A DNA stretch of 64,000 nucleotides from Bifidobacteriaceae bacterium (GTDB lineage Bacteria > Actinomycetota > Actinomycetes > Actinomycetales > WQXJ01). Within the stretch, counting starts at the first letter, position 1, and every line of letters begins with the position of its first letter. A program made the translations under genes and the position numbers. Below, in pieces: positions 1 to 64,000 of this stretch. The stretch is from NCBI GenBank assembly GCA_031272885.1, contig JAISSX010000057.1, positions 62,001 through 126,000 on the forward strand, given 5' to 3'. The notes under the pieces are model-generated. The model was not told the DNA's origin. It was given only the letters and a program-made list of their open reading frames with translations, and did not search any database.

Positions 1-207
1 CTCCAACGGGTAGCGGGACATGGAGGCGCCCAGGAACAGCAGGTCGTCGAAGTGTGGCACCTTGCGCTTGGCGCCGCCGCCGCGGATGTCGTAGAGCCCG
101 GTAGCGGCCGCCTTGCGGATGGCGGCGATGGTCAGCTTGTCGAAGGTGGAGTTTTCCCGTAGGCCCTTGGCGGCGGGATCGGTCACAGGGCTGGTGGTGG
201 TGGTCAC
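1..207 (-). CDS. glxD: FMN-binding glutamate synthase-family protein GlxD/MgsC-like (3' part outside window)
   Basis: The first 69 codons of a gene that runs off the left edge. Translation from GTG at 207 gives a protein containing DIRGGGAKRKVPHFDDLLFL and GASMSRYPLE, the usual N-terminus of stand-alone FMN/iron-sulfur glutamate synthase domain proteins that partner GlxB and GlxC. A GAGGAG ribosome site lies just upstream, and the gene starts 15 nt after the glxC stop, so it is the last visible member of the glnT-glxB-glxC-glxD operon. By family knowledge it would carry the synthase active site that joins ammonia, or methylamine in the N-methylglutamate synthase version, to a 2-oxo acid. The catalytic part is not in the window. 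Confidence 0.8.
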   Translation of the reverse strand, partial: MTTTTSPVTDPAAKGLRENSTFDKLTIAAIRKAAATGLYDIRGGGAKRKVPHFDDLLFLGASMSRYPLE

Positions 208-222
208 GGTGGTCTCCTCGGC

Positions 223-918
223 CTAGTAGGCGTCGACGTTGTCGATGTGGAAGTTGTAGAGCTGGCGGGCCGAGCCGTAGCGGCGGAACTCTTCCGGCTT
301 CTCGGGGCGCCCGGCTTTGGCCAGCAGTTCGGCCAGCTCCTCCAGGTGTTCGGGCCGCATCTCCTTCTCGATGCAGTCCGCCCCCAGCGAGGACACCTGG
401 CCCTTGACGTACAGCCGGGCCTCGTAGATCGAATCCCCCAGGCCGTCCCCGGCGTCGCCGCAGATAACCAGCCGGCCGGCCTGCGCCATGAAGGCGCTCA
501 TGTGGCCCACCGAGCCGCCCACCACAATGTCGACGCCCTTCATTGAGATGCCGCAGCGCGCGGTGGCGTCGCCGTCGATGATGAGCAGGCCACCGTGGGC
601 GGTGGCGCCGGCCGACTGCGAGGCGCTGCCGGTCACGTGCACCAGGCCGGACATCATGTTCTCGGCCACACCCTGCCCGGCGTTGCCGTTGATGGTGACG
701 GTGGCCTGTTCGTTCATGCCGGCGGCGAAGTAGCCCACGTGGCCTTCCACCACCACGTCGATGGCCTGGTCTAGGCCAACGGCAATGGCGTGCGCCCCTT
801 CGGGGTTGCGCACCACCCATGAAGTGCCGGCGGGCGCCTGGTGGAGGGTCTGGTTGAGGTCCCTCAGACTAGTGCCGGCGAGGTCGATGACGGTTGCTGA
901 GCTGACGTGCGTTCCCAT
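223..918 (-). CDS. glxC: GltB C-terminal-like (GXGXG) subunit GlxC/MgsB
   Basis: 231 residues. The middle (about 50-180) is a right-handed beta-helix typical of the glutamate synthase alpha-subunit C-terminal (GXGXG) domain, with repeats such as VTINGNAGQGVAENM, LLIIDGDATARCGISM and LVICGDAGDGLGD. It is a structural subunit expected to join the amidotransferase GlxB and the FMN synthase GlxD. The proposed ATG overlaps the end of glxB by 55 bp, which is long; a later start is possible because the conserved domain begins around residue 30. It sits between glxB and glxD on the same strand, so the three encode one split glutamate-synthase-like enzyme. Confidence 0.88.
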   Translation of the reverse strand: MGTHVSSATVIDLAGTSLRDLNQTLHQAPAGTSWVVRNPEGAHAIAVGLDQAIDVVVEGHVGYFAAGMNEQATVTINGNAGQGVAENMMSGLVHVTGSASQSAGATAHGGLLIIDGDATARCGISMKGVDIVVGGSVGHMSAFMAQAGRLVICGDAGDGLGDSIYEARLYVKGQVSSLGADCIEKEMRPEHLEELAELLAKAGRPEKPEEFRRYGSARQLYNFHIDNVDAY

Positions 919-1808
919 ACGTACACCACTTCCGGGTTGGGTTCGAAGATGTGAGCGGATTCGATGCCGGGCAGGCCGGTGAGGTAGCGGTATTCGCTGG
1001 CCACGGCCACCAGGTCAGGGGTTTCGGCCACGATGGCGGGCTTGCAGGCGATGGCGTCCCGCACAATGGCGAACGAGCTGGCGGATGACACCAGCAGGGT
1101 GTAAAAGCCGTCGAAGTGCTTGGTCAGGTCGGTCAGGGCCTCGCGCATGTCGGCGCCTTCGGCCAACCGGTGGGCGATGTACCGGGCGCCCACCTCGGTG
1201 TCGTTCAGCGAGTCGAAGCCGATGCCCAGCGCGGCCAGTTCCTTGCGCAGGGTTTCATGGTTGGAGAACGAGCCGTTGTGGATCAGGCACTGGTCTGGCC
1301 CCACCGAGAACGGGTGCGAACCACCGGGCGTGACGGCCGACTCGGTGGCCATCCGGGTGTGGGCCACGCCCTGCCAACCCGCGCGCCCGGCCAGGTTCCA
1401 CTGCTTGGCCAGTTCGGCCGGTTCACCGGTGCCCTTCAGCACGGTCAGGGTGTGGCCGGCCGAGATCACCACGGCTTCCGGCAGGGCTTCCCGCACGGCC
1501 GCCTCCAGCGCGGCGGCGGGGGCGATGGCGGTGAACACGGTGGTCTGACCGGCCCGTTCGGCTTCGACCGGCCCCAGCCCCTGCCCGATGGCGCCCACGG
1601 CAGCGGCCGCTTCGGCGGCCGGTAGGGCGTCATAAAGGGCCGAGACGGTGGCGGCGCCGTCTGGTAAACCCGCCGGATCGGCGTACAAGCCCACGCCGGC
1701 GGAGTCGTTGCCGCGCCCGGCGGCCTGGATTAGCATCCCCTCTAAAAGCGTTCCGAGGTGGGGAAATAGCTCCGGATTGCGAAGGTGAAGACCGGCAATG
1801 CCGCACAT
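864..1808 (-). CDS. glxB: Class II glutamine amidotransferase GlxB/MgsA
   Basis: 314 residues beginning MCGIAG, so Cys2 is the N-terminal nucleophile of an Ntn-type glutaminase. Later motifs fit the family: VAHTRMATESAVTPGGSHPF (about 150-170), the CLIHNGSFSNH segment and NDTEVGARYIAHRL. It would release ammonia from glutamine for the GlxC/GlxD partners. An AGGAGA ribosome site precedes ATG at 1808. The 78-nt gap to glnT contains an imperfect GC-rich stem next to the ribosome site. Whether the physiological acceptor is 2-oxoglutarate or methylamine-derived cannot be read from the sequence. Confidence 0.9.
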   Translation of the reverse strand: MCGIAGLHLRNPELFPHLGTLLEGMLIQAAGRGNDSAGVGLYADPAGLPDGAATVSALYDALPAAEAAAAVGAIGQGLGPVEAERAGQTTVFTAIAPAAALEAAVREALPEAVVISAGHTLTVLKGTGEPAELAKQWNLAGRAGWQGVAHTRMATESAVTPGGSHPFSVGPDQCLIHNGSFSNHETLRKELAALGIGFDSLNDTEVGARYIAHRLAEGADMREALTDLTKHFDGFYTLLVSSASSFAIVRDAIACKPAIVAETPDLVAVASEYRYLTGLPGIESAHIFEPNPEVVYVWERTSAQQPSSTSPALV

Positions 1809-1886
1809 TTTTGTCTCCTCTACAGCCCCTCCGGAGCCTCTCCGAGGGGGTTTCCTACGATGAACTACAGATTACTATGAGTGTCC

Positions 1887-3254
1887 TCAGGCCGTCAAGT
1901 ACCGCTCGATCTCCCACATCGAGATGGCATCATGCCAGGCGTAGAACTCATTCCGCTTCAACGTGGCGTAGTAGTCCGACACGCCAGCCGTGGGATCAAC
2001 CGAGTCGAACACCTCCCGCACCACGGCGTCGCCCTCGAAGGCCTCCACCGCGTCCATCAAGGTGCGCGCCAGCATGGGCCGGCCCTCGTGGTGATCCGCC
2101 CCGGGCGGCCCCGGGTGGGCCTGCGCCCGGATGCCCTCCAGGCCGGCCCCAAGGCAGGCCGCCATCGCCAGGTAGGAACAGGCCGAGCCATCCCCCACCC
2201 GGATCTCCACCCGCTTGTTGTCCGGGATGCGCACCATAACCGAACGGTCGTCGCCACCGTAGGAGGCGTAGCGCGGCGTCCAGGTGGCGCCCGAGGCGGT
2301 GGACAGCGCGGCCGTCCGCTTATAGGAGTTGACCGTCGGGTTGAGCACCGCCATCAGGCCGTCCGCGTGGTCCAGCAACCCGGCCACAAAACCCAATGCG
2401 GTACCGGACAGCCCGAAGCCGGTGGCGTCATCGGCCGGGTTGGCGGCCGGGAAGAGCGGCCCGTCCTCACCCCACAACGACATGTGCATGTGCAGGCCGG
2501 AACCGGTCCGGTCGACAAACGGCTTGGGCATAAAGGTGGCCGTCATGCCGCGCTTCTCGGCCAGCATACGGATGATGTAGCGGGCGGTGATGACCCGATC
2601 GGCCGTGATCAGCGCGTCGTCGTAGGCGAAGTTCTGCTCGAACTGGCCGTTGGCGTCCTCGTGGTCGGAGGCGTAAGGGCTCCAGCCCAGCGACTCCATG
2701 GCCCGGGACACGTCCGCCAGGTGATCGAACTGCCGGATCAGGCCGCGGGCGTCGTAGCAGGGCTGGTTGGCCGTGTCGGTTGAATCGGCCACATGAATGA
2801 AGCCGTTCTCGTCCTTCTGCACCAGGAAGTACTCCACCTCCGCGCCCACCTTCAGGTTCATGCCCAGGGCTTGTGCCCGGCGAACCTGTTCGCGCAGAAT
2901 CTGGCGCGGCGCAAACGGGTGGGGCTTGCCGTTCAGCACCGGATCGCAGTGAACCATGGCCAGGCCACGCTGAATGAAGTGGAGCGGGGTGTAGGAGGAC
3001 AGGTCCGGCAGCACAATCAGGTCGCCATCGTCCGGGTCCTGCCCCATGCCGCCGGCGGCGAACCCGGCGAAGCCCATCTGGCCGGATTCCAGGTCATCCG
3101 CTGCCCGCAGCGGCACCAGCTTGGAGCAGGGCCGGCCGGTCATGGTGGTGAACGTGGCCATGATGAACTCGACGCCGTCGCGGCGGGCCATCTCGGCCAG
3201 GCTGCCCACCTCGGTAGCGGCGGCGGTGTCCGATGGCGCGATGACGGGTGACAT
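1887..3254 (-). CDS. glnT: Glutamine synthetase-family ligase (GlnT / gamma-glutamylmethylamide synthetase-like)
   Basis: 455 residues from ATG 3254, chosen because AAGGAG lies 8 nt upstream; an ATG six bases earlier is too close to it. Glutamine synthetase fold motifs are present: VGAEVEYFLV, NGQFEQNF, the ATP-site GSGLHMHMSLW, NPTVNSYKR and VEIRVGDGSACSYLAM. Its location directly upstream of glxBCD matches glutamate-ligase genes that make gamma-glutamylmethylamide or glutamine. Divergent from the ammonium channel gene, with which it shares a candidate GlnR operator. The exact amine substrate is not decidable here, but the family is secure. Confidence 0.87.
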   Translation of the reverse strand: MSPVIAPSDTAAATEVGSLAEMARRDGVEFIMATFTTMTGRPCSKLVPLRAADDLESGQMGFAGFAAGGMGQDPDDGDLIVLPDLSSYTPLHFIQRGLAMVHCDPVLNGKPHPFAPRQILREQVRRAQALGMNLKVGAEVEYFLVQKDENGFIHVADSTDTANQPCYDARGLIRQFDHLADVSRAMESLGWSPYASDHEDANGQFEQNFAYDDALITADRVITARYIIRMLAEKRGMTATFMPKPFVDRTGSGLHMHMSLWGEDGPLFPAANPADDATGFGLSGTALGFVAGLLDHADGLMAVLNPTVNSYKRTAALSTASGATWTPRYASYGGDDRSVMVRIPDNKRVEIRVGDGSACSYLAMAACLGAGLEGIRAQAHPGPPGADHHEGRPMLARTLMDAVEAFEGDAVVREVFDSVDPTAGVSDYYATLKRNEFYAWHDAISMWEIERYLTA

Positions 3255-3369
3255 GGGCATCTCTCCTTGTTTCGGCTTTGATTGGGGGTCCACCACGAGC
3301 GAACCTTGACTCAAGGTAGTGGACCAACACCATCAAGTACAACACAGTCAATTACGCGTGAGTACCCGA

Positions 3370-3407
3370 TTTACGCGGGCGAAACAAGGGTTTTACCGGC
3401 TGGGCAC
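3370..3407. promoter_or_regulatory. Candidate GlnR-type nitrogen operator
   Basis: Four 5-bp boxes separated by exactly six bases: TTTAC-n6-GAAAC-n6-TTTAC-n6-GGCAC. The actinobacterial GlnR consensus is GTnAC-n6-GAAAC repeated twice; here the boxes miss it by 1, 0, 1 and 2 positions. It lies about 97 nt upstream of the ammonium channel start and about 116 nt upstream of the divergent glnT start, a position suited to dual control. No glnR gene is in the window. Confidence 0.55.
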
Positions 3408-3503
3408 CACCCGTTATCAAGAAGGCGTTCTTTTCTGAAGCAGGATCAGTCCTGCGGGAATCCCTTGGTGCTGTTGACACATCCACTGAGGAGGAGAACT
3501 TCC

Positions 3504-4760
3504 ATGGACTCAGGAAGTACTGCATGGATCTTGACCAGTGCTGCGCTGGTCACGCTGATGTTCCCCGGGCTGGCCTTCTATTACGGCGGCATGACCGGCT
3601 TCAAGACCACCCTGAACATGCTCATGATGGTGTCCGGCGCCTTCTGCGTCGTGGTGGTCGCTTGGGTAGTGATAGGCCACTCGATCTCGTTCGGCAACTC
3701 CTACGGAGGGGCCGGGCTATTGGGCAACGTGACCGAGTACATCGGCATCAAGGGGATGCTGCCAGATGACCCGAACGGCCTACCGCCATACCTGGTGGTG
3801 GCCTTCATGTCGATCTTCGCCGCCCTCACCACCTGCATCGTGGGCGGCGTGGCGGCCGACCGCATCAAGTTCGTCTCCTGGCTGATCTTCGCCGGCGCCT
3901 GGGTCATCCTGGTCTACGGCCCGGTGGCCCACTGGGTGTTCGCCTTCGATTCGGAGGACGGCAGCTACGTGGGTGGCTGGATTGCCAACAAACTGGGCGC
4001 CATCGACTTCGCCGGCGGCACCGCCGTCCACATCAACTCCGGCGCCGCCGGCCTGGCCCTGTGCCTGCTGCTGGGCGTGCGCCGCTCCTGGAACCGCCCA
4101 CCACGGCCCCACTCGCTGCCCTTCGTGCTGCTGGGCGCCATGCTGCTGTGGGCCGGCTGGTACGGCTTCAACGGCGGCTCCGCCCTGGCCAGCGGCAACA
4201 ACGCCGGCGTGGCCCTGGCCAACACCCACTTCGCGGCCGCCGCCGCCACCCTGGGCTGGGTCATCACGGAAAAGATCCGCGACAAGCACGCCACGGCGCT
4301 GGGCGCCGCCTCTGGCATGGTGACCGGCCTGGTGGCCATCACCCCGGCCTGCGGCGCCGTCAACGGCGTGGGCGCCCTCATCCTGGGCGCCACCTCCGGC
4401 GTGCTCTGCGCCTACGGCGTCACCTGGAAGCGCAAGCTGGGCTACGACGATTCGCTCGACGTGGTGGGCATCCACTTCCTGGGCGGCATCTTCGGCACCC
4501 TGATGATCGGCATGCTGGCCGTGCCGGACGCCCCCAACGGCGGCACCGGCCTGTTCTACGGCGGCGGCTTCGGCCTGCTGGGCAAGCAGGCGCTGGCGGC
4601 CGTGGCCGTCATCGCCTACTCCTTCTGCGTCAGCTACGCCATCGGCTGGGTCATCAAGAAGACCATCGGCCTGCGGGTTTCGCCCGATGACGAAGACGCC
4701 GGCCTGGATCTGGTCATCCACGCCGAACGCGCCTACGAGATCCCAGTGGGCGTGGAGTAA
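3504..4760 (+). CDS. amtB: Ammonium transporter (Amt/MEP family)
   Basis: 418 residues starting MDSGSTAWILTSAALVTLMF from ATG 3504, preceded by GAGGAG. Eleven-helix Amt topology is apparent; the pore histidines are represented by AVHINSGAAG and GIHFLGGIFG, and FYYGGM is the typical first-helix motif. It lacks a cleavable signal peptide. It conducts ammonium or ammonia, and possibly methylammonium, into the cell for the adjacent glutamine-synthetase-like and glutamate-synthase-like enzymes. No glnK or glnD follows; the next gene is an XRE-cupin regulator beyond a long inverted repeat. Channel identity is certain, substrate preference is not. Confidence 0.94.
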   Translation: MDSGSTAWILTSAALVTLMFPGLAFYYGGMTGFKTTLNMLMMVSGAFCVVVVAWVVIGHSISFGNSYGGAGLLGNVTEYIGIKGMLPDDPNGLPPYLVVAFMSIFAALTTCIVGGVAADRIKFVSWLIFAGAWVILVYGPVAHWVFAFDSEDGSYVGGWIANKLGAIDFAGGTAVHINSGAAGLALCLLLGVRRSWNRPPRPHSLPFVLLGAMLLWAGWYGFNGGSALASGNNAGVALANTHFAAAAATLGWVITEKIRDKHATALGAASGMVTGLVAITPACGAVNGVGALILGATSGVLCAYGVTWKRKLGYDDSLDVVGIHFLGGIFGTLMIGMLAVPDAPNGGTGLFYGGGFGLLGKQALAAVAVIAYSFCVSYAIGWVIKKTIGLRVSPDDEDAGLDLVIHAERAYEIPVGVE

Positions 4761-4775
4761 ACAGCACCAAGGACC

Positions 4776-4844
4776 ACCCGCCGGCCCTCTCGGACTCACG
4801 GAGATGTCGATCCCCGGGGTTGCGCTGCGAGAGGGCCGGCGGGT
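4776..4844. repeat. 17-bp perfect inverted repeat with 35-nt loop
   Basis: Arms 4776-4792 and 4828-4844 are exact reverse complements, centred on GGCCCTCTCG and CGAGAGGGCC. The loop contains the small palindrome CCCCGGGG. It fills the gap between amtB and the XRE-cupin gene, ending 12 bases before the latter's start. It may act as a terminator of amtB or as an operator or leader structure for the regulator. No T-tract follows. Confidence 0.6.
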
Positions 4845-4856
4845 CCACCCAATACC

Positions 4857-5522
4857 ATGGCTGCTATGACGCACGACATCCCCGCTGCCCAGGCCGGCAG
4901 CGAGGCCCGGGTGGCGCCACCCGTCACGCCCGAAACCCTGCACCAAGAACTGAAGGAAGCCATCGCCGCCCAGGTGCGGGACATCCGCCACGCGCAAGGC
5001 TTGTCCATCGCGGCGGCGGCCGAGCGCATCGGCATCTCGAAGGCCATGCTGTCCAAGATCGAGAACGCCCAGACCTCCTGCTCCCTGGCCACCCTGGCTC
5101 TGCTGGCGGACGGCCTGGATGTCCCGGTGACGTCCTTCTTCCGGGCCGTGGCGGTGGAATCCGAGGCCGTCTTCGTGCCCGCCGGCCACGGCGCCCGGAT
5201 TGTGCGGCGCGGCTCCAAACAGGGCCACCTCTACGAGCTGCTGGGCGCCCTGCGCGGCCCCCACAAGCGGATGGAGGCCGTGCTGGTGACCCTGAACGAC
5301 GAATCCGAGGTCTTCCCTATGTTCCAGCACAGCGGCACCGAGCTGCTCTACATGCTGGAAGGCACCATGGTGTATCACCACGGCGAAGAGGACTACACCA
5401 TGCGCCCGGGCGACGCCCTGCAACTGGACGGCGAAGGCCCCCACGGCCCGGTGGAACTGGTCCGCTTGCCGGCCCGTTTCCTCTCGGTCACGGCCTATCC
5501 GGACAACACCACCCTGGCCTGA
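4857..5522 (+). CDS. XRE-family regulator with C-terminal cupin domain
   Basis: 221 residues. An XRE helix-turn-helix lies at about residues 40-95 (GLSIAAAAERIGISKAMLSK, IENAQTSCSLATLALLADGL). A cupin sensor domain is at about 140-215 (FPMFQHSGTELLYMLEGTMV then GDALQLDGEGPHGP). Such proteins are cytoplasmic repressors or activators whose cupin barrel senses a small ligand. Neighbourhood suggests control of the nitrogen genes, but the target is not shown. A second ATG nine bases downstream is also possible; neither has a strong ribosome site. It ends four bases before the convergent DUF11 gene. Confidence 0.87.
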   Translation: MAAMTHDIPAAQAGSEARVAPPVTPETLHQELKEAIAAQVRDIRHAQGLSIAAAAERIGISKAMLSKIENAQTSCSLATLALLADGLDVPVTSFFRAVAVESEAVFVPAGHGARIVRRGSKQGHLYELLGALRGPHKRMEAVLVTLNDESEVFPMFQHSGTELLYMLEGTMVYHHGEEDYTMRPGDALQLDGEGPHGPVELVRLPARFLSVTAYPDNTTLA

Positions 5523-5526
5523 AACC

Positions 5527-8500
5527 TCAGTCCTGGTAGCGGCGGCGGATGGCGGTACCGGCCCGTAGGCCCCCGCCCAGCAGCACAATCACCAGCGCCC
5601 AAATGGCCAGGCCCAAGGCGTCGGAACCCATCACCGGCAGGCCGCCACCCGGGTTGGGGCTGGGCGAACCGGTGGGCGGCGGCGTCGATGAACCGGGCGG
5701 CGTGGGCGGCGTCGGCGAACCGGTGGGCGGCGTGGGCGAACCGGTGGGCGTCGGCGAAGTGGGCGGCGGCGCCTGAATCACCACCGTGGCCTCGGACCGG
5801 TCATTGGCCGGATCGGTGTCGATGTCGTAGTGCGTCACCACGGCCTGCACCTCCAGCAGGGTGCCAACCGCCCCGCTGGCCCGCCCACTGATGCTGTACA
5901 CCACCATGGCGCCCACCGGCAGGTCGCCGATGTCGCATGTCACCACGTTGCCCATGGCCACGCAGGTGGCGGCCGGGTGGGTGCCGGCAGAACTACTGCT
6001 CCACGTCACCGTGGCACCGGTCAGCCCGCTGGGCAGCGTGAAGGTGACCTTGGTGCCCTCGGTGGCGGCCGGGCCGTTGTTCTCGACAATGGCCGTGTAG
6101 TTCGCCAGGTCGCCGTCGTGGACCACCTCGTCCAGGTACGGGTAGATACGCACCCCCACGTCCGTGGCCGGCGGCTGGTTGGCCGCGTGGCAGGCCTGGG
6201 CCTCGTTGTCACCCGATGACGGGTCAAGGGCGCCCGAACCGACCAGGGCGGCGTTACACAGCGTGCCCGTGTAGTCCTTCGGCACGTCGAAGACGATCTC
6301 CACCGAGGCCGATTCACCCGGTTCGATGGTGCCCACCGAGCAGTTGACCACCTGGTTGATGTCGCGCACATCCGGCGCCGGACAGGTGGCGCCGCCCACC
6401 ACTTGGGCGCTGATCAAACTGGTGCCCTCAGGGACGGCATCGGAAATCGTCACGTCGCGCGCCACCGACGGCCCGGCGTTATAGGCCGTCAAGCGGTAGG
6501 TGGCCGGACGGCCTACCACCAGCGGATTGGGGCTGACCAGCGTCTTGGTGATGGACGTGTCCGCCACGGTGACCACGTTGACGGTGGCCGGGGCAGAGTT
6601 GTTCGAGTAATCGGACTCCGGCGTGGTGGTTGTGGTGATATTGGTCGAGGTGTAGCTGCCGGCCGGAATGTCATCCGGTATGTGGGCCGTCACCGTGCCC
6701 GGAATGGTGAAGTTGGGCAGGAACGAATCCCGGTACGGCGTTTGCGGCCAACCGACACAGTGCACCGAGTAGACCACGTCCAGGCCGCTGCCGGTGTGCG
6801 AGATGGAACAGTCCATGGTGGGGATGTTGACGGCGGCGCAACTATTGGCCGGCCCGTCCGGGCAGTTGATCACAAACCCCTTGGGGAACACCGCGTCCGT
6901 CACCGGATGATCGGCCGTGGACGGGCCCAGGTTGACGCCGGTCAGGGTGAACTTGACGTCGGTGCCGGCGGCCGGGGTGTTGATGTCAACCGAGGCGGTC
7001 ACCGCGATGTCCGCCATCACCTGCAGCAAGGTGGCGTTGTTGGCCGTGTTGTTCAACGTCATGGTGTCCGTGGCCGTGGCGGAACTGACCACGGCCGTGT
7101 TGGTCAACGTGCGCGGGTGCTCGGTGGACGGATCGGCTGGCGGCTCTTCGTCAAGGCAGGTTTCCTCCGGGTCGGTAGACGGGTCCTGGCCCGGGCACCA
7201 GTAGGGCCGCAGGTCACGCGGATCGGTGGTGCCCACCACGCGCACCGAGACGCTGGCACCGGCGTCGATGTGGCCCACCTGGCAGGTCACCACGTACGGG
7301 TTGGTGTTGGTGTCCGATGCCGGGTCTTGCGGCGAGGTGGGCAGGCGGTCCACGAAACAGTGGGGGGAGTTGGGTGGGCTGGCCAGTTCCAGATAGTCGG
7401 CATCGCCCGAGTTGGCGGCAGAGTTGGCCAGGGCCGGCACCACGCCCACCGGCAGGGTGTCCGTCACCACCGCGTCTTCCACCGCCGAAGGCCCGGCGTT
7501 GACGGTGGTCAAGGTATAGCCCACGGAACCGCCGGCGTAGAACGTGGTTGAGTCGGCCGTCTTGTATTGCTGCAGGTCAGCCTGCTGAATTACGTCGTCA
7601 GCCACCTGGGCGGACAGGTTGGTGGCGGCCCCGCTCAGGTTGGGTGTGGTCGATGTCGCGGTGGCCTGGTTGACGGCGCCGCCGTCACTCGAAATCTCGG
7701 CCGTGACATCATCGTCGATGTCGCCGTAGATGTACAGCGTCACCACGTTGGCCGTGCTGCCCTGGCCGGCCGCCACGGTGCCCAACTGGCAGGTGATCAG
7801 GTTGTCGGTACCGGTGCCCGTGTCGCTGATGCTGCACGTGCCCTGGGCCGGGTTGACCTGGGTGGCGTGGAAGCCGTCCGGCAACGTGTCCGTCACCACT
7901 ACCCCGGCGGCATCGGCGGCATCCGCCCGGGCGGTCAAGTCAACCTGGTAGCCGAACTTGGCCCCGGCAATGTAGGCCGGGTGGCCGTCCCCGTTGGGGA
8001 TGGTGCTCAGGGCCGTCTTGGTCAAGCCCAGGTCGGTGCGGGCGGCGGCCACCGTGATGCCGGCGGTCAGGCCGTTGTTGGTGTAGTCCGATTCGGTGGT
8101 GGTGGTCGAAGCCTGGGCCCAGCCGCCCGGGTTGGCGCAGGTCGGGCCGGTGGATGGGTCATAGTCCGCCGGGGCGCAGGCCGGGAAACTGCCCGGCGCA
8201 TCCGAAGGGGCCACCTGGAAGTTGAAGTTGATGGTCAGGGCGGCGCTGGGCTGCAGGCCACCGGCCGCCTGCACCGAGGGCTCCTGGCTGACGTCGCAGA
8301 CCAGCTCCTGGTTAACGGCGTGGCAATAGCTGGGTAGGGTCGACGGGTCGATCAGCGAGGTGACCGCCACGTTGGACAACACCTGCACGGCTTCGGCCAC
8401 CGATGGGCCGTTGTTCACCACGTGGATCGCCACCTGCCAGGTGGAACCGGGGCCGGTGTAGCTACCGGTGGGCGTCAGCGTGAAGCTGTCCACCTCGACA

Positions 8501-11500
8501 TCGGCCACATGACGCACCGTGTCCGTGACCGAGGCCGTGTTATTAGCCTGGGTGGGATCGCCCGTCACCGAGCTGACGGTGGCCGTATTGGTCAACGTGG
8601 TGCCGCGCGCCACCGCACCCACCTGGAACGGGATGCGCAGCGGACCCCACGTGCCGCCCGAGGCCAGATCGGCGGACTTGGTGCAGGTGACGGTCTGTCC
8701 GCTGGCGTTGCATTCGGCCGGCAGCGAGGCCGTCACGATGGTCAGGCCGGCCGGCAGGGTGTCCGTGATGACCGGGAAGGTGGCCTGGTTGGGGCCGGCG
8801 TTGGAGACCGTCAGGTCGTAGTAGCCGCTGTTGGGCACACTGGTGCCGCCCGCCACAATGCCGGACGAGGTCTTGGTGATGGACAGATCGGCCTGGTCGG
8901 AACCGGAGTTGGTCCAGGTGGCGGTGTTATTGGAGTTGTCCGGGTCATCCGGCGTGGCGCCGGCGGTGGCGGTCTGCTGGAAACTGGCCGGCTTGGTGCC
9001 GGAGGTATACAGCCCGGCCTCTTGCATGGTCAGGGTGATGGTGGCCGAGGCGCCGGCCGTCAGGGCGCCGATGGTGCAGTTCAGCGTGGCGCCACTGGGC
9101 TCGGTGCAACTGCCCTGGCTGGGCGTGGCGCTGCCGGTCACATAGGCCAAGACGTCCGTGGGCAGGGTGTCCGTCATGGTGACACCGGTGGCGTCCGAGG
9201 GGCCCAGGTTGGTGACGGTGATGGAATAGGGCACCGTGTCACCCGAGCCCGGGTCCGGCACCGTCACCACCGTGGAGGTCTTGGACAGGGCGATGTCGCT
9301 CTGCCTGGTGACGGTGGTGGTAGCAGTGGCCGTGTTGGGGTGCGGGTCACCGGCCGGTTCGGCGGCGCTTGAGGCGGCCGTGGCCGTGTTGGTGACCGAG
9401 CCGGTGGCCGATGACGCCACCACCACGCCGGTAATGGTCACCGTGGCTACGGCGCCGGCCCCGGAAGTGGGGGTGGCGGGGCCACCCAGGGTGCCGAGCT
9501 GGCAGGTCAGGGTGTTGCCGCCGATACTGCACGAACCGTGGTCGGAGGTGGCCGTGGCCCCGGGGCCGAAGCTGAGCCCGCCCGGCAACGTGTCGGTCAA
9601 AGTGGCCCCGGCGGCATCGGACGGCCCATAGTTGGTGACCTTGACCGTATACCGGATTGTGTTGCCGGCCACCGCCGTGGCGGGTCCGGTCTTGACCACA
9701 CCCAGGTCCGCCACCGGCGCCGCCACGGTAACCGTGGCGGTGGTCAGGTTGTCCGCCTGCGCCGGGTCGAAGGTGGCCGAGGTGACGGAGGCGTTGTTGG
9801 CCACCCCGCTGGCGCCGGCCGCCACGTTGGCGGGCACATACCCGGTCACGGTGACGGTGGCCGTCTCACCCGGGCCCAAGGCGTTGGCCAGGGTGCACTG
9901 GACGGTGGCGTTACTGGTCAGCGTGCCGGGGCAGGTCACCGCCTGGTCGCCTTGGGTGCCGCCGGCGCCCGTGCCGCCGGTGGCGCTGAGCAAAACCAGC
10001 TTGGAAGAATCGGCCACCGAGTCGGTGATGGTGACATCGGTGGCATCCGACAGGCAGGTGCCGGTGGCCGGGCTGGGGCACTGGTTGGTGACGGTGAGAC
10101 GCCATGTGATGGTTTGGCCCGCCGCCGCGGAGATGGTGGACGGGGTCTTGGTGATCTTCAGATCGGCCTGGTGGGTCATGGGGATGGACACGGTGGCCAC
10201 ATTGTTGGACATGTCCGGATCGACCGAGTCGGTGGTGACCTGGGCGATGTTGGTCAAAGTGGTGTCCGTGGTGGCAGAGTCCGGCAGACCCTGGATGGTG
10301 ACGGTGGCGGTGGCGCCGCTGGCCAGGTCGCCGATGCCGCAACTGACCGCACCCGAGACGGGCAGGGCACAACTGGTGCCGGTGGAGCTGACCACCGAGG
10401 TGGCCTCATAGGTGGCCGGGATGGCGTCCGTCACCACCACGTTGGTGGCGGTGTTGGGGCCGTTGTTGGTGACCGTCAAGGTGGTGGTGCCCGCCTGGCC
10501 GGCGATGGCCGGGCTGGGCGTCATGCTCTTGGTAATGGACAGGTCCGCCAGGCGCGACACGGTGATGGTGGCCGGCGGCGTGTCGTACTCGGCCGTCAGG
10601 TGGGTGGTGTCCGTGGTGTAGGCCAGGGAGGCGATGTTGCTCAGCACCGTGCCGCCGGCCGCAGGCAGCACCTTCACCTGGAACTGGTAGTACTGGGTGT
10701 CACCCGGCTGGAGCTGGCCGCCGTGGGAACCGGATGTACTCCAGATGGTGGGCCGGTTGGCGGTGGCCGAGCCGCAGGTGGCAGTCTTGTCCCCACCCAG
10801 GTTGATCGAGACCGTGCGGGTAGAAGCGTCGTAGTAGCCGTAACTGGTGCCGTAATCCGAGATATGCGCCGGCGTCACCACGCACGGGTCGGGGCTGGAC
10901 ACCAGCACCAGCGAGCCGTAGACGTAATCCACCCCGGCCGGCAGTTGATCAGACGAGACCACGCCATCGGCGGCATCCTGGCCGGTATTCGAGTAGGCGA
11001 TGGTGTACTGCAAGGTGTCCCCCGGCTTGGTCCCGGAAGCGCCAGACGTGTTGGTGACCGTCTTCGTGGAGGCCGTGAAGTCAGGGGCGTAAAGGTTGAT
11101 CGCCATGCCCAGCACGCCCGGGAAGTAGACGTCGCCGTTGGAACTGAAGGTGAAGGTGGCGGAGGTGTCGCCGTTCTGCACCGCACCCGAGGCGCCGATG
11201 TTCTTGATGTCGAACCCCAGCATGTTGCGGTAGGCCGGCGTGCGGGCGGTGACAGACGCGCCGTTGGTGTCATCCGTCGAGTTGAAGAAGTTCGAACCGG
11301 GTGAAATGGCGGAGGCCAACTGGGTGTCGTTGAACTTGGTGTAGTCACCGGTGGTTGGCAGGTCGCCCTCGTAGGCCACCATGGTGAGCTGCGTGTCCAC
11401 CTGGCCGGAGGTGGGGGCCTGGAAACCGGACACGGTGATGGTCTTGGTAGAGCCAGACGAGATGTACTCGAAGCCGTCAAACACCGTCAGGTTGCGCAGC

Positions 11501-12219
11501 GGCAGGCCCGGCGCCTGATAGACCACCGTCATGGCCCAGCCCGCATAGCGGTCCGCCCCGGTGCCGGCCACCACGTTGGCACCCCAGTAGGCGCCGTTGC
11601 CGGCCGCCTTGACCAGGGCGGTGATGTCCGCGAACTCCTGGTAGGCGTTCGATGACGACGGGTTGGGGCCGAACTCTTGGGCCGAGTTGATGGTCTGGTA
11701 GCTGGAGGTACCAGGCACCTTGAGCAACATCTGGGTGCGGGTACCGCTGGCGGCCGAGCCGTTGGAGCCGGCGTTCAGCCGGGCGCCCCAATACAGGCCG
11801 GCCCACAGCACCTGGAAACCATCCGGCAGGGCCAGGGTGGCGGAGGAGGAGTTAAAGGTAGAAGCGTCCGAATCGGCATCCAGGTTGACCATGGCGAACG
11901 CGTTGTTGGCCAGCGCGGTGCCGGCCTGCGCCGAGGCGCAGTTGGAGGCCGAGGTGGGGCAGGTCAACAGGTTGTTGCCGATCGAGATGATGGCGCCGTT
12001 GGCGTTGGCCTGGAAGCGCTGGGCGAACGCCACCGTGGGGGCGGCATCGGCCTGCGGGGCCGAACTGGCCACGAAACCGGCGGCGGCCAGGGCGATGGCG
12101 GCCAAGGCAGCCGTGGAGCGTTTGATGAGGAGGGCCAAACCCTTGCCAGCCGGGTGGGCGTGCTCTTGCCGGTGCCGGGGTCTGGGCAGCACGGAGACAC
12201 CATAACCTTGGGGACTCAT
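5527..12219 (-). CDS. Giant DUF11-repeat cell-surface protein with LPVMG-type anchor
   Basis: 2230 residues. A long N-terminal segment is followed by a hydrophobic signal region (about 33-59, ending SSAPQADAA). Residues about 60-390 form an unrecognised globular region. About a dozen DUF11-type beta-sandwich modules follow, each opening with forms such as ADLSITKS, ADLKITKT, ADLGVVKT, TDLGLTKT or ADTSITKT and carrying the VTDTLP signature. A Pro/Thr/Ser-Gly wall-spanning stretch precedes LPVMG at 2194-2198, a transmembrane helix and the tail RRRYQD. The anchor has Met where LPXTG has Thr. It probably extends from the wall as an adhesin or S-layer-like fibre. The start is uncertain because no good ribosome site precedes ATG 12219. 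Confidence 0.88.
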   Translation of the reverse strand: MSPQGYGVSVLPRPRHRQEHAHPAGKGLALLIKRSTAALAAIALAAAGFVASSAPQADAAPTVAFAQRFQANANGAIISIGNNLLTCPTSASNCASAQAGTALANNAFAMVNLDADSDASTFNSSSATLALPDGFQVLWAGLYWGARLNAGSNGSAASGTRTQMLLKVPGTSSYQTINSAQEFGPNPSSSNAYQEFADITALVKAAGNGAYWGANVVAGTGADRYAGWAMTVVYQAPGLPLRNLTVFDGFEYISSGSTKTITVSGFQAPTSGQVDTQLTMVAYEGDLPTTGDYTKFNDTQLASAISPGSNFFNSTDDTNGASVTARTPAYRNMLGFDIKNIGASGAVQNGDTSATFTFSSNGDVYFPGVLGMAINLYAPDFTASTKTVTNTSGASGTKPGDTLQYTIAYSNTGQDAADGVVSSDQLPAGVDYVYGSLVLVSSPDPCVVTPAHISDYGTSYGYYDASTRTVSINLGGDKTATCGSATANRPTIWSTSGSHGGQLQPGDTQYYQFQVKVLPAAGGTVLSNIASLAYTTDTTHLTAEYDTPPATITVSRLADLSITKSMTPSPAIAGQAGTTTLTVTNNGPNTATNVVVTDAIPATYEATSVVSSTGTSCALPVSGAVSCGIGDLASGATATVTIQGLPDSATTDTTLTNIAQVTTDSVDPDMSNNVATVSIPMTHQADLKITKTPSTISAAAGQTITWRLTVTNQCPSPATGTCLSDATDVTITDSVADSSKLVLLSATGGTGAGGTQGDQAVTCPGTLTSNATVQCTLANALGPGETATVTVTGYVPANVAAGASGVANNASVTSATFDPAQADNLTTATVTVAAPVADLGVVKTGPATAVAGNTIRYTVKVTNYGPSDAAGATLTDTLPGGLSFGPGATATSDHGSCSIGGNTLTCQLGTLGGPATPTSGAGAVATVTITGVVVASSATGSVTNTATAASSAAEPAGDPHPNTATATTTVTRQSDIALSKTSTVVTVPDPGSGDTVPYSITVTNLGPSDATGVTMTDTLPTDVLAYVTGSATPSQGSCTEPSGATLNCTIGALTAGASATITLTMQEAGLYTSGTKPASFQQTATAGATPDDPDNSNNTATWTNSGSDQADLSITKTSSGIVAGGTSVPNSGYYDLTVSNAGPNQATFPVITDTLPAGLTIVTASLPAECNASGQTVTCTKSADLASGGTWGPLRIPFQVGAVARGTTLTNTATVSSVTGDPTQANNTASVTDTVRHVADVEVDSFTLTPTGSYTGPGSTWQVAIHVVNNGPSVAEAVQVLSNVAVTSLIDPSTLPSYCHAVNQELVCDVSQEPSVQAAGGLQPSAALTINFNFQVAPSDAPGSFPACAPADYDPSTGPTCANPGGWAQASTTTTESDYTNNGLTAGITVAAARTDLGLTKTALSTIPNGDGHPAYIAGAKFGYQVDLTARADAADAAGVVVTDTLPDGFHATQVNPAQGTCSISDTGTGTDNLITCQLGTVAAGQGSTANVVTLYIYGDIDDDVTAEISSDGGAVNQATATSTTPNLSGAATNLSAQVADDVIQQADLQQYKTADSTTFYAGGSVGYTLTTVNAGPSAVEDAVVTDTLPVGVVPALANSAANSGDADYLELASPPNSPHCFVDRLPTSPQDPASDTNTNPYVVTCQVGHIDAGASVSVRVVGTTDPRDLRPYWCPGQDPSTDPEETCLDEEPPADPSTEHPRTLTNTAVVSSATATDTMTLNNTANNATLLQVMADIAVTASVDINTPAAGTDVKFTLTGVNLGPSTADHPVTDAVFPKGFVINCPDGPANSCAAVNIPTMDCSISHTGSGLDVVYSVHCVGWPQTPYRDSFLPNFTIPGTVTAHIPDDIPAGSYTSTNITTTTTPESDYSNNSAPATVNVVTVADTSITKTLVSPNPLVVGRPATYRLTAYNAGPSVARDVTISDAVPEGTSLISAQVVGGATCPAPDVRDINQVVNCSVGTIEPGESASVEIVFDVPKDYTGTLCNAALVGSGALDPSSGDNEAQACHAANQPPATDVGVRIYPYLDEVVHDGDLANYTAIVENNGPAATEGTKVTFTLPSGLTGATVTWSSSSAGTHPAATCVAMGNVVTCDIGDLPVGAMVVYSISGRASGAVGTLLEVQAVVTHYDIDTDPANDRSEATVVIQAPPPTSPTPTGSPTPPTGSPTPPTPPGSSTPPPTGSPSPNPGGGLPVMGSDALGLAIWALVIVLLGGGLRAGTAIRRRYQD

Positions 12220-12291
12220 AGCATCCAGGCTAACCCGCCGGATGCCGCAGAGTCATAGGCACACGGGCCCTTGTGGTCGTTTGCACGTCAG

Positions 12292-12313
12292 TTCTAGGTC
12301 TTAATACCTAGAA
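12292..12313. promoter_or_regulatory. TetR-type palindromic operator
   Basis: Perfect 8-bp arms TTCTAGGT and ACCTAGAA around a six-base centre that itself contains TTAA, so only one base pair of the 22-bp dyad is mismatched. It lies 22 bases before the TetR start and 73 bases from the divergent giant surface-protein start. TTGCAC at 12281-12286 and TAATAC at 12302-12307 could be promoter hexamers (15-bp spacing), which would place the dyad over the -10 element. It is the obvious binding site for the adjacent TetR protein. Confidence 0.72.
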
Positions 12314-12334
12314 AAATCGATCTCCTGGGCCTTC

Positions 12335-13057
12335 ATGCCCCACAATGGGCAGGTGAAAACGCAGCCAATTCCTCAAGCCGCGTTGCGCGAAGAGTCCAAG
12401 GCAGCCACCCAACAAGCCATCCTGGCGGTCGCAGCGAAGCAACACGCCGAAGGAGGCCCCAAGGCCGTCTCGCCCCACGCCATCGCCCGCGAACTACGTT
12501 TAGCCCCATCGGTGGTGTTGCGGTTGTTCCCCACCCGCGACGCCGTCATCACCGGCCTGTTGATCCAGGGCTATTCCTCCCTGGGCAATGCCCTCGCCAA
12601 GGCCGAGGCCGCCGTGCCGCGGTCCGACCTGGCCGGACGGGTCGAAGCCCTCTTCCTGGCGGAACGCACCTGGGCCCTGCACCACCCGTCAACCTGGGCG
12701 CTGCTGTACGGCCTGCCAGTGCCCGACTATTTGGCGCCCAGTGAACTGATCGGTCCCGCCAGCGCCTTCTTCGGCTTGATGCTGGGCGTGTTCGATGACG
12801 CCGGGCCGCTGGGGCTGTTCCCGCCCACCCCGCCGGTGGGTTCAGTGTTGCCGCCGCCCGGTTCGGTGGCCTCGGCCCAAGCCATGGCCGTAGGCGCGCC
12901 CGATTGGCTGGTAGCGACCGCCATCGGCGCCTGGGAATGGGTGATAGGCGCCATCAGCGCCGAACTGTGGGGCCACCTGGTGGGTGTGGTTGACCAGCCC
13001 GAGGCCCTGTACCGGGCCGGCGCCCACACCTGGGTGCAGCGCCTGGGCCTGGCGTAG
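12335..13057 (+). CDS. TetR/AcrR-family regulator with WHG-type C-terminal domain
   Basis: 240 residues. The N-terminal helix-turn-helix spans about 20-70 (AVSPHAIARELRLAPSVVLR, LFPTRDAVITGLLIQGY). The C-terminal ligand domain contains RTWALHHPSTWALLYGLPVP, typical of the WHG group of TetR proteins. It carries an unusual Pro/Gly-rich insertion around residues 150-175. A GTG at 12353 is an alternative start. It is divergent from the giant DUF11 gene with a palindromic operator between them, so autorepression plus control of the surface protein is the natural inference. mutM follows after 10 bases. Confidence 0.85.
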   Translation: MPHNGQVKTQPIPQAALREESKAATQQAILAVAAKQHAEGGPKAVSPHAIARELRLAPSVVLRLFPTRDAVITGLLIQGYSSLGNALAKAEAAVPRSDLAGRVEALFLAERTWALHHPSTWALLYGLPVPDYLAPSELIGPASAFFGLMLGVFDDAGPLGLFPPTPPVGSVLPPPGSVASAQAMAVGAPDWLVATAIGAWEWVIGAISAELWGHLVGVVDQPEALYRAGAHTWVQRLGLA

Positions 13058-13067
13058 TCTCGGTCGC

Positions 13068-13952
13068 ATGCCTGAACTACCCGAGGTCGAAACCGTCCGC
13101 CGCGGCCTGGCGCGGCTGTTGGTGGGCCGGCGGGTGGCCGGGGTGGAGGTGCGGGAAGGCAAGTCCTTCGTGGTGGCGCCGGGGGCGTCGGTTGAGCGGG
13201 ACCTTGAGGGTGCCGCGGTGACCGCGGTGCGGCGGCGCGGCAAGGTGCTGCTGATCGAACTCGATACCGGCTACACCCTGGTGGGCCACCTCAAGATGAC
13301 CGGCCAGATGGTGGTGCGCACCGCGGACGAGCGCTGGGGCGCCGGGCACCCCAACGACTCGCTGATCGGCGAACTGCCGGACCGCTCCACCCGCGTGATC
13401 TTGGAGTTCGATGACGGCACGGCCGTCTACTTCAACGACCAGCGCAAGTTCGGCTGGCTGCAGTTGATGCCCGCCTCTGCGGTGGCGGAAATACCCTTGC
13501 TGGCTGCGATGGGACCAGAACCGCTGGACCCGGCGGTCGATGCCTGGCCGGAGTTCCGGCGGCGCATCGCCCGCCACGGCCGCACCTCGGTCAAAGCGGC
13601 CCTGTTGAACCAAGAGGTGGTGGCCGGCATCGGCAACATCTACGCCGACGAAGCCCTGTGGGCGGTGAAGCTGCACCCTGCCACTCCGGTTGATGCGATT
13701 GGGGCGCGGAAGCTGCACCAATTGCTCGATGCCGCCCGGCACGTCATATCACTGTCCCTGTCCTTGGGAGGATCGACCGACCGCAACTACGTCGACGCCG
13801 AAGGCCGGCGGGGCTCCTACCTGCAGTTCGCCAACGTGTTCCGGCGGGACGGGCAACCCTGTCCGCGGTGCGGGACCGTGTTGACGAAACTGCGGGTGGC
13901 CGGACGGGGCACCCACATCTGCCCCCGCTGCCAGAAACTGCCTCGAGCGTAG
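13068..13952 (+). CDS. mutM: Formamidopyrimidine-DNA glycosylase
   Basis: 294 residues starting MPELPEVETVRRGL; after Met removal Pro1 and Glu2 are the catalytic residues. The central H2TH region includes LLNQEVVAGIGNIYADEALW, and the C-terminus holds the zinc finger CPRCGTVL...HICPRCQK. It excises oxidised purines such as 8-oxoguanine and nicks the abasic site in base-excision repair. Length and all key motifs are normal. It follows the TetR gene by 10 bp and may be co-transcribed with it, though no functional link is implied. Confidence 0.96.
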   Translation: MPELPEVETVRRGLARLLVGRRVAGVEVREGKSFVVAPGASVERDLEGAAVTAVRRRGKVLLIELDTGYTLVGHLKMTGQMVVRTADERWGAGHPNDSLIGELPDRSTRVILEFDDGTAVYFNDQRKFGWLQLMPASAVAEIPLLAAMGPEPLDPAVDAWPEFRRRIARHGRTSVKAALLNQEVVAGIGNIYADEALWAVKLHPATPVDAIGARKLHQLLDAARHVISLSLSLGGSTDRNYVDAEGRRGSYLQFANVFRRDGQPCPRCGTVLTKLRVAGRGTHICPRCQKLPRA

Positions 13953-13986
13953 TTTTGCTATCCGGCTGGTCCGGTAGCGTTTTCCT

Positions 13987-14892
13987 ATGACCTTTTCCAG
14001 TGGTGGAAAGTTCCAGGGCGGCCGGGTGCAGCGTGGCGCCAGCGGGCGCACCGGGGTGGCGGTGGGCGGCATCGGCGGCCTGGCGGTAATAGCCCTGGTG
14101 GTGCTGCTGAGCGGCGGCAACCTGGGGGACGTGTTCAACGCCATCGGCGGTACCAGCGGGCTGACGGGATCGGTGCAGCCGGGGGACGCGCAGACCGGCT
14201 GGGTGGAGGAATGCACCGCCGAGGAAGCCAACACCGACCGCCAGTGCCGGCTCAACGCCACTGTGCAGTCGCTCGATGCTTATTGGACTGAGGCTTTGCC
14301 GGACCAGGCCGGCGTCAAGTACACCGAACCGCCGGTGGTCTCGTTCGACGGGACGGCCTCGACGCCGTGCGGCACCGCGTCATCGTCCACCGGGCCGTTC
14401 TATTGCCCCAGCGACCAGACCATCTACATCGACGTCTCGTTCTACGACGAGCTGCAGCAAGAATTCGGGGCCGAGGGCGGGCCGCTGGCCGAAGAATACG
14501 TGGTGGCACACGAGATGGGGCACCACATTGAAAACCTGACCGGGGCGTTGGAGGAGGCTTCAGGGAGCGGCACCGGGGCCGAATCGGATTCGGTGCGGAT
14601 CGAGCTGATGGCTGACTGCCTGGCCGGCATGTGGGCCGGGGCCGCCGCCACCACGGTTGACCCCGACACCGGGGTGACTTTCCTGGAGCCGATCACCGAC
14701 CAGCAGTTGGCGGAGGCGCTCGATGCCGCGGCGGCCATCGGTGACGACAAGATCCAGGAAGAGATGCAGGGCAAGGCCGATCCGGATAGCTTCACCCACG
14801 GGACGTCAGCCCAGCGCGTGAAGTGGTTCAAGGTGGGCTACACCAAGGGCACCCTAGCGGCCTGCAACACCCTGGACGCCGACAGCCTCTAA
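13987..14892 (+). CDS. Membrane-anchored neutral zinc metallopeptidase (YpfJ family)
   Basis: 301 residues. A short cytoplasmic Gly/Arg-rich N-terminus (MTFSSGGKFQGGRVQRGASG) is followed by one transmembrane helix at about 26-42, so the catalytic domain is outside the cell. The zinc motif HEMGHH starts at His175, with Glu176 as general base; a downstream Glu in ELMADCLAGMW is the likely third ligand. FYCPSDQTIYID and SAQRVKWFKVGY are also family-typical. Substrate unknown. It stands alone between mutM and the repeat island. Confidence 0.88.
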   Translation: MTFSSGGKFQGGRVQRGASGRTGVAVGGIGGLAVIALVVLLSGGNLGDVFNAIGGTSGLTGSVQPGDAQTGWVEECTAEEANTDRQCRLNATVQSLDAYWTEALPDQAGVKYTEPPVVSFDGTASTPCGTASSSTGPFYCPSDQTIYIDVSFYDELQQEFGAEGGPLAEEYVVAHEMGHHIENLTGALEEASGSGTGAESDSVRIELMADCLAGMWAGAAATTVDPDTGVTFLEPITDQQLAEALDAAAAIGDDKIQEEMQGKADPDSFTHGTSAQRVKWFKVGYTKGTLAACNTLDADSL

Positions 14893-14917
14893 CCGGTCAT
14901 CCCGGTCACCAATGCCT

Positions 14918-15000
14918 GTCATCCCGGGCTTGACCCGGGATCTAACTACCGAAGGCGCGCTGAGCGGTAGATCCCGGATCGCCTGCGGCGTCCGGGATGA
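14918..15000. repeat. REP-like palindromes (two units)
   Basis: The first unit is ATCCCGGG-cttga-CCCGGGAT (14921-14941). The second is ATCCCGGA and TCCGGGAT arms (14971-14978 and 14991-14998) around a 12-base loop. They resemble the ATCCCGGG-type dispersed palindromes found outside genes in many GC-rich bacteria. A reverse-complement copy of the first unit occurs at 39244-39269. The 25-base stretch before 14918 holds no gene. Confidence 0.7.
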
Positions 15001-15010
15001 CGAATGGGTT

Positions 15011-15128
15011 ACTGGGGACGGTTCGGCGTTACGGGGGACGGCTCGGCGTTACGGGGGACGGTTCCGTGTAACATGTGGCGGCACGCCGCAACATGTTACA
15101 CGGAACCGTCCCCCGTAACGCCGAGCCG
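15011..15128. repeat. 20-bp tandem repeats leading into a 38-bp perfect hairpin
   Basis: A 20-base unit of the form acGGGGACGGctCGGCGTT is repeated at 15011-15030 and 15031-15050, with a third partly diverged copy at 15051-15070. Arms 15039-15076 and 15091-15128 are perfect reverse complements over 38 bp, with a 14-base GC-rich loop. The right arm runs into the remnant antitoxin reading frame. It looks like a mobile repeat of the GGGGACGGTTC type; no transposase is present. Confidence 0.82.
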
Positions 15129-15236
15129 CCGAAACGCCAAAGCCTGGCGGAGTTGCTGCGCATGGACGAGGACATCGATTTCGGAGACGAGGATATCCCG
15201 ACCCTGGGCCTAGGTTTGCAGGTGGTGGAGTTCTGA
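15093..15236 (+). pseudogene. VapB-like antitoxin remnant whose N-terminus is replaced by repeat DNA
   Basis: The frame ending TGA at 15234-15236 encodes RQSLAELLRMDEDIDFGDED and IPTLGLGLQVVEF, which resembles the acidic toxin-binding tail of VapB/Phd-type antitoxins. The TGA overlaps the vapC ATG by one base, the usual coupling of these pairs. Upstream, the only in-frame ATG (15093) lies in the right arm of the 38-bp hairpin, so the first dozen codons come from the repeat and no DNA-binding domain is left. No ribosome site precedes it. The call is a truncated antitoxin; translation from within the hairpin is possible but unproven. Confidence 0.62.
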
Positions 15237-15643
15237 TGCGCTACTTGTTGGACACCAACGTTCTAAGCGAAGCCCGTAAACACCGCCCGGAATCGAAGGT
15301 CGTAGCTTGGCTCGAAAGCTGCCCATCCGACGACCAAGCCATCAGCGTCATCACGGCGATGGAACTCAAGGTTGGCGTGCTGCGCAAGGCCCGCAAGAAT
15401 CCCCTGGCAGGCGCCTACCTGGAACGTTGGTTCCATGCCGTCATGGAAGCTTTCGACGGCCGGGTTCTTCCGGTCGACTTGGCTACCGCCTGGCGCATCG
15501 CGCCACTCTACGTGCCGGACCCGGCACCTGAGCACGACGCCATCATCGCCGGCACGGCCCTGACCCATGGCTTGACGGTGGTGACGCGCAACGACCGTGA
15601 CTTCACCCGCATGGGCGTGCCGGTCCTCAACCCTTGGCTGTAG
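15236..15643 (+). CDS. vapC: VapC-family PIN-domain toxin
   Basis: 135 residues, normal length for a PIN toxin. Acidic metal-binding positions are visible in LLDTNVLSE (Asp6), VITAMELKVG, PEHDAIIAGTAL and TRNDRDF. These nucleases cleave tRNA or rRNA and are neutralised by the upstream antitoxin. GGTGGAG gives a good ribosome site before ATG 15236. The gene is intact although the antitoxin in front of it has lost its N-terminal region to a repeat, so either the residual antitoxin tail still binds, another antitoxin acts in trans, or the toxin is silent. Confidence 0.85.
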   Translation: MRYLLDTNVLSEARKHRPESKVVAWLESCPSDDQAISVITAMELKVGVLRKARKNPLAGAYLERWFHAVMEAFDGRVLPVDLATAWRIAPLYVPDPAPEHDAIIAGTALTHGLTVVTRNDRDFTRMGVPVLNPWL

Positions 15644-15650
15644 ACCTAAC

Positions 15651-15684
15651 CGGGCGTCATCGGGCACCGGGCGTCATCGGGCAC
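15651..15684. repeat. Two tandem copies of a 17-bp unit
   Basis: CGGGCGTCATCGGGCAC occurs twice without a gap, directly after the vapC stop codon (15641-15643) and before the stop of the opposite-strand gene at 15711. It adds to the repeat island around the toxin. Function unknown. Confidence 0.75.
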
Positions 15685-15710
15685 CGAGGCCGTAGAGGGA
15701 CCAAGACACC

Positions 15711-16145
15711 CTACGGGGTGGGCCAGTCGTCGCCGGCCGCCAGGCGTAGGGCCACCAGGTCCTTCAGGTCGATGACGTCGCCATCGCGCCCGCCGCGGCC
15801 TATCACCAGCGGCGGCGGTTTGGGCGTCAGTTCGGTGGGGCGGAACCGGGCCAGCATGCCGCCGGCCACTCGCAGTTCGTAGAAGCCGCCCTCGGTGTCC
15901 ACCCCAAGGGAGCTGTCCCGCCGCAGGTACCAACCGGTCACCGTGGTGGGGTAGCGCCCGGTGCCCTTGTCGGAGCGCGCCACCAGGCGCTGCACCTTGA
16001 TGCCTTGAGCCAGGGCGGTGGCGGCGAACTCGGCCAGGACGCGGCCGGCGGCGGCGGCCTCGGTGGCGGCAGCGCGGGCCAGGGCCTCGGCGTGGACACG
16101 GGCAGCCTCGCGCCGCCCCTCCGTCCACTCGGCCCGCTCGCTCAT
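15711..16145 (-). CDS. Hypothetical protein
   Basis: About 144 residues from ATG 16145 (an ATG nine bases upstream is equally possible). I do not recognise the family. The N-terminal third is an Ala/Glu/Arg-rich helix (EGRREAARVHAEALARAAAT). The rest looks like a small beta domain with GRYPTTVTGWYLRRD, FYELRVAGGMLARFRPTELT and GDVIDLKDLVALRL, soluble and without signal peptide. It is divergent from the penicillin-binding protein gene and convergent with vapC. The codon pattern is like its neighbours, which is the main reason to believe it is real. Confidence 0.6.
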   Translation of the reverse strand: MSERAEWTEGRREAARVHAEALARAAATEAAAAGRVLAEFAATALAQGIKVQRLVARSDKGTGRYPTTVTGWYLRRDSSLGVDTEGGFYELRVAGGMLARFRPTELTPKPPPLVIGRGGRDGDVIDLKDLVALRLAAGDDWPTP

Positions 16146-16264
16146 GGGAACCATCGAACCACACTGCCGGCCACCCAGGATTGTGAATCAACTCGCACAG
16201 AGCGTGTCGCAAGGCCCCAAGCGGCCCCAACCCAACGATCATGGCTGTAAGGAGACCACCGCCC

Positions 16265-18439
16265 ATGACCCAGCGCCGCAGCGTCCAACCCGCCCCCTGG
16301 CCGGGGACGGGCCGCGGCCTGCCCCCGCAGCACACCGCGCCCAGCCAAGGCAACGAAGGCGGCGGCTTCAACTGGAAGATGGCCATCGTCATCGGCATCG
16401 CGGTGGTGGCCGTGGTGGCCCTGGTAGCCGTGCTGGTGTTCAAGGTGCCGTGGGGCCCGCCGGCAGCCACGGCCACCAAGACCGTCACGGCCACGGCCAC
16501 AGACGCCACGACCCAGAAGCCGGTTGACCCGGGCCTGGAAGGGGCGGACCAGGCCGCAGCGGCCCTGGCCACCGCCCTCGCCACGGGTGACTTTGCGGCC
16601 GTCGGTTTCAACCAGGCCACCAGCGCCGATGTCACGGCCGCCTGGCAAACCATCACCACCGGCATGGCCCCCCTCAAGCCCACGGTCACGGTCACCGGCC
16701 TGACCCAGGTCAACGAACCGGGTGACAGCCCAAAGGCGGACGTTGGCCTGGCCTACACCTGGGCTCTAGGCGACGGCACCGTGTTGTGGGACTACGAAAC
16801 GGTGGCCCACCTGGTGTCCCCGGACGCCGATGGTGTGTGGCTGGCCGGCTGGGACCCTACCCTGGTCCACCCAGACCTGGCAGCGGCCGAGGCCCTCACC
16901 TACGCCTCGTTCAAGCCGGAACGCGGCAGCATTGTCAACACCGCCGGTGAACTGATTGTGGGCGAACGTGACATCATCCGGATCGGCCTGAACAAACCGG
17001 ACACCCCGGCCGATCAGATCGACGCCAACGCCCTGGCCCTGGCCACCGCGGTGGGCTTGGATGACCCGCAGGCCTACGTGGCGCGGGTACAGGCGTCCGG
17101 CCCGCAGGCTTTCGTGGAGGCCATCACGGTGCGGGCCGAGGACCGGGCCAACTACGAACTCCCAGAGGTCGAAGGGATCATGGAGATCACCGGCGTCCTC
17201 CCGTTGGCCCCCACCCGCACCTTCGCGCGCGAACTGTTGGGCACGGCCGGCGAACCGACAGCCGAGATCATCGAGAACTCGGGCGGCACCTTGACCGTCA
17301 ACGACGTGGTTGGCCTGTCCGGCCTGCAGGCCCAGTACGACAAGGCCCTGCGCGGCTCCAGCGGCTACCTGATCTCGAAGGGCCCCTCGCAGGGTTCCGG
17401 CATCTCGACCGCCCTGAAGGAAGAACTGCCCCAGGACGGCATCACCCTTGAGATCACCTTGGACGTGGCCATGCAGCAGGCGGCGGAGGCCGCTTTGGCC
17501 GAAACCACCAGCGCCAGCGCCCTTGTCGCCATCCGGCCATCCACCGGCGAAGTCCTGGCCGTGGCCAACGGCACCGGCTCCAACTGGTACAACACCGCCA
17601 TGCTGGGCCAATACGCCCCCGGCTCCACGTTCAAGCTGGTCAGTTCGCTGTCGTTGCTGCGGGCCGGCCTGACCCAGGATTCGGTCCTGCCGTGCACCGA
17701 CACCATCACGGTGGACGGGCGCACCTTCACCAACTACGCCGACTTCCCGTCCGGCTCCACGGGCGACATCCCGATGTCGCGGGCGTTGGCCCTCAGTTGC
17801 AACACGGCTTTCATTTCCCAATACGAGTTGGTGTCGCAGCAGGCGTTGTCCGATGCCGCCGCCGCCTTGGGTATAGGCGTCCCGATGTCGCTCGGTACAG
17901 ATGCGTTTGCCGGTTCGGTTCCGGCGGACTCGACCGGCACCACGCACGCCGCCTCGTTCATCGGCCAAGGTGACGTGCTGGTGTCGCCGCTCGACATGGC
18001 GGTGGCGGCGGCCTCGATTGCGGCCGGGCATCAGGTGACACCGAAGCTGGTGTTGAACCAGGACGAAGCCGAGGCCGCGGTCAACGGCCAAGGCGCCACC
18101 GAAGAGGCGGCCGAAGGCACAGACGAGGCCACCCCAAGCGCCACAGCCACCGGCAGCACGGTGCCAGGCATCACCGCCGAAGAGGCCGCCACGCTGCGCA
18201 CCATGATGCGGGGCGTGGTGACGAGCGGCTCGGCCTCCGTGTTGGCCGATTTGCCTGGTGAAGTGGGTGCCAAGACCGGCACGGCCGAATACGGCAGCGG
18301 CAGCCCGCCGCCCACCAACGCTTGGATGGTGGCGATCGATGGCGACCTGGCGGTGGCTGTGTTCGTGGAAGGCGGCGCCGGCGGCGCCCGGGTGGCGGGC
18401 CCGATTGTGCACCAATTCCTGGCCACTGTGGCAGGCTGA
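16265..18439 (+). CDS. Class B-like penicillin-binding transpeptidase with NTF2-like (MecA_N) domain
   Basis: 724 residues from ATG 16265, chosen for AAGGAG nine bases upstream. One transmembrane helix at about 39-60 anchors an extracellular protein. A MecA_N/NTF2-like domain is at about 95-205, then a dimerisation region, then the transpeptidase domain with the three active motifs: STFK (Ser454), SCN (Ser511) and KTG (Lys670). It cross-links peptidoglycan and is a beta-lactam target. An Ala/Glu/Thr-rich insertion lies around 595-640. It precedes an FHA/PP2C gene set, suggesting that cell-wall synthesis is linked to phospho-signalling, but a hairpin separates them. Confidence 0.92.
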   Translation: MTQRRSVQPAPWPGTGRGLPPQHTAPSQGNEGGGFNWKMAIVIGIAVVAVVALVAVLVFKVPWGPPAATATKTVTATATDATTQKPVDPGLEGADQAAAALATALATGDFAAVGFNQATSADVTAAWQTITTGMAPLKPTVTVTGLTQVNEPGDSPKADVGLAYTWALGDGTVLWDYETVAHLVSPDADGVWLAGWDPTLVHPDLAAAEALTYASFKPERGSIVNTAGELIVGERDIIRIGLNKPDTPADQIDANALALATAVGLDDPQAYVARVQASGPQAFVEAITVRAEDRANYELPEVEGIMEITGVLPLAPTRTFARELLGTAGEPTAEIIENSGGTLTVNDVVGLSGLQAQYDKALRGSSGYLISKGPSQGSGISTALKEELPQDGITLEITLDVAMQQAAEAALAETTSASALVAIRPSTGEVLAVANGTGSNWYNTAMLGQYAPGSTFKLVSSLSLLRAGLTQDSVLPCTDTITVDGRTFTNYADFPSGSTGDIPMSRALALSCNTAFISQYELVSQQALSDAAAALGIGVPMSLGTDAFAGSVPADSTGTTHAASFIGQGDVLVSPLDMAVAAASIAAGHQVTPKLVLNQDEAEAAVNGQGATEEAAEGTDEATPSATATGSTVPGITAEEAATLRTMMRGVVTSGSASVLADLPGEVGAKTGTAEYGSGSPPPTNAWMVAIDGDLAVAVFVEGGAGGARVAGPIVHQFLATVAG

Positions 18440-18452
18440 GAGCGGCCAAAAT

Positions 18453-18478
18453 CGCCATGGGGACTTCTCCCCATGGCG
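18453..18478 (+). terminator. Hairpin terminator after the transpeptidase gene
   Basis: Perfect 11-bp stem, CGCCATGGGGA and TCCCCATGGCG, with the four-base loop CTTC, 13 bases after the stop codon. No T-tract follows, so it may be a weak or factor-assisted terminator between the transpeptidase gene and the FHA operon. Confidence 0.65.
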
Positions 18479-18546
18479 TGAATTGGGGGTTTGACCCGTA
18501 CGATTCTGTGTGAACCGCCGCGACAAGCCAAAGGAGTGTTGAGTCG

Positions 18547-19380
18547 ATGTCTGCTGCTGCGGAGTATGCCTGCGGAAGGTGTGGCTCTGCCTTGACGCCT
18601 GGGGCATTGTTCTGCGGCGTGTGCGGCTCACCCATTGCTCTGCAACCGGGCATGGAGGCGGATGCCCGGGCGTTGCGCCGGCGCGACCGCCAGCGGGTGA
18701 CGTTGGCCCCGCCACCGCCCGTCTTCCCGTCCTTCCCGGACCCGGCCCAGGCGGTGGCGATCTGGGGTGAGCCGGGCGCCCCGGCGCCGGCCGTGCAGCC
18801 AGAACCTGTCGCCCCCCAGCCCGTGGCCCCACCGGCCCCACCGGCCCCAGCAGCCCCAGCCCAAGCCAACCAGGCGCCATCGGCCACCGCCCCCCCGGCC
18901 GCGCCTCCAACCACGCCGGCAGCCCCGGCCAAACCACCCACCCAGGCCGCTCCCCCGGCACCGCCCACCCCGCCACCCGCCCCGGCCGTCAAGCCCCCCG
19001 CTCCGGCCGTCAAATCCCCAGCCCCCGCGCCCGCTCCCCCAAGCCAAACCCACCGGCTGGTGCTGCGCTTCGACACGGGCGACCGGGTTGACGTGGTGGG
19101 CCGGGGCGTCATCGGCCGCAACCCGGCGGCCCCGACGGACGAAAACCTGGCGCACCTGGTACCGATCTCCGATTCGGGCCGCACGGTGTCCAAGTCCCAC
19201 CTCGACTTCGGTGTCGAAGACGGCCGCCTGTGGGTGATGGACCGAGGCTCCACCAACGGCACCGCCGTGGTTGACCCGCACGGCGGCGAGCGTACCCTTG
19301 AACCCGGCGCCAAAACGCCTGTCGAGGCCGGTTCAACGGTCCGGTTCGGGGATCGCAGTTTCACGGTGGAAAGCGAGTAG
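18547..19380 (+). CDS. Zinc-ribbon and FHA domain protein
   Basis: 277 residues. An N-terminal zinc ribbon has Cys9, Cys12, Cys23 and Cys26. A long Ala/Pro-rich linker (about 60-165) leads to a forkhead-associated domain at about 172-277 (VVGRGVIGRNP, RTVSKSHLDF, DRGSTNGTAVVDP). FHA domains bind phosphothreonine peptides, so this is a cytoplasmic reader of Ser/Thr kinase signalling. AAAGGAG precedes the ATG. The PP2C phosphatase starts 3 bases after its stop, so the two are one operon. The partner kinase is not in the window. Confidence 0.9.
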   Translation: MSAAAEYACGRCGSALTPGALFCGVCGSPIALQPGMEADARALRRRDRQRVTLAPPPPVFPSFPDPAQAVAIWGEPGAPAPAVQPEPVAPQPVAPPAPPAPAAPAQANQAPSATAPPAAPPTTPAAPAKPPTQAAPPAPPTPPPAPAVKPPAPAVKSPAPAPAPPSQTHRLVLRFDTGDRVDVVGRGVIGRNPAAPTDENLAHLVPISDSGRTVSKSHLDFGVEDGRLWVMDRGSTNGTAVVDPHGGERTLEPGAKTPVEAGSTVRFGDRSFTVESE

Positions 19381-19383
19381 CCA

Positions 19384-20214
19384 ATGGAAGCCCGCCTGGC
19401 CACCACCATCTCGGCTGCGATGACCGACGTGGGCCGTGCCCGCACCGTCAACGAGGATTCGGTCATAGCCCACGCGCCGGTGTTCATCGTGGCGGACGGC
19501 ATGGGCGGCCACGAGGCGGGCGATGCCGCCAGCCGCATCGTGGCCCAAGAGATGAGCCAACTGGTGGGCCTGGAACCGGTCACGGTGGAGGCCGTCAAGG
19601 AACGCATCCAGGCCGCGCGCGAACGCATCCAGGCGCTGGACACGGACGTGGACCGGGCCGCCGGCACCACCATCTCGGGCGTGGTGGTGGTGAACCAGAA
19701 CGGCCAACCGTATTGGCTGGTGGTGAACCTGGGTGACTCGCGCACCTACCGCTTTAACGGCAACGTCCTGGAACAGCTTTCGGTGGACCATTCCGAGGTC
19801 CAAGAGATGGTTGAATCGGGTCGCATCTCGGCCGAACAGGCCCGCCACCATCCGCGCCGCCACGTGGTGACCCGCGCCCTGGGCGCCGGCGTGCGCTGCG
19901 AACCGGACTACTGGCTGGTGCCCATCGAGGAACGCGACCGCATCCTGGTCTGCTCGGACGGCCTGACCGGTGAAGTGCCTGATCAGCGTATTGCTACCCT
20001 GTTGCGCGAGCACCCTGACCCGGGTGAGGCGACCGACGCCTTGGTGGCCGAGGCCCTGCGCTCGGGTGGCAACGACAACGTTTCCGTCATAGTGGTCGAC
20101 GCCAGCCAGGTGGCCGGCGCGGCCGATCCAACCGTCCCCATCGACCGGGTTTCGATCCCGGATGAGGACACCATCCCCCGGCCCCTCATCCTTCCAGGAG
20201 GCTTACCGAAATGA
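19384..20214 (+). CDS. PP2C-family Ser/Thr protein phosphatase
   Basis: 276 residues. Motifs of metal-dependent PP2C enzymes are in order: TVNEDSV, FIVADGMGGHEAGD, LVVNLGDSRTYRF, LVCSDGLTGE and GGNDNVSVIVVD. The aspartates in these motifs bind the two catalytic metals. Unlike the mycobacterial PstP it has no transmembrane helix, so it is soluble. It would reverse Ser/Thr phosphorylation read by the flanking FHA proteins. Its stop overlaps the next FHA gene by four bases. Confidence 0.94.
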   Translation: MEARLATTISAAMTDVGRARTVNEDSVIAHAPVFIVADGMGGHEAGDAASRIVAQEMSQLVGLEPVTVEAVKERIQAARERIQALDTDVDRAAGTTISGVVVVNQNGQPYWLVVNLGDSRTYRFNGNVLEQLSVDHSEVQEMVESGRISAEQARHHPRRHVVTRALGAGVRCEPDYWLVPIEERDRILVCSDGLTGEVPDQRIATLLREHPDPGEATDALVAEALRSGGNDNVSVIVVDASQVAGAADPTVPIDRVSIPDEDTIPRPLILPGGLPK

Positions 20215-21791
20215 TCAAGACCTATCGCGCCGGAACCTGGTTGTGCGTTTCCGCCCCTGGAGCCACCGTGTTGACCGCCCCTGGGGTGTCGCAGACCGCC
20301 CTGGCGAAGCTGTTCGCGGCGGTGCAGGCCGGCGCCTCGGTGGCGGACGTGGTGCAGGTCCTGTTAGAGGATTCGGGTGGCACGTCGCTGGCGTCCCTGC
20401 CGCCCTTCGCGGCCGCCCTGTCCTCCGATGACGGTGTGCGGGTAGCGGTGCGCGGCCCGGTTTCGGTGGAAGGCAAGTCCGGCGACGCCGTCACCACGGT
20501 GAGCGGCAACGATGTCACCACTTGGCGCGAGGAGCGCCTGACCGAACCCACCGTGGTGGCCCTGTCGGTGGACGGCCAGGGCGAGCCGGGCCGGGAACTG
20601 GAACTGGTCAGCGGCGTGGTGTTGGCCGGCCAGTGCACGGTGGACCTGCTGGGCGAGCGCCCGGCGCTCGAGGCGGCCGCTGCCGCCACCCCGCCCACAC
20701 CCGATTGGGCGGCCGGCTGGGAGGGCGACGCCAAGGAGCGGATCACCTTCACCGGGCCGATTGCCCCCATCGAGGAAGAGATCGCTACCCCCGCAGCGGC
20801 CGATGCCGCCCCCGCACCGCAGGACGCCGGCGACGCGGCCGATGCCGCCGATGCCGCCCTCCCGCCAGAGGCCGAAGAGGACGCCGCGGCCGGTGCAGGC
20901 ACCGAAGACGCCGAAGACGCCGAGGCTCAGGCCAAACTGGCAGTGGCCGACGCCACCCCCACGCCGCCGGAGGGCGAAGATGTGGTGCCGCTGGCCGAGG
21001 CCGACACGGAACACGTGGACCAGCCCGGCCCGGAGGGCGGTGAGGCCGCGGCCGAAGAACCATCCCAAGACCCGTCCATGACCTCAACCCAGGCCTGGAT
21101 GGGTGCGCCGGAAGACATCGAGGCGGCCTCGGTGCCGCCACCGCCGCTGGCCGGCAGCGCCGATGCGGCCGGCCCCATCGAAGCCAGCTTCGACTTCCTG
21201 CAGAACACCCCGGCGCCCCCGGTTGCCGAAAACGCGACCGACCCGGACCACGACGGCCAGACCATCGCCTCGGCCTCACCGGTGGTGGAGGGCGCCCCGC
21301 AACCCACCGGCGCGGACGCCATCCCGGACCAGATCCGGGTGCTGGGCCGCACCTGCCCCAACTGTGGCACCGCCAACCCGCCTACCTTCACCAACTGCCG
21401 CGCCTGCCAGGCGCCCCTGTCCGGTGACGCGGTAACCATGCCGCGCCCGTCGCTGGGCCAGGCTTGGATCTCCACCGGTGAGTTGATCGAACTGGACCGG
21501 CCCGCCGTCATCGGCCGCCGGCCACGGTCCACCAAGTTCGGCCCCGGGCAGGTGCCGCAGCTAATCACCGTGCCCAGCCCCAACCAAGACATCTCCCGCT
21601 CCCACCTGGAGATCGACCTGGAGGACTGGAGCGTACTGGTGAAGGACATGGGCACCACCAACGGCACCATCCTGAAGCGGCCGGGTCAGCCGGACCGCCG
21701 CCTGCATCCGGGCGAACAGGTCTTGGCGCAGAACGGTGACACCTTCGACATCGGCGACGGCGTGCTGGTAACCGTCGGTTCGCTGATCTGA
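20211..21791 (+). CDS. Large FHA protein with internal zinc ribbon
   Basis: 526 residues. The N-terminal 170 residues form a beta-rich domain of unknown family, beginning MIKTYRAGTWLCVSAPGATV. A long acidic Ala/Glu/Asp/Pro linker spans about 185-370. A zinc ribbon follows (Cys382, Cys385, Cys396, Cys399), then a C-terminal FHA domain (AVIGRRPRS, DISRSHLEID, DMGTTNGTILKRP). The order linker-ribbon-FHA mirrors the 277-residue protein two genes upstream. It starts inside the last codons of the phosphatase gene, so translation is probably coupled. Confidence 0.88.
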   Translation: MIKTYRAGTWLCVSAPGATVLTAPGVSQTALAKLFAAVQAGASVADVVQVLLEDSGGTSLASLPPFAAALSSDDGVRVAVRGPVSVEGKSGDAVTTVSGNDVTTWREERLTEPTVVALSVDGQGEPGRELELVSGVVLAGQCTVDLLGERPALEAAAAATPPTPDWAAGWEGDAKERITFTGPIAPIEEEIATPAAADAAPAPQDAGDAADAADAALPPEAEEDAAAGAGTEDAEDAEAQAKLAVADATPTPPEGEDVVPLAEADTEHVDQPGPEGGEAAAEEPSQDPSMTSTQAWMGAPEDIEAASVPPPPLAGSADAAGPIEASFDFLQNTPAPPVAENATDPDHDGQTIASASPVVEGAPQPTGADAIPDQIRVLGRTCPNCGTANPPTFTNCRACQAPLSGDAVTMPRPSLGQAWISTGELIELDRPAVIGRRPRSTKFGPGQVPQLITVPSPNQDISRSHLEIDLEDWSVLVKDMGTTNGTILKRPGQPDRRLHPGEQVLAQNGDTFDIGDGVLVTVGSLI

Positions 21792-21811
21792 CAGGGAGGC
21801 TGGAGACACTC

Positions 21812-22564
21812 ATGACAACGCCGGAAACCGCCCCTCCTTCCGGAGACCAGAAACCCAACATCACTGTCGAATACGACGGCGCCTATCACGCGCTGGAACC
21901 GGACGCGCCGTTCGAGATCGGCCGCGAAGGCGACCTATCGGTGGATGACAATCCGTACCTGCACCGCCGCCTGCTGCTGATCGAACGCGAGGGCGACTAC
22001 TGGTGGCTGACCAACGTGGGTAGCCGCATCGCCGCCACCATCACGGACACGGACACGGGCATGCAGGCCTGGTTGCCGCCGGGCGGGCGCACGCCGCTGA
22101 TTTTCAAGACCACCACCGTGGTGTTCACGGCCGGCCCCATCACCTACGAGATCGCCATCCACAACGACGCCCCCACCTTCAACGCGCCGGCCGGCCGGGC
22201 CGCCAACCTGAGCGGCGCCACCACGGTCGGTTCGATCCCGTTGACTTTGAGCCAGCGCCAACTGATCGTGGCCTTGGCCGAGCCGATGCTGCGCCACGGC
22301 ACCTCGGGCGCCAGCCAGATGCCCTCGAACGCCGATGCCGCGCGGCGGCTGGGTTGGGCCGTCTCCCGCTTCAACCGCAAGCTGGACAACGTCTGCGACA
22401 AGCTGGACCGCTTCGGCGTGGAAGGGGTGCGCGGCGGGCCCGGTTCCCTGGCCACCGGCCGGCGCGCCCGGCTGGTCGAATACGCCGTCGCCACCGGCCT
22501 GGTGACCTCGGTTGACCTGCAGTTACTGGACCAAGAGGCCCCGGAAGAGGGCGACGACGAGTAA
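21812..22564 (+). CDS. FHA domain protein with C-terminal helix-turn-helix-like region
   Basis: 250 residues. Residues about 15-120 are a divergent FHA domain (FEIGREGDLSVDDNPYLHRR, LTNVGSRIAATI). Residues about 150-240 are helical and contain LTLSQRQLIVALAEPMLRHG then NADAARRLGWAVSRFNRKLD, which resembles a LuxR or sigma region 4-type helix-turn-helix. This suggests a phosphopeptide-controlled DNA-binding or docking protein, but the helix-turn-helix is my reading, not a verified domain. It follows the previous FHA gene by 20 bases with AGGGAGG between. Confidence 0.78.
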   Translation: MTTPETAPPSGDQKPNITVEYDGAYHALEPDAPFEIGREGDLSVDDNPYLHRRLLLIEREGDYWWLTNVGSRIAATITDTDTGMQAWLPPGGRTPLIFKTTTVVFTAGPITYEIAIHNDAPTFNAPAGRAANLSGATTVGSIPLTLSQRQLIVALAEPMLRHGTSGASQMPSNADAARRLGWAVSRFNRKLDNVCDKLDRFGVEGVRGGPGSLATGRRARLVEYAVATGLVTSVDLQLLDQEAPEEGDDE

Positions 22565-22598
22565 CCACCAACCTGCTGGGTCAGTTGACCGGGCTGGG

Positions 22599-23489
22599 GT
22601 GGCCAAAGCCACCCTCTTCATCAGCCTGGGTTCCGCCGCCTTCCAAGTCGGTTCCGCCCTGTCGGTAGCCATGTTCGCCACCGTGGCCGTTTCGACCGTC
22701 TCGTCGCTCCGCTTCATCACGGCCTCCGTCATTCTGCTGGCCGTCTTCCGCCCCCACCTGCGCGGCCGCAGCCGGGCCAACTGGCTGGCCATCGCCGGCA
22801 TGGGCCTGTCGATGGCCGCCAACGGCCTGGGCCTGTTGTACGCCATGGACCGCCTGGACTTGGGGATTGTGCTGACCCTGAACTTCTTGGGGCCGTGTGT
22901 GGTGGCGCTGGTCGGTTCCCACCGCCCAGCCGAGGTGGCCTGCGCCCTGGTGGCCTTGGGCGGCGTGGTGCTGATAGCCGGGCCCGGCGGCGGCTTCGAC
23001 CTGATCGGTTTCATTTTCGCCATCACGGCCGCCTTCTCGATGGCCCTGTACACCCTGATGACCGAGAAGGTGGGCAAGGCGGGGGGCCTGAGCGACCTGT
23101 CGTTGGCGATGGCGATCGCCGCTGTCCTGTTACTGCCGTTCGGCGCCCCCGGCTTCGGCGACCTGACCTGGTCATCCCTGGCCGCCGTGGCCGGGATCGG
23201 CATCATTGGCACCGTCACACCGCCGTGCTTCGACACCCTGGCCGGGCGGGCCTCGTCCGCCCGTGTGGTAGGCACCCTGTTCTCCGTTGACCCGGCCTTG
23301 GCGGCTGTGGCCGGCTACTTCATGCTGGGCCAGACCATCACGTGGCCCATCGGCCTGGGCATGGCGGTGGTGACGGCGGCCGGGGCGCTGCTGATGTGGT
23401 CGGCGCCCGCCGCCAAGCCAGACGGCCAGCCGGCCGGTCCGGTGACCGATCAGCCAACCGGCCAGGTGGGCGGGCCGTCAGCCGACTAG
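22599..23489 (+). CDS. EamA/RhtA-family inner-membrane exporter
   Basis: About 296 residues from GTG 22599, the first plausible start after the FHA gene. Roughly ten transmembrane helices in two EamA halves are apparent, with motifs such as SSLRFITASVILLAVF, GLLYAMDRLDLGIVLTLNFL and ALYTLMTEKVG. Homologues export homoserine, threonine or other small metabolites. The Pro/Gln/Gly-rich C-terminus overlaps the end of the convergent response regulator gene by 12 bases. It is probably the last gene of the FHA operon, but functional linkage is unclear. Confidence 0.86.
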   Translation: MAKATLFISLGSAAFQVGSALSVAMFATVAVSTVSSLRFITASVILLAVFRPHLRGRSRANWLAIAGMGLSMAANGLGLLYAMDRLDLGIVLTLNFLGPCVVALVGSHRPAEVACALVALGGVVLIAGPGGGFDLIGFIFAITAAFSMALYTLMTEKVGKAGGLSDLSLAMAIAAVLLLPFGAPGFGDLTWSSLAAVAGIGIIGTVTPPCFDTLAGRASSARVVGTLFSVDPALAAVAGYFMLGQTITWPIGLGMAVVTAAGALLMWSAPAAKPDGQPAGPVTDQPTGQVGGPSAD

Positions 23490-24194
23490 GCCGTTTTCGT
23501 AGGCGTACACCACCACGTGCACCCGGTCCCGCAGCCCTAGCTTGGTCAGCACCGACGCCACGTGCGTCTTGACGGTGGTTTCCGAGACCACCAGTTCGGC
23601 CGCGATCTCGGCGTTGGTCAGGCCCTTCGCCATTTCGTTGAACACGTCCCGTTCGCGCGGCGTCAGGGCGCCGATGCCGCCCACCTCGCCATCGTCCCCA
23701 GGCGCGGCCCCGGCCCCAGCCGGTCCGTCACCAACCTCCGCCGCGGCCGGCAGCTTCGGGGCAAACATGTCCAACATGCGCCGCGTCACTCGCGGCGAAA
23801 CGGCCGCGTCCCCGGCCGCCACCGCCTTGATCGCACCCACTAGTTCGGCCGGCCGCACGTCCTTCAACAGGAAGCCGCTGGCCCCGGCCTTCAAGGCCCC
23901 GAAGGCGTATTCGTCCAGGTCAAAGGTGGTCAGCACGATCACCTTGGTGGCCGGGCGCAGCTCGGACAGGCGGCGGGTGGCCTCGATCCCGTCCATGCCG
24001 GGCATGCGCACATCCATCAACACGACATCGGGCGCAAGGGCGTTAACCTGTTTGATGGCCGCCGCGCCATCGGCCGCCTCACCCACCACCTCGATACCGT
24101 CCTCGGCGGCCAACACCATCGAAAAACCCACCCGCATCAGCGGTTGGTCATCCACCAGCAGCACTTTGATGTCAGGGGCTACGTCATCGCTCAC
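23478..24194 (-). CDS. NarL/FixJ-family response regulator
   Basis: 238 residues. Receiver domain at 10-125 with phosphoacceptor Asp61 (VVLMDVRMPGMDG) and conserved Lys in LLKDVRPAEL. An Ala/Gly-rich linker leads to a LuxR-type helix-turn-helix at about 175-238 (LTPRERDVFNEMAKGLTNAE, VVSETTVKTHVASVLTKLGL). It is activated by the histidine kinase gene whose stop overlaps its start by four bases. An ABC exporter lies upstream on the same strand, a common arrangement for DesKR-like systems that sense cell-envelope stress or peptides. Confidence 0.94.
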   Translation of the reverse strand: MSDDVAPDIKVLLVDDQPLMRVGFSMVLAAEDGIEVVGEAADGAAAIKQVNALAPDVVLMDVRMPGMDGIEATRRLSELRPATKVIVLTTFDLDEYAFGALKAGASGFLLKDVRPAELVGAIKAVAAGDAAVSPRVTRRMLDMFAPKLPAAAEVGDGPAGAGAAPGDDGEVGGIGALTPRERDVFNEMAKGLTNAEIAAELVVSETTVKTHVASVLTKLGLRDRVHVVVYAYENGLVG

Positions 24195-25702
24195 TGGTTC
24201 TCCTCCTGTTCATGATGCAGGGTGGCGTGGACCCGCCACCCACCTACGGCCGTGGGACCGGCCTCTAGAGTGCCGTTGTAAACCTCAACCCGCTGCCTCA
24301 TGCCGACCAAACCCTGTTTCGAGCCGTCCCAGCCGGGGCCGGCATCGGCCACCGTTTGGGGTTCGTTGACCACTTCGATGTCGATCAAGTCCGGTTGCGG
24401 TTCGGTCACCGCCACCAGCACGCCTGGGGTGTGCGGACAGTGGCGCAGCACGTTGGTCAGGGATTCTTGGACAATCCGGTAAACGGTCAAGGCCAGGGCG
24501 GCGTCTTCCGGCAGGGCGGCGGATAGTTCCAGTTGTACCGGCAGGCCCGAATCGCGGAACGAGCCCACCAGCGGCACCAGGTCGGCCGCGCCCGGCTGGG
24601 GGGTCAGGTCGGCATCGGACCGCAACACCGCCAGCAGCCGGCGCATGTCACCCACCGCCTGGCGGCCCGTCTCGGACACCTTCTCCATGGCCTTGGCGGC
24701 CACCTCGGGGTTCTTGCGGGCGGCCGAAGCCGCGCCATCGGACAACGTCACCATCACCGCCAGCGAGTGCGCCACCACGTCATGCATCTCACGGGCAATC
24801 CGGGTGCGTTCTTCCGCCACGGCGATCTGGGCCCGCTGGTCGCGTTCCACCGCCAGGTAGTGGGCCCGCTCCACCAGGGCGCCCACGTAGCGCCTTCGGT
24901 TGCCGAAATGGATGAAGATGGCCACCAGGGCGACGTGGATCAGTAGTTCTGGCCCCAGGGAGCTGGCCAGCCCGGAGGCACCCTGTCTGGTCCAAAGGAA
25001 GCAGCCGATCTCCTCCACACAGACCACCGCCAGGCTGGTCCAGGCGGCCCGGACGCTGGCCCGCTGCGCCACCGCGAACAAGGCAATCCAGTAGAGGAAG
25101 GGGTCCCCCGTGCTGGTGACGACGTAGTAGCCGAGGTTCAGCAGGCAGACCACCGTCAACAGCCACACCGGGTGGCGGCGGCGCAACAACAGGATGGCGA
25201 CGGCGCCCAGCAGGGTCAGGGCGATGAACATCCACCGCGCCGCCTCGAGGCTGGTCCAGAAGTCGCTGCTAGGGCCAACCGAGATCGTGGTGATCGGTTC
25301 CGGCGAGGCCGAGGCGCTGGCCTCCGGCGAGGGTGCAGCGGTGACGGTGACCGTCACGGTCGCCACCGGGCTGGGTTGGGCCGTGGCCGAAGGGCTTGGG
25401 GTTGCGGTCACCGTGGGGCTTGGGGTGGCGGTGGCCGATGACGCCCCGCCAACCAGGGGGCCAACATCCTCGCCCGTGGTGGGGTCTACCCACGTCACCC
25501 CCAGGCCGATCACCAGGTTGATGAACAGGTAGACCACGGCCACCGTGATGTCCATGCACAGCGGGTGGCGTTCGGCGAAACGGCGGATGGGGCCGGGCCG
25601 CGGGATGGCCGGGGCGCCATCGGCCGGGTTGGCGGACTGGATCACAACCGGCGCCTGGGCAGGCAGTGGGGCCTGCTTACCGCCTTTGCCGCGCCGCGCC
25701 AT
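24191..25702 (-). CDS. NarL-type sensor histidine kinase with Thr/Pro/Ser-rich extracytoplasmic linker
   Basis: 503 residues from ATG 25702, which has AAGGGA upstream. A first transmembrane helix is at about 55-75. An external stretch of about 70 residues is built of Thr, Pro, Ser, Ala and Val (repeats like TATPSPT and VTVTVTAAPSPEAS). At least four more helices follow. The HisKA_3 dimerisation domain includes ARIAREMHDVVAHSLAVMV in which the phosphorylated His is that of MHDV, and the ATPase domain ends with DGSKQGLVGMRQRVEVYNG. The mucin-like external linker is unusual for this family. It is coupled to the response regulator by a 4-bp overlap. Confidence 0.91.
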   Translation of the reverse strand: MARRGKGGKQAPLPAQAPVVIQSANPADGAPAIPRPGPIRRFAERHPLCMDITVAVVYLFINLVIGLGVTWVDPTTGEDVGPLVGGASSATATPSPTVTATPSPSATAQPSPVATVTVTVTAAPSPEASASASPEPITTISVGPSSDFWTSLEAARWMFIALTLLGAVAILLLRRRHPVWLLTVVCLLNLGYYVVTSTGDPFLYWIALFAVAQRASVRAAWTSLAVVCVEEIGCFLWTRQGASGLASSLGPELLIHVALVAIFIHFGNRRRYVGALVERAHYLAVERDQRAQIAVAEERTRIAREMHDVVAHSLAVMVTLSDGAASAARKNPEVAAKAMEKVSETGRQAVGDMRRLLAVLRSDADLTPQPGAADLVPLVGSFRDSGLPVQLELSAALPEDAALALTVYRIVQESLTNVLRHCPHTPGVLVAVTEPQPDLIDIEVVNEPQTVADAGPGWDGSKQGLVGMRQRVEVYNGTLEAGPTAVGGWRVHATLHHEQEENQ

Positions 25703-25768
25703 GGGACGTTCCCTTCTGCCTGGTCTGCTGGATTCCTGGGGTGAACCGAACAATTGGGGTTAAGCGTA

Positions 25769-25807
25769 TTGGCGCGCCGTGTGCCCCTCCAGCACACGGC
25801 GCGCCAA
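25769..25807 (-). terminator. Hairpin terminator after the ABC exporter operon
   Basis: Perfect 16-bp stem: arms 25769-25784 and 25792-25807 (TTGGCGCGCCGTGTGC and its complement) around a 7-base loop. It lies 19 bases beyond the permease stop and upstream of the histidine kinase gene. There is no T-tract, but stem length and position between two same-strand operons support a terminator. Confidence 0.7.
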
Positions 25808-25826
25808 GCCTTGGGTTTAGCGGTGA

Positions 25827-26672
25827 CTAGGCGTCACGCCTGGTGAAGGTGGCGTAGCCGCCTACGATAGCCAGGACCACCCAGCCGGCCAGGACGGCCA
25901 CAGCGCCCCACACGCCGCCGATCAGGTAGTCGGTCTTGTTGCTCACCATGGCGGCAGCAGCCTGGTCCGGCAAGGCGGCCAGGGCGTACGCGCCTACCTT
26001 GGAGGGCACGAAGTTCAGCACCATGGGCAGCACCAGCAGCAGGCCCAGCACGGTGGCCATGCCGCCGGCGGTGGAGCGGGTGATGAAACCGGCGCCCACG
26101 GCGATCAAGGCGATGGCGATGGCGTACACCACGGTCAGGCCCATTTGCCGCAGGCCGTCGCTGGTCAGGGCCGGGTTCAGGCCGCGGCCGGTCAGGATGC
26201 CGGCGCCGATGGCCCAGGCGGCGGCGATCAAGACGGCGGTGGCCAGGGCAGACGTGCCGGCGATGACGAAGGTCTTGGCGCCGAACACGGAGCCACGGCG
26301 CGGCGCGGCCGAAAGAGTGGAACGGATGGCACCGCTGGAATACTCGGAGCCAATGGCCAGGGAGGCGTAAACCGTCACCACGATCATGGCGATGTAGACC
26401 ACGGCCATGGTGGCCAGGTTCAGCAGGGCGGTGCCGGCATCGGACTCACCCATGAAGACGCCGGCCTCACCCTCCTCCGGGTTGCGGAAGGCGGCGAAGG
26501 ACGCCATCGCCGTGGTGATGCCCAGCGCGGAGATAGCGAAGATGACCAGCAGCAACCAGGTGGAACGGACGGAACGGACCTTGATCCACTCGGACTTGGC
26601 AATCCGGGCGAAGGTCAGGCGCGGCTTGCGCACGTGGACAGAAGCAGTGGGGGCAACGGCGGCGGCGGTCAT
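25827..26672 (-). CDS. ABC-2 type transporter permease
   Basis: 281 residues with six hydrophobic segments: TWLLLVIFAISALGITTAMA, a block around 75-105 (LATMAVVYIAMIVVTVYASL), then helices near 140, 180, 215 and 255. The motif GSEYSSGAIRSTLSAAPRRG is typical of ABC-2 permeases that export lipids, peptides or drugs. It overlaps the ATPase gene by four bases. Export substrate unknown; linkage to the downstream two-component system suggests an envelope-stress or antibiotic-resistance role. Confidence 0.9.
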   Translation of the reverse strand: MTAAAVAPTASVHVRKPRLTFARIAKSEWIKVRSVRSTWLLLVIFAISALGITTAMASFAAFRNPEEGEAGVFMGESDAGTALLNLATMAVVYIAMIVVTVYASLAIGSEYSSGAIRSTLSAAPRRGSVFGAKTFVIAGTSALATAVLIAAAWAIGAGILTGRGLNPALTSDGLRQMGLTVVYAIAIALIAVGAGFITRSTAGGMATVLGLLLVLPMVLNFVPSKVGAYALAALPDQAAAAMVSNKTDYLIGGVWGAVAVLAGWVVLAIVGGYATFTRRDA

Positions 26673-27598
26673 GACAGGGCTCCTTCAAGAACGGGGCTGG
26701 CCGAACGGTATTCGACAGCGCTATCGGTCAGGCTCATGTAGGCCTCTTCGAGGCTTGAGGTGATGGGGGTCATTTCGTAGATGACCCAGCCATTGGTGGC
26801 AGCGGCTTCGCCGATCTGCTTGACGCCGATGCCGGTCAGGACGATCGTCTCGGCGTCTTCGGTGGTGACGGTGACGGAGTGGGAAGCCAGGGCGGCGGCG
26901 ATCTGGGCGGCCTGCGGGCTGCGCACCCGGGTGGCTTCCTCAGAAGCGCCGGCGATGATGTCATCGATCGGGGCATCGGCCAGCAGCCGGCCGCGGCCGA
27001 TGATGATCAGGTGATCGGCCGTCTGGGACATCTCGCTCATCAGGTGGCTGGACAGGAACACCGTGCGGCCTTCGGCGGCCAGCGAGCGGGCCAGGCGGCG
27101 CACCCACAGCACGCCTTCCGGGTCCAGGCCGTTGACCGGCTCATCCAGCACCACCACGGCCGGATCGCCCAGCAGGGCGGCCGCGATGCCCAGGCGCTGG
27201 TGCATGCCCAGGGAGTAGGTCTTGGTGCGCCGCGACGCCACGGCCTCAAGGCCGGTGGCCTGGATCATCTGCTCCACGCGCCGCTTCGAAATGCCGTTGG
27301 TGGCGGCCAGCGCCAGCAGGTGGGCCCGGCCGGACCGGCTGGGGTGCACCGACTTGGCGTCGAGCAGGGCACCCACCTTGGTGAGGGGCGCGCGCTGGGC
27401 GGATAGGGGGCGGCCGTCAATGGTGGCGCGGCCGGCGGTGGGCCGGTCCAGCCCCATGATCATGCGCATGGTGGTTGACTTGCCGGCGCCGTTGGGGCCC
27501 AGGAAACCGGTGACAAGGCCGGGCTTGATGGTGGCCGTCAGCCCGTCCACGGCCAGCTTGGCGCCGTACCGCTTGGTCAGTCCTTCTAGCTGGATCAT
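26669..27598 (-). CDS. ABC transporter ATP-binding protein
   Basis: 309 residues. Walker A GPNGAGKSTTM, signature region KTYSLGMHQRLGIAAALLGD, Walker B VVVLDEPVNGLDPEG and switch His in FLSSHLMSEM are all present. The C-terminal extension (220-300) is typical of DrrA/CcmA-like exporter ATPases. GAGGAGC precedes the ATG. It pairs with the permease gene that follows. The 279-base gap upstream has no gene and contains a promoter region plus short repeats. Confidence 0.95.
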   Translation of the reverse strand: MIQLEGLTKRYGAKLAVDGLTATIKPGLVTGFLGPNGAGKSTTMRMIMGLDRPTAGRATIDGRPLSAQRAPLTKVGALLDAKSVHPSRSGRAHLLALAATNGISKRRVEQMIQATGLEAVASRRTKTYSLGMHQRLGIAAALLGDPAVVVLDEPVNGLDPEGVLWVRRLARSLAAEGRTVFLSSHLMSEMSQTADHLIIIGRGRLLADAPIDDIIAGASEEATRVRSPQAAQIAAALASHSVTVTTEDAETIVLTGIGVKQIGEAAATNGWVIYEMTPITSSLEEAYMSLTDSAVEYRSASPVLEGALS

Positions 27599-27776
27599 CT
27601 GTCTGCTCCTCTTGGGGTGAAGCTTGGGTGGTACCGGGCCTTGGCCTGGTTTTTGTTGACACCCATGACACTACGGAGCAAACCAGCCCTCCGAACACCT
27701 CCGGAAGGCTGAAATTGTGGCTCTGATCTGCTCGTTCGTTCGGCTGGCGGCCTCCTCCGTGTGGCGGAGGTCACCC

Positions 27777-27832
27777 TCATCCGGGCGGCCGAAGCGGCCA
27801 GCGGAGCCGTCTCATCCGAGTGGCCGAAGCCG
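27777..27832. repeat. Imperfect 22-bp direct repeat in the 27599-27877 gap
   Basis: Units at 27777-27798 and 27811-27832 share CTCATCCG and GGCCGAAGC with about three differences. Nearby, a CCTCC/GGAGG stem (around 27751-27770) and an ACCCC-rich stretch precede the GH78 gene end. No gene is visible in this gap; the right-hand part would hold the ABC operon promoter. Confidence 0.45.
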
Positions 27833-27877
27833 CGGTCGAAACCCCTGGTAGGGGCCTAGGACCCCGTTAGGCGACCT

Positions 27878-30535
27878 TCACTCCACCACCGGCAGCATCA
27901 GGTGGTGCCGGCCGTAAGCCAATTCGGTCTCGCCCACAATGGCGGTGATGCCGAACGGCACCGTCAGGTCCACCACCAGCCGGCTGCCTTCCAACTGCCA
28001 GGCGATCGCCAGGTCGCCCAGGCGGGTGGCCAAGGTGGCCTTAGCCCAGGTGACGCCCGGGGCTGGCAGCGGCTGGATGGTCACCCGGCGGTAGCCGGGG
28101 GCGGCCGGCGCCAGGCCGGCCACGTTCTCGTAGACCCACTTCATGGCGGCCCCGTAAGCCGGATGGTTGAGCGACAACATGACGTCGCCATCGGCCGTAT
28201 CCATGTCGAAACGGCGGATGGCGCCCGTCTCGTCGTAGACGTCCAAGCGTTCCCACACCGTGGTGGCGCCCTGCACCACCTGGCCCAGCCACGAGGGCGG
28301 CTCGGTGCGCAGCAACATGCGATAGGCGGTGTCCGCGTGGCCGTGGTGGCTCAAGGCTTGGAGCACGATGGCGCCCCCCACCAAGCCGGTACCGATGCGG
28401 CCGCCATCTGCCTCCACCTGGGCCGCCAGGGCGTCCATGATGGCTTGGTGCTCCTCCACCGGAGCTATACCGAACTCGACCGCCAGGGCCGCGCCGGTCT
28501 GGGTGACCTTGGCTGGGTCGCCCCACTCGCGCCAGGCGGCGGCGGCGGTACTGGCCGCCAGCGCCTCTAGTTGGTCCGCCGCGGCCGGATCCCCCACCAG
28601 CCGTTCGGCCCAGGCCAACAGGGTCAAGGAGCGCACAAAGTAGGCGTTGACTACGAACAACACCGGCACCTTGGACGCCCACGGCTTGTCGAATGGCGCG
28701 TCCGGGTCCAGCCAGTCACCCCATTGCAGTTCGTCGTTGCGGATCAGGCCGTCCGGGCCGGCGTCGCCCTTCAGGTGGCCCACCCACTGGCGCATCGATT
28801 CGAGCTGGTCCACCAGCACCTCAGGCGAGCCGTATGCGTCGTAGACGGTGAACGGCACCACGGTGGCGGCATCGGCCCAGGCGGTACGGCCCCACGGGTC
28901 CATGTGGGTGCCGCCCATCGGCATATCTTCCATCCGCAGCACGTTCGGCACCACCGAACTGACGGCGCCGTCGCCATGCCGGTCCTGTTCCAGGTACATG
29001 TCCCGCAGCCAGGAGCGGTAGAAGGCCTCGGTGTCATGCAACACGGCGGCGGTCGGGCTGAACAACTCGGCGTCCCCAGTCCAGCCCAGGCGTTCGTCCC
29101 GCTGGCAGCAGTCCGAAGGCACCGAGATGAAGTTGCACCGCAGCGTCCAGTCGACATTCTGGGCAAAGCGGTTCAGCAGTTCATGCGAGGTCTCGATGCG
29201 GCCGAACACCGGCATATCCGAGGAAACCGCCACGGCCTCGGCGCTCAGCACCTCGGCTTCGGTCAGCACATCGGCGTACTGGAAACCGTGGTAGGTGAAA
29301 CGCGGCTCCAGCACGGTTTCGCCATCGGCCGCCAGGGTGTAGGTGTCGGTGGCGCGGGCGGTGCGCAGGACGCGGGTGAACAGCGAGCCGTCCGGTTCGA
29401 TCGCCTCGGCGTGGCGCACGGTGACGGTTTGGCCCTTGTAGCCCTTGACGCGCAGGCGCAGCCAGCCGGCCAGGTTCTGGTTCAGCGAGACGCGGGTGCC
29501 GTGGCCGGCGATGGCGGGGGTGGGCTCAAGGCTGCCCGGCACGGTGGCGTAGGCCCTGATGGGAGGCTCGGTGCGGGGTTCAACCGTCTGGTAGTCCAGT
29601 TCGCCCAGCGTGACCGGGCCCCACTCGGGATGGCTGAAGCCGGGCAGCGCTATCTCGGGCCCCGGCAGGTTCAGGTCCAGCGTGCAGCCGTCGTAGAGCG
29701 AGGCCTGGCGCACCTGACCGAAGCCGCCTTCCCAGTTGGGCCCGGTAGCGATGGTGATGGTGCGGCCGTCCGCCAGCGAGACCTCCAGTTGGGCCAGCAG
29801 CCCAAGCTGGTCGCCGAACTGGCAGGTGCGGCCCACCTGCAGCCAGGCCAGCCGGGTGCGGTACCAGCCGTCCGCCAACAGGGCGCCGATGGCGTTGCGG
29901 CCGGCCTGCAGCAGGTTGGTCACGTCGTAGGTGGCGGCCTGCAGGCGCAGGTTGTAGCTGGACCATTCCGGGGCGAAGTAGCTGTCCCCCACCCGCTGCC
30001 CGTTCAGGTAGGCCTCATACCAGCCGTGGGCCGTGACGTGCAGCAACGCCCGCACGGGGGCGGCCGGCAGGTCGAACTCGCAGCGCACCATGGGCGCCGG
30101 GCCGTCCACCTGGGACGGGACGGTGATCAGCTTGGCGGTCCATTGGTCCGGCGCCAGGCCGCCCTCCAGTTCCAGCGGGGCCGACCAGTCCGACCAACCC
30201 GCCTCGGTGGCCAGCCGCACCCGGTAGGCCCGCCGTTCGCGGCCCTGCAGCGGCCCGCCGGGGGCCAGGATGCCGATGGCGTCCGAGCTTTCGACCGGTT
30301 CGGCCACCTGCCAGGCATCAATGAACCCCGGCACCGGCGAACCCGGCCAGGGGCCGTAGGCCACCTGGTAGCCCAGTTGGGTCAGGCCCGGCTCATCCGT
30401 CGTGACCTGCCAGTGCAGGTAGACGGGGGCCAGCGGCAGGCCGATGGCGCCCGTCGGGTGTTGACAGGCCAGTTTGGTGACAGTGACGGGGGCGGTGCCG
30501 GCGGCAGCGGCTACGGGAACGGCGGGCAGGGTCAT
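27878..30535 (-). CDS. Glycoside hydrolase family 78 alpha-L-rhamnosidase
   Basis: 885 residues with no signal peptide. N-terminal beta-sandwich domains (about 20-340) contain ALLHVTAHGWYEAYLNGQRV, typical of bacterial rhamnosidase N domains. The (alpha/alpha)6 catalytic domain starts near 440; the signature CCQRDERLGWTGDAELFSPT corresponds to the DxPQRDERxGW motif with the catalytic acid region. The C-terminal beta domain ends near 880. It releases L-rhamnose from glycosides inside the cell. It follows the unusual hydrolase gene by 6 bases, so both come from one transcript. Confidence 0.9.
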   Translation of the reverse strand: MTLPAVPVAAAAGTAPVTVTKLACQHPTGAIGLPLAPVYLHWQVTTDEPGLTQLGYQVAYGPWPGSPVPGFIDAWQVAEPVESSDAIGILAPGGPLQGRERRAYRVRLATEAGWSDWSAPLELEGGLAPDQWTAKLITVPSQVDGPAPMVRCEFDLPAAPVRALLHVTAHGWYEAYLNGQRVGDSYFAPEWSSYNLRLQAATYDVTNLLQAGRNAIGALLADGWYRTRLAWLQVGRTCQFGDQLGLLAQLEVSLADGRTITIATGPNWEGGFGQVRQASLYDGCTLDLNLPGPEIALPGFSHPEWGPVTLGELDYQTVEPRTEPPIRAYATVPGSLEPTPAIAGHGTRVSLNQNLAGWLRLRVKGYKGQTVTVRHAEAIEPDGSLFTRVLRTARATDTYTLAADGETVLEPRFTYHGFQYADVLTEAEVLSAEAVAVSSDMPVFGRIETSHELLNRFAQNVDWTLRCNFISVPSDCCQRDERLGWTGDAELFSPTAAVLHDTEAFYRSWLRDMYLEQDRHGDGAVSSVVPNVLRMEDMPMGGTHMDPWGRTAWADAATVVPFTVYDAYGSPEVLVDQLESMRQWVGHLKGDAGPDGLIRNDELQWGDWLDPDAPFDKPWASKVPVLFVVNAYFVRSLTLLAWAERLVGDPAAADQLEALAASTAAAAWREWGDPAKVTQTGAALAVEFGIAPVEEHQAIMDALAAQVEADGGRIGTGLVGGAIVLQALSHHGHADTAYRMLLRTEPPSWLGQVVQGATTVWERLDVYDETGAIRRFDMDTADGDVMLSLNHPAYGAAMKWVYENVAGLAPAAPGYRRVTIQPLPAPGVTWAKATLATRLGDLAIAWQLEGSRLVVDLTVPFGITAIVGETELAYGRHHLMLPVVE

Positions 30536-30541
30536 TTTCGG

Positions 30542-32653
30542 TCAGCCTTCCTCGGTCAGTTCGACGATGGCGTAGATGTCGATCTCGGGCACCTTGACGG
30601 CCACCCGGTCACCCTCCAGGCCCACGGTCAAGGACTCGGGCTGGTGGCCCGGCCGCCACAGCCGGGCCGCACCCACCCCGTGGGGCAGGCGGACCTGGAA
30701 CGACAAACCCTGGCGCGGCGGGGTGGCGTCTTGGGATTCGTCGTAGGCGTAGTTGACCAGGTGGACGGCACTGCGGCCGGGCCCCAGGTCGGTCAGGCCG
30801 ATGTAGAGATCCTGGTAGGGCTCGGCCGGCTCCACCTGCAAGTCCGCCAATGCCGCCAGCGGGTCCGCCAGGTCACCGGCCACCCAACCCGGCGCACCGG
30901 GCACACCCGACCGGGCGTCATCGGGCAACGCCGTGCCGTACTGCCCATAGACCACCACGGTGCCGCCGGCCGCGGCATAGGCGGCCAGTTCGGCGTGCTG
31001 GGCGGGGCTGATACGGGCGCATTCCGGCACCAGCACGTAGCGGTAGCGGGCCAGGCCGGCCGCCGTCACGTCGTTGTCGCGGTAGACCGGGTCTGGCAGC
31101 GGGATCATGTCGAACGGAACGTGCGCCAAGGCAAGCTGCCTGATCAGGGCGTGGTAGGGGATCTTCTGGTCATCCGGCACGCCCGAATAGTCCACGGCGG
31201 CGCCGGCGGTGGCCCAGCGCGGGCCGGTCACCTCGAAGGCCCAGGCGTCCGCCAGGGGATACAGCACCGCCACCTCGTGCCGGCTGGTGACGCCGCGCAG
31301 GTGGTCGGTGGCGGCCAGCGCCTGGCCCACCTCGTCCAACAGGGGCTTAGGGGCCCAGAACGAATCCTCGATCACGGTGCCCATCCACGAACCGAACGGG
31401 AACGTCATCGACGGGCCGGTGGCGGCGCCCTCATAGAAAGACGTGCGCAGGCGGTCGTAGCCGCGGCCGGCGTCGATCTGCTTGACCAGTTCGGGGATGA
31501 TGCCGCCGTACGGGTTCTCAGCGATCAACACCTCGCGGCCGCGCGCCAGGCCCTGCACGTGGCGGAAGAACCAGGGCTGCTTATAGGCGGTGGCGTGCAT
31601 CTCGGTGATGCACAGGTCAACCGCGTCCACAATGCCGTCGTATTCCGGGTGGCCGTTGTAGAAATTGCCGCTGACCAGGATTTCCTTGCCCTTGGAGCGG
31701 CCGTAAGCCTTGATGTAGGCGGACAGTTCGCGGAAGGACCGGTGCATGGCGCCCAGCATGAACGAGGCATAGAGGCCCGAGAGCGGCAGTTCCCGCACCG
31801 GCGTGAAAACCTGGTAGCCCTGGCCGCGCAGCCAGTCGCCGTAGTCGAAGGTGCTGAGGTCAACGCCTTGGAGTTCCTCCGGGCGGGCGGCCGGGTCCAG
31901 GGCCTGCAGATAGTGGCGGAACTGCACGGTGCAGTCCTTGCAGAAGCAGCCGCCGTAGTACAGGGCGTTGAGCGGAATCTCCGATTCGTCCAGTTGGACG
32001 CCGCTGACGCCGGCGTCGATCTGGATGCGGGCAATCGCCTTCAGGTACTCCAGCCAGGCCGGCGAGTTGCGGTCCATCAGGTGCACCGTCTGGTCCCGGT
32101 CCGCCACCTCAACCCAGTTGGCGTGCAGCGGTTCACCGTCCATGCGGCGCGAACAGGCCTGTTCGAACAGGTCGGTGATCTCCTCCCCCAGGGAGTTGTG
32201 CAGGCCGTCCGGGAAGTAGTGGCGCCACGGCAGCCAATCGCTGGGGCCGGTGTCCTGATTGAAGGCGGTCAGGCCCACCGAGCCGGGCCGGCCCACGCCA
32301 CGGGTCTCGTTGATCGAGGCCAACAGGCCGTCCTGGTCGTATTCGGCCGCGAAACGCCAACCTTGGGCCTCGAAGATGACGCCAAACACCTCGATGCCGC
32401 GGGCGGCGCAGGCGGCCAAGAACTCCGAGTCGTTGACGTGGCCGTGCAGGCGGAAACGGGCCGGCACCTGCTGGTAGGCCTCCTGCTCCAGAAACGGCAG
32501 CGCGATCGAGCCGCCACCCAAGGACGACCAGCACAGGGTGGTCGCCCGCATGTCCGCCAGTTGCTCCACCATGCGCAGGCGCCGGGCCGGCAGGGACGGG
32601 TGGTAGTTGTGCTGATCCTTGAACCAAGCATCGAAATAAACGCCGCGCCTCAT
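30542..32653 (-). CDS. Putative TIM-barrel glycoside hydrolase with GH42-like flavodoxin domain
   Basis: About 703 residues from ATG 32653 (AGGAG 10 nt upstream; a GTG nine bases earlier is too close to it). The N-terminal half looks like a TIM barrel opening GVYFDAWFKDQHNYHPSLPA; GVSGVQLDESEIP and LCITEMHATAYKQPWF hold acidic residues that could be catalytic. A cysteine cluster CFCKDC lies near residue 235. Around 500-620, YVLVPECARISPAQHAELAA and GGTVVVYGQYG resemble the glutamine-amidotransferase-like trimerisation domain of GH42 enzymes. I cannot place it in a numbered family. No signal peptide; cytoplasmic. Co-transcribed with the rhamnosidase. Confidence 0.72.
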   Translation of the reverse strand: MRRGVYFDAWFKDQHNYHPSLPARRLRMVEQLADMRATTLCWSSLGGGSIALPFLEQEAYQQVPARFRLHGHVNDSEFLAACAARGIEVFGVIFEAQGWRFAAEYDQDGLLASINETRGVGRPGSVGLTAFNQDTGPSDWLPWRHYFPDGLHNSLGEEITDLFEQACSRRMDGEPLHANWVEVADRDQTVHLMDRNSPAWLEYLKAIARIQIDAGVSGVQLDESEIPLNALYYGGCFCKDCTVQFRHYLQALDPAARPEELQGVDLSTFDYGDWLRGQGYQVFTPVRELPLSGLYASFMLGAMHRSFRELSAYIKAYGRSKGKEILVSGNFYNGHPEYDGIVDAVDLCITEMHATAYKQPWFFRHVQGLARGREVLIAENPYGGIIPELVKQIDAGRGYDRLRTSFYEGAATGPSMTFPFGSWMGTVIEDSFWAPKPLLDEVGQALAATDHLRGVTSRHEVAVLYPLADAWAFEVTGPRWATAGAAVDYSGVPDDQKIPYHALIRQLALAHVPFDMIPLPDPVYRDNDVTAAGLARYRYVLVPECARISPAQHAELAAYAAAGGTVVVYGQYGTALPDDARSGVPGAPGWVAGDLADPLAALADLQVEPAEPYQDLYIGLTDLGPGRSAVHLVNYAYDESQDATPPRQGLSFQVRLPHGVGAARLWRPGHQPESLTVGLEGDRVAVKVPEIDIYAIVELTEEG

Positions 32654-32741
32654 GGCGGTCACGCTCCTAACAGCAATGTTCGGGCTGATCGGGTTAAATG
32701 GGCCTTGGGACTACCCGGCAAGCCGGGCCGTTCCGGGGCTC

Positions 32742-32755
32742 TGATAACGATTACA
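32742..32755. promoter_or_regulatory. LacI-family operator candidate
   Basis: TGATAACGATTACA fits the TGNNANCGNTNNCA pattern of LacI/GalR-type operators with the central CG. It lies in the 208-base gap between the divergent hydrolase operon and the GH35-like gene, 89 bases from the first and 107 from the second. No LacI gene is in the window. Confidence 0.55.
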
Positions 32756-32861
32756 GTGGGTCGTAGCTCACAACCTACTCCCGGCCCACGGCATCGCCAA
32801 ACCCCGGTGAGGCGGTGGCGTTTTACCCCAGATCAGCCCCAAGGACGAGGAAGGCGTGGGT

Positions 32862-34724
32862 ATGGCGGTAGACATAGCCGGCCACAAGCTGCAGGTGGGC
32901 AGCGAGGCCGTACCGCTGCTGTCCGGCCAGGTGGACTACTGGCTGCACCCGGCCCCCTTCTGGGACCGCATCCTGACCGCCGTCAAGGACATCGGCCTGC
33001 CCATGGTGGCCTGCTACGTGCCCTGGAACTACCACCAACTGGAAGACGGCCGCTTCGACTTCACCGGCCGCACCGACCCAAGCCGCAACCTGGCCGGCTT
33101 CCTGGACCAGGCCGCCGCCCTGGGGTTGAAGGTCTTCCTACGCCCCGGCCCGTGGATCTACGACTTCTTCATGGACGGCGGTGTGCCGCTGGCCGCCTCC
33201 CAATACCACCGGCTGGACCCGCGTTTCCTGGAGGCCGCCCGCGGCTACCTGGAGGCGGTAGCCAGGGTGGTGCGGCCCCGCCTGGCCGCGGCCGGCGGAC
33301 CCGTGGTGTTGATCCAGGTGGACAACGAGATAGAGCCGCTGGCCACCCAGCGCGGTGATTCGGGCGGGCTGGCCGGCCCGGACGACCAGGTGGGGCCAAG
33401 CTACGGCACCCAGTTGGCTTCGTTTGCCGTGGCGGGGGTGGGCACGTTGGCGGACGCCACCGCCCAGGGCCCGGCCGCCGTCATGGAATACCACCGCCGC
33501 TACAGCACGCTGTACGCCCAGACCATGACGGATCTGTTCCGGGAGGTGGGCCTGACCGGGCCCCTGACCCTGAACGTCTTCATGAACCTGGAGCCGCAGT
33601 CCAACGCCGACTTCGCCCGGCTGGTGCCACTGGTGGGCGGCGACTACTGGGGCAAGAACCACCTGCCCTGGGACCAGTTGCTGCTGTTCTCGCGCCACGT
33701 CCGCCACCTGCGGACCACCACCGGCACACCCTATTCAGCCGAATTCCAGTCCGTCACCATCAACCAGTTCGTGGCCCAAGGCACTGAAGACGTCATCACG
33801 CCGGACAACACCCTGTACCTGGGCCTGTTGGGCATGCTGCTGGGGTTGAAGGGCTGGAACTGGTACACCATCGCCGAACGCTCGTCGCTGTACTTTGCGC
33901 CCATCAACCAATTCGGCGGCCGGGTGCCAGGCTACTTCGAGCCCTACCAGCGGCTGCACCGCCTGTTCCTTGACCTGGATTGGCCCACCTGGGAGCCTTT
34001 GGATGACCTGGTGATGTGGTTCGACCGGGCCTCCTTCCGCCGCCAGATGCGCTACCGCCAACCGCTTGACCAGCCATTTTGGGCCATCACCGAGATTGCT
34101 GGCGGGCCCTGGCTGCAAGCCTTCGAAGCCATCCACTTGGGTGACTGTGACGCCGCCTTGTTCGATCCAGAAGCGGCCCACAACCCACCCGTGGCCGGCC
34201 GGGTCATGGTGGTAGCCGGTGGCGGGCCCGAGCGCGGTGGCGACCAGGCGCGGCTGCGGGCCATGGCCACCGAACACGGCACCGTGCTGGTGTTCGTGGG
34301 GGCACCACCCGAAGGCGGGGCGTTCCCGGAACTGAGCCGGGCGACATCGGACACCGGCTTTGTCCGGCTGGGCCGGGGACGAGCGGTGGTGGTAGATCCA
34401 GCGGCCGCGCCCGCCGGCGTTATAGAGGCCTTGACGGCCGCCGGGGTGCGCCAGAAGGCGGCCTCCGGGCGGCCGCGGGTGCTGTCGTCGGCCTGGACGC
34501 GCGGGCCGGAACGCCTAGTGGTGGCACTCAACACCACCGGCGAGGCGGCCCCCGGGCCGTTCAAGCTGGACCTGGCCGGGCTGGGGCTTGACCCAGAGGC
34601 GTGGTACCGAGTGTCGTGGTGCCTGGCCGGCGTTTGGGCCGAGGTGCCCGGGGCCGAATTGGCGGCGCTGGAACTGCCGTTGGGGCCCTACCAGGGCGAA
34701 GTGGTGCGGATCGGGCCGCTGTAG
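32862..34724 (+). CDS. GH35-like beta-galactosidase
   Basis: 620 residues from ATG 32862, picked because GAGGAAG is 8 bases upstream; a GTG six bases earlier is too close. The N-terminal TIM barrel carries GH35 landmarks: AVKDIGLPMVACYVPWNYHQ, GRFDFTGRTDPSRNLAGFL, VFLRPGPWIYDFFMDGGVPL, the acid/base motif QVDNEIEP and a likely nucleophile in YSAEFQS. There is no signal peptide, so it acts on imported oligosaccharides. It is divergent from the rhamnosidase operon across a LacI-type site, suggesting shared induction by a plant or mucin-type glycan; transporter genes are not in the window. Confidence 0.84.
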   Translation: MAVDIAGHKLQVGSEAVPLLSGQVDYWLHPAPFWDRILTAVKDIGLPMVACYVPWNYHQLEDGRFDFTGRTDPSRNLAGFLDQAAALGLKVFLRPGPWIYDFFMDGGVPLAASQYHRLDPRFLEAARGYLEAVARVVRPRLAAAGGPVVLIQVDNEIEPLATQRGDSGGLAGPDDQVGPSYGTQLASFAVAGVGTLADATAQGPAAVMEYHRRYSTLYAQTMTDLFREVGLTGPLTLNVFMNLEPQSNADFARLVPLVGGDYWGKNHLPWDQLLLFSRHVRHLRTTTGTPYSAEFQSVTINQFVAQGTEDVITPDNTLYLGLLGMLLGLKGWNWYTIAERSSLYFAPINQFGGRVPGYFEPYQRLHRLFLDLDWPTWEPLDDLVMWFDRASFRRQMRYRQPLDQPFWAITEIAGGPWLQAFEAIHLGDCDAALFDPEAAHNPPVAGRVMVVAGGGPERGGDQARLRAMATEHGTVLVFVGAPPEGGAFPELSRATSDTGFVRLGRGRAVVVDPAAAPAGVIEALTAAGVRQKAASGRPRVLSSAWTRGPERLVVALNTTGEAAPGPFKLDLAGLGLDPEAWYRVSWCLAGVWAEVPGAELAALELPLGPYQGEVVRIGPL

Positions 34725-34746
34725 GGCTAAGTCGCTGGGCCAAGCC

Positions 34747-34802
34747 GGCTTAGACCGGGGACAGCCGGGGACAGTTGGCGGGCTTAGACCGGGGACAGCC
34801 GG
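34747..34802. repeat. 22-bp direct repeat at the end of the ATP-grasp gene
   Basis: GGCTTAGACCGGGGACAGCC plus GG occurs at 34747-34768 and again at 34781-34802. The second copy contains the last codons and the stop of the ATP-grasp gene, so its 3' end appears to have been duplicated into the gap. The GGGGAC core recalls the repeat at 15011-15128. Confidence 0.7.
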
Positions 34803-35704
34803 CCGGCGATGGCGCGGCACACCTTGTCGATGCCGCCCGGCGCCAGTTCGGGGAACAGGGACGGTTCGGTCAACTCCAGTTCCAGGAGAACCGGTTGGCC
34901 ATCATTACCCACCACCACGTCCGCCCGCGCATAGAGGAACGGCCGGATCGGGTTGCCCATGGCCTCCATGGCGCCGCCCACCGCGAGTTCTCCCACTCGC
35001 ATCTCTTCCGGCGATGGCGTGTAGCCGCCCAACAGGGTTTCAGCCTGATACATCCGGTCACCTTCGGCCTGTTCGGGGCCGTGCAGCATGGCGTCCTTGC
35101 GCACCGCGTAGGCGAACTGGCCGTCCAAGAACACCATCGAGGTTTCGCCCTTCGTGTCCACCGACGGCAGGTAGCGCTGCAACATGACGGAACGGCCCTC
35201 CGCCATCAGGTGCAGGGCATGCTGGATGGCGCGGCCGCGCAGGTAGACGTCGTTGGCGGTGTAACGCCCAGCGCCGATAGCACCCGCCGAGACGGCCGGC
35301 TTCAAGACGAAATCCCCCAGGGCCGGGAAGCGCGTGTGCAGGCCGCGGGCACCCAGGTTGGCCTCCGGCTCCAACCAGATGGTGGGGACAATCGGCACGC
35401 CCAGCGCGGCCAGGTCCTTTAGGTAGTGCTTGTCGGTGTTCCATTCCAGCACCGAAGCCGGGTTGGCCAGGCGGGGGACAGACCGGGCCCAGGCCAGGAA
35501 CTCATCCCGGCGGCCGGCGTAATCCCAGGTGGAACGGACAATCGAGAGGTCAAACAGGTCCCAGTCCACCACCGGGTCATCCCACACCGCCGGCACTGCG
35601 GCAATGCCCATCGACTTGAGCCGGGGAATCAACACCGCGTCATAGGCCTCAAGAGTGGGGAACTGGCTACAGGTAACCAGGGCAACTACGGGCTGCTCTG
35701 ACAT
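34784..35704 (-). CDS. ATP-grasp family ligase
   Basis: 306 residues. ATP-grasp features include a pre-ATP-grasp domain (VALVTCSQFPTLEAYDAVLI), the nucleotide-binding segment FVLKPAVSAGAIGAGRY, LMAEGRSVMLQRYLPSVDTK and the metal-binding end PVLLELELTEPSLFPELA. This resembles glutathione synthetase/RimK-type enzymes that ligate an amino acid or peptide carboxylate to an amine. The real substrate is unknown. It stands alone, divergent from a secreted FG-GAP protein, so no pathway is suggested. Confidence 0.84.
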   Translation of the reverse strand: MSEQPVVALVTCSQFPTLEAYDAVLIPRLKSMGIAAVPAVWDDPVVDWDLFDLSIVRSTWDYAGRRDEFLAWARSVPRLANPASVLEWNTDKHYLKDLAALGVPIVPTIWLEPEANLGARGLHTRFPALGDFVLKPAVSAGAIGAGRYTANDVYLRGRAIQHALHLMAEGRSVMLQRYLPSVDTKGETSMVFLDGQFAYAVRKDAMLHGPEQAEGDRMYQAETLLGGYTPSPEEMRVGELAVGGAMEAMGNPIRPFLYARADVVVGNDGQPVLLELELTEPSLFPELAPGGIDKVCRAIAGRLSPV

Positions 35705-35899
35705 CGGACTCCTCGCGGGGGTGCTGGCGCGGCGGCTGGTGCTCCAAGCATAGTTGGCCGCTCCCTGGTCGGGGCTGACAGGGGCCTGGCCGGCGCCGGC
35801 GGGCAGGCCATAGGACTACCGCATGCGAAGTGGCGTTGGCAGGCTGGCAGAATGGGATCATCCCCGCAAGGCCCCAACCAAACTGAAAGAGCCCCCATC

Positions 35900-37105
35900 A
35901 TGGCTAAGACCAGGATTCGCCCCTCCCGGGCAGCCGTTGCCATCACCGCTGCCGCGCTGGCCGCTGCCGGTTCCCTAGCACTGACCGCGGCCGATCCGGC
36001 TGCACCCGCCGCCGTGGCCGGCGGTGACCCCGATTGCGGCATCACGTCGATGACGCTGTCACCCGACCTGAACAGCGACGGCCGCGGCGAGTTGCTGACC
36101 GTGGACGCCATCGGCGACATGGTGATTTGGCGGTTCAACAAGGGCAACACGCTCGGCGCGCCGCGGACACTGGAAACCGGCGTCTTCGAAGACATCTATG
36201 GCCCAGGCGATTGGGACGGAGACGGCAGGGGTGATGTCCTGTCGATCAGCTTCGGCGGCGGCCTGCGGCTGCGCTCCGGCGACGGCTGGGGCTGGCTCGA
36301 CACGGCACGGAACATCGGCCACGGCTGGATGGCGTTCCGCATGATCCCGGCCGGTGACCTGACCCAAGACGGCGCCGGCGACCTGCTGGCCATCGACACG
36401 CAGGGCCGGCTCTGGCTCTATTCCGGCAACGGCTGGGGCGGTTTCAAGACCGAAGTCAAACAAGTCGGTCAAGGCTGGAAAGGCTTGGATCTATACGCCG
36501 CTGGTGACCTGAACAAGGACGGCACCAACGACATCTTGGCGGTCCTACCGGACGGCACCTTGTGGGCGTACAACGGCCGCGGCAACGGCACCTTCTCAAC
36601 CCCGAAACAGGTTGGCCGAGGCTGGGGCCAATTCGAACTGGTGGCCGGCGCGGACCTGAACGGCGACGGCCGGGCGGACATCGTGGGCCGCAACAACCAG
36701 ACCGGCGAGCTGTACTACTACCAGGGCAATGGCGGCGGTTCGTTCCAGGCCGCCAAGCTGATCGGCACCGGCTTCCAGGCCAGTTCAAGCTGCTACAGCG
36801 CCAGCCCTGCCGCCGTCTACCCCAACATCACCGACACGACCGCCCTGTGCCAGTGGATCAGCAGCCCCGAAAACAGCGTCCTAGACTCGAACGACTGGGC
36901 GGCCTTCAGGCGGCTCATCGAGGGCATGGCCCCGGTTGCTCCAGCCGACCTGCAGGACGACATCACCGTGTATCTCGACTACTTGGATGCCTTGGATGCC
37001 TGGCAGACCGTTGGCGTCACCACCGACCGATTGGATGCGGCATTCGCCGGCGCCGACCAAGCTCTTTCCACCATCATCGAAGCTGTCTGGCAGTGCCACC
37101 TCTAG
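35900..37105 (+). CDS. Secreted FG-GAP/VCBS-repeat protein with C-terminal extension
   Basis: 401 residues from ATG 35900. Signal peptide at 1-40 (IRPSRAAVAITAAALAAAGS, cleavage likely after AVAG or nearby). Five beta-propeller repeats carry calcium-binding loops such as DLNSDGRGELL, DWDGDGRGDVL, DLTQDGAGDLL, DLNKDGTNDIL and DLNGDGRADIV. A roughly 100-residue helical C-terminal extension with cysteine-containing segments (SSCYSA, ALCQWISS, WQCHL) is absent from the following paralogue. Extracellular binding or adhesion is the usual inference; no enzymatic domain is visible. Confidence 0.88.
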   Translation: MAKTRIRPSRAAVAITAAALAAAGSLALTAADPAAPAAVAGGDPDCGITSMTLSPDLNSDGRGELLTVDAIGDMVIWRFNKGNTLGAPRTLETGVFEDIYGPGDWDGDGRGDVLSISFGGGLRLRSGDGWGWLDTARNIGHGWMAFRMIPAGDLTQDGAGDLLAIDTQGRLWLYSGNGWGGFKTEVKQVGQGWKGLDLYAAGDLNKDGTNDILAVLPDGTLWAYNGRGNGTFSTPKQVGRGWGQFELVAGADLNGDGRADIVGRNNQTGELYYYQGNGGGSFQAAKLIGTGFQASSSCYSASPAAVYPNITDTTALCQWISSPENSVLDSNDWAAFRRLIEGMAPVAPADLQDDITVYLDYLDALDAWQTVGVTTDRLDAAFAGADQALSTIIEAVWQCHL

Positions 37106-37218
37106 CCGCAGGCCAGGGGCGCCATCGGCAGGCCCAAAGGCCGTGGCGGTTTAGAGAACAGACTGATAGAAACAAGGCTGTTCCCCGCTAGCCCTCATCG
37201 AACAGAAGGATGTCACTC

Positions 37219-38118
37219 ATGGCACACGCCAAGTCTCGCCTGTCACGGGCCGCCGCGGCTTTCGCAGTGGCCGCCGTCGCTGCCGCCGGTGCCACCTTCC
37301 CGGTGGGTGACGCCCCTGCCGCCGATGCCGCCGCCGTCACCGCCTGCGGTTTCACCGACCTGCAGCTTTCACCCGATTTGGACGGTGACGGCTACGGGGA
37401 CCTGCTGGGCGTCCGGTCCGATGGCGCCCTGTTGCGGTGGTCTTTCACCGCCGAGTCCACCCTCGGTGACTCTAACCTGCTGGCCGCATCCGGTTTCGCC
37501 GGGCACAAGGTCTACGGCCCGGGTGACTGGAACGGCGACGGCTACAACGATGTCGTGTCGGTTGACCCTTCCGGCCTGCTGTGGCTTTACGTGAACGACG
37601 GCAAGGGCGGGATCGGGCCGCGGCTGGAGATCGGGCACGGCTGGGTCCCGTTCAGGATCATCCCGGCTGGTGACATGAACGTGGACGGCGCCAATGACCT
37701 TCTGGCGATCGACCAGCAGGGCCGGTTGTGGCTGTACATGGGCACAGGCAGGGGTGGTTTCAAACCGCAGCCGAAGCCGGTTGGCCAAGGCTGGATCAAC
37801 ATTGAGCTGTACGCCGCCGGCGATCTGGCCAAGGATGGCGTCAACGACATCCTGGCGATCCGCCAAGACGGCACCTTGTGGGCGTACAACGGCCGTGGCA
37901 ACGGCACGTTCACCGTCGCCAGGAACGTTGGCCGCGGCTGGGGTGCCTTCGAACTGGAATCCGGAGCCGACCTGAACGGCGACGGCCGGGCCGACATCGT
38001 GGGCCGCAACAACGCCACTGGTGACCTGTTCTACTACCAGGGCAACGGCGGCGGTTCGTTCCAGGCCGCCAAGCTGATCGGCACCGGCTTCGGCGCCACC
38101 AACAACTGCAAACCCTGA
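37219..38118 (+). CDS. Secreted FG-GAP/VCBS-repeat protein (paralogue)
   Basis: 299 residues from ATG 37219, with AGAAGGA eight bases upstream; an ATG nine bases earlier overlaps that site. Signal peptide at about 1-38. Five FG-GAP repeats follow (DLDGDGYGDLL, DWNGDGYNDVV, DMNVDGANDLL, DLAKDGVNDIL, DLNGDGRADIV). It is a tandem duplicate of the preceding gene without the C-terminal extension; the final repeat is nearly identical in DNA to that gene's last repeat. Both are probably released into the medium since no anchor is seen. Confidence 0.88.
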   Translation: MAHAKSRLSRAAAAFAVAAVAAAGATFPVGDAPAADAAAVTACGFTDLQLSPDLDGDGYGDLLGVRSDGALLRWSFTAESTLGDSNLLAASGFAGHKVYGPGDWNGDGYNDVVSVDPSGLLWLYVNDGKGGIGPRLEIGHGWVPFRIIPAGDMNVDGANDLLAIDQQGRLWLYMGTGRGGFKPQPKPVGQGWINIELYAAGDLAKDGVNDILAIRQDGTLWAYNGRGNGTFTVARNVGRGWGAFELESGADLNGDGRADIVGRNNATGDLFYYQGNGGGSFQAAKLIGTGFGATNNCKP

Positions 38119-38228
38119 CGTGGGCAAGTCTTAGGGCAGGTTTAGGGCACGCGGCCGGGTTCGAGGGACCGCGCGTGTCCGATGGCGCGGCGTCTGTTAG
38201 TGCATATGCCCAGGTCAGGGGCCAAGAG

Positions 38229-38310
38229 TGCGCCGGGCGGGACTTGAACCCGCACGCCCGAAGACACAAGAACCTAAATCTTGCGCGTCTGCCAATTCCG
38301 CCACCGGCGC
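38229..38310 (-). tRNA. tRNA-Leu (anticodon UAG)
   Basis: 82 nt on the minus strand without encoded CCA. The acceptor stem GCGCCGG pairs with CCGGCGC; a long variable arm (TGTCTTCGGGCG) marks a class II tRNA; the T-arm contains GGTTCAAGTCC. The anticodon stem CAAGA/TCTTG encloses loop TTTAGGT, giving anticodon TAG, which reads CUA/CUN leucine codons. Confidence 0.95.
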
Positions 38311-38358
38311 CTGCAACAAAGGGCGCCCACCGCCGTGGACGCCCCTGGACTGTTGCAG

Positions 38359-38431
<73 letters not shown>

Positions 38432-38482
38432 GCGGTCACATAGCCTAACACGGCGCGGACCCGGGGCAACACGACGATGAGA

Positions 38483-38917
38483 CTACAAGTACATGCCGGT
38501 GCCCTCGGCGCCGGGTGTGTCTTCTGCCACACCGTGGACGTCGCGTTCCCGCAGCAACAGGTAGGTTTGGCCGCCCAGTTCGATCTCGGCCCGGTCTTCC
38601 GGATCGAACAGCACCCTGTCGCCCACCGCCACCTGGCGCACGTGGGCGCCCGCGCCCACCACGAAAGCCCAGGCCAGCCGTTTCCCGACGGCGGCCGTGG
38701 CCGGTATCAGGATGCCGCCGGCCGAACGCCGCTCGGCTGACTCGGCATCGAGCAACACCAGCAGGCGGTCGCCCAGCAGCCGCACCGGCAACGGCCCTTC
38801 GGGCAGCTTGACCGGCGCCGGTGGCTGCGGTGCCGGGGCCGTTGGGCCGCCATCGGGCACGGCCACCTGGGCCGCTTCCTCTGGCGCCGCGGCCTTCCCA
38901 GCCGAGGCCGGGCTCAC
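38483..38917 (-). CDS. GroES-like co-chaperonin-fold protein with N-terminal extension
   Basis: 144 residues from GTG 38917. A Pro/Ala-rich extension of about 45 residues precedes a GroES-type domain: PVRLLGDRLLVLLDAESAER, GGILIPATA, VGKRLAWAFVVGAGAHVRQV, AVGDRVLFDPEDRAEIELGG. Normal GroES is about 97 residues with no such extension, and no groEL is adjacent. The start overlaps the stop of the DUF3618 gene by two bases, so translation is coupled. It may assist folding or serve another role; family membership is good, function is open. Confidence 0.8.
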   Translation of the reverse strand: MSPASAGKAAAPEEAAQVAVPDGGPTAPAPQPPAPVKLPEGPLPVRLLGDRLLVLLDAESAERRSAGGILIPATAAVGKRLAWAFVVGAGAHVRQVAVGDRVLFDPEDRAEIELGGQTYLLLRERDVHGVAEDTPGAEGTGMYL

Positions 38918-39183
38918 TTGCCGCGCCTCGCCGCCCGGACGGTGATCAGGGTGGCGATCAACGCCAGCACGCCCGCAGCGGCCACCAGTAGTGACGGCTT
39001 CGGCTTGCCGGCCTCGTCCAACGTGGCGGCCTTGACCTTGGCCGAAGCCTCGGTCTTGGCCCGCCTGGTCAGCGCCGATGGCGCCAGTTCGGCCTTCAGT
39101 TCACCGACGGCTTCTGCCACGATCCGCTGCTTTTCGGCCAGCGACTTCATCAGTTGCTCGGGTGAGGGGGATGACTTGCCCAT
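38914..39183 (-). CDS. DUF3618-family small membrane protein
   Basis: 89 residues. The N-terminal half (SPEQLMKSLAEKQRIVAEAV, GELKAELAPSALTRRAKTEA) is a long amphipathic helix of the DUF3618 type. One transmembrane helix at about 65-83 (LLVAAAGVLALIATLITVRA) is followed by the basic tail ARRGK. Likely a bitopic protein with the helix facing the cytoplasm. Function unknown; it is common in actinomycetes and often lies beside small chaperone or peroxiredoxin genes. Coupled to the GroES-like gene. Confidence 0.82.
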   Translation of the reverse strand: MGKSSPSPEQLMKSLAEKQRIVAEAVGELKAELAPSALTRRAKTEASAKVKAATLDEAGKPKPSLLVAAAGVLALIATLITVRAARRGK

Positions 39184-39243
39184 GCCCCCAGCCTAATCGC
39201 CGCCAACCAGGACCAACAGCCATGCAGTGGTTGCACCGCAGGC

Positions 39244-39269
39244 GATCCCGGGTCAAGCCCGGGATGACC
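39244..39269. repeat. REP-like palindrome overlapping the rdgB stop
   Basis: ATCCCGGG-tcaag-CCCGGGAT (39245-39265) plus flanks is the reverse complement of the unit at 14918-14942. The rdgB TGA (39253-39255) falls in the loop of this palindrome, so the last residues of RdgB are encoded by the repeat. Confidence 0.8.
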
Positions 39270-39957
39270 GGGGCGCCCGCGTCGCCTTGGCCCCCTTCGG
39301 GGCCGGCGCCGGTACCGCCAGTTGCGCAATCAACGGCGCCAGCGCCCGCAGGGCCTGGCCGCGGTGGGAAATGGCGTTCTTCTGCTCGGCCGTCAGTTCG
39401 GCCGAGGTCTTGGTGTAGCCATCGGGCACCAGGATCGGGTCATAGCCGAACCCTCCCTCGCCGCGCGGCGCTCGCGCCAGCGTGCCCGGCATCTGGCCGG
39501 TCTGCACCACCACGCGGCCGTCGGGCATGGCCAGGCAGGCGGCGCATTCGAACCAGGCGCCGCGGTACTTGTCCGGCACATCCTGTAACTGGTCCAGCAG
39601 CAGGGCCAGGTTGGCGGCATCGTCGCCGTGGCTGCCTGCCCACCGGGCGGAAAAGACCCCAGGCGCGCCCCCCAGCACTTCCACGCACAGGCCGGAATCA
39701 TCGGCCAAGGCCGGCAGGCCGGTCGCCGCCACCACCGCCCGCGCCTTCAGCAGGGCGTTCTGCTGGAACGTAATGCCATCCTCCACCGGCGAGGCCAACC
39801 CCAGGTCACCGGACGTCACCAGTTCCAACCCGCCCAGGGCATCGACCCCGGGCGCACTCAGGATCTCGGTCACTTCGCGCAGCTTGTGCGGATTCGCAGT
39901 CGCCAACACCAGGCGCGGCCAGTTGGGGGCCACCTTGACGCCGGTCCGGTTCACCAT
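39253..39957 (-). CDS. rdgB: XTP/dITP diphosphatase (RdgB/HAM1)
   Basis: 234 residues from ATG 39957 (GGAGG seven bases upstream); the start overlaps the rph stop. Motifs: [69 protein letters not shown] and [11 protein letters not shown]. It hydrolyses non-canonical purine triphosphates such as ITP and XTP to keep them out of DNA. The C-terminal tail after about residue 215 is Ala/Pro/Arg-rich, and its final six or so residues and stop come from an inserted REP-like palindrome. Confidence 0.94.
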
Positions 39958-40691
39958 CCCAGCACCTCCCGCTGCACCCGGCACAGCTCGCCGCAACCCT
40001 CCAGCGCCAAGTCCAGCAGCCGGTTCAGTTCGGTCCGTGAGAACGGGGCGTGTTCCGCCGTGCCCTGCACCTCAACAAACCGGCCGTCCGCGGTGGCCAC
40101 CACATTCATGTCGGTTTCGGCCCGCACGTCTTCCTCGTACGGCAGGTCCAGCACCGGCGTACCGGCCACAATGCCCACCGAGACGGCGGCCACCTGACCC
40201 GTCAGGACGTGGGCGGCATCGGCCAGGTAGCCTTTGCCTGAAGCCCAGGCCACCGCGTCCGCCAAGGCCACGTAAGCACCCGTAATCGAAGCCGTCCGGG
40301 TGCCGCCGTCCGCCTGCAGCACGTCACAGTCCAGAATCAGCGTGTTCTCACCCAGCGCCTTCATGTCCACCACGGACCGCAGCGCCCGGCCCACCAACCG
40401 GGAGATCTCATGGGTGCGCCCGCCGATCTTGCCGCGCACAGCTTCCCGCTCGGACCGTTCGGTGGTGGCCCGCGGCAACATGGCGTATTCGGCCGTCACC
40501 CAGCCTTCGCCCAGCCCCTTGCGCCACCGCGGCACACCCGGTGTCAGCGATGCCGCGCACAACACGCGGGTGCCGCCCACCTCGATCAACGCCGAACCTT
40601 CGGCCGTGTCCAGCCAGCCTCGGGTGATGGTGACCGGCCGCAACTCGGCCACGCCACGGCCATCGGCCCGCGTGAAGGAAGTACTCCCCAT
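39951..40691 (-). CDS. rph: Ribonuclease PH
   Basis: 246 residues from ATG 40691. Features: [92 protein letters not shown] and [17 protein letters not shown]. It is a phosphate-dependent 3'-5' exonuclease that trims tRNA 3' ends. It is part of the murI-MBL-rph-rdgB run, a common actinobacterial order; the rdgB start overlaps its stop. Confidence 0.96.
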
Positions 40692-40723
40692 GTTTCTTCG
40701 CCCTCTAACTCTTATCCAACACT

Positions 40724-41506
40724 TCAGAACACGTAGGACGCCCGCGGCCGCGCCACATGGACCGGCCCCGCATATGCCATCTCCGTTTCCTGCAGTGTGT
40801 CCGCCGGGTCGTTCCACGGCGGCAGGTGCGTCAACACGACCCGTTTGGCCTGCGCCTGGCTGGCTACCCGGCCGGCCCGCAGGCCCGTCAGGTGAACCCC
40901 CCTGAACGCGTCGCGGCCCTCTTGGAAGGCCGCCTCGATCAACAGCAGGTCCGCCCCGGCCGCCACCTTGGTCAGGCCAGGGCATTCATCGGTGTCGCCC
41001 GAAAACGCGAACACGCTGGTCCGCCCCGGCCGCACCGAATTGGGGCCAACCACCCGCAGGCCCCACGCCTCCACCGGGTGCAGCACCCGGTAGGGTGTGG
41101 CCACCATCGGTCCCACCTGGAACGGTTCGCCCTCCTGGAATGGCACCACCCGCAGGTCCCCCTCCGAGTTCGGATCGGCCGAATACTGCATCGCCTTCAA
41201 CTGGCGGGCCGTGTCCGCCGGGCCGTACACCGGCAGGGTGTCCATGACGGCCCCCGGCCGGTACTTCGCGTACACCGCCAGGCCGGTCAGGTCGGCGCAA
41301 TGGTCGGGGTGCAGGTGGCTCAGCGCCACCGCGTCCACCGCCTCCGGTTGAATCAGGGTTTGCAGCGGCCCGAAGGCGCCAGAACCGAGGTCCAACACCA
41401 GGCTCCACAATCGGCCCACCTTGTCGCGGGTCTGCAGCAGGTAGCTGGAAGCGGACGAGGCCGGCCCGGCCAGGGAGCCGGAGCAGCCCACAATGGTCAG
41501 TCTCAT
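40724..41506 (-). CDS. MBL-fold metal-dependent hydrolase
   Basis: 260 residues from ATG 41506, inside a four-base overlap with the murI stop; GGAGG lies upstream. Metal-binding motif [11 protein letters not shown] is clear, with FSGDTDEC and LTHLPPW as later ligands. It resembles RNase Z-like or phosphodiesterase-like beta-lactamase-fold enzymes of actinomycetes that sit between murI and rph. Actual substrate unknown; tRNA processing or cyclic nucleotide hydrolysis are possibilities suggested only by family and neighbours. Confidence 0.88.
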
Positions 41507-42354
41507 GCCGCCACCTCCGCCGGGATACGGGCCAAGCCGTGCGGCAGGGTGACATCGGCCGGTTCCCAGGCCGGTACCTCGGGCCCCAGGAAGCGGCGGG
41601 CCAGGGTGCGGAAGGTGGCGCCGTCGCCGGTGGCCACGAAGTGGTGGTGGGGCGGTGTGGGGTCTTCGCGCCGCAGCCCTTCGGCCACCAGGGTGCGGAA
41701 AACGTCCTTGGCGGTTTCCTCCGCCGATGAGACCAACGTCACATCCGGCCCCATGACGTAGCCGATGACGCCGGTCAGCAGCGGATAGTGGGTGCAACCA
41801 AGCACCAGGGTGTCAACTTCGGCGTTGACCAGTGGTTCCAGGTATTGCTTGGCCACGGCCAGAACTTCGGGCCCATCGGTGCGGCCGGCCTCCACCAGTT
41901 CGACGAAGCGCGGGCAGGCCAGGCTGGTCAGCCTGAGTTGGGGGGCGGCGGCAAAGGCGTCCGCATACGCCCCAGAGTCGATGGTGGTCTGGGTGCCGAT
42001 GACGCCCACCCGGCCGCTGCGGGTGGCGCCCACGGCCCGCCGCACGGCCGGCTTGATGACCTCCAAGACGGGTACGCCGCGGCTTTGTTCGTAGCGTTCC
42101 CGGGCATCGTGCAGTACTGCCGCCGATGCCGTGTTACAGGCTATGACCAGCAGTTTCACCCCGGCATCAACCAGCCGGTCGAGGTTGGCCAGGGCGAGTT
42201 GCCGGACTTCGGCGATCGGTCTGGGACCATATGGCGTGTGGGCCGTGTCTCCCAGGTAGAGCACCTCTTCGCCGGGCAGTTGGTCCAGGACGGCGCGCGC
42301 CACCGTCAACCCACCCAAGCCCGAATCGAAGATACCGATGGGCGCCTTGTTCAC
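41503..42354 (-). CDS. murI: Glutamate racemase
   Basis: 283 residues. Begins [20 protein letters not shown]. The two catalytic cysteines are Cys73 in [12 protein letters not shown] and Cys187 in [22 protein letters not shown] and [15 protein letters not shown] are also conserved. It supplies D-glutamate for peptidoglycan. First gene of a coupled run with the MBL hydrolase, rph and rdgB, and divergent from the nicotinate phosphoribosyltransferase gene over 86 bases. Confidence 0.95.
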
Positions 42355-42440
42355 AGTCCAAGGTTAAGGTATCGATCGGCTTCGCCGAAGGGACTCTTGC
42401 GCCCAAGAATTGAGACGGCTCGGCTCTATAGACTGGCCGG

Positions 42441-43781
42441 GTGAGCTTGGCACTGTTGACCGACAAGTACGAACTGACCATGGTCGAGGCCGCCCTGCAG
42501 GATGGCACCGCCGGCCGGCGTTGCGTCTTCGAGGTGTTTGCCCGCCGCCTGCCGCACGGACGGCGCTACGGCGTGGTGGCCGGCACCGGCCGCCTGATGG
42601 AGCTGCTGCAGAACCTGACCTTCGAGACCGATGACGGCACCCTGGAGTACCTGCTGACCAGCCGCACGGTGGGGCCGGCCACGGCCGAATGGCTGCGCCA
42701 GTATCGCTTCGGCGGCACCATCTGGGGCTACGCCGAGGGCGACTGCTACTTCCCTGGCTCGCCGGTGCTGACCGTGGAGGGCACCTTCGCGGAGTGCGTC
42801 ATCCTGGAAACCCTGATCCTGTCCGTGCTGAACCATGACTGCGCCGTGGCCGGGGCCGCCAGCCGCATGACGGCGGCGGCCGGCCGGCGGCCCTGCCTGG
42901 AAATGGGCGCCCGCCGCACCCACGAGGAGGCGGCCGTGGCGGCCGCCCGGGCTGCCTACGTGGCCGGCTTCACCGGCACCTCCGTGTTGGAGGCCGGCCG
43001 GCGTTGGGGCATCCCCACCATCGGCACCGCGGCCCACGCCTTCACCCTGTTGCACGATGACGAACGGGCCGCCTTCGCCTCGCAACTGGCGGCCCAGGGT
43101 AACTCCACCACCCTGCTGCTTGACACCTACGACATTCCCACGGCGGTGCGGACCGCCATCGACCTGGCCGGGCCGCAACTCAGTTCGGTGCGGCTCGATT
43201 CGGGCGACCTGCCCTCGTTGGCGGCCCAGGTGCGGGCGCAACTCGACTCGCTGGGGGCGCACGGCACCGGCATCGTGGTGACGTCCGACCTGGACGAGTA
43301 CGCCATCGCCGCCCTGGCGGTGGCGCCGGTCAACTCCTATGGCGTGGGCACCCGGCTGGTGACCGGTTCGGGTGCTCCCACCGCCGAGATGGTCTACAAG
43401 CTGGTGGCCCGCGAGGGCGCCGACGGCCACTTGGCGCCGGTGGCCAAGAAGTCCGCCGGCGGCAAGTCCACCGTGGGCGGCGCCAAGTGGGCCGGCCGGC
43501 GGATCGACGACGCCGGCGAAGCGGTGGAGGAGCTGATCGTGGCCTCCGACGGCCCGATGCCGGCCGCGCCCGATGACTATGGCCTGCGGCCCCTGCAGGT
43601 GGTGTACGTGGAAGACGGCCGGTTCGATGCCCAGTGGATGGGCCGTGAGGGCCTGATCAAGGCCGCCCGGCGCCACGCGACATCGCGCGGTGAACTGCCG
43701 CCGGGAGCCCTGCGCCTATCCGAAGGCGAACCGGCCATACCGACCGTTATCACCAACAGCCGTGACCTGGCGGGCGCCTAG
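42441..43781 (+). CDS. pncB: Nicotinate phosphoribosyltransferase
   Basis: 446 residues from GTG 42441. Opens LALLTDKYELTMVEAALQDG, the family start; GRRYGVVAGTGRLMELLQ, CPGSPVLTVEG-like FPGSPVLTVEGTFAECV, NHDCAVAGAASRMTAAAG, GTAAHAFTLLHDDE and VRLDSGDLPSLA follow. It converts nicotinate and PRPP to nicotinate mononucleotide in NAD salvage. Length and motifs are normal. The 238-base gap after it is comparatively AT-rich and holds the promoter of the next gene. Confidence 0.94.
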   Translation: MSLALLTDKYELTMVEAALQDGTAGRRCVFEVFARRLPHGRRYGVVAGTGRLMELLQNLTFETDDGTLEYLLTSRTVGPATAEWLRQYRFGGTIWGYAEGDCYFPGSPVLTVEGTFAECVILETLILSVLNHDCAVAGAASRMTAAAGRRPCLEMGARRTHEEAAVAAARAAYVAGFTGTSVLEAGRRWGIPTIGTAAHAFTLLHDDERAAFASQLAAQGNSTTLLLDTYDIPTAVRTAIDLAGPQLSSVRLDSGDLPSLAAQVRAQLDSLGAHGTGIVVTSDLDEYAIAALAVAPVNSYGVGTRLVTGSGAPTAEMVYKLVAREGADGHLAPVAKKSAGGKSTVGGAKWAGRRIDDAGEAVEELIVASDGPMPAAPDDYGLRPLQVVYVEDGRFDAQWMGREGLIKAARRHATSRGELPPGALRLSEGEPAIPTVITNSRDLAGA

Positions 43782-44019
43782 GCAGGTGGGCGGCTTGGCG
43801 GCACATCTGGGCCAATAGGCCCGGGCTGCAAGTCGCAATTGAGTAGAACCGCTGTAAATTCCGTTTCTTAGACGTTAACTATGCGTGCCAGATTCGCCTG
43901 ATGATCGGCCACTTTGCTACTCTCAAAGTCGAAGTTTTGCGCCCAAAGCTCAATGGTGGTAATGCTCCCAAGACCACCACGGGCCGCGGTCAAGGCCATC
44001 AACAAGAAATGAGAGCCCC

Positions 44020-44601
44020 ATGAAGAAGCTCGCAAAGGTCCTTGCGGTTACCACCATGGCTGCCGGTCTCGCCCTCGGTGGCGGTGCCGCAGCACTTGGC
44101 GCCGCTCCGGCCGCGGATCCCAACCCCAACTACAGCGCTTCGCTGTCCATCGGTGCATCCAGCGCCGCGGCGGGCAGCGCCATCAGCGTTACCGCACGGG
44201 ACTTCCTGCCCGGCGAGCAGATCAAGATCGAGATCTTCTCCGACCCGGTCACGCTTGGCACATTGACCACCGACTCAACCGGCTCGGTCACTGGCTCGCT
44301 GACCCTGCCTGAGACCATCAGCGTGGGCGCGCACACCGTGCGCGGCACCGGCCTCACTTCGGGCCGTACCGCTGAGAGTGCTCTCACGGTGACCGCCATA
44401 GTGGTGGCAGCCGGCCCGTCCAGCACGGCTTCGGTCAGCGGCAGTGCCTCGGCCAGCGCTTCCAGCAACGGCATGCCCAAGGCCGCCAGCGACTCCCCCA
44501 CCACCACCGCTTCCCCCGCCCTCCCGATGGCGGCCGGTGCGGTTCTGCTGCTGGGTATCAGCGCCATGGTGTGGCGCCGGGTCAGGGTGGAAGCCCGCTG
44601 A
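44020..44601 (+). CDS. Small surface protein with signal peptide and C-terminal membrane anchor
   Basis: 193 residues. Signal peptide about 1-33 (KVLAVTTMAAGLALGGGAAA). One Ig-like domain at about 38-130 with GSAISVTARDFLPGEQIKIE and VGAHTVRGTGLTSGRTAES. A Ser/Ala/Thr linker leads to MPKAASDS (from residue 152), a hydrophobic helix (ALPMAAGAVLLLGISAMVW) and RRVRVEAR. This is the architecture of a sortase substrate, but the pentapeptide position reads MPKAA rather than LPXTG. A terminator separates it from the sortase gene. Confidence 0.8.
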   Translation: MKKLAKVLAVTTMAAGLALGGGAAALGAAPAADPNPNYSASLSIGASSAAAGSAISVTARDFLPGEQIKIEIFSDPVTLGTLTTDSTGSVTGSLTLPETISVGAHTVRGTGLTSGRTAESALTVTAIVVAAGPSSTASVSGSASASASSNGMPKAASDSPTTTASPALPMAAGAVLLLGISAMVWRRVRVEAR

Positions 44602-44630
44602 CACCAGCCCTATACAATTTCAAGCCATGA

Positions 44631-44662
44631 AACGGTGGGACGCTCTTGAGCGTCCCACCGTT
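44631..44662 (+). terminator. Rho-independent terminator
   Basis: Perfect 14-bp stem, AACGGTGGGACGCT and its complement, with loop CTTG, followed by CGTTTT (44663-44668). It is 29 bases after the small surface-protein stop and 26 bases before the sortase start. Confidence 0.88.
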
Positions 44663-44688
44663 CGTTTTGCCAAAGGGAAGGTGGGTGT

Positions 44689-45447
44689 GTGAGCCGGACA
44701 GCCCGGATCATCGTGTGGTGCGCCGTGTTCGCCGCCCTGATCGGCGGCATCGCGGCCGTGGTCCTGGTGCTGGGCGGCTCCAAGCCGGCCACCATCGACT
44801 CCAGCCAGGTCGGCTCCACCAGCACCGCGGGTGGTGCCACCGGCACCGGTGGCACCGGGACACCCAACGGCTACGTCACCCTGCCGGCCACCGACCCTGG
44901 GCAACCGGCCCAGCCGCGCCACATCACCATCCCCGCCATCGGCGTCGACGCCGCCATCTTGCCCTACGACAAGGCGGCGGCCGAGGCTGGCTACGACGGC
45001 TACGCCGAGATGCCCTGCTTCCAGAACGACACCATCGTCTGTGTCGACCCACCCACCATGGAAGACGTCTACTGGCAGGTGGGCGGGCTGTATGGGGTGG
45101 CCTGGGGCGACATGCCTGGCACCGAGACCCGCGGCACGGTCTACCTGTATGGGCACGCCGGCAACCCGGCCTCGAACCCCGTCTTCAACGACCTGTCGGA
45201 GTTGCAGCCGGGTGACACGGCCGAGGTCAGCACCGACTTCGGCATCTTCACCTACACGGTCGAATCGGTCCGCAACCTGCCCAAGGACAGTTACACCACC
45301 GATCCTGAGATACTGAAACAAGAGGGCGGCCGCCTGCTGCTGGTGACCTGTTACCACGGCGACGATGCCGAGTTGAAGAACGGTTTCGCGGTCGACAACA
45401 CGGTGGCCACCTTGACCTTGACCTCGGTGAGGGAACCAGATGAGTAG
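44689..45447 (+). CDS. Sortase (class E/F-like) lacking an obvious catalytic Arg
   Basis: 252 residues from GTG 44689. N-terminal transmembrane helix at about 7-30, a Gly/Thr-rich linker, then the sortase beta-barrel. Catalytic His156 is in VYLYGHAGN and Cys221 in LLVTCYHGDD. In related enzymes an Arg lies 8-15 residues after the Cys (a YRxNVVV-like strand); here the corresponding stretch is GFAVDNTVATLTL with no Arg. It would attach surface proteins to the wall. The stop overlaps the LCP gene start by eight bases. Confidence 0.86.
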   Translation: MSRTARIIVWCAVFAALIGGIAAVVLVLGGSKPATIDSSQVGSTSTAGGATGTGGTGTPNGYVTLPATDPGQPAQPRHITIPAIGVDAAILPYDKAAAEAGYDGYAEMPCFQNDTIVCVDPPTMEDVYWQVGGLYGVAWGDMPGTETRGTVYLYGHAGNPASNPVFNDLSELQPGDTAEVSTDFGIFTYTVESVRNLPKDSYTTDPEILKQEGGRLLLVTCYHGDDAELKNGFAVDNTVATLTLTSVREPDE

Positions 45448-46537
45448 GCACGGACGCCACGCTGCCCCGGCCGGCCCGGAGGAGGCCGCCCAGGGCAGCC
45501 CCGCCGGCCTGCCGGCGGGCCCAGACGGCGCCAAGGCCAAGCGCCGCAAAGGCCCACGCTGGCGCCGCTGGCTGCTGCGCAGCCTGGCCGTGGCGATGGC
45601 GTTGGTGTTGGTGGTCATCCTGGGCCTGTCCCTGGAGGCCTCCCTGCTGCTGCGCAAGGTGGAGCGCTTCGCCATCCCTGAGACCGTTGCGGACACGCCA
45701 GGCGAAACCTGGGTCATTGTCGGCTCCGATTCCCGGGCCGATCTACCCGAGGGCGAAGACATCTATACGGCCACCGCCGTCACCGATGTCGACGGCGACC
45801 GCTCCGACCTGGTGCTGGTGATCCAGGCCCGGCCCGGCCAATCGCCCTACGTCTTCTCGATTCCGCGTGACCTGGTGCTGCCCAGGGCCGATTCGGACAA
45901 GGAGGAACGCCTGTCGAAGGCCCTGGAGGGCGGCCGGGCCGAAGTGGTGGGTGCCTTGTGCGTTGGCCTGGGCATTCCCACCGACCATATGGTGGAGGTG
46001 ACATTCGGTGGTTTCTCCCGCATTGTCGACCGCCTGGGCGGCATCGAGATCTACCTGGACAAACCCACCCGCGACAACCTGTCCGAGCTGGAACTGCACG
46101 AAGCCGGCAACCAGACCCTGGATGGGCGCACCGCCCTGGCGCTGCTGCGCTCTCGCCACCCCCAATACTTGATCGACGGCACCTGGCAAGAGGTTGACCC
46201 AATCACCGGCACGGCCGCCCGCACGGCCAACTCGGCCAAGGTCTTTGAGGCCCTTCGCGTGGCCGCCAAGACCCAGATCCAGGCCAACTTGACCCACCCC
46301 AAGGAACTGCACTCGCTGATCAGCGACCTGGCCGCCAACATCACGGCCGATGAAGACGTCTCGCTGTGGTCGGTCATCCAACTGGGCCGGTCGGTGCTAA
46401 ACCCGGCCTCCATCGTCACCCTGGAAGGCCAAACCACCGACACGGAACTGGCCATCTTCCCCAACGAGGCCACCTACGCCGCCCTTGAAGAGGCCGGTTA
46501 CGGGCTAGGCCAATGCTCCATGGCCCCGGCCGAATAA
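45440..46537 (+). CDS. LytR-CpsA-Psr (LCP) family protein
   Basis: 365 residues. Cytoplasmic basic N-terminus (KAKRRKGPRWRRW), one transmembrane helix at about 48-72, then an extracellular LCP domain: WVIVGSDSRADLPEG, RSDLVLVIQARPGQSPYVFS, IPRDLVLPRADSDKEERLSK, VDRLGGIEIYLDKPTRDN and GRTALALLRSRHPQYLIDG. These enzymes attach teichoic acids, arabinogalactan or capsule to peptidoglycan. Translationally coupled to the sortase gene through an 8-bp overlap. It ends one base before the convergent DUF3039 gene. Confidence 0.92.
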   Translation: MSRHGRHAAPAGPEEAAQGSPAGLPAGPDGAKAKRRKGPRWRRWLLRSLAVAMALVLVVILGLSLEASLLLRKVERFAIPETVADTPGETWVIVGSDSRADLPEGEDIYTATAVTDVDGDRSDLVLVIQARPGQSPYVFSIPRDLVLPRADSDKEERLSKALEGGRAEVVGALCVGLGIPTDHMVEVTFGGFSRIVDRLGGIEIYLDKPTRDNLSELELHEAGNQTLDGRTALALLRSRHPQYLIDGTWQEVDPITGTAARTANSAKVFEALRVAAKTQIQANLTHPKELHSLISDLAANITADEDVSLWSVIQLGRSVLNPASIVTLEGQTTDTELAIFPNEATYAALEEAGYGLGQCSMAPAE

Positions 46538-46538
46538 G

Positions 46539-46859
46539 CTACTTGCCGCCCTGGCCGCCGTTGTCGCCAAAGTTGCCGTCACGCATCATGCGGCTGTAGA
46601 TCTCTTTGCAAACGGGGCACACCGGGTAACGGGACGGATCCCGGGCCGGCACCCACACCTTGCCGCACAACGCCACCACCGGCCGCCCGGTGGCCCTGGA
46701 GGCGTCAATCTTGTCCTTGCGCACGTAGTGGGCGAAGCGCTCGTGGTCGCCAGGATCAAGCCGGGTTTCCTCGCGCTCCAGCAACTCGGTGCCCAGCGAC
46801 GGCCCGCTGGGCCCACTGGGAGGTTCGGGGGTGCGATGCGGCTCGGTCATGCCGAACAT
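46539..46859 (-). CDS. DUF3039-family protein
   Basis: 106 residues (97 if ATG 46850 is used, giving MTEPHRTPEP). Conserved core ERFAHYVRKDKIDASRATGR and PVVALCGKVWVPARDP then CPVCKEIYSRM: Cys residues in ALCGK and CPVC suggest a small zinc-binding fold. No signal peptide. The family is found widely in actinomycetes without an assigned function. It lies between two LCP genes on the opposite strand. Confidence 0.88.
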   Translation of the reverse strand: MFGMTEPHRTPEPPSGPSGPSLGTELLEREETRLDPGDHERFAHYVRKDKIDASRATGRPVVALCGKVWVPARDPSRYPVCPVCKEIYSRMMRDGNFGDNGGQGGK

Positions 46860-46939
46860 TCTACTAAGAGGGGCTGATTCGGCCCTGCCCGGCGCGGCAA
46901 ACCCCCGTTTACCTGCGAAAGGGTTTAGCTGGACTCGTC

Positions 46940-48439
46940 ATGCCGAACCCGAAACGTCTTCCCGTCAGACACGCCAAAGAGGGCACCCTGCCGGCCCGCG
47001 CCCCCACCTGGTTGGCGCGCGCCCTGGCCGTGGCCCTATTGGTTGCCGTCATGGCGGCCGCCTGGTCACTGATCAACCTGGATGTGCTGCCGCCCCGCTA
47101 CCTGGCCGTCTTGGCCGTGGTCGCGGTGGGCGCCACCATCGCCATCGGGCTGGGCCTGTGGTTCGTCAAGGTGCCACCCCAATCCGGCCGGCTGACCGTA
47201 CTGGGCGGCCTGGCGGCAGCCGGCATCACCGGCTGCCTGTTCGCCACCCAGGCCGGCCACGAGGTGACCTCGTTTGTGGACAAGGCCAACGAGGTCCACC
47301 AGGCCCGCACCGGCTACAGCGTCATCTCCCTGCTCAGCCACGATCCGGAACTGACCTCGCTGGAAGGCCAACTGGTGGGCCAGTTGGCCACTGACTCCAA
47401 CAAGGCCGACGTTGCCCGCACCCTGGGCCAGTTGGTGCCGGTCGAGATGACCGAACTGAACGAGCCGGGCGACTTGGCGAGCGCCTTGACCAACGGCGAG
47501 ATCGAAGGCGCCGTCCTGGATTCGAACTTCTTGGACATGTACAAGGAGGCGCTACCGGAGTTCTACGAGTCCATCCAGGTGATGGCCACCTTCGAGGTGG
47601 TCGCCCTGGTGACGGCCGCCGCCGCCGAACAGACCAAACCGGCCCGCGCGGCCGGCGATGACAGCCCATTCGTGGTCTATATCAGCGGCATCGACACCTT
47701 CGGTTCGATCGACCTAACGTCAAGATCGGACGTCAACATTCTGGTGGTGATCAACCCGGCCGAACACCGCATCCTGTTGGTCAACACGCCGCGGGATTAC
47801 TACGTCCAGTTGCACGGCACCACGGGCGTCAAGGACAAGCTGACACATGCCGGTATCTATGGCATCCAAATGTCGATCGACACCCTGGAAGACCTCTATG
47901 ACATTTCGATCGACTACTACGTTCGGATCAATTTCAGTTCCCTGGTCAAGATCGTCAACACGGTGGGCGGCATCGACGTCGAATCGGAGTATTCCTTCAC
48001 CTCCAAGTACGGCCACTACTGGTTCTCACAAGGTGTCAACCATTTGAACGGTGACCAAGCGCTGGGCTTCGCGCGCGAACGCTACGCCTTCGGCGGGGGC
48101 GACCGGGTGCGCGGCGAGAACCAGCAGCGCGTCATCAAAGCCCTCATCACCAAGGCCATGGAGCCGCAGAACCTGGCCAACTACTCCGACATCCTGGCCT
48201 CGATCGAGGGTGCCATCCAGATGACCGTGCCCATGGAAGAGATCTCCGCCCTGGTGCGCGACCAACTCAATGCGCCGGCCAGTTGGCAGGTCGACATGGT
48301 CAGCGCGGACGGCACCGATTCATCCCAGCCCACCTATTCGATGGGTTCGGTCTATTCGTACGTCATGATTCCGGACGATGCCTCGATCGAGGCCGTTCGG
48401 GCCGCCATCGAAGACGTGCTGGCTCAGCCGGAAGGCTGA
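46940..48439 (+). CDS. LCP family protein with three transmembrane helices and an extra extracellular domain
   Basis: 499 residues. Three helices at about 23-44, 52-75 and 84-104. Residues about 125-225 (SLEGQLVGQLATDSNKADVA, NEPGDLASALTNGEIEGAVL, MYKEALPEFYESIQVM) look like a degenerate substrate-binding-protein fold. The LCP domain spans about 235-430 (YISGIDTFGSIDLTSRSDVN, LLVNTPRDYYVQLHG, INFSSLVKIVNTVGGIDVES, LNGDQALGFARERYAFGGGD). This architecture is more usual in Firmicutes LCP proteins. It probably transfers glycopolymers to the wall. The 3' end overlaps the convergent kinase gene by 16 bases. Confidence 0.9.
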   Translation: MPNPKRLPVRHAKEGTLPARAPTWLARALAVALLVAVMAAAWSLINLDVLPPRYLAVLAVVAVGATIAIGLGLWFVKVPPQSGRLTVLGGLAAAGITGCLFATQAGHEVTSFVDKANEVHQARTGYSVISLLSHDPELTSLEGQLVGQLATDSNKADVARTLGQLVPVEMTELNEPGDLASALTNGEIEGAVLDSNFLDMYKEALPEFYESIQVMATFEVVALVTAAAAEQTKPARAAGDDSPFVVYISGIDTFGSIDLTSRSDVNILVVINPAEHRILLVNTPRDYYVQLHGTTGVKDKLTHAGIYGIQMSIDTLEDLYDISIDYYVRINFSSLVKIVNTVGGIDVESEYSFTSKYGHYWFSQGVNHLNGDQALGFARERYAFGGGDRVRGENQQRVIKALITKAMEPQNLANYSDILASIEGAIQMTVPMEEISALVRDQLNAPASWQVDMVSADGTDSSQPTYSMGSVYSYVMIPDDASIEAVRAAIEDVLAQPEG

Positions 48440-49353
48440 ACGCGCGTCCAGCCACGCGCCCCCTGGTACAGCAGCGAGCGCCGCGCCACCTCGATACCGT
48501 GCCCGATGGCGCCCACCACCACCTCGTCGTCAAGTTCAGCTCCAGCCGCCCGCGCCTTGGCCAACGAGGCCACCACGGCGCCGTGAATCACATCGCCGGC
48601 CCCCAGCGAATCAACCATCTGGGCCGGCGGCACCGGCGCCACCGGCAGTTCGATCACCTGGCCGTCCGCCAGGCTCACCACCACGGGCCCCTCGCCTTGA
48701 GTGACGCCGGCCCAGTCCGCGCCGGCGTCACGCAGCCAGCCCAACACCTGGTGCGGCGGCGCCTCCGGCCCCAGGTCCGGCACCACAAAATCGGCCGAGA
48801 CCAGCGCCAACGTGGTCATAGACAAAGTGGCCGGAGTGCCGGGCTTCCATGACCCGCCATCGAACACCAGCGGAATCTCCAGGTCCGCGCAGGCGGCCGC
48901 GAACTCCAAGCCCGGGCCCATCAGGTGGCCGTCAAACAAGGCGGCGTGGACGCCATCGAACACCTTGGCGGTGGGCAACTCCGGCTGGCCGGCCCACCGG
49001 GCGTTGACCGAGACCACGGCCCGGTTACCGCTGCCCCGCTCCACCAGCACCGTGGACAGCGGCGGCGAAAACCCCGGCCCGGCCAGGTCAACCAACTCCA
49101 CCCCGGTGCCCGCCACCTGGCCGGCCAGCAGCCGGCCCAGCGGCTCTTGGCCGATCATGGTGATCAGGCGCGCCCGCACGTCCAGGGCCGCCGCCGTGGC
49201 GGCAGCGTTGGCGGCCGGACCACCCAGGTCGTAGGCGGCATCGAGCGCCCAGACCTTCTGGTTCGGCGCCGGTACGGCGTCCACATACTGAACCATGTCC
49301 ACGGTGGCCAACCCCAGGCAGGCCACCGTGGGCGGATCGTGTGGCCCAGCCAA
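48424..49353 (-). CDS. PfkB-family carbohydrate kinase
   Basis: 309 residues from TTG 49353, three bases after the gatB stop (a GTG at 49326 is an alternative). N-terminal VACLGLATVDMVQYVDAVPA, the glycine motif DLGGPAANAAATAAAL and the active-site motif DSLGAGDVIHGAVVA (catalytic Asp in GAGD) define a ribokinase-like enzyme. It phosphorylates a sugar or nucleoside; related proteins include ketohexokinase and sulfofructose kinase, so the substrate is open. Co-directional with gatB. Confidence 0.9.
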   Translation of the reverse strand: MAGPHDPPTVACLGLATVDMVQYVDAVPAPNQKVWALDAAYDLGGPAANAAATAAALDVRARLITMIGQEPLGRLLAGQVAGTGVELVDLAGPGFSPPLSTVLVERGSGNRAVVSVNARWAGQPELPTAKVFDGVHAALFDGHLMGPGLEFAAACADLEIPLVFDGGSWKPGTPATLSMTTLALVSADFVVPDLGPEAPPHQVLGWLRDAGADWAGVTQGEGPVVVSLADGQVIELPVAPVPPAQMVDSLGAGDVIHGAVVASLAKARAAGAELDDEVVVGAIGHGIEVARRSLLYQGARGWTRVQPSG

Positions 49354-49356
49354 CCC

Positions 49357-50883
49357 TTACGCTCCCACCCGCTGCAGGATCAGCTCGCGCACCCGGGCGG
49401 CGTCGGCCTGGCCGCGGGTGGCCTTCATGACCGCCCCCACAATGGCGCCGGCGGCCTGCACCCGGCCGGCCTTGATCGCCTCCGCCACGTCGGGCTGGGC
49501 GGCCAAGGCGGCGTCCACCGCCTCAAGGAGGGCCGCGTCATCGGACACCACCTCAAGACCGCGGGCGGCCACCACCTGTTCCGGTGTGCCCTCCCCGGCC
49601 ATCACCCCGGCCAGCACCTGGCGGGCCAGCTTGTCGGTGATCCGGCCGGCCCCGATCAGGGCTTCGACCTGGGCCACGTCCACCGGCGTCACTGGCAGGT
49701 CCACCAGGTCGACCTCGCGTTCGTTGGCCACCCGGGCCAGTTCGCCCAGCCACCATTTGCGGGCCCCCGCCGGGCCGGCGCCGGCCGCCACCGTGGCCTC
49801 GATCAGGTCGACCGCGCCGGCGTTCACCGCCGCCAGCATCTCGCGGTCGGTGAAACCCCATTCGGCCTTGAGGCGGGCCCGCTTGACGGCCGGCATCTCC
49901 GGGAGGGCGGCACGCAGTTCCTCCACCCAGGCCCGGTCCGGCTCGATGGGCAGCAGGTCCGGCTCCGGGAAGTAGCGGTAGTCCTCCGCCTGCTCCTTGG
50001 ACCGGCCGGGGCTGGTCTCTTCAGAATCCTCGTGCCAGTGGCGGGTCTCTTGCGTCACCAACTGGCCGGCCGCCAGCAGCGCGCCCTGGCGGCGGATCTC
50101 GTAGCGCACCGCCCGCTCGATGGCGCGCAGCGAGTTGACGTTCTTGGTTTCGGACCGCTTGCCGAACGGCACCTTGGCCTGGGCCGCGGCATCGGCCGCC
50201 TTGGGCCGCAGCGACAGGTTGACGTCCGCGCGCAAGGAGCCCTGCTCCATCCGGGCGTCCGAAATCCCCAACGCCAACACCACTTCCCGCAAGGCTGCCA
50301 CGTAGGCCCGGGCCACCTCCGGCGCGCGGGCGCCGGCGCCGGTGATGGGCTTGGTCACGATCTCGATCAACGGCATGCCGCCCCGGTTGTAGTCCACCAG
50401 GGTGTAGTCCGCCCCCTGGATGCGGCCGGTGGCGCCACCCACGTGGGTGTTCTTGGCGGCGTCCTCCTCCATGTGGGCCCGTTCGATCTCCACCCGGAAG
50501 ATGGTGCCGTCCTCCAACTCCACGTCCAGGTAGCCGTCCTGGTCAATCGGATCCTCGTACTGCGAGATCTGGTAGTTCTTCGACAGGTCCGGGTAGAAGT
50601 AGTTCTTGCGGGCAAAGGTGCAGCGCTCCGCGATACGGCAGTGCAGCGCCAGGCCCAGGCGGATGGCTGATTCGACGGCCTTCTGGTTGACGGCCGGCAT
50701 CGACCCCGGCAGGCCAATACAGACCGGACAAACCTGCGTGTTGGGCGGGGCGCCGAAGGTAGTGGCGCAGCCGCAGAACATCTTGGTGCGGGTGTTCAGT
50801 TCCACATGCACCTCAATGCCCATCACCGGATCGAAATGCTCCAACACGTCGTCAAACCGGGCCAAAGTGATGTCGCCGCTCAC
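49357..50883 (-). CDS. gatB: Asp-tRNA(Asn)/Glu-tRNA(Gln) amidotransferase subunit B
   Basis: 508 residues from GTG 50883. Begins [20 protein letters not shown] with zinc-type cysteines in [20 protein letters not shown], then [20 protein letters not shown] and [20 protein letters not shown]; a helical tRNA-binding C-terminus ends near 505. It phosphorylates the mischarged Glu- or Asp-tRNA for amidation. It overlaps gatA by four bases in the operon purE-gatC-gatA-gatB. Confidence 0.97.
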
Positions 50884-52421
50884 GCCGCCTCACCGCCTTC
50901 CTGGCCGCCGCCTGGAAGGGCCGGGGCTTGGTCAAGTAGCGGGCCACCCCAGCGTTCCACCAGGGCAGCTTCCAGTGCTCCGCCCGCCTGATACAGGAAG
51001 GCGTCCGCCCGGGCCGGGGCCAGGAACTGGATGCCCACCGGCAAGCCGTCCTCCGCCAGGCCGCCCGGCACCGAAATGCCCGGGATGCCGGCCAGGTTGG
51101 CCGGGATGGTGGTGATGTCGCCCAGGTACATCGCCAACGGGTCATCCAGCTTCTCGCCCAGTTTGAACGCGGTGGTGGGGGCAGTGGGGCTGACCAGCAC
51201 ATCCACCCGGTTGAAGGCGGCCTCGAAATCCCGCTGGATCAAAGTGCGGACCTTCTGGGCGCTGCCGTAGTAGGCGTCATAGTAGCCGGCGGACAGGGCG
51301 TAGGTGCCCAGAATAATGCGGCGCTTGACTTCGTCGCCGAAACCCGCCCAACGGGTCGCGCCCATCACGGTCTCAACCGTGGCCGGGCCATCTTCGGGGG
51401 CCAGGCGCAGGCCGTAGCGCATGGCGTCGAACCGGGCCAGGTTAGAGCTGGCCTCGCTGGGCATGATCAGGTAATAGGCCCCCAGGGAGTACTTGAGCGC
51501 CGGGCAGCTCACCTCTTCAACCGTGGCGCCAAGCTGTTGCAGCAGGTCAAGGGCCTCACGGAAACGCGCCAAGACGCCCGGCTGGAAGCCCTTGCCGCCC
51601 AGTTCCTTCACAATGCCCACCCGCAGGTGCCCGATGTCGCCCGCCAACCCCTGCCGCGCGGCCGCCACCACCGGTGGCACCGGGTCGGTTAGAGATGTCT
51701 GGTCCATCGGGTCGTGGCCACCGATCAGCTCGTGGAGCAGGGCCGTGTCCAGGACGGTTCTTGCCACCGGACCCACCTGGTCCAGGGAGCTGGCCATGGC
51801 CACCAGGCCGAAGCGCGAGACGCCGCCATAGGTCGGTTTGACGCCCACCGAGCCGGTGACCGCCGCCGGTTGGCGGATCGAGCCGCCGGTGTCCGAGCCC
51901 AACGCCAGGGGGGCTTCGAAGGCGGCCACGGCGGCGGCCGAACCGCCGCCCGAGCCGCCCGGGATGCGGTCCAAGTCCCACGGGTTGTGGGTGGGGCCGT
52001 AGGCCGAATGCTCGGTTGAGCTGCCCATGGCGAACTCGTCCATGTTGGTCTTACCCAAGATCGGCAGCCGGGCGGCCCGCACCTTGCGCACCACCGTAGC
52101 GTCATAGGCCGGCACCCAGTTCTCCAGGATCTTCGACCCGCAGGTGGTGACCAGGCCTTCGGTGGCCAGCACGTCCTTGATGGCGATCGGCACCCCGGCC
52201 AAAGGCGACAGGTCATCGCCGGCGGCCCGGGCGGCATCGGCGGCCTTGGCCTCCTCGAGGGCACGGTCCGGCATGGTCTTGAGGAAGGCGTGGACGGCCG
52301 GGTCCACCGCCTCGATTCGGTCAAGGTGGGCCTGGGTCAGTTCGACCGAACTAATCTGGCCATCTTGGAGCAGGGTGGCGGCTTCGGCTGCGCTGAGGCG
52401 GGTCAGGTCGGTGGGGCTCAC
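50880..52421 (-). CDS. gatA: Asp-tRNA(Asn)/Glu-tRNA(Gln) amidotransferase subunit A
   Basis: 513 residues from GTG 52421. Amidase-signature triad is complete: Lys82 in [12 protein letters not shown], Ser157 in IPGGSGGGS and nucleophile Ser181 in [13 protein letters not shown]. It releases ammonia from glutamine and passes it to GatB. Four-base overlaps with gatC upstream and gatB downstream indicate coupled translation of the complex. Confidence 0.97.
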
Positions 52422-52717
52422 GGCTCCTCCCCCAAGATCTGCGGCACCTTGAACTGGTCCGCCTCGCGGGCCGGCGCCGCCAACAGGGCTTGGTCCACGC
52501 TCAGGGACGGGCGTACTTCATCCGCGCGGAACACGTTGACCAGGGGAATCGGGTGCGAAGTGGCGGGCACATCACCACCGGCCGCCTCGCTCACAACGCG
52601 GACGGCCTCGACAATCGAATCGAGCTGTTCGGCCAGTTTGTCCAACTCTTCGGGGGGGACTGAGAGGCGGGCCAAGGCGGCCACGCGGGCCACCTCGTCA
52701 CGGGAAATGGCGGACAT
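52418..52717 (-). CDS. gatC: Asp-tRNA(Asn)/Glu-tRNA(Gln) amidotransferase subunit C
   Basis: 99 residues, normal length. [20 protein letters not shown] and [20 protein letters not shown] form the N-terminal helices, then [19 protein letters not shown]. It stabilises the GatA-GatB interface. First of the three gat genes, starting 21 bases after purE and overlapping gatA by four bases. Confidence 0.96.
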
Positions 52718-52738
52718 GGCAACCCAGTCTAATGTGGC

Positions 52739-53251
52739 TCAGCCGAGTGAAGCCTTGAGCCGTTCACCTTTGGCCAGGGCCTGCGCTTTCATCTCTGCCT
52801 GGGCGTCACGTAGGCGGGCCCGCAGCCGTTCGGCCGCCTCGTCATCGCCCGCCCCCAGGATGCGGGCCGCCAGCAGGCCGGCGTTGCGGGCGCCGCCCAC
52901 CGCGACGGTGGCCACGGGCACACCGGACGGCATCTGGACAATCGACAACAGCGAATCCAGCCCGTCCAGCACCTTCAACGGTACCGGCACGCCGATCACG
53001 GGCAGTTCGGTGACGGCTGCGAACATGCCGGGCAGGGCGGCGGCGCCACCCGCGCCGGCGATAATCACCCGGAGGCCCCGGCCGGCCGCTTCCCGGCCGT
53101 AGGCGATGGTCTCATCCGGCATGCGGTGGGCGCTGATGACGTTCACCTCGTAGCCGATGCCCAGTTCGTCCAGGGCGGCGGCGGCGGCCGACATCACCGG
53201 CCAGTCCGAATCCGAGCCCATCACAATGCCAACCTGAATCCGCGCGCTCAT
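52739..53251 (-). CDS. purE: N5-carboxyaminoimidazole ribonucleotide mutase
   Basis: 170 residues. Class I PurE signature: [60 protein letters not shown] and [20 protein letters not shown], then the LLAARILG helix. The catalytic His is in SAHR. It converts N5-CAIR to CAIR in purine synthesis. No purK is next to it here; gatC follows on the same strand and GtrA is divergent. Confidence 0.96.
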
Positions 53252-53302
53252 GACGGTAAGCCTAGCGACGCCGGCAGGCGGCTGGTGGGTTAGGCTTGCC
53301 GG

Positions 53303-53794
53303 GTGCCTTCGTTGGAGCGCCTGCGGGCGGCGGCCGCCCGGCCGGACACCAAGACCGGCAAACTGGCCCGCCTGGTCCTCGAACTGATCAAGTTCGGTGC
53401 CGTGGGCGGCGTTGCCTACGTGGTTGACGTTGGCATCTACAACCTGCTGGTATTCGGCCCCGGTGACATGATGGGCCGCTGGCCGGTGCGGGCGGGCCTG
53501 ATCTCGGCCGCCATCGCCACCGGCGTCAGCTACCTGGGCAACCGCTACTGGACCTTCTCGAAGAAGCGTTCACGCATGCCGGTGCGGGAGATCATCTTGT
53601 TCATCGTGGTGAACATCGGCGGCATCGTGATTGCCCAGGCCTGCCTCTATTTCTCCCGCTGGGTGCTGGACCTGCACACGCTGACCTCGGACAACATCTC
53701 GCGCAACATCATCGGCGTCGGCCTGGGCACCATCTTCCGCTACCTCTGCTACAAGTTCTGGGTCTTCAACAAGCCCACCGCCCCAAAGCCCTAG
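53303..53794 (+). CDS. GtrA-family membrane protein
   Basis: 163 residues from GTG 53303. Four transmembrane helices: around 28-50 ([20 protein letters not shown]), 63-82, 96-118 and 132-152. Conserved features [16 protein letters not shown] and [11 protein letters not shown] are typical of GtrA proteins, which flip or aid transfer of lipid-linked sugars for wall polymers. No glycosyltransferase is adjacent. It is divergent from purE and convergent with a histidine kinase gene. Confidence 0.9.
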
Positions 53795-53795
53795 C

Positions 53796-53919
53796 CCCCT
53801 CTCCTCGCGAAAGTACGGTTATGTAGTTGGGCGCGGACCGGCGCAACGCTCTGACCTGCATAAACGTGTTTCGCTCTGGGCGAAGCACCTACACAACCGT
53901 ACTCTCGCGAGGAAAGGGG
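53796..53919. repeat. MITE-like element with 31-bp terminal inverted repeats
   Basis: Arms 53796-53826 and 53889-53919 are reverse complements over 31 bp with three mismatches; the conserved cores are CCTCGCGA, AGTACGGTT and TGTAG. The 62-base centre holds a further stem, GTGTTTCGC with GCGAAGCAC (one G:T pair). The element fills the gap between convergent gtrA and the histidine kinase stop. It may be a small non-autonomous mobile element or an oversized bidirectional terminator. No target-site duplication was identified. Confidence 0.72.
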
Positions 53920-53927
53920 ACGGGAGG

Positions 53928-54890
53928 TTAGTTGGCGGGGAGGAAGACCGTGAACAGCGGCGGGCGGCGCCGCGACAACTCGAGCCGGCCGCCATCGGCC
54001 GCCAAGACATCCCGGGCCACCGCCAAACCCAGCCCGGTGCCGCGCCCATTCGTCACCGAGCGCTCGAAGATGTGGGGCGCCAAGGAATCCGCCACCCCCG
54101 GGCCTTGATCGGTCACCTCGATCACAATCCCACCTTGAGCCGAACGCGCCCGCAGGGTGGTGGTGCCGCCGCCATGCACCAGTGAGTTCTCCAGCAGCGT
54201 GGCGATGACCTGCGGCAACGTGCCGTGGCTGGCCGTCACGGTGAGCCCATCCGGGGCCGCCACCACCAACTGCCGCCCGGCCGCCGCGAACGCCGGGCGC
54301 CACTCCTCTTCCTGCTGCGACACGACATCGGCCACCGCCAACTGGCGACGCGGCGGCAAGGCGCCGTGGCGGGTGCGGCCCAGCAACTCGTCGATGGTGG
54401 CAGCCAGGCGGTGGATCTGCTCCAGGGAGATGCGCGCTTCCTCTTTGACCTCGGGCTGGTTGGAGGCCAGTTCGATCTCCTCCAACCGCATCGACAGGGC
54501 CGTTAGAGGTGTGCGCAACTGGTGTGAGGCATCGGAGGCAAACCGCCGCTCCAGGTTCAGCCGGCGGGCCATGCGATCACCAGACCGGGCCAGCTCCTCG
54601 GCCACCAGGTCGATCTCTTCGATCCCGCTGATGGGCGCGCGGATACGCAACTGGCCGGAGCCCAACTGTTCGGCCGTGGCGGCCAGGAACACCATCGGTT
54701 CGCTCAGGCGCCGGGCCTGCCAGGAGGCCAACCAGGACCCCACCACAACCGCGCCAACCGAACCCAACACCACCAGCACCACCGCCACCCAGGTCCGGGT
54801 CAGAATGCCGAACACCAACATGGGCACGCCCAGCAGCACCACGGCCACCGACACGGCCAGGGTGGTGGAAAAACGGATCCTGGCCCGCAC
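53928..54890 (-). CDS. Sensor histidine kinase (OmpR-type partner)
   Basis: 320 residues from GTG 54890. Two adjacent transmembrane helices at about 8-30 and 33-56 leave almost no external loop. A HAMP-like linker follows (ARRLSEPMVFLAATAEQLGS). The HisKA domain has His123 in SDASHQLRTPLTALSMRLEE. ATPase boxes: VIATLLENSLVHGG (N box), VTDQGPGVADSL (G1) and GRGTGLGLAVARD (G2). With so little external sequence it probably senses the membrane or a protein partner. The response regulator gene lies 18 bases upstream. Confidence 0.94.
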   Translation of the reverse strand: MRARIRFSTTLAVSVAVVLLGVPMLVFGILTRTWVAVVLVVLGSVGAVVVGSWLASWQARRLSEPMVFLAATAEQLGSGQLRIRAPISGIEEIDLVAEELARSGDRMARRLNLERRFASDASHQLRTPLTALSMRLEEIELASNQPEVKEEARISLEQIHRLAATIDELLGRTRHGALPPRRQLAVADVVSQQEEEWRPAFAAAGRQLVVAAPDGLTVTASHGTLPQVIATLLENSLVHGGGTTTLRARSAQGGIVIEVTDQGPGVADSLAPHIFERSVTNGRGTGLGLAVARDVLAADGGRLELSRRRPPLFTVFLPAN

Positions 54891-54908
54891 CTCAGCGCCC
54901 CGTTCGGG

Positions 54909-55589
54909 TCAGTTGGCGGTCTCGAACCGGAAGCCCATGCCGCGCACGGTCGAGATGTAGCGGGGGGCACCGGCGTCGTCGCCCAGTTTGCGGCGCAGCC
55001 AGGAGACGTGCATGTCAAGGGTCTTGGTGGAGCCGGACGGGTCCGACCCCCACACCTCACGCATCAGGGCGTCGCGGCTGACCACCGAACCGGCCTCGCG
55101 GATCAGGGCCTTGAGCAGGTCGAACTCCTTGGCTGTCAGGTGTAGTTCCTGGTCGCCGTGGAAGGTGCGGTGGGCGGCCACATCCAGGCGCACGTCTTGT
55201 GCCCGAAGTTCTTCGCCCGCGGCCGCCTCGGCCCCAGAACGGCGCAGCAGCGCCCGCACCCGGGCCAATAGTTCGGCCAACCGGAACGGCTTGGTGACGT
55301 AGTCATCGCCGCCGGCGTCCAGGCCCACCACCAGATCGACCTCGTCCGCCCGGGCGGTCAGAATCAAAATGGGCGGGGTCAGGCCGCGCGAGCGCAGCAC
55401 CCGGGCCACATCCAACCCGTCAATGTCCGGTAAACCAAGGTCAAGAATCACCAAATCGGCCCCGGCCGGGGCATCCAGCAACCCTTGACCGGTGCCGTAA
55501 ACCGACACTTCATAGCCTTCCCGCCCAAGCGCCCTTGCCAGGGGGTCGGCAATGGCCGAGTCGTCCTCAGCCAGCAGTATTCGCGCCAT
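54909..55589 (-). CDS. OmpR/PhoB-family response regulator
   Basis: 226 residues. Receiver 1-120 with phosphoacceptor Asp50 (LVILDLGLPDIDGLD) and Lys in DDYVTKPF. Winged helix at about 128-224 with HLTAKEFDLLKALIREAGSV, REVWGSDPSGSTKTLDMHVS and RYISTVRGMGFRFE. It controls transcription after phosphorylation by the downstream kinase. The 176-base gap before it contains TAACAT near 55595-55610, a possible -10 element, and no gene. Confidence 0.95.
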   Translation of the reverse strand: MARILLAEDDSAIADPLARALGREGYEVSVYGTGQGLLDAPAGADLVILDLGLPDIDGLDVARVLRSRGLTPPILILTARADEVDLVVGLDAGGDDYVTKPFRLAELLARVRALLRRSGAEAAAGEELRAQDVRLDVAAHRTFHGDQELHLTAKEFDLLKALIREAGSVVSRDALMREVWGSDPSGSTKTLDMHVSWLRRKLGDDAGAPRYISTVRGMGFRFETAN

Positions 55590-55765
55590 GGGGGCAATGT
55601 TAGGTCACAAAACCCCTTGTTGTCCCCGCCTTTTGACCCGTTCTTGAAGAATTCAGCATGCCCCTGTGGGCTTTTCCTGCCCAATTCGGGAAGACATCAA
55701 GCGGCCGATGTCGCCCCAAGACTCGCCTGCCAGGCTCGCCCGCCGCCCGCGCGCCCGCCGCCCCC

Positions 55766-56278
55766 TCAGGACAGATCGGAACGCATGGCCGCCCGCCCCC
55801 GGTGCAGGCGGGACCGCACGGTACCCACCTTCAGGCCCAGGGTGGCGGCGGCATCCTCATAGCTCTTGCCCTCGATATCACAGGCCACCACGCACTCGCG
55901 GTACTGCCCGGGCAGCCGCCGCAGCGCCTCACCGACGCGCCCGACCAGGGCGGCCGTCTCGTAGTGCCAGGCCGGATCGGCTTGATGATCGGGCAGGTTG
56001 TGGGTGTCGGGATCGAACGGCGCCACCTTGAACTTGCCGTTGCGACGCACCGAATCCAGGAACAAGTTGGTGCAGATGCGATGCAACCAGGCCGCGAACG
56101 AACCGTCTTGGTAACGGTCCAAGGCGTGGAACACCCGCACAAAGGTCTCTTGGGTCAAGTCATCCGCGTCATGCGGGTTGCCGGTCAAACGCAGCGCCCA
56201 GCGCTGCACGTCCGCGTAGTGCTCTTCGACTATGCCATCCCAGTTGGTTGGGGTGGCGGTTGGGGCGAGTACCGTCAC
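55766..56278 (-). CDS. ECF-family RNA polymerase sigma factor
   Basis: 170 residues from GTG 56278, where AGGAG lies upstream; a longer frame to 56389 lacks a ribosome site. Region 2 is at about 15-85 (NPHDADDLTQETFVRVFHAL, FAAWLHRICTNLFLDSVRRN) and region 4 at about 110-165 (RLPGQYRECVVACDIEGKSY, LGLKVGTVRSRLHRGRAAMR). This resembles the SigE-type stress sigma factors. No anti-sigma gene follows; the next gene is a two-component system. The 282-base gap upstream shows no gene. Confidence 0.93.
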   Translation of the reverse strand: MTVLAPTATPTNWDGIVEEHYADVQRWALRLTGNPHDADDLTQETFVRVFHALDRYQDGSFAAWLHRICTNLFLDSVRRNGKFKVAPFDPDTHNLPDHQADPAWHYETAALVGRVGEALRRLPGQYRECVVACDIEGKSYEDAAATLGLKVGTVRSRLHRGRAAMRSDLS

Positions 56279-56560
56279 TGCATTCTCCTGAGCGGTATGT
56301 CCGGGTGGTTGAGGGGACAACCAGCCCGGAGGCTTGGGACTATCGGGGCACGGAACCACACCTCTGCGGTGGGGAGCCGCATTCTGCATACCGGAGGCGC
56401 CCAGGCGAAGTATGTGACGCTTCTAGCTAAACGGTAACCCACAGGTTTGGTGGAATACCAGGGGTCGGGCCAGATTGTGACATAGACCACACCGAGGGCC
56501 CGGCCGGGCGGTCCCACCTGCGGTTTCCCCGCCGATGGCGCCCCGTCACCCGAACGGCCG

Positions 56561-57061
56561 TCAACGTCGCCGCGAACTGATGACGCCGGTGTCGAAGCCG
56601 GCCATGTGCAACCCGCCGTGGAAGCGGGCGTGTTCGATCTTGAGACAGCGGTTCATCACCACGGTCAGCCCGGCCCGCGCCCCGGCATCGGCCACCGCCG
56701 GGTGCCACAACCCCAACTGGAGCCACAGCACCGGCGACCCAACCGCCAGCGTCTCCTCCAACACCAGGGGCAGGTCCTCAGCCTTCCGGAACACGTCCAC
56801 GATGTCCGGCACCACCGGCAGGGCAGCCAGCGACGGATAGACCGGCCGGCCAAGGATCTGGCTGGCCCGCGGGTTGACGAAGTAGACCTCGAACCCCGTG
56901 GCCGAGGTCAGATAGGTGGAGACGAAATACGAGGCCCGAGACGGATTCGGGGAAGCCCCCACCACGGCGACAGACCTGGCCCGGCGCAGCAAGGCCAGTT
57001 CCTCGCCGGGCGTCGGCTCACGCCACACCTCCGGCTGGGGCCAACCGCTCCCCGCGCTCAC
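56561..57061 (-). CDS. CoA-binding protein (YccU-like)
   Basis: 166 residues from GTG 57061, in a four-base overlap with the metY stop. Rossmann CoA-binding domain: SVAVVGASPNPSRASYFVST, YFVNPRASQILGRPVYPSLA, DIVDVFRKAEDLPLVLEETL and VLWLQLGLWHPAVADAGARA; MNRCLKIEH is the typical end. It binds CoA or a similar nucleotide; function is undefined. It often accompanies O-acetylhomoserine sulfhydrylase in actinomycetes. Last gene of the long run from the right edge. Confidence 0.9.
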   Translation of the reverse strand: MSAGSGWPQPEVWREPTPGEELALLRRARSVAVVGASPNPSRASYFVSTYLTSATGFEVYFVNPRASQILGRPVYPSLAALPVVPDIVDVFRKAEDLPLVLEETLAVGSPVLWLQLGLWHPAVADAGARAGLTVVMNRCLKIEHARFHGGLHMAGFDTGVISSRRR

Positions 57062-58392
57062 CGGCCGTCACCCCCGCCCGCCGCCACCGCCGCGGCCGCC
57101 CGGTCCAAGGCCTGGTCCAGGTCCCAGATAATGTCCGCCGGATCTTCCAGGCCGATCGAAATCCGCACCAGATCGGCCGGTACCCCGGCCGCCGCCAGTT
57201 GTTCCGGGCTCAACTGCTGGTGAGTGGTCGAGGCCGGGTGGATCACCAACGTCCGGGCGTCGCCGATATTGGCCAGGTGGGAGGCCAGTTCCAGCCCTTC
57301 GATGAACCTCTCCCCCACCACCCGCGAATCGGCCCCGGCCACCGGCGCCAGCCCGAACGAGAAGACCGAACCCGGCCCCAACGGCAGGTACTTAAGGGCC
57401 CGCTCATGGTGGGGATGCCCTGCCAGCCCGGCCCAGTTGACCCAGGCCACGCGCGGGTCACCCGCCATCCATTCGGCCACCGCCCGCGCCCCCGCCAGGT
57501 GGGCCTCCATCCGTTGTGCCAGCGTCTCCACACCCTGCAGCAACAGGAAGGCGGAGTGGGCGGACAGGGCCGGGCCAATGTCCCGTAGTTGCTCCGCCCG
57601 CAGCTTGGTCAGGAAGCCGTATTCGGCGAAGTTGCCCCACCAGGTCAGACCGCCGTAGGACGGCACCGGCGTGGTCATCTGCGGGAACTTACCGTTGTTC
57701 CACGGGAAGCGGCCGGACTCCACCACCACGCCCCCCAGGGTGGTGCCGTGCCCGCCGATGAACTTGGTGGCCGAGTGGATCACAATGTCCGCCCCATGCT
57801 CCAGCGGCCGGCACAGGTAGGGCGTGGCCAAGGTGGCGTCGACGATCAGCGGCACACCGGCGGCGTGGGCCACCGCGGCCAACCCGGCGACATCGGCAAT
57901 CTCACCCGATGGGTTGCCGATCAGTTCCGTATAGACCGCCTTCGTCCGGGGCCCGATGGCGTCCGCGAACGCCGCCGGGTCGGTGCCGGGCACAAAGGTG
58001 GTGTCCACCCCGAAGCGCCGCAGGGTCACATCCAGTTGGGTGACGGTGCCGCCGTAGAGCTGGGCCGAGGCCACCACATGGTCGCCCTGGCCCACCAGGG
58101 CGGCGAAGACGATGAACTCGGCCGACATGCCGCTGGCCGTCGCCACCGCCCCCAGGCCGCCCTCCAGTGAGGCCAGGCGTTCCTCGAAAGCGGCCACCGT
58201 TGGGTTGCCGATGCGAGAGTAGATGTAACCGTACTTCTGCAGCGCGAACAGGTTGGCGGCATCGGCCGCGTCGCGGAAAACGTACGAGGTGGTCTGGTGG
58301 ATCGGCACCGCCCGGGCGCCCGTTTCCGGGTCCGGCAGGCCACCCGCGTGGACGGCGCGGGTGCGAAAGCCGAAGCTGTGTTCGGCGGCCAC
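57058..58392 (-). CDS. metY: O-acetylhomoserine sulfhydrylase (MetY)
   Basis: 444 residues from GTG 58392. Cys/Met-metabolism PLP enzyme: TRAVHAGGLPDPETGARAVP, YIYSRIGNPTVAAFEERLAS, SGMSAEFIVFAALVGQGDHV, PLIVDATLATPYL and PLP-binding Lys210 in HSATKFIGGHGTTLGG. It makes homocysteine from O-acetylhomoserine and sulfide. Six bases separate it from the upstream flavin oxidoreductase gene, so it belongs to the eight-gene run and could consume sulfide released there. No SAM riboswitch fits in the gap. Confidence 0.94.
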   Translation of the reverse strand: MAAEHSFGFRTRAVHAGGLPDPETGARAVPIHQTTSYVFRDAADAANLFALQKYGYIYSRIGNPTVAAFEERLASLEGGLGAVATASGMSAEFIVFAALVGQGDHVVASAQLYGGTVTQLDVTLRRFGVDTTFVPGTDPAAFADAIGPRTKAVYTELIGNPSGEIADVAGLAAVAHAAGVPLIVDATLATPYLCRPLEHGADIVIHSATKFIGGHGTTLGGVVVESGRFPWNNGKFPQMTTPVPSYGGLTWWGNFAEYGFLTKLRAEQLRDIGPALSAHSAFLLLQGVETLAQRMEAHLAGARAVAEWMAGDPRVAWVNWAGLAGHPHHERALKYLPLGPGSVFSFGLAPVAGADSRVVGERFIEGLELASHLANIGDARTLVIHPASTTHQQLSPEQLAAAGVPADLVRISIGLEDPADIIWDLDQALDRAAAAVAAGGGDGR

Positions 58393-58398
58393 GGCCGG

Positions 58399-59265
58399 CT
58401 ACTCCTGGACCAGCGAGCGGTAGTGCGGGATGGCCGTCTCAACCAGGCCCTTGACGGTGGCCAATGAGCCTTCGTCGGTTTGGCCGGGGATGATCGACAA
58501 GTCCTTGATGCCCGCCCGGTGGTATTGGGCCAGGATCTCGCCCACCAGTTCGGCCGGCCCGGCCACTTCCCAGCCGTAGAGGCCCTCGATGACGCCGCTG
58601 GGGCCGTCGTCGCGGATGGTGACCGGCATGCGCAGCGCCAGGGGGGCGCCACCGGCCTCGTACCAGTCCTTGGCCTGGGCCGCCACCGCCTCCGGCGAGG
58701 CCAGGCGCAACTGGACCGGCCAGCCGCGCTTGAGGGCCCGCTTGACGGTGGGCGGGCCGCCGGCCAGCCACAGTTCGGGCGCCACGCCGTTGTAGGGCTT
58801 GGGGGACAGCCGGCCCTCGGCCGGATAATCGGCCACCTCGGAGTGGTGTTCCCGGCCGGCGAAGGCCGCCTCCAGGGCGTCCAGGGCCTGGGCAAACCGC
58901 TTGCCGCGGGTGGCAAAGTCCAACCCCAGGAAAGCGAATTCGTGCTCCCAGTTACCGGGCGCCAGGGCCAGCACAAAGTTGCCTTCGGTCAACTGGTCTA
59001 GGGTGGCGGCGGCCTTGGCCAGCCAGGTGACGTCACGCAGCGGCAGGGCCGAGGCGCACACCCCCACGCGCGCGCCGGGGAAACGCCCGGCCAGGAAGGC
59101 CAGCCAGGTGATGGGCTCTTGCCCGCCGCTCCAGGGCTTGAACTTATCCATGTAGAGCAGGCCCTCGCCCAGCCAGAAGGTGTCGATGCCACCCTCGAAA
59201 GCCACCCGCGCCACTTCGAGCGAGCCGGCCTTGGTGCTGGCGAACGGGGAAACGCCTATACGCAT
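58399..59265 (-). CDS. LLM-class (luciferase-like) flavin or F420-dependent oxidoreductase
   Basis: 288 residues from ATG 59265, with AGGAGA eight bases upstream. Bacterial luciferase-like barrel: MRIGVSPFASTKAGSLEVAR, GIDTFWLGEGLLYMDKF, GARVGVCASALPLRDVTWLA, LDQLTEGNFVLALAPGNWEH and VIEGLYGWEVAGPAELVGEI. Such proteins use FMNH2 or F420H2 for monooxygenation, C-S cleavage or reduction. The cofactor cannot be told from sequence alone. Ten bases separate it from the second LLM gene upstream. Confidence 0.88.
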   Translation of the reverse strand: MRIGVSPFASTKAGSLEVARVAFEGGIDTFWLGEGLLYMDKFKPWSGGQEPITWLAFLAGRFPGARVGVCASALPLRDVTWLAKAAATLDQLTEGNFVLALAPGNWEHEFAFLGLDFATRGKRFAQALDALEAAFAGREHHSEVADYPAEGRLSPKPYNGVAPELWLAGGPPTVKRALKRGWPVQLRLASPEAVAAQAKDWYEAGGAPLALRMPVTIRDDGPSGVIEGLYGWEVAGPAELVGEILAQYHRAGIKDLSIIPGQTDEGSLATVKGLVETAIPHYRSLVQE

Positions 59266-59275
59266 TTGAAGTCTC

Positions 59276-60220
59276 CTAAATCTGCTGGTCAAAGGCTTGG
59301 AAAAGCTCCGCGGCGGCGTCCACGGCCGCCAGCGGATCGGGCGAAACGGCACTGATGCCAACGGATGTGAAGCCGTACCGCCGGGCTAGGGCGGCCAGCC
59401 CGGCGCCGGCCTGCGCCGGGCTGCCCACCAGGGCATACTGCTCCAAGATGGCGGGCGTCACCAGGTCTAGCGCCGGGGCCGGGTCGCCGGCCGCCAGGGC
59501 GGTGGCGGCGGGGCCCAGCCGCGCCGGGTCCAGGTCAAGCGCCTGGTGGATGTAAGCCGGCGAATCGGCCAAACCCCACAGCAGGCCGCTGCGCAACTCC
59601 TCCGCCGCGGCCGGCGTGGTGGCCAGTTGAATATAGAAGGCCAACTCAATGTCGCGCTCGGACCGGGCCAACGCCGTCACCTCATCCAAGACGGCCAGCG
59701 GGATGCCACCCAGGAACACGCCATCGGCCACCTGTGAGGCGGCCCGCTGGAAGGCCCGGCCGCGCGAGCCGATGTAGACCTTCAAGTCCGGCTGGGTGAA
59801 GGGCTCCGGGCCAGGCTGGTAGCCGGGGCCGGGCCGTCCGCTGGCGACCGCCCGCACGGTCTTGACCGCCTCGGTGACGGCCCGCACCGGGTGCGGCCGG
59901 TCCACCCCAGCCGGGCCCAGCGCCAATTGGCCACCGGGCCCCAAGGCCAGGGTCATGCGCCCGCCAGATAGTTCATGCACGGTCATGGCCTGGGCGGCCG
60001 TGATCATCGGATGGCGCAGGTAGGGATTGGTGATGGCGATGCCAAGGCCGATCCGCTGGGTCACCCCGGCGGCCGCCGCCAGCACGCCGAACGGGTCCCT
60101 GGCCGGGCCTTCGTCGCCCAGCCAGTACTCGTCCAGACCGGCCGCCTCCGCCCGGGCGGCGCCCGCCACCAAACGGGACGCCGCCACGGACGGAAACAGC
60201 CACAGGCCGCGCTTGGTCAC
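59276..60220 (-). CDS. LLM-class F420-type oxidoreductase (Mer-like)
   Basis: 314 residues from GTG 60220. EAAGLDEYWLGDEGPARDPF, GLGIAITNPYLRHPMITAAQ and ELSGGRMTLALGPGGQLALG match the methylene-tetrahydromethanopterin reductase-like branch of luciferase-like enzymes, which often uses F420. IYIGSRG-like VYIGSRGRAFQRAASQVADG is the phosphate-binding strand. The start overlaps the CMD-protein stop by four bases. Partners around it suggest a degradative role rather than one-carbon metabolism. Confidence 0.87.
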   Translation of the reverse strand: MTKRGLWLFPSVAASRLVAGAARAEAAGLDEYWLGDEGPARDPFGVLAAAAGVTQRIGLGIAITNPYLRHPMITAAQAMTVHELSGGRMTLALGPGGQLALGPAGVDRPHPVRAVTEAVKTVRAVASGRPGPGYQPGPEPFTQPDLKVYIGSRGRAFQRAASQVADGVFLGGIPLAVLDEVTALARSERDIELAFYIQLATTPAAAEELRSGLLWGLADSPAYIHQALDLDPARLGPAATALAAGDPAPALDLVTPAILEQYALVGSPAQAGAGLAALARRYGFTSVGISAVSPDPLAAVDAAAELFQAFDQQI

Positions 60221-60804
60221 TTCGGCACGGCCTTCAGGGCGTGGTGGGTGGGGATGGGTGTGCGCAGGCCAAGGCCGGTCGCCACCCGGTTGGTGTAGGC
60301 GTAGTAGGCCACCAGGTTGTTCAGGGCCACGATGTCGGCATCGGACAAACCGGCCGCCCGCAGGCGCTGGATGTCAGCCTCGCTGGTGGCCCCGGGTGTC
60401 AGGGCCACCAGCGCGGTGTAGTGCAGTATCGCGTCCAGCCGCTCGGAGCCGGTACCGGCCTCCAGCGGGTTGGCCACCGCTCGCTCAACCAGCACCGGGT
60501 CCGCCCCGGCCGCCTCGAGACCCAGCCTGGCGCCCGAGGCGCAGTGTGGCGTCTGGTTCAAGGTCGAGGTCACGTAGACCACCAGCTTCTGTTCCACCGG
60601 GGTGAAACCGGTCAGCGTGGCCTCCACCGTCTTGTAGAGCTGCAGGCGGAGCTGCACCAAGTCAGGGTGGAGGGAACCGAGTTGGGTGTACTCGGTCACC
60701 TCCCCCAACGACTTGGCCTGCCAGCCGTAGGCTTCGGCCAGCTTGCCGGTGGCCTGTTCCGGGGCGATGGTCTGCACCCACGCCTGGGGGCGAATGTTGC
60801 TCAA
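60217..60804 (-). CDS. Carboxymuconolactone decarboxylase/AhpD-like protein with single active-site-region Cys
   Basis: 195 residues from TTG 60804, with AAGGA formed by the preceding stop codon region. All-helical CMD-like fold: VEQKLVVYVTSTLNQTPHCA, GARLGLEAAGADPVLVERAV and LSDADIVALNNLVAYYAYTN. True AhpD peroxidases have CxxC and a nearby His; here only Cys88 is visible in TPHCASGA, so a disulfide peroxidase cycle is unlikely. CMD-fold proteins are frequent partners of luciferase-like monooxygenases. It lies nine bases after the binding-protein gene. Confidence 0.82.
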   Translation of the reverse strand: MSNIRPQAWVQTIAPEQATGKLAEAYGWQAKSLGEVTEYTQLGSLHPDLVQLRLQLYKTVEATLTGFTPVEQKLVVYVTSTLNQTPHCASGARLGLEAAGADPVLVERAVANPLEAGTGSERLDAILHYTALVALTPGATSEADIQRLRAAGLSDADIVALNNLVAYYAYTNRVATGLGLRTPIPTHHALKAVPK

Positions 60805-60813
60805 GGCCGGTCC

Positions 60814-62058
60814 TTACAGGTGCAGATTCGGGTCGATGAACTCGTTGGTGGCGAAGTCTTCCGCCGTCAGGTCGGGCGAGATGTCGATGCCCGATGCCGC
60901 CAACGCCTCCCGTAGTTCGGGCAGGAACTCGTTGAACCGCTGCAGCGGCAGGGAACCGTAGGCGCCGTCTTCGCCGTTGGCGATGAAGCCGTCCGACACC
61001 AGGGTGGGGGCGGCCCAGGCCAGCAGCTCGGGGCTCAGCTCCCAACCGGAACCGGTGAAGCCGGCGGCCGTCTCGACCAACGCCGCGTTGCCGTCGGTGG
61101 GGTCGTTGGCGTAGTCGATGCCGGCCTGCTGGAAGATCGGCACAAGCTGAGCCAGGCACTCGCGGTTGGCGTCAAGGCGGTCCTTACGGATGGAGAACTG
61201 GTGGTACAGGGCCGGGTACTCGTTGCCCACCAGCACGTATTTGACGGGCTTGTTCCACTCGGGCAGTTCGTACTGGTACTGGTAGACCTCCGAGGTCAGG
61301 TAGCCCTGCTGCACCACGTTGCCGTCCTCTTGGACGAAGCGGGCCGGGGTGCCTTGGTAGGACTTGTCGATCTGGTCTTCGGTCAACAGGCCGCGCTCCA
61401 ACAGCACCGCCAGGTAGGGGGCCGATTCGACGGTGATGACGGTGACGCCCGCGTCGCGGATGTCCTCCAGTGACTGGAAGTCCCATTCCTCGTTGCCCCA
61501 GTAGAACACCAGCGGCACTTTCTGCAGCGGCGTGAAGACGGCCACGGTGGGGAATTCGACCGCGTTCTCGGCGTCCTGTTCCGTCGAGGTGACGGCCAGC
61601 AGGATCGAATCGTCCTTGTATAGCAGGGAAGTGGATGACTGGAAGCCGACGGCGCTGCCACCCGAGTGGACTGCCAGTGTCACGCCCGTATCACCGATCT
61701 CGCCCAGGTAGCTGAACGTGTCCGCGTCAACCGTGCCGCCGGGGCCGATCAACTGGAACAAGAAGCCGTAATCGGCCTGTGGCCACCAGTCAAGCTGCAC
61801 GTCGACCTGTGGGCCGCAGGCTTCCAGCAAGGTGGGCGTAGTGGCGGTGTCGCCGGTGTCACCAGCAGCCTCGGTCTCACCGGCGGTGTCACCCGAATCA
61901 TCACCGGGGGCCTCCGCGGTCACCTCTTCGGTGGCGGCGGCCGTGCCAGTGGCGCTGGTGTCTGTCGTGGCCTCGTCGTCTCCCCCGCCGCAGGCAGCGG
62001 CCGTCAGGGCGAGCGCCGAGACCGCTGCGAAGGCAGCGAAGCGGCGGGCTGTAGACAT
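60814..62058 (-). CDS. ABC transporter substrate-binding lipoprotein (NMT1/SsuA-like)
   Basis: 414 residues. Lipoprotein signal ending ALALTAAAC with Cys23, followed by an acidic Asp/Glu/Thr-rich linker to about residue 75. The binding domain begins CGPQVDVQLDWWPQADYGFL and includes GEIGDTGVTLAVHSGGSAVG, KVPLVFYWGNEEWDFQSLED and VTVITVESAPYLAVLLERGL, typical of the NMT1/THI5-like family that binds sulfonates, taurine, nitrate or pyrimidines. The ligand is not known. AGGAAAGGAA precedes the ATG. Confidence 0.9.
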   Translation of the reverse strand: MSTARRFAAFAAVSALALTAAACGGGDDEATTDTSATGTAAATEEVTAEAPGDDSGDTAGETEAAGDTGDTATTPTLLEACGPQVDVQLDWWPQADYGFLFQLIGPGGTVDADTFSYLGEIGDTGVTLAVHSGGSAVGFQSSTSLLYKDDSILLAVTSTEQDAENAVEFPTVAVFTPLQKVPLVFYWGNEEWDFQSLEDIRDAGVTVITVESAPYLAVLLERGLLTEDQIDKSYQGTPARFVQEDGNVVQQGYLTSEVYQYQYELPEWNKPVKYVLVGNEYPALYHQFSIRKDRLDANRECLAQLVPIFQQAGIDYANDPTDGNAALVETAAGFTGSGWELSPELLAWAAPTLVSDGFIANGEDGAYGSLPLQRFNEFLPELREALAASGIDISPDLTAEDFATNEFIDPNLHL

Positions 62059-62092
62059 GGTTGGTTCCTTTCCTAGGGACTTGTGTACTGCT

Positions 62093-63382
62093 TCAGGTTG
62101 AGGGTGGATAGGTTGCTTGCAACGGCGTGGCCAGCGGCGCCAGGGTGGTGGCCGCCTCGGTCCGCGCCGTCACGTGGCCGGCCTTGAAGACCAGACGGTC
62201 CACGGGGGCGAAGGCAATCAGTTCCTGCACGGTGGTGGCCTTGGTCACCAGTAGATCGGCCGGGGCGCCTGCCTCCAGGCGCACCGGCGGCCGGCCAAGG
62301 GCGGCCCGGGCACTGGTGGTGACCAGTTCCAGCGCCTGGTCCAGGTCCAGGTGGGCGGCGGCTACCAGCAGCGAGGCGGTTTCCAGCGGATCGGCCCTGG
62401 ACACCAGGTTGAAGGCGTCACCCACGTTGTCGCCACCGCCGGCCACCGTGACGCCGGCATCAAGCAGGTCCCGCACTGCGGTCAGGCCACGCGCCACCGG
62501 TGAACGCTGTTGGCGGCCCTGCAGGTACAGGTTGGTTTGGGGCAGGGTAACCACTTTGACGCCAGCCGCGGCCAGCCGCTGCGCCACCCTGGTCCGTTTG
62601 ACGGCCGGCTGCACCGCTAGCGAACAGACGTGGTCCACCGTCACCGGCACACCCAGTTCGGGGGCTCGTTCGGCAATCAATTCCAGCAGGAAATGGTCTG
62701 GGTCGAGGGTCTCGTCGGTGTGCAGGTCCAGCGGCACCCGGGCGTCCTTGACCGTCTTGAGCACGATGTCGAGGGCGGCCACCGGGTCCGGGTCCAGGTT
62801 CGGCGCCCCGCCCAGGCCATCGACGCCCAACTCCAGGGCCTCGGCAATCAGCCGGCGGGTGGGGGCGCCATCGGGCCCCGTGATAGGCAACCCGAAAGAA
62901 GGGAAAACCTGCAGGTCAACCAGGGGGGCGACATCGTGCCGCAAGGCCAAGAGGGTGCGGGTGGGGTCAAGCCCCGGCAGGGCGCCCGTGTCCACGTGGG
63001 TCCGCAGGGCGGTGACGCCAGCCGCCGCTTCGCGCCTAATCACGCTGACGGCCCGCTGCACCAGATCGCCGTAGCGGGTGGGGGCGTCCACGGCCATCCA
63101 GCCGGCCACCGCGCCGTCCAGGTCACCGGTCCGGTTGACCACCCGGTCCACCGTCAGGGCCTTGTCCAGGTGGGCGTGGGGTTCGGCCAGGGCGGATGTG
63201 ACCAGCCAGCCGTCCAGTACCTGCACCTTGGTGCCAGGTGCCAGGCCGGACGGGTCCGCCTGCCCAGCCGGGACGACAGCGGCAATCAGACCGTCCGCCA
63301 GCACCAGGTCAACCGGCTCGGTCAAAGGCCGGCCCGGCTGGGCCAGCCGCACCCCGCGCAGCAACCATCGTTGCCCCGTCAC
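62093..63382 (-). CDS. Cytosine deaminase-like amidohydrolase
   Basis: 429 residues from GTG 63382. Metal-dependent amidohydrolase: first motif AEPHAHLDKALTVDRV (HxH), DLHTDETLD with the third His, VTVDHVCSLAV with the fourth His and GGGDNVGDAF with the catalytic Asp. VTALRTHVDTGALPGLDPTR is like the CodA group. It hydrolyses a C-N bond in an amide, urea or heterocycle such as a pyrimidine. It sits between the permease and the binding-protein gene, so it probably acts on the transported compound. Confidence 0.88.
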   Translation of the reverse strand: MTGQRWLLRGVRLAQPGRPLTEPVDLVLADGLIAAVVPAGQADPSGLAPGTKVQVLDGWLVTSALAEPHAHLDKALTVDRVVNRTGDLDGAVAGWMAVDAPTRYGDLVQRAVSVIRREAAAGVTALRTHVDTGALPGLDPTRTLLALRHDVAPLVDLQVFPSFGLPITGPDGAPTRRLIAEALELGVDGLGGAPNLDPDPVAALDIVLKTVKDARVPLDLHTDETLDPDHFLLELIAERAPELGVPVTVDHVCSLAVQPAVKRTRVAQRLAAAGVKVVTLPQTNLYLQGRQQRSPVARGLTAVRDLLDAGVTVAGGGDNVGDAFNLVSRADPLETASLLVAAAHLDLDQALELVTTSARAALGRPPVRLEAGAPADLLVTKATTVQELIAFAPVDRLVFKAGHVTARTEAATTLAPLATPLQATYPPST

Positions 63383-63385
63383 CGG

Positions 63386-64000
63386 TCAGTCCTCCCCGCG
63401 CTTCTGGCCAGTCTCATGCCAGCGGCCCACTAAGCCCTGAGTCAGCAGGCCGAACACCCAGAACACGGCCAGGCCGAAACCGCTGGCCAGGATGACGCCG
63501 GCAAACAGTTGGGAGGAGCGCAGGTGCTGGGTGTAGGCATCGAGCAGGCGGCCGATGCCGGCCCGGCCCTGCCGGAAGAAGTAGTCACCGACGATGGCGC
63601 CCGTGACGGACATGCCGGCCGAGATGCGCCAGCCCGCCAGTACCGACGGCATGGCGTTGGGCACCATCAGCTTCTTGATGCGGGTGCCCCAACTGGCCTT
63701 GTAGAGGGTGAACAGGTCGCGGTGCGAGCGGCTGACCGACTGCAGGCCGAACAGGGTGTTGGTGATGATGGGGAACATGGCGATCATGACGCAAACCAGC
63801 ACGCGCGAACCGAAGCCGTAGCCGAACCAGAAGCTGATCAGCGGCACTAGGGCCAGAATCGGGATGGTCTGCAGGAAAACGGCCCAAGGGTAGATGGCGC
63901 GTTCCAGCCAAATGGCCTGGCTCATGGCCAAGGCGATCAGGGAACCAAGCACAATGGCCACGCCCAGGCCGGCCAGGGCCACCTCGGAGGTCTGCAGAAT
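63386..64000 (-). CDS. ABC transporter permease (5' part outside window)
   Basis: At least 204 codons, open to the right edge. Membrane helices include LAGLGVAIVLGSLIALAMSQ, FLQTIPILALVPLISFWFGY and LVCVMIAMFPIITNTLFGLQ; the EAA-type loop is KASWGTRIKKLMVPNAMPSV, which contacts the ATPase. This is the SsuC/TauC type that pairs with NMT1-like binding proteins. Its stop is three bases before the amidohydrolase start. The ATP-binding gene must be beyond the edge. Confidence 0.92.
   Translation of the reverse strand: MLQTSEVALAGLGVAIVLGSLIALAMSQAIWLERAIYPWAVFLQTIPILALVPLISFWFGYGFGSRVLVCVMIAMFPIITNTLFGLQSVSRSHRDLFTLYKASWGTRIKKLMVPNAMPSVLAGWRISAGMSVTGAIVGDYFFRQGRAGIGRLLDAYTQHLRSSQLFAGVILASGFGLAVFWVFGLLTQGLVGRWHETGQKRGED

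Follow-up and report, generated by a model that had tools for sequence, protein, structure and literature searches.

An intact vapC behind a REPIN-like repeat: a fitAB-like vapBC module apparently broken and probably left as a silent relic

How does an intact VapC toxin gene persist when only the tail of an antitoxin precedes it? The question arises in a 64,000-nucleotide stretch of a Bifidobacteriaceae genome (the window, that is, the whole stretch of DNA that was analysed), where a long palindrome, an antitoxin-like tail and vapC follow one another (Table 1). The original prediction proposed that the palindrome had replaced the DNA-binding part of a VapB antitoxin, and that a toxin left in this state should be harmful unless the tail alone neutralised it, another antitoxin existed or expression was lost.

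Table 1. Features of the vapC locus, in window coordinates
Feature	Position	Strand	Details
Putative neutral zinc metallopeptidase, upstream gene	13987–14892	+ (same as vapC)	Pfam Zn_peptidase, E = 8e-69
Second, different dispersed palindromic repeat	14905–15003	.	CATCCCGGGCTTGACCCGGGATC...GTCCGGGATGAC; 41 matches, mostly halves, in own genome
Two 20-bp partial outer repeat units	15008–15047	+	GTTACkGGGGACGGyTCGGC; direct repeats, spacing 20, running into the palindrome
REPIN-like palindromic repeat	15039–15128	.	44-nt arms, 2 nt between arms; core GTTACGGGGGACGGTTCCGTGTAACATG...CATGTTACACGGAACCGTCCCCCGTAAC
Frame of the original prediction	15075–15236	+	53 aa from GTG 15075; first 18 codons repeat-derived; includes ATG 15093
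Putative antitoxin C-terminal remnant, PKRQSLAELLRMDEDIDFGDEDIPTLGLGLQVVEF	15129–15236	+	33–35 codons; profile of relatives' tails and alignments
24-codon frame from ATG 15162	15162–15236	+	GGCGGAG before ATG; anti-SD duplex -6.5 kcal/mol; outside the hairpin
vapC ribosome-binding site (GTGGTGGAGT region)	15222–15231	+	anti-SD duplex -10.6 kcal/mol; mean unpaired probability about 0.5
FitB-like VapC (PIN ribonuclease) toxin, intact	15236–15643	+	135 aa; PIN domain, conserved positions, FitB match

The toxin retains all of the features expected of its class. It contains a Pfam PIN domain (E = 3e-13), in which the conserved acidic/catalytic and TRN positions are all kept, and its closest solved chain is FitB (E = 5e-18). 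Its relatives occur in several phyla and on plasmids, with identities of up to 52–55% (best, 55%), and the nearest paralog in the same genome is 45% identical. The start of vapC overlaps the end of the antitoxin-like tail as TGATG, and both the intact toxin and the start-stop overlap of the original prediction were thus borne out. The FitB-like VapC, the operon order and the tail placed directly upstream with its TGATG overlap are those of the type II VapBC/FitAB modules, which combine a PIN toxin with Phd/YefM, RHH or AbrB antitoxins. Unlike these modules, the present one has an antitoxin without the DNA-binding/dimerisation head and without the tail arginine, and it has no recognisable promoter. 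A PADLOC search found nothing.

To place the locus among its relatives, we counted 115 VapC loci that had a near-complete toxin and enough upstream DNA. A frame of antitoxin length (at least 70 aa) precedes vapC in 113 of them, and a full-size antitoxin in 112, with locus L092 left out of the latter count. In all seven of the plasmid-borne relatives looked at (50–52% identity), a frame of 84–89 aa lies before vapC, annotated as Phd/YefM in six and as hypothetical in one. The closest relatives carry Phd/YefM heads or RHH heads on similar tails, and the lost head was probably, though not certainly, of the Phd/YefM type. At our locus, no trace of an antitoxin head was seen in the three forward frames read at 14893–15128; as judged from the sequence, the DNA-binding/dimerisation head is missing. 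The palindrome lies exactly where this head belongs, in agreement with the proposed replacement. No relative with the same short antitoxin was found, nor any upstream frame continuing into a full antitoxin.

The remaining loci depart from this pattern. L070 and L089, both from Rhizobiales, code for antitoxins that have lost their N-terminal part (62 and 47 aa) and precede an apparently intact VapC; the upstream DNA that was read showed no such repeat. In L092 (genome G014 of the same bacterial family, 1150–1520), the frame of an IS30-type transposase leads straight into an antitoxin tail, which adjoins an extended VapC; this junction may reflect either a genuine insertion or a false join in the assembly. 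Among the relatives searched, none was an ortholog close enough to serve as the uninterrupted locus (best VapC identity, 55%). The upstream metallopeptidase gene provided no synteny anchor, since none of the other 17 family genomes gave a match to it at E ≤ 1e-20. In the same-genus genome G001 (69% complete), synteny is unreadable, because the contig that carries the downstream PBP gene begins within it.

The arms of the palindrome, 15039–15082 and 15085–15128, pair at 43 of 44 nucleotides, with one mismatch at arm position 39, and include the perfect 38-bp inverted repeat that had been claimed. Folded alone as RNA, the palindrome reaches -90.6 kcal/mol, and the folding of 15000–15260 gave z = -11.4 versus shuffled sequences. 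Rfam returned only microRNA models below threshold on the palindrome, which any long hairpin would be expected to attract, and a single weak match elsewhere. The second dispersed repeat stands back to back with the palindrome, between the metallopeptidase gene and vapC, and the two adjoining repeats at 14905–15128 suggest an insertion hot spot.

The palindrome belongs to a large family of repeats. Across the 2.95-Mb assembly, we counted 174 occurrences of the 13-nt core CGGAACCGTCCCC and none of the reversed control, and a search with the 90-bp element returned about 76 candidate places in the genome. In 27 aligned copies, the common sequence is GTTACnGGGGACGGTTCCGyGTAAC...GTTACrCGGAACCGTCCCCnGTAAC, with a variable inner stem. 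The inner stems are self-complementary within copies at 163 of 189 pairs, while shuffling the partners among copies gave a mean of 98 and a maximum of 135 (0 of 5000 shuffles reached 163), a statistic that is inflated by relatedness inside repeat subfamilies. The two outermost nucleotides of the arms also match (45 of 54; shuffled mean, 30). The inner stems of this alignment form several subfamilies, which differ in sequence and are each still self-complementary. In the copy before vapC, both arms equal the exact consensus core of the family, which is consistent with a young copy. In this genome (G000), the contig starts with the repeat are those of C1, C3, C8, C9, C15, C22–C25, C27, C31, C33, C36, C44 and C46.

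We found here a dispersed inverted doublet that forms a hairpin, with conserved arms and a covarying inner stem. In REPINs, a variable inner stem stays self-complementary between conserved arms (PMC3116915). The family thus resembles the Pseudomonas GI–GIII REPINs and the GTAG-/CGTC-tagged REPs in its high copy number, dispersed inverted doublet, long hairpin, conserved arms and self-complementary inner stem, and in its clusters with partial tandem copies. It differs from them in its arm, GTTACnGGGGACGGTTCCGyGTAAC, which has no obvious GTAG/CGTC tag, and in the lack of a match to the RAYT transposase domain Y1_Tnp (PF01797) at E ≤ 0.01 in the 95% complete assembly, the missing part of which could hold one. 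Because no RAYT was found, we call the repeat REPIN-like rather than a REPIN. Among the genomes of the bacterial family, it was seen in just one besides its own, from the same genus and with weak matches. There, an incomplete copy directly precedes an RHH-type antitoxin that is followed by a VapC-like frame (G001:C148; L185, 1023 onward). In the genome studied, another copy starts about 10 nt past the stop of a second vapC, the 45% identical paralog with a complete RHH antitoxin (G000:C31; L183, 389–901). Searching papers for the core sequence as text returned two matches, both unrelated.

The tail between the repeat and vapC had been described as VapB-like and toxin-binding. It does resemble antitoxin tails, though weakly: against a profile of the relatives' tails, it ranked third of 2001 with its own shuffles (two of 2000 shuffles scored higher), and among the window's 1377 reading-frame fragments it came first (E = 0.02). 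Its position, its length, the TGATG overlap and an S-L/I-x-x-x-L...DIDF pattern agree with those of the relatives' tails. The 53-aa frame as a whole had no Pfam or NCBIfam match. There is neither R nor K in the last 18 residues of the tail, where 111 of 113 relatives have an R. In the Shigella VapBC complex, the antitoxin tail inserts an arginine into the active site of VapC, and FitAB is reported to make a similar contact (PMC3384007). The tail is therefore probably a non-functional remnant, no longer able to plug the active site. The loss of the arginine is no proof of inactivity, since L093, whose VapC is 52–53% identical, also lacks it and yet has a full antitoxin.

The frame before vapC opens after a TAA at 15069 and offers four in-frame starts, GTG 15075, ATG 15093, TTG 15153 and ATG 15162, so that ATG 15093 is not the sole ATG, as had been stated. 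This codon lies in the arm sequence CATGTTACRCGGAACCGTCCCC (CATGTTAC), which is conserved in the repeat family, and it therefore came with the repeat and is not a vapB start. Within the hairpin, GTG 15075 is buried (mean unpaired probability, 0.08) and ATG 15093 partly so (0.32), whereas ATG 15162 lies beyond it with a moderate SD (-6.5 kcal/mol); any translation of the tail would thus be as likely to use the 24-codon frame as the 53-codon frame. Control of vapC translation by the hairpin had also been suggested. As vapC has a good ribosome-binding site of its own about 95 nt past the hairpin, such gating is not obvious from the predicted folding and is unsupported.

The promoter and operator of a type II module sit immediately before its antitoxin gene, so that loss of the head would have taken both with it. 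A scan of 14750–15750, of a kind that covers actinobacterial promoters poorly, recognised neither a sigma-70-like promoter nor an intrinsic terminator. The paradox of an unprotected toxin would thereby dissolve: the toxin need not be harmful if its promoter was lost along with the antitoxin head.

The main alternative is a working minimal antitoxin, in which the tail alone, translated from GTG 15075, ATG 15093 or ATG 15162, binds and inhibits VapC, and autorepression alone has been lost. The open tail frame, the preserved TGATG coupling and the intact toxin would fit such an antitoxin, as would the position of ATG 15162 outside the hairpin, with its moderate SD, and the truncated antitoxins of L070 and L089. 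Single-domain antitoxins that consist of the neutralising part alone do exist (PMC10440598), and the tail shares with them, and with isolated Phd-C, a neutralising-type region without a DNA-binding domain; unlike them, it probably arose by truncation and lacks the usual arginine, and its neutralising activity is putative. In another system, Phd-C in isolation failed to neutralise its toxin, while a SUMO-fused Phd-C succeeded (PMC10440598), so that a stabilising partner may be needed. Given also the lack of R/K in a region where nearly all relatives have an R, and the position of two of the three starts inside the -90.6 kcal/mol hairpin, we consider a working tail unlikely. A more elaborate version, in which the repeat has become the new 5' end of the antitoxin, and repeat codons plus tail encode a minimal antitoxin that does not repress and is translated under the hairpin's control, seems most improbable; if true, it would turn an autoregulated toxin-antitoxin module into one controlled by a mobile hairpin.

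A second alternative is protection in trans, in which the antitoxin of another module in this genome neutralises VapC. The genome does encode other VapC/PIN modules with Phd or FitA-type antitoxins, and an interaction of VapC21 with the non-cognate VapB32 is reported (PMC7517352). Against this stand the distance of the nearest VapC paralog (just 45% identity) and the absence of an orphan among the Phd and FitA-type antitoxins examined in the genome: six Phd hits each have a toxin-like frame beside them (a weak seventh, in C80 with E = 0.07, is excluded), and both FitA-type RHH hits (C17 and C31) adjoin VapC hits. The other antitoxin envisaged by the original prediction was accordingly not found, and we regard rescue in trans as very unlikely. 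We give similarly little weight to an assembly artefact, in which a false join at the repeat built the contig and the real antitoxin head is located at another place. The repeat troubled the assembler, as 15 of the contig starts C1–C48 have the core motif within 700 bp, and it seems to break the assembly there. However, the only exact occurrences of the outer-arm 14-mer GTAACGCCGAGCCG in the genome are the two in the arms of the copy before vapC, so that both halves of the palindrome belong together; arm matching inside copies, inner as well as outer, greatly exceeds that of shuffled partners (0 of 5000); and none of the Phd or FitA-type hits examined is a head cut off by the repeat. A chimeric join inside the repeat is disfavoured on these sequence grounds. 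That the tail is a chance open frame, and that vapC never had an antitoxin here, is scarcely credible: the weak similarity, with its two better-scoring shuffles, leaves some room for it, but the fit to the relatives' tails in position, length, overlap and pattern, and the first rank among the 1377 frames, argue against it.

We therefore favour, with a probability of roughly 0.6, the reading that a fitAB-like vapBC module was broken by the REPIN-like repeat, leaving vapC as a probably silent, recent relic. An ancestral type II module, its antitoxin most likely bearing a Phd/YefM-type head, would have suffered the insertion of the palindrome, or recombination between copies of it, and the head, promoter and operator would have been deleted together. 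Left behind would be the short antitoxin tail, probably unable to plug the VapC active site, and the intact vapC, which may be silent or expressed weakly by read-through from the upstream metallopeptidase gene. A silent vapC would be harmless, and could still be intact because the event would be recent. Against a relic stands the preservation of the toxin, the tail frame and the TGATG overlap, none of which would survive pure decay in the long run; the intact vapC thus implies that the event was recent, which fits the consensus-perfect arms, or that some low-level protection remains.

The disruption, probably recent, of a known kind of module by a known kind of repeat appears to be real, and the locus is most likely an ordinary broken toxin-antitoxin module rather than a new kind of control. 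It documents a high-copy REPIN-like family in a genome in which no RAYT was detected. The present locus, L070 and L089, together with the IS30 junction of L092, suggest that antitoxin decapitation recurs, and a survey could show whether the tails suffice. The locus is a natural test of whether VapC can persist without an antitoxin head.

Follow-up and report, generated by a model that had tools for sequence, protein, structure and literature searches.

Locus organization

The analysed window is a 64,000-nucleotide stretch (G000:C59:62001-126000) of a draft genome (2.95 Mb, 95% complete), in which three same-strand genes at 44020-46537 encode a 193-aa surface protein (P0002), a 252-aa sortase with a GTG start and a 365-aa LytR-CpsA-Psr (LCP) enzyme (Table 1). 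The sortase and LCP genes share 8 bases where the former ends and the latter starts, and the 87 bases that separate the surface-protein and sortase genes contain a hairpin that folds 4.6 sd below shuffled sequences (z -4.6). This hairpin, which may keep expression of the sortase below that of its partner, was not listed in a scan for consensus terminators, the rule of which demands a loop of 3-8.

Table 1. Features of the sortase locus (positions are those of the window).
Feature	Position	Strand	Basis or remark
Surface protein P0002, 193 aa, proposed substrate	44020..44601	+	Sequence, predicted structure
MPKAASD (residues 152-158), proposed sorting signal	44473..44493	+	Sequence; Pro153 invariant in 5-row alignment
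Perfect 15-bp inverted repeat, 2-base loop, then CGTTTTG	44631..44662	+	Terminator-like hairpin in the substrate/sortase gap
Sortase of the Asn type from a class F-like sister branch, with an N-terminal helix and a complete sortase fold	44689..45447	+	Pfam, AF2, structure comparison
Catalytic His156	45154..45156	+	H in 12/12 W, 16/16 M, 66/66 F and 30/30 class E rows
Arg215 (Cys-6, first residue of β7), conserved basic residue	45331..45333	+	R in 12/12 W and 15/16 M rows
Catalytic Cys221	45349..45351	+	C in 122/124 rows; S in 2, both from a single gene (L011 and L038)
Asn237, where other sortases carry the catalytic Arg	45397..45399	+	AF2 model, alignments
LCP enzyme, 365 aa	45440..46537	+	PF03816, 69.8 bits
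Neighbouring second LCP protein (499 aa), not observed as a member of the conserved cassette	46940..48439	+	PF03816, 134.2 bits

Within the window's own branch of sortases (group W, see below), an LCP gene adjoins the sortase gene at all nine loci with enough sequence (the window, L036, L037/L173, L038/L172, L039, L040, L041, L170 and L171), and PF03816 is above cut-off at each; the tenth locus (L009/L042) ends at a contig end and lies outside this count. A surface-protein gene is found upstream at all eight W loci whose contig extends there. The named relatives (seven loci) comprise MAGs labelled Bifidobacteriaceae, a Micrococcales MAG, a Propionibacteriaceae MAG and Microbacterium sp. SYP-A9085, and MAGs of such relatives are presumably termite-gut derived. 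No LCP gene was tagged by regular expression in the 18 regions around group M and class F sortases (L152-L169), which indicates that the LCP linkage is a trait of group W. A search of the published literature for this cassette found no paper on it.

Two variants of this arrangement were observed. A second cassette with an Arg-less sortase is present in the same genome (L170:4456-7599, on G000:C56), where the order is surface protein, LCP enzyme and sortase, followed by a gene that resembles proA by eye. At L172 (G015), a paralog without Cys and Asn (4735-5559, the same gene as L011) lies in tandem with an intact sortase, and each of the two has its own LCP gene.

A sortase with Asn at the position of the catalytic Arg

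The enzyme matches the Pfam Sortase family PF04203 at 49.3 bits (cut-off 26.6). Its AF2 model, with mean pLDDT values of 89-98 for ten-residue blocks between residues 71 and 250, predicts a complete sortase fold (Z up to 15.8; Z 15.1 versus 5cuw, SrtE1). When solved structures were searched by sequence, the best matches belonged to other classes, 4d70 being the best twice (E 3.3e-6 and E 0.0029).

The initial annotation had named His156 and Cys221 and an Arg-less strand after Cys221 (GFAVDNTV). Both residues are present at these positions, and the sequence of the strand, YHGDDAELKNGFAVDNTVATLTLT, contains no Arg, so the window sortase lacks the full His-Cys-Arg triad of the sortase superfamily and has Asn237 where the Arg would be. 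The AF2 model assigns residues 215-221 to β7 and 236-248 to β8, which makes Asn237 the second residue of β8. The β8 strand of Streptomyces coelicolor SrtE1 spans Y328-P341 and includes Arg329 (PMC5148588; this and the other PMC sources cited here are excerpts of the papers), and comparison of our model with this description places Asn237 at the position of Arg329. A count of the sortase genes in the genome, proposed alongside the initial annotation, gave three: the window gene, the class E enzyme L001, which scores 225.8 bits on the class E model (cut-off 160) and has its β8 Arg in KQRYIVW, and the paralog L002, which also lacks the Arg (GGYAANNLVA).

Related sortases share this substitution. 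A class F profile search gave 101 rows, some genes being counted twice and 11 rows not reaching the β8 site; this site is Asn in all 90 covering rows. For a joint alignment of 124 domains, 12 rows from the window's branch (10 distinct genes) were designated W, 66 non-W rows with Arg at Cys-4 F, the remaining 16 non-W Asn-type rows M, and 30 rows class E; Arg at Cys-4 in 66/66 F rows thus holds by construction. Site 237 is Asn in all 66 F, all 16 M and 10 W rows. Both W gaps come from a single gene that entered the set twice with its row cut short, and its residue was taken from a full-length alignment. Class E has Arg in 27 rows and gaps in 3, its cores having been chosen by a pattern, passed by all 30 loci, that already requires Arg 5-25 residues after the Cys. 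In a held-out set of 28 loci from a class-wide search (L180 being the same gene as L030), the β8 site is Asn in 25 of the 25 covered. The one gene behind the W gaps is the Cys-less paralog L011 (IESDHRDG), which is also devoid of the Asn and reads G there (QAAQGLAVV).

Conservation through these relatives shows that the Arg-less site is more than chance. Replacement of the Arg by Asn is in print for actinobacterial class F enzymes (PMC6998099, crediting Malik and Kim 2019), and the central point of the finding is therefore already known for the group. The altered active site proposed in the initial annotation is supported, but as a trait of a large class F-like group rather than a peculiarity of this gene.

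A substitute basic residue was sought, as the initial annotation had advised. A conserved candidate, Arg215 on β7, is present, but it lies six residues from Cys221 and does not clearly refute that annotation. Around the Cys the window enzyme reads GRLLLVTCYHG, with Leu at Cys-4 and Arg at Cys-6, and Arg is found at Cys-6 in 27/28 W and M rows together. Among loci above the class F cut-off, both Arg at Cys-4 and Asn at the β8 site occur in 57/57; L032, which is also above the cut-off (170.9 bits), has Arg at neither Cys-4 nor Cys-6 and lies outside the 57. Of the 25 covered held-out rows, 23 carry Arg at Cys-4 or Cys-6 and the other two have His at Cys-4, and class E has Thr at Cys-4 in 30/30 rows. 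These patterns could reflect an active enzyme in which the catalytic Arg was relocated to β7, to Cys-4 in class F proper and to Cys-6 in the window's branch. However, Cys-6 would be roughly 20 Å from Cys221 along the strand (an estimate at ~3.3 Å per residue), which is too far for transition-state contact, and L032 has an Arg at neither place; we regard such a relocation as improbable.

Two further residues were considered as substitutes. Lys199 in the β6/β7 loop is K or R in 12/12 W rows and K in 15/16 M and 60/66 F rows; it was dropped as a general answer because just 16 of the 25 covered held-out rows have K or R there. His223 (Cys+2) was rejected as well, being H in 10/12 W rows, outside the four commonest residues of M, and G in 66/66 F rows.

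Class placement

The window sortase scores 47.6 bits on the class F NCBIfam model NF033748 (IPR042001), below the cut-off of 166, and the paralog L002 scores 41.0 bits; on the class E NCBIfam model the window sortase reaches 17.6 bits (cut-off 160). The enzyme carries the class F mark of Asn for Arg described in PMC6998099 and lacks another, the Arg at Cys-4 (LRxITC). A tree computed without sites 129, 199, 215, 217 and 237 splits the Asn-type rows from class E at 100/99. It sets 29 F and 4 M rows apart from W as a class F group (97/92), and W itself forms a single branch with moderate support (86/88), so the window sortase does not group inside class F. Six M rows (L020, L021, L023, L032, L035 and L121) are class F-like around the Cys, and the four of these that were put on the tree join class F.

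By sequence, the window enzyme belongs to a divergent branch that is sister to class F. It shares with class F the retained His and Cys, the β8 Arg-to-Asn replacement, Trp at site 129, and a gene that often stands beside one for an exported, C-terminally anchored protein without LPXTG. In contrast to class F, the window branch has its Arg at Cys-6 instead of Cys-4, no CGG after the Cys, an attached LCP gene, a separate position on the tree, partner motifs like MPKAASD in place of PxGGVxTG, and a Cys110/Cys118 pair that is present in 12/12 W rows (two Cys before His156 occur in 0/112 other rows). Class E, as represented by SrtE1 (5cuw) and the genome's own L001, has the sortase fold in common with the window enzyme but differs in its β8 Arg, in Pro at site 199 and in His at site 129.

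The structure 5uus, titled SrtF (C. diphtheriae), was rejected as a class F template, as it aligns with class E including the Arg in TTCHPQFSNAERMIV; the name class F therefore covers two things. P. acnes SrtF, which may be of either the Arg or the Asn type, is reported to be active on LPQTGE (PMC7451113). Of the 119 genomes searched in the order, 93 contain a match to class F with an E-value of 0.001 or better, and 34 have one above the cut-off.

Partner proteins and their C-terminal tails

P0002 has a hydrophobic N-terminus by sequence and a single predicted Ig-like β-sandwich (residues 41-125, pLDDT mostly above 90), followed by a Ser-rich linker that includes MPKAASD, a C-terminal membrane helix and the tail RRVRVEAR. 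Its match to the NCBIfam GxPGS_dom model is weak (23.1 bits, cut-off 45). The MPKAA noted in the initial annotation is thus confirmed at the sorting position, as MPKAASD ahead of the membrane anchor; an LPXTG pentapeptide is absent before this helix. Among 67 C-terminally anchored tails adjacent to Asn-type sortases, the window gene being counted twice, none contains LPXT[GA], from which we infer that specificity would be altered, as that annotation had suggested.

Partner tails in group W read MPKAASD, LPRASND, VPKVISD, VPTGNTG, VPGAATD (at L041), LPVIETG (twice) and APGSATD. Three W partners are off-motif, namely G015b, L170 (tail IPGAV) and L172:3465-4775 (G015, IPGAVW before the anchor). 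The pattern [VLIMA]P...[TSN][DG], fitted to the same rows in which it covers 8/10 W and 6/7 M partners (8/11 W with L172:3465-4775 added), was rejected as a common signal, as it occurs in 0/13 held-out loci with Arg at Cys-6. A looser phi-P-x-A core, chosen after seeing those tails, fits 8/13 of them. Four of the eleven W partners end at or just past the motif without a membrane anchor, and these count against our preferred reading in that they make the assignment of a sorting signal weaker. A lone assembly error is unlikely to explain such ends, since two tandem genes in G016 agree.

Two side observations concern tandem genes. The G016 pair (L171:913-1719 and 1853-2683) encodes two surface proteins, each terminating in GGRLPVIETGI(GL) without a membrane anchor. 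At both L152 and L153, Asn-type sortases stand in tandem and have several partners each; no LCP gene was tagged there, and six of the partner tails read VPxAxTDGA ahead of the anchor.

Beside the F rows, an adjacent C-terminally anchored protein is found in 50/66 cases, 42 of the 50 with the pattern P.G[GS].{2,3}[TA]G (for example MPAGGVQTG); the same script gave an anchored neighbour for 4/30 class E rows, none with the pattern. In held-out tails the pattern occurs in 5/6 loci with Arg at Cys-4, 0/2 with His at Cys-4 and 2/13 with Arg at Cys-6. An NCBI model of a C-terminal signal, the GVDTG sorting domain NF058571, matches the three class F partners scanned (L162, L166 and L167) with scores of 27.6, 29.4 and 29.8 bits (cut-off 29), but does not match P0002. 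Two class F neighbours with a signal peptide, a membrane segment, a basic tail and no pentapeptide have been described as perhaps being substrates (PMC13251363).

The window also encodes, on the reverse strand at 5527-12219, a protein of 2230 aa that contains 11 DUF11 stretches and carries an LPVMG tail (GGGLPVMGSD...RRRYQD). The initial annotation had linked this giant protein to the Arg-less sortase system, a link that finds no support, as an Arg-containing class E sortase and several LPXTG-type proteins are encoded in the same genome. LPVMG also ends L081, and L073-L078 end in LPYTG, LPFTG, LPYTG, LPFTG, LPVSG and LPITG. A sorting system shared by the MPKAA and LPVMG proteins was rejected because the LPVMG tail groups with these LPXTG-type tails, and from its sequence the tail would fit the class E sortase as its natural partner.

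Could L001 also anchor the MPKAA protein, with the Arg-less sortase serving something else? The initial annotation had named service by a second, canonical sortase as grounds for refutation, and the genome does encode a canonical enzyme: L001 belongs to class E and retains the Arg, and the genome's LPXTG-type tails vary at their third and fourth residues. However, L001 is not beside these genes, whereas a conserved partner gene accompanies the Arg-less sortase in differently named taxa (L039, L040 and L041), and MPKAASD is unlike the genome's LPXTG-type tails. Anchoring by L001 is hence very improbable.

The LCP enzyme and a proposed pathway

The window LCP enzyme keeps the Arg residues of PRD and RSRH plus two Cys, which were matched by motif, not by alignment, to R149, R266, C179 and C365 of Actinomyces oris LcpA. 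LcpA needs these residues, and in A. oris the protein GspA is glycosylated by LcpA and anchored by SrtA (PMC6381275). As in the GspA-LcpA-SrtA system, an LCP enzyme with similar Arg and Cys residues is here genetically linked to a surface protein, wall-anchored in A. oris; by this analogy, the surface protein is probably glycosylated before anchoring. In contrast to the A. oris sortase, which is a housekeeping enzyme (5utt aligns with the class E enzyme L001), the present locus has its own Asn-type sortase. The cassette LCP enzyme of the paralog L002 has AYRG in place of the RSRH of the others, which counts against our preferred reading.

We propose that the locus is a dedicated cassette in which an active Asn-type sortase anchors its own, probably glycosylated partner through a non-LPXTG signal, and we give this reading a probability of about 0.55. 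The Ig-like protein would be exported and retained through its C-terminal helix, the adjacent LCP enzyme would add a glycopolymer to it, and the sortase would then cut at or near MPKAASD and link the protein to the cell wall. Cys221 would attack with His156 as the base, the side-chain amide of Asn237 would assume the stabilizing role of the Arg guanidinium as an oxyanion donor, and Arg215 on β7 would help to hold the substrate. Papain-like proteases use Gln, an oxyanion analogy for the Asn amide. The roles of Asn237 and Arg215, the cleavage site, glycosylation and wall linkage are all putative; judged from its sequence, the enzyme most likely has sortase activity.

The Arg is reported as essential in sortase mutagenesis, its change to Ala having abolished activity of the F. 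alocis enzyme (PMC13257024), so the Asn enzyme could be weak or dead. Actinoplanes missouriensis showed no phenotype when every one of its four class F sortase genes was deleted (PMC13251363, as far as the excerpt describes), which also speaks against our proposal. Both reports would suit a non-catalytic sortase, its fold kept as a membrane scaffold that presents the surface protein to the LCP enzyme with no cleavage, as would the four partners without an anchor to cleave away and the occurrence of Cys-less L011 beside an intact copy. However, His and Cys are retained in all W genes except L011, and the loss of the Asn from that same Cys-less copy suggests joint retention of Cys and Asn for catalysis. 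A purely scaffolding role is thus rather unlikely, and anchoring of the probably glycosylated partner by an active enzyme is the reading that we carry forward.

Significance

Class F-like sortases are common in the searched actinobacterial genomes, and they are described as having no assigned role in the excerpts of PMC13251363 and PMC6998099. A His-Cys-Arg triad is claimed for all sortases by PMC13257024 and PMC8361268. Extended to the whole group, our proposal would make the Asn-type sortases a large branch of active transpeptidases. These would rely on an Asn amide instead of the Arg regarded as universal, and would recognize signals that are either elongated, as with PxGGVxTG of class F, or of the Ala type, as with phi-P-x-A of the window's branch, with the window's branch residing in self-contained glycosylate-and-anchor cassettes of one surface protein each; this generalization is tentative, possible but with the odds against it. 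As the gene pairs provide, for many of these enzymes, a substrate together with a likely signal, activity can be tested with peptides from the neighbouring genes instead of LPXTG. If active, the Asn-type enzymes would demonstrate that Arg is dispensable for the sortase reaction, and they would provide orthogonal ligation enzymes.
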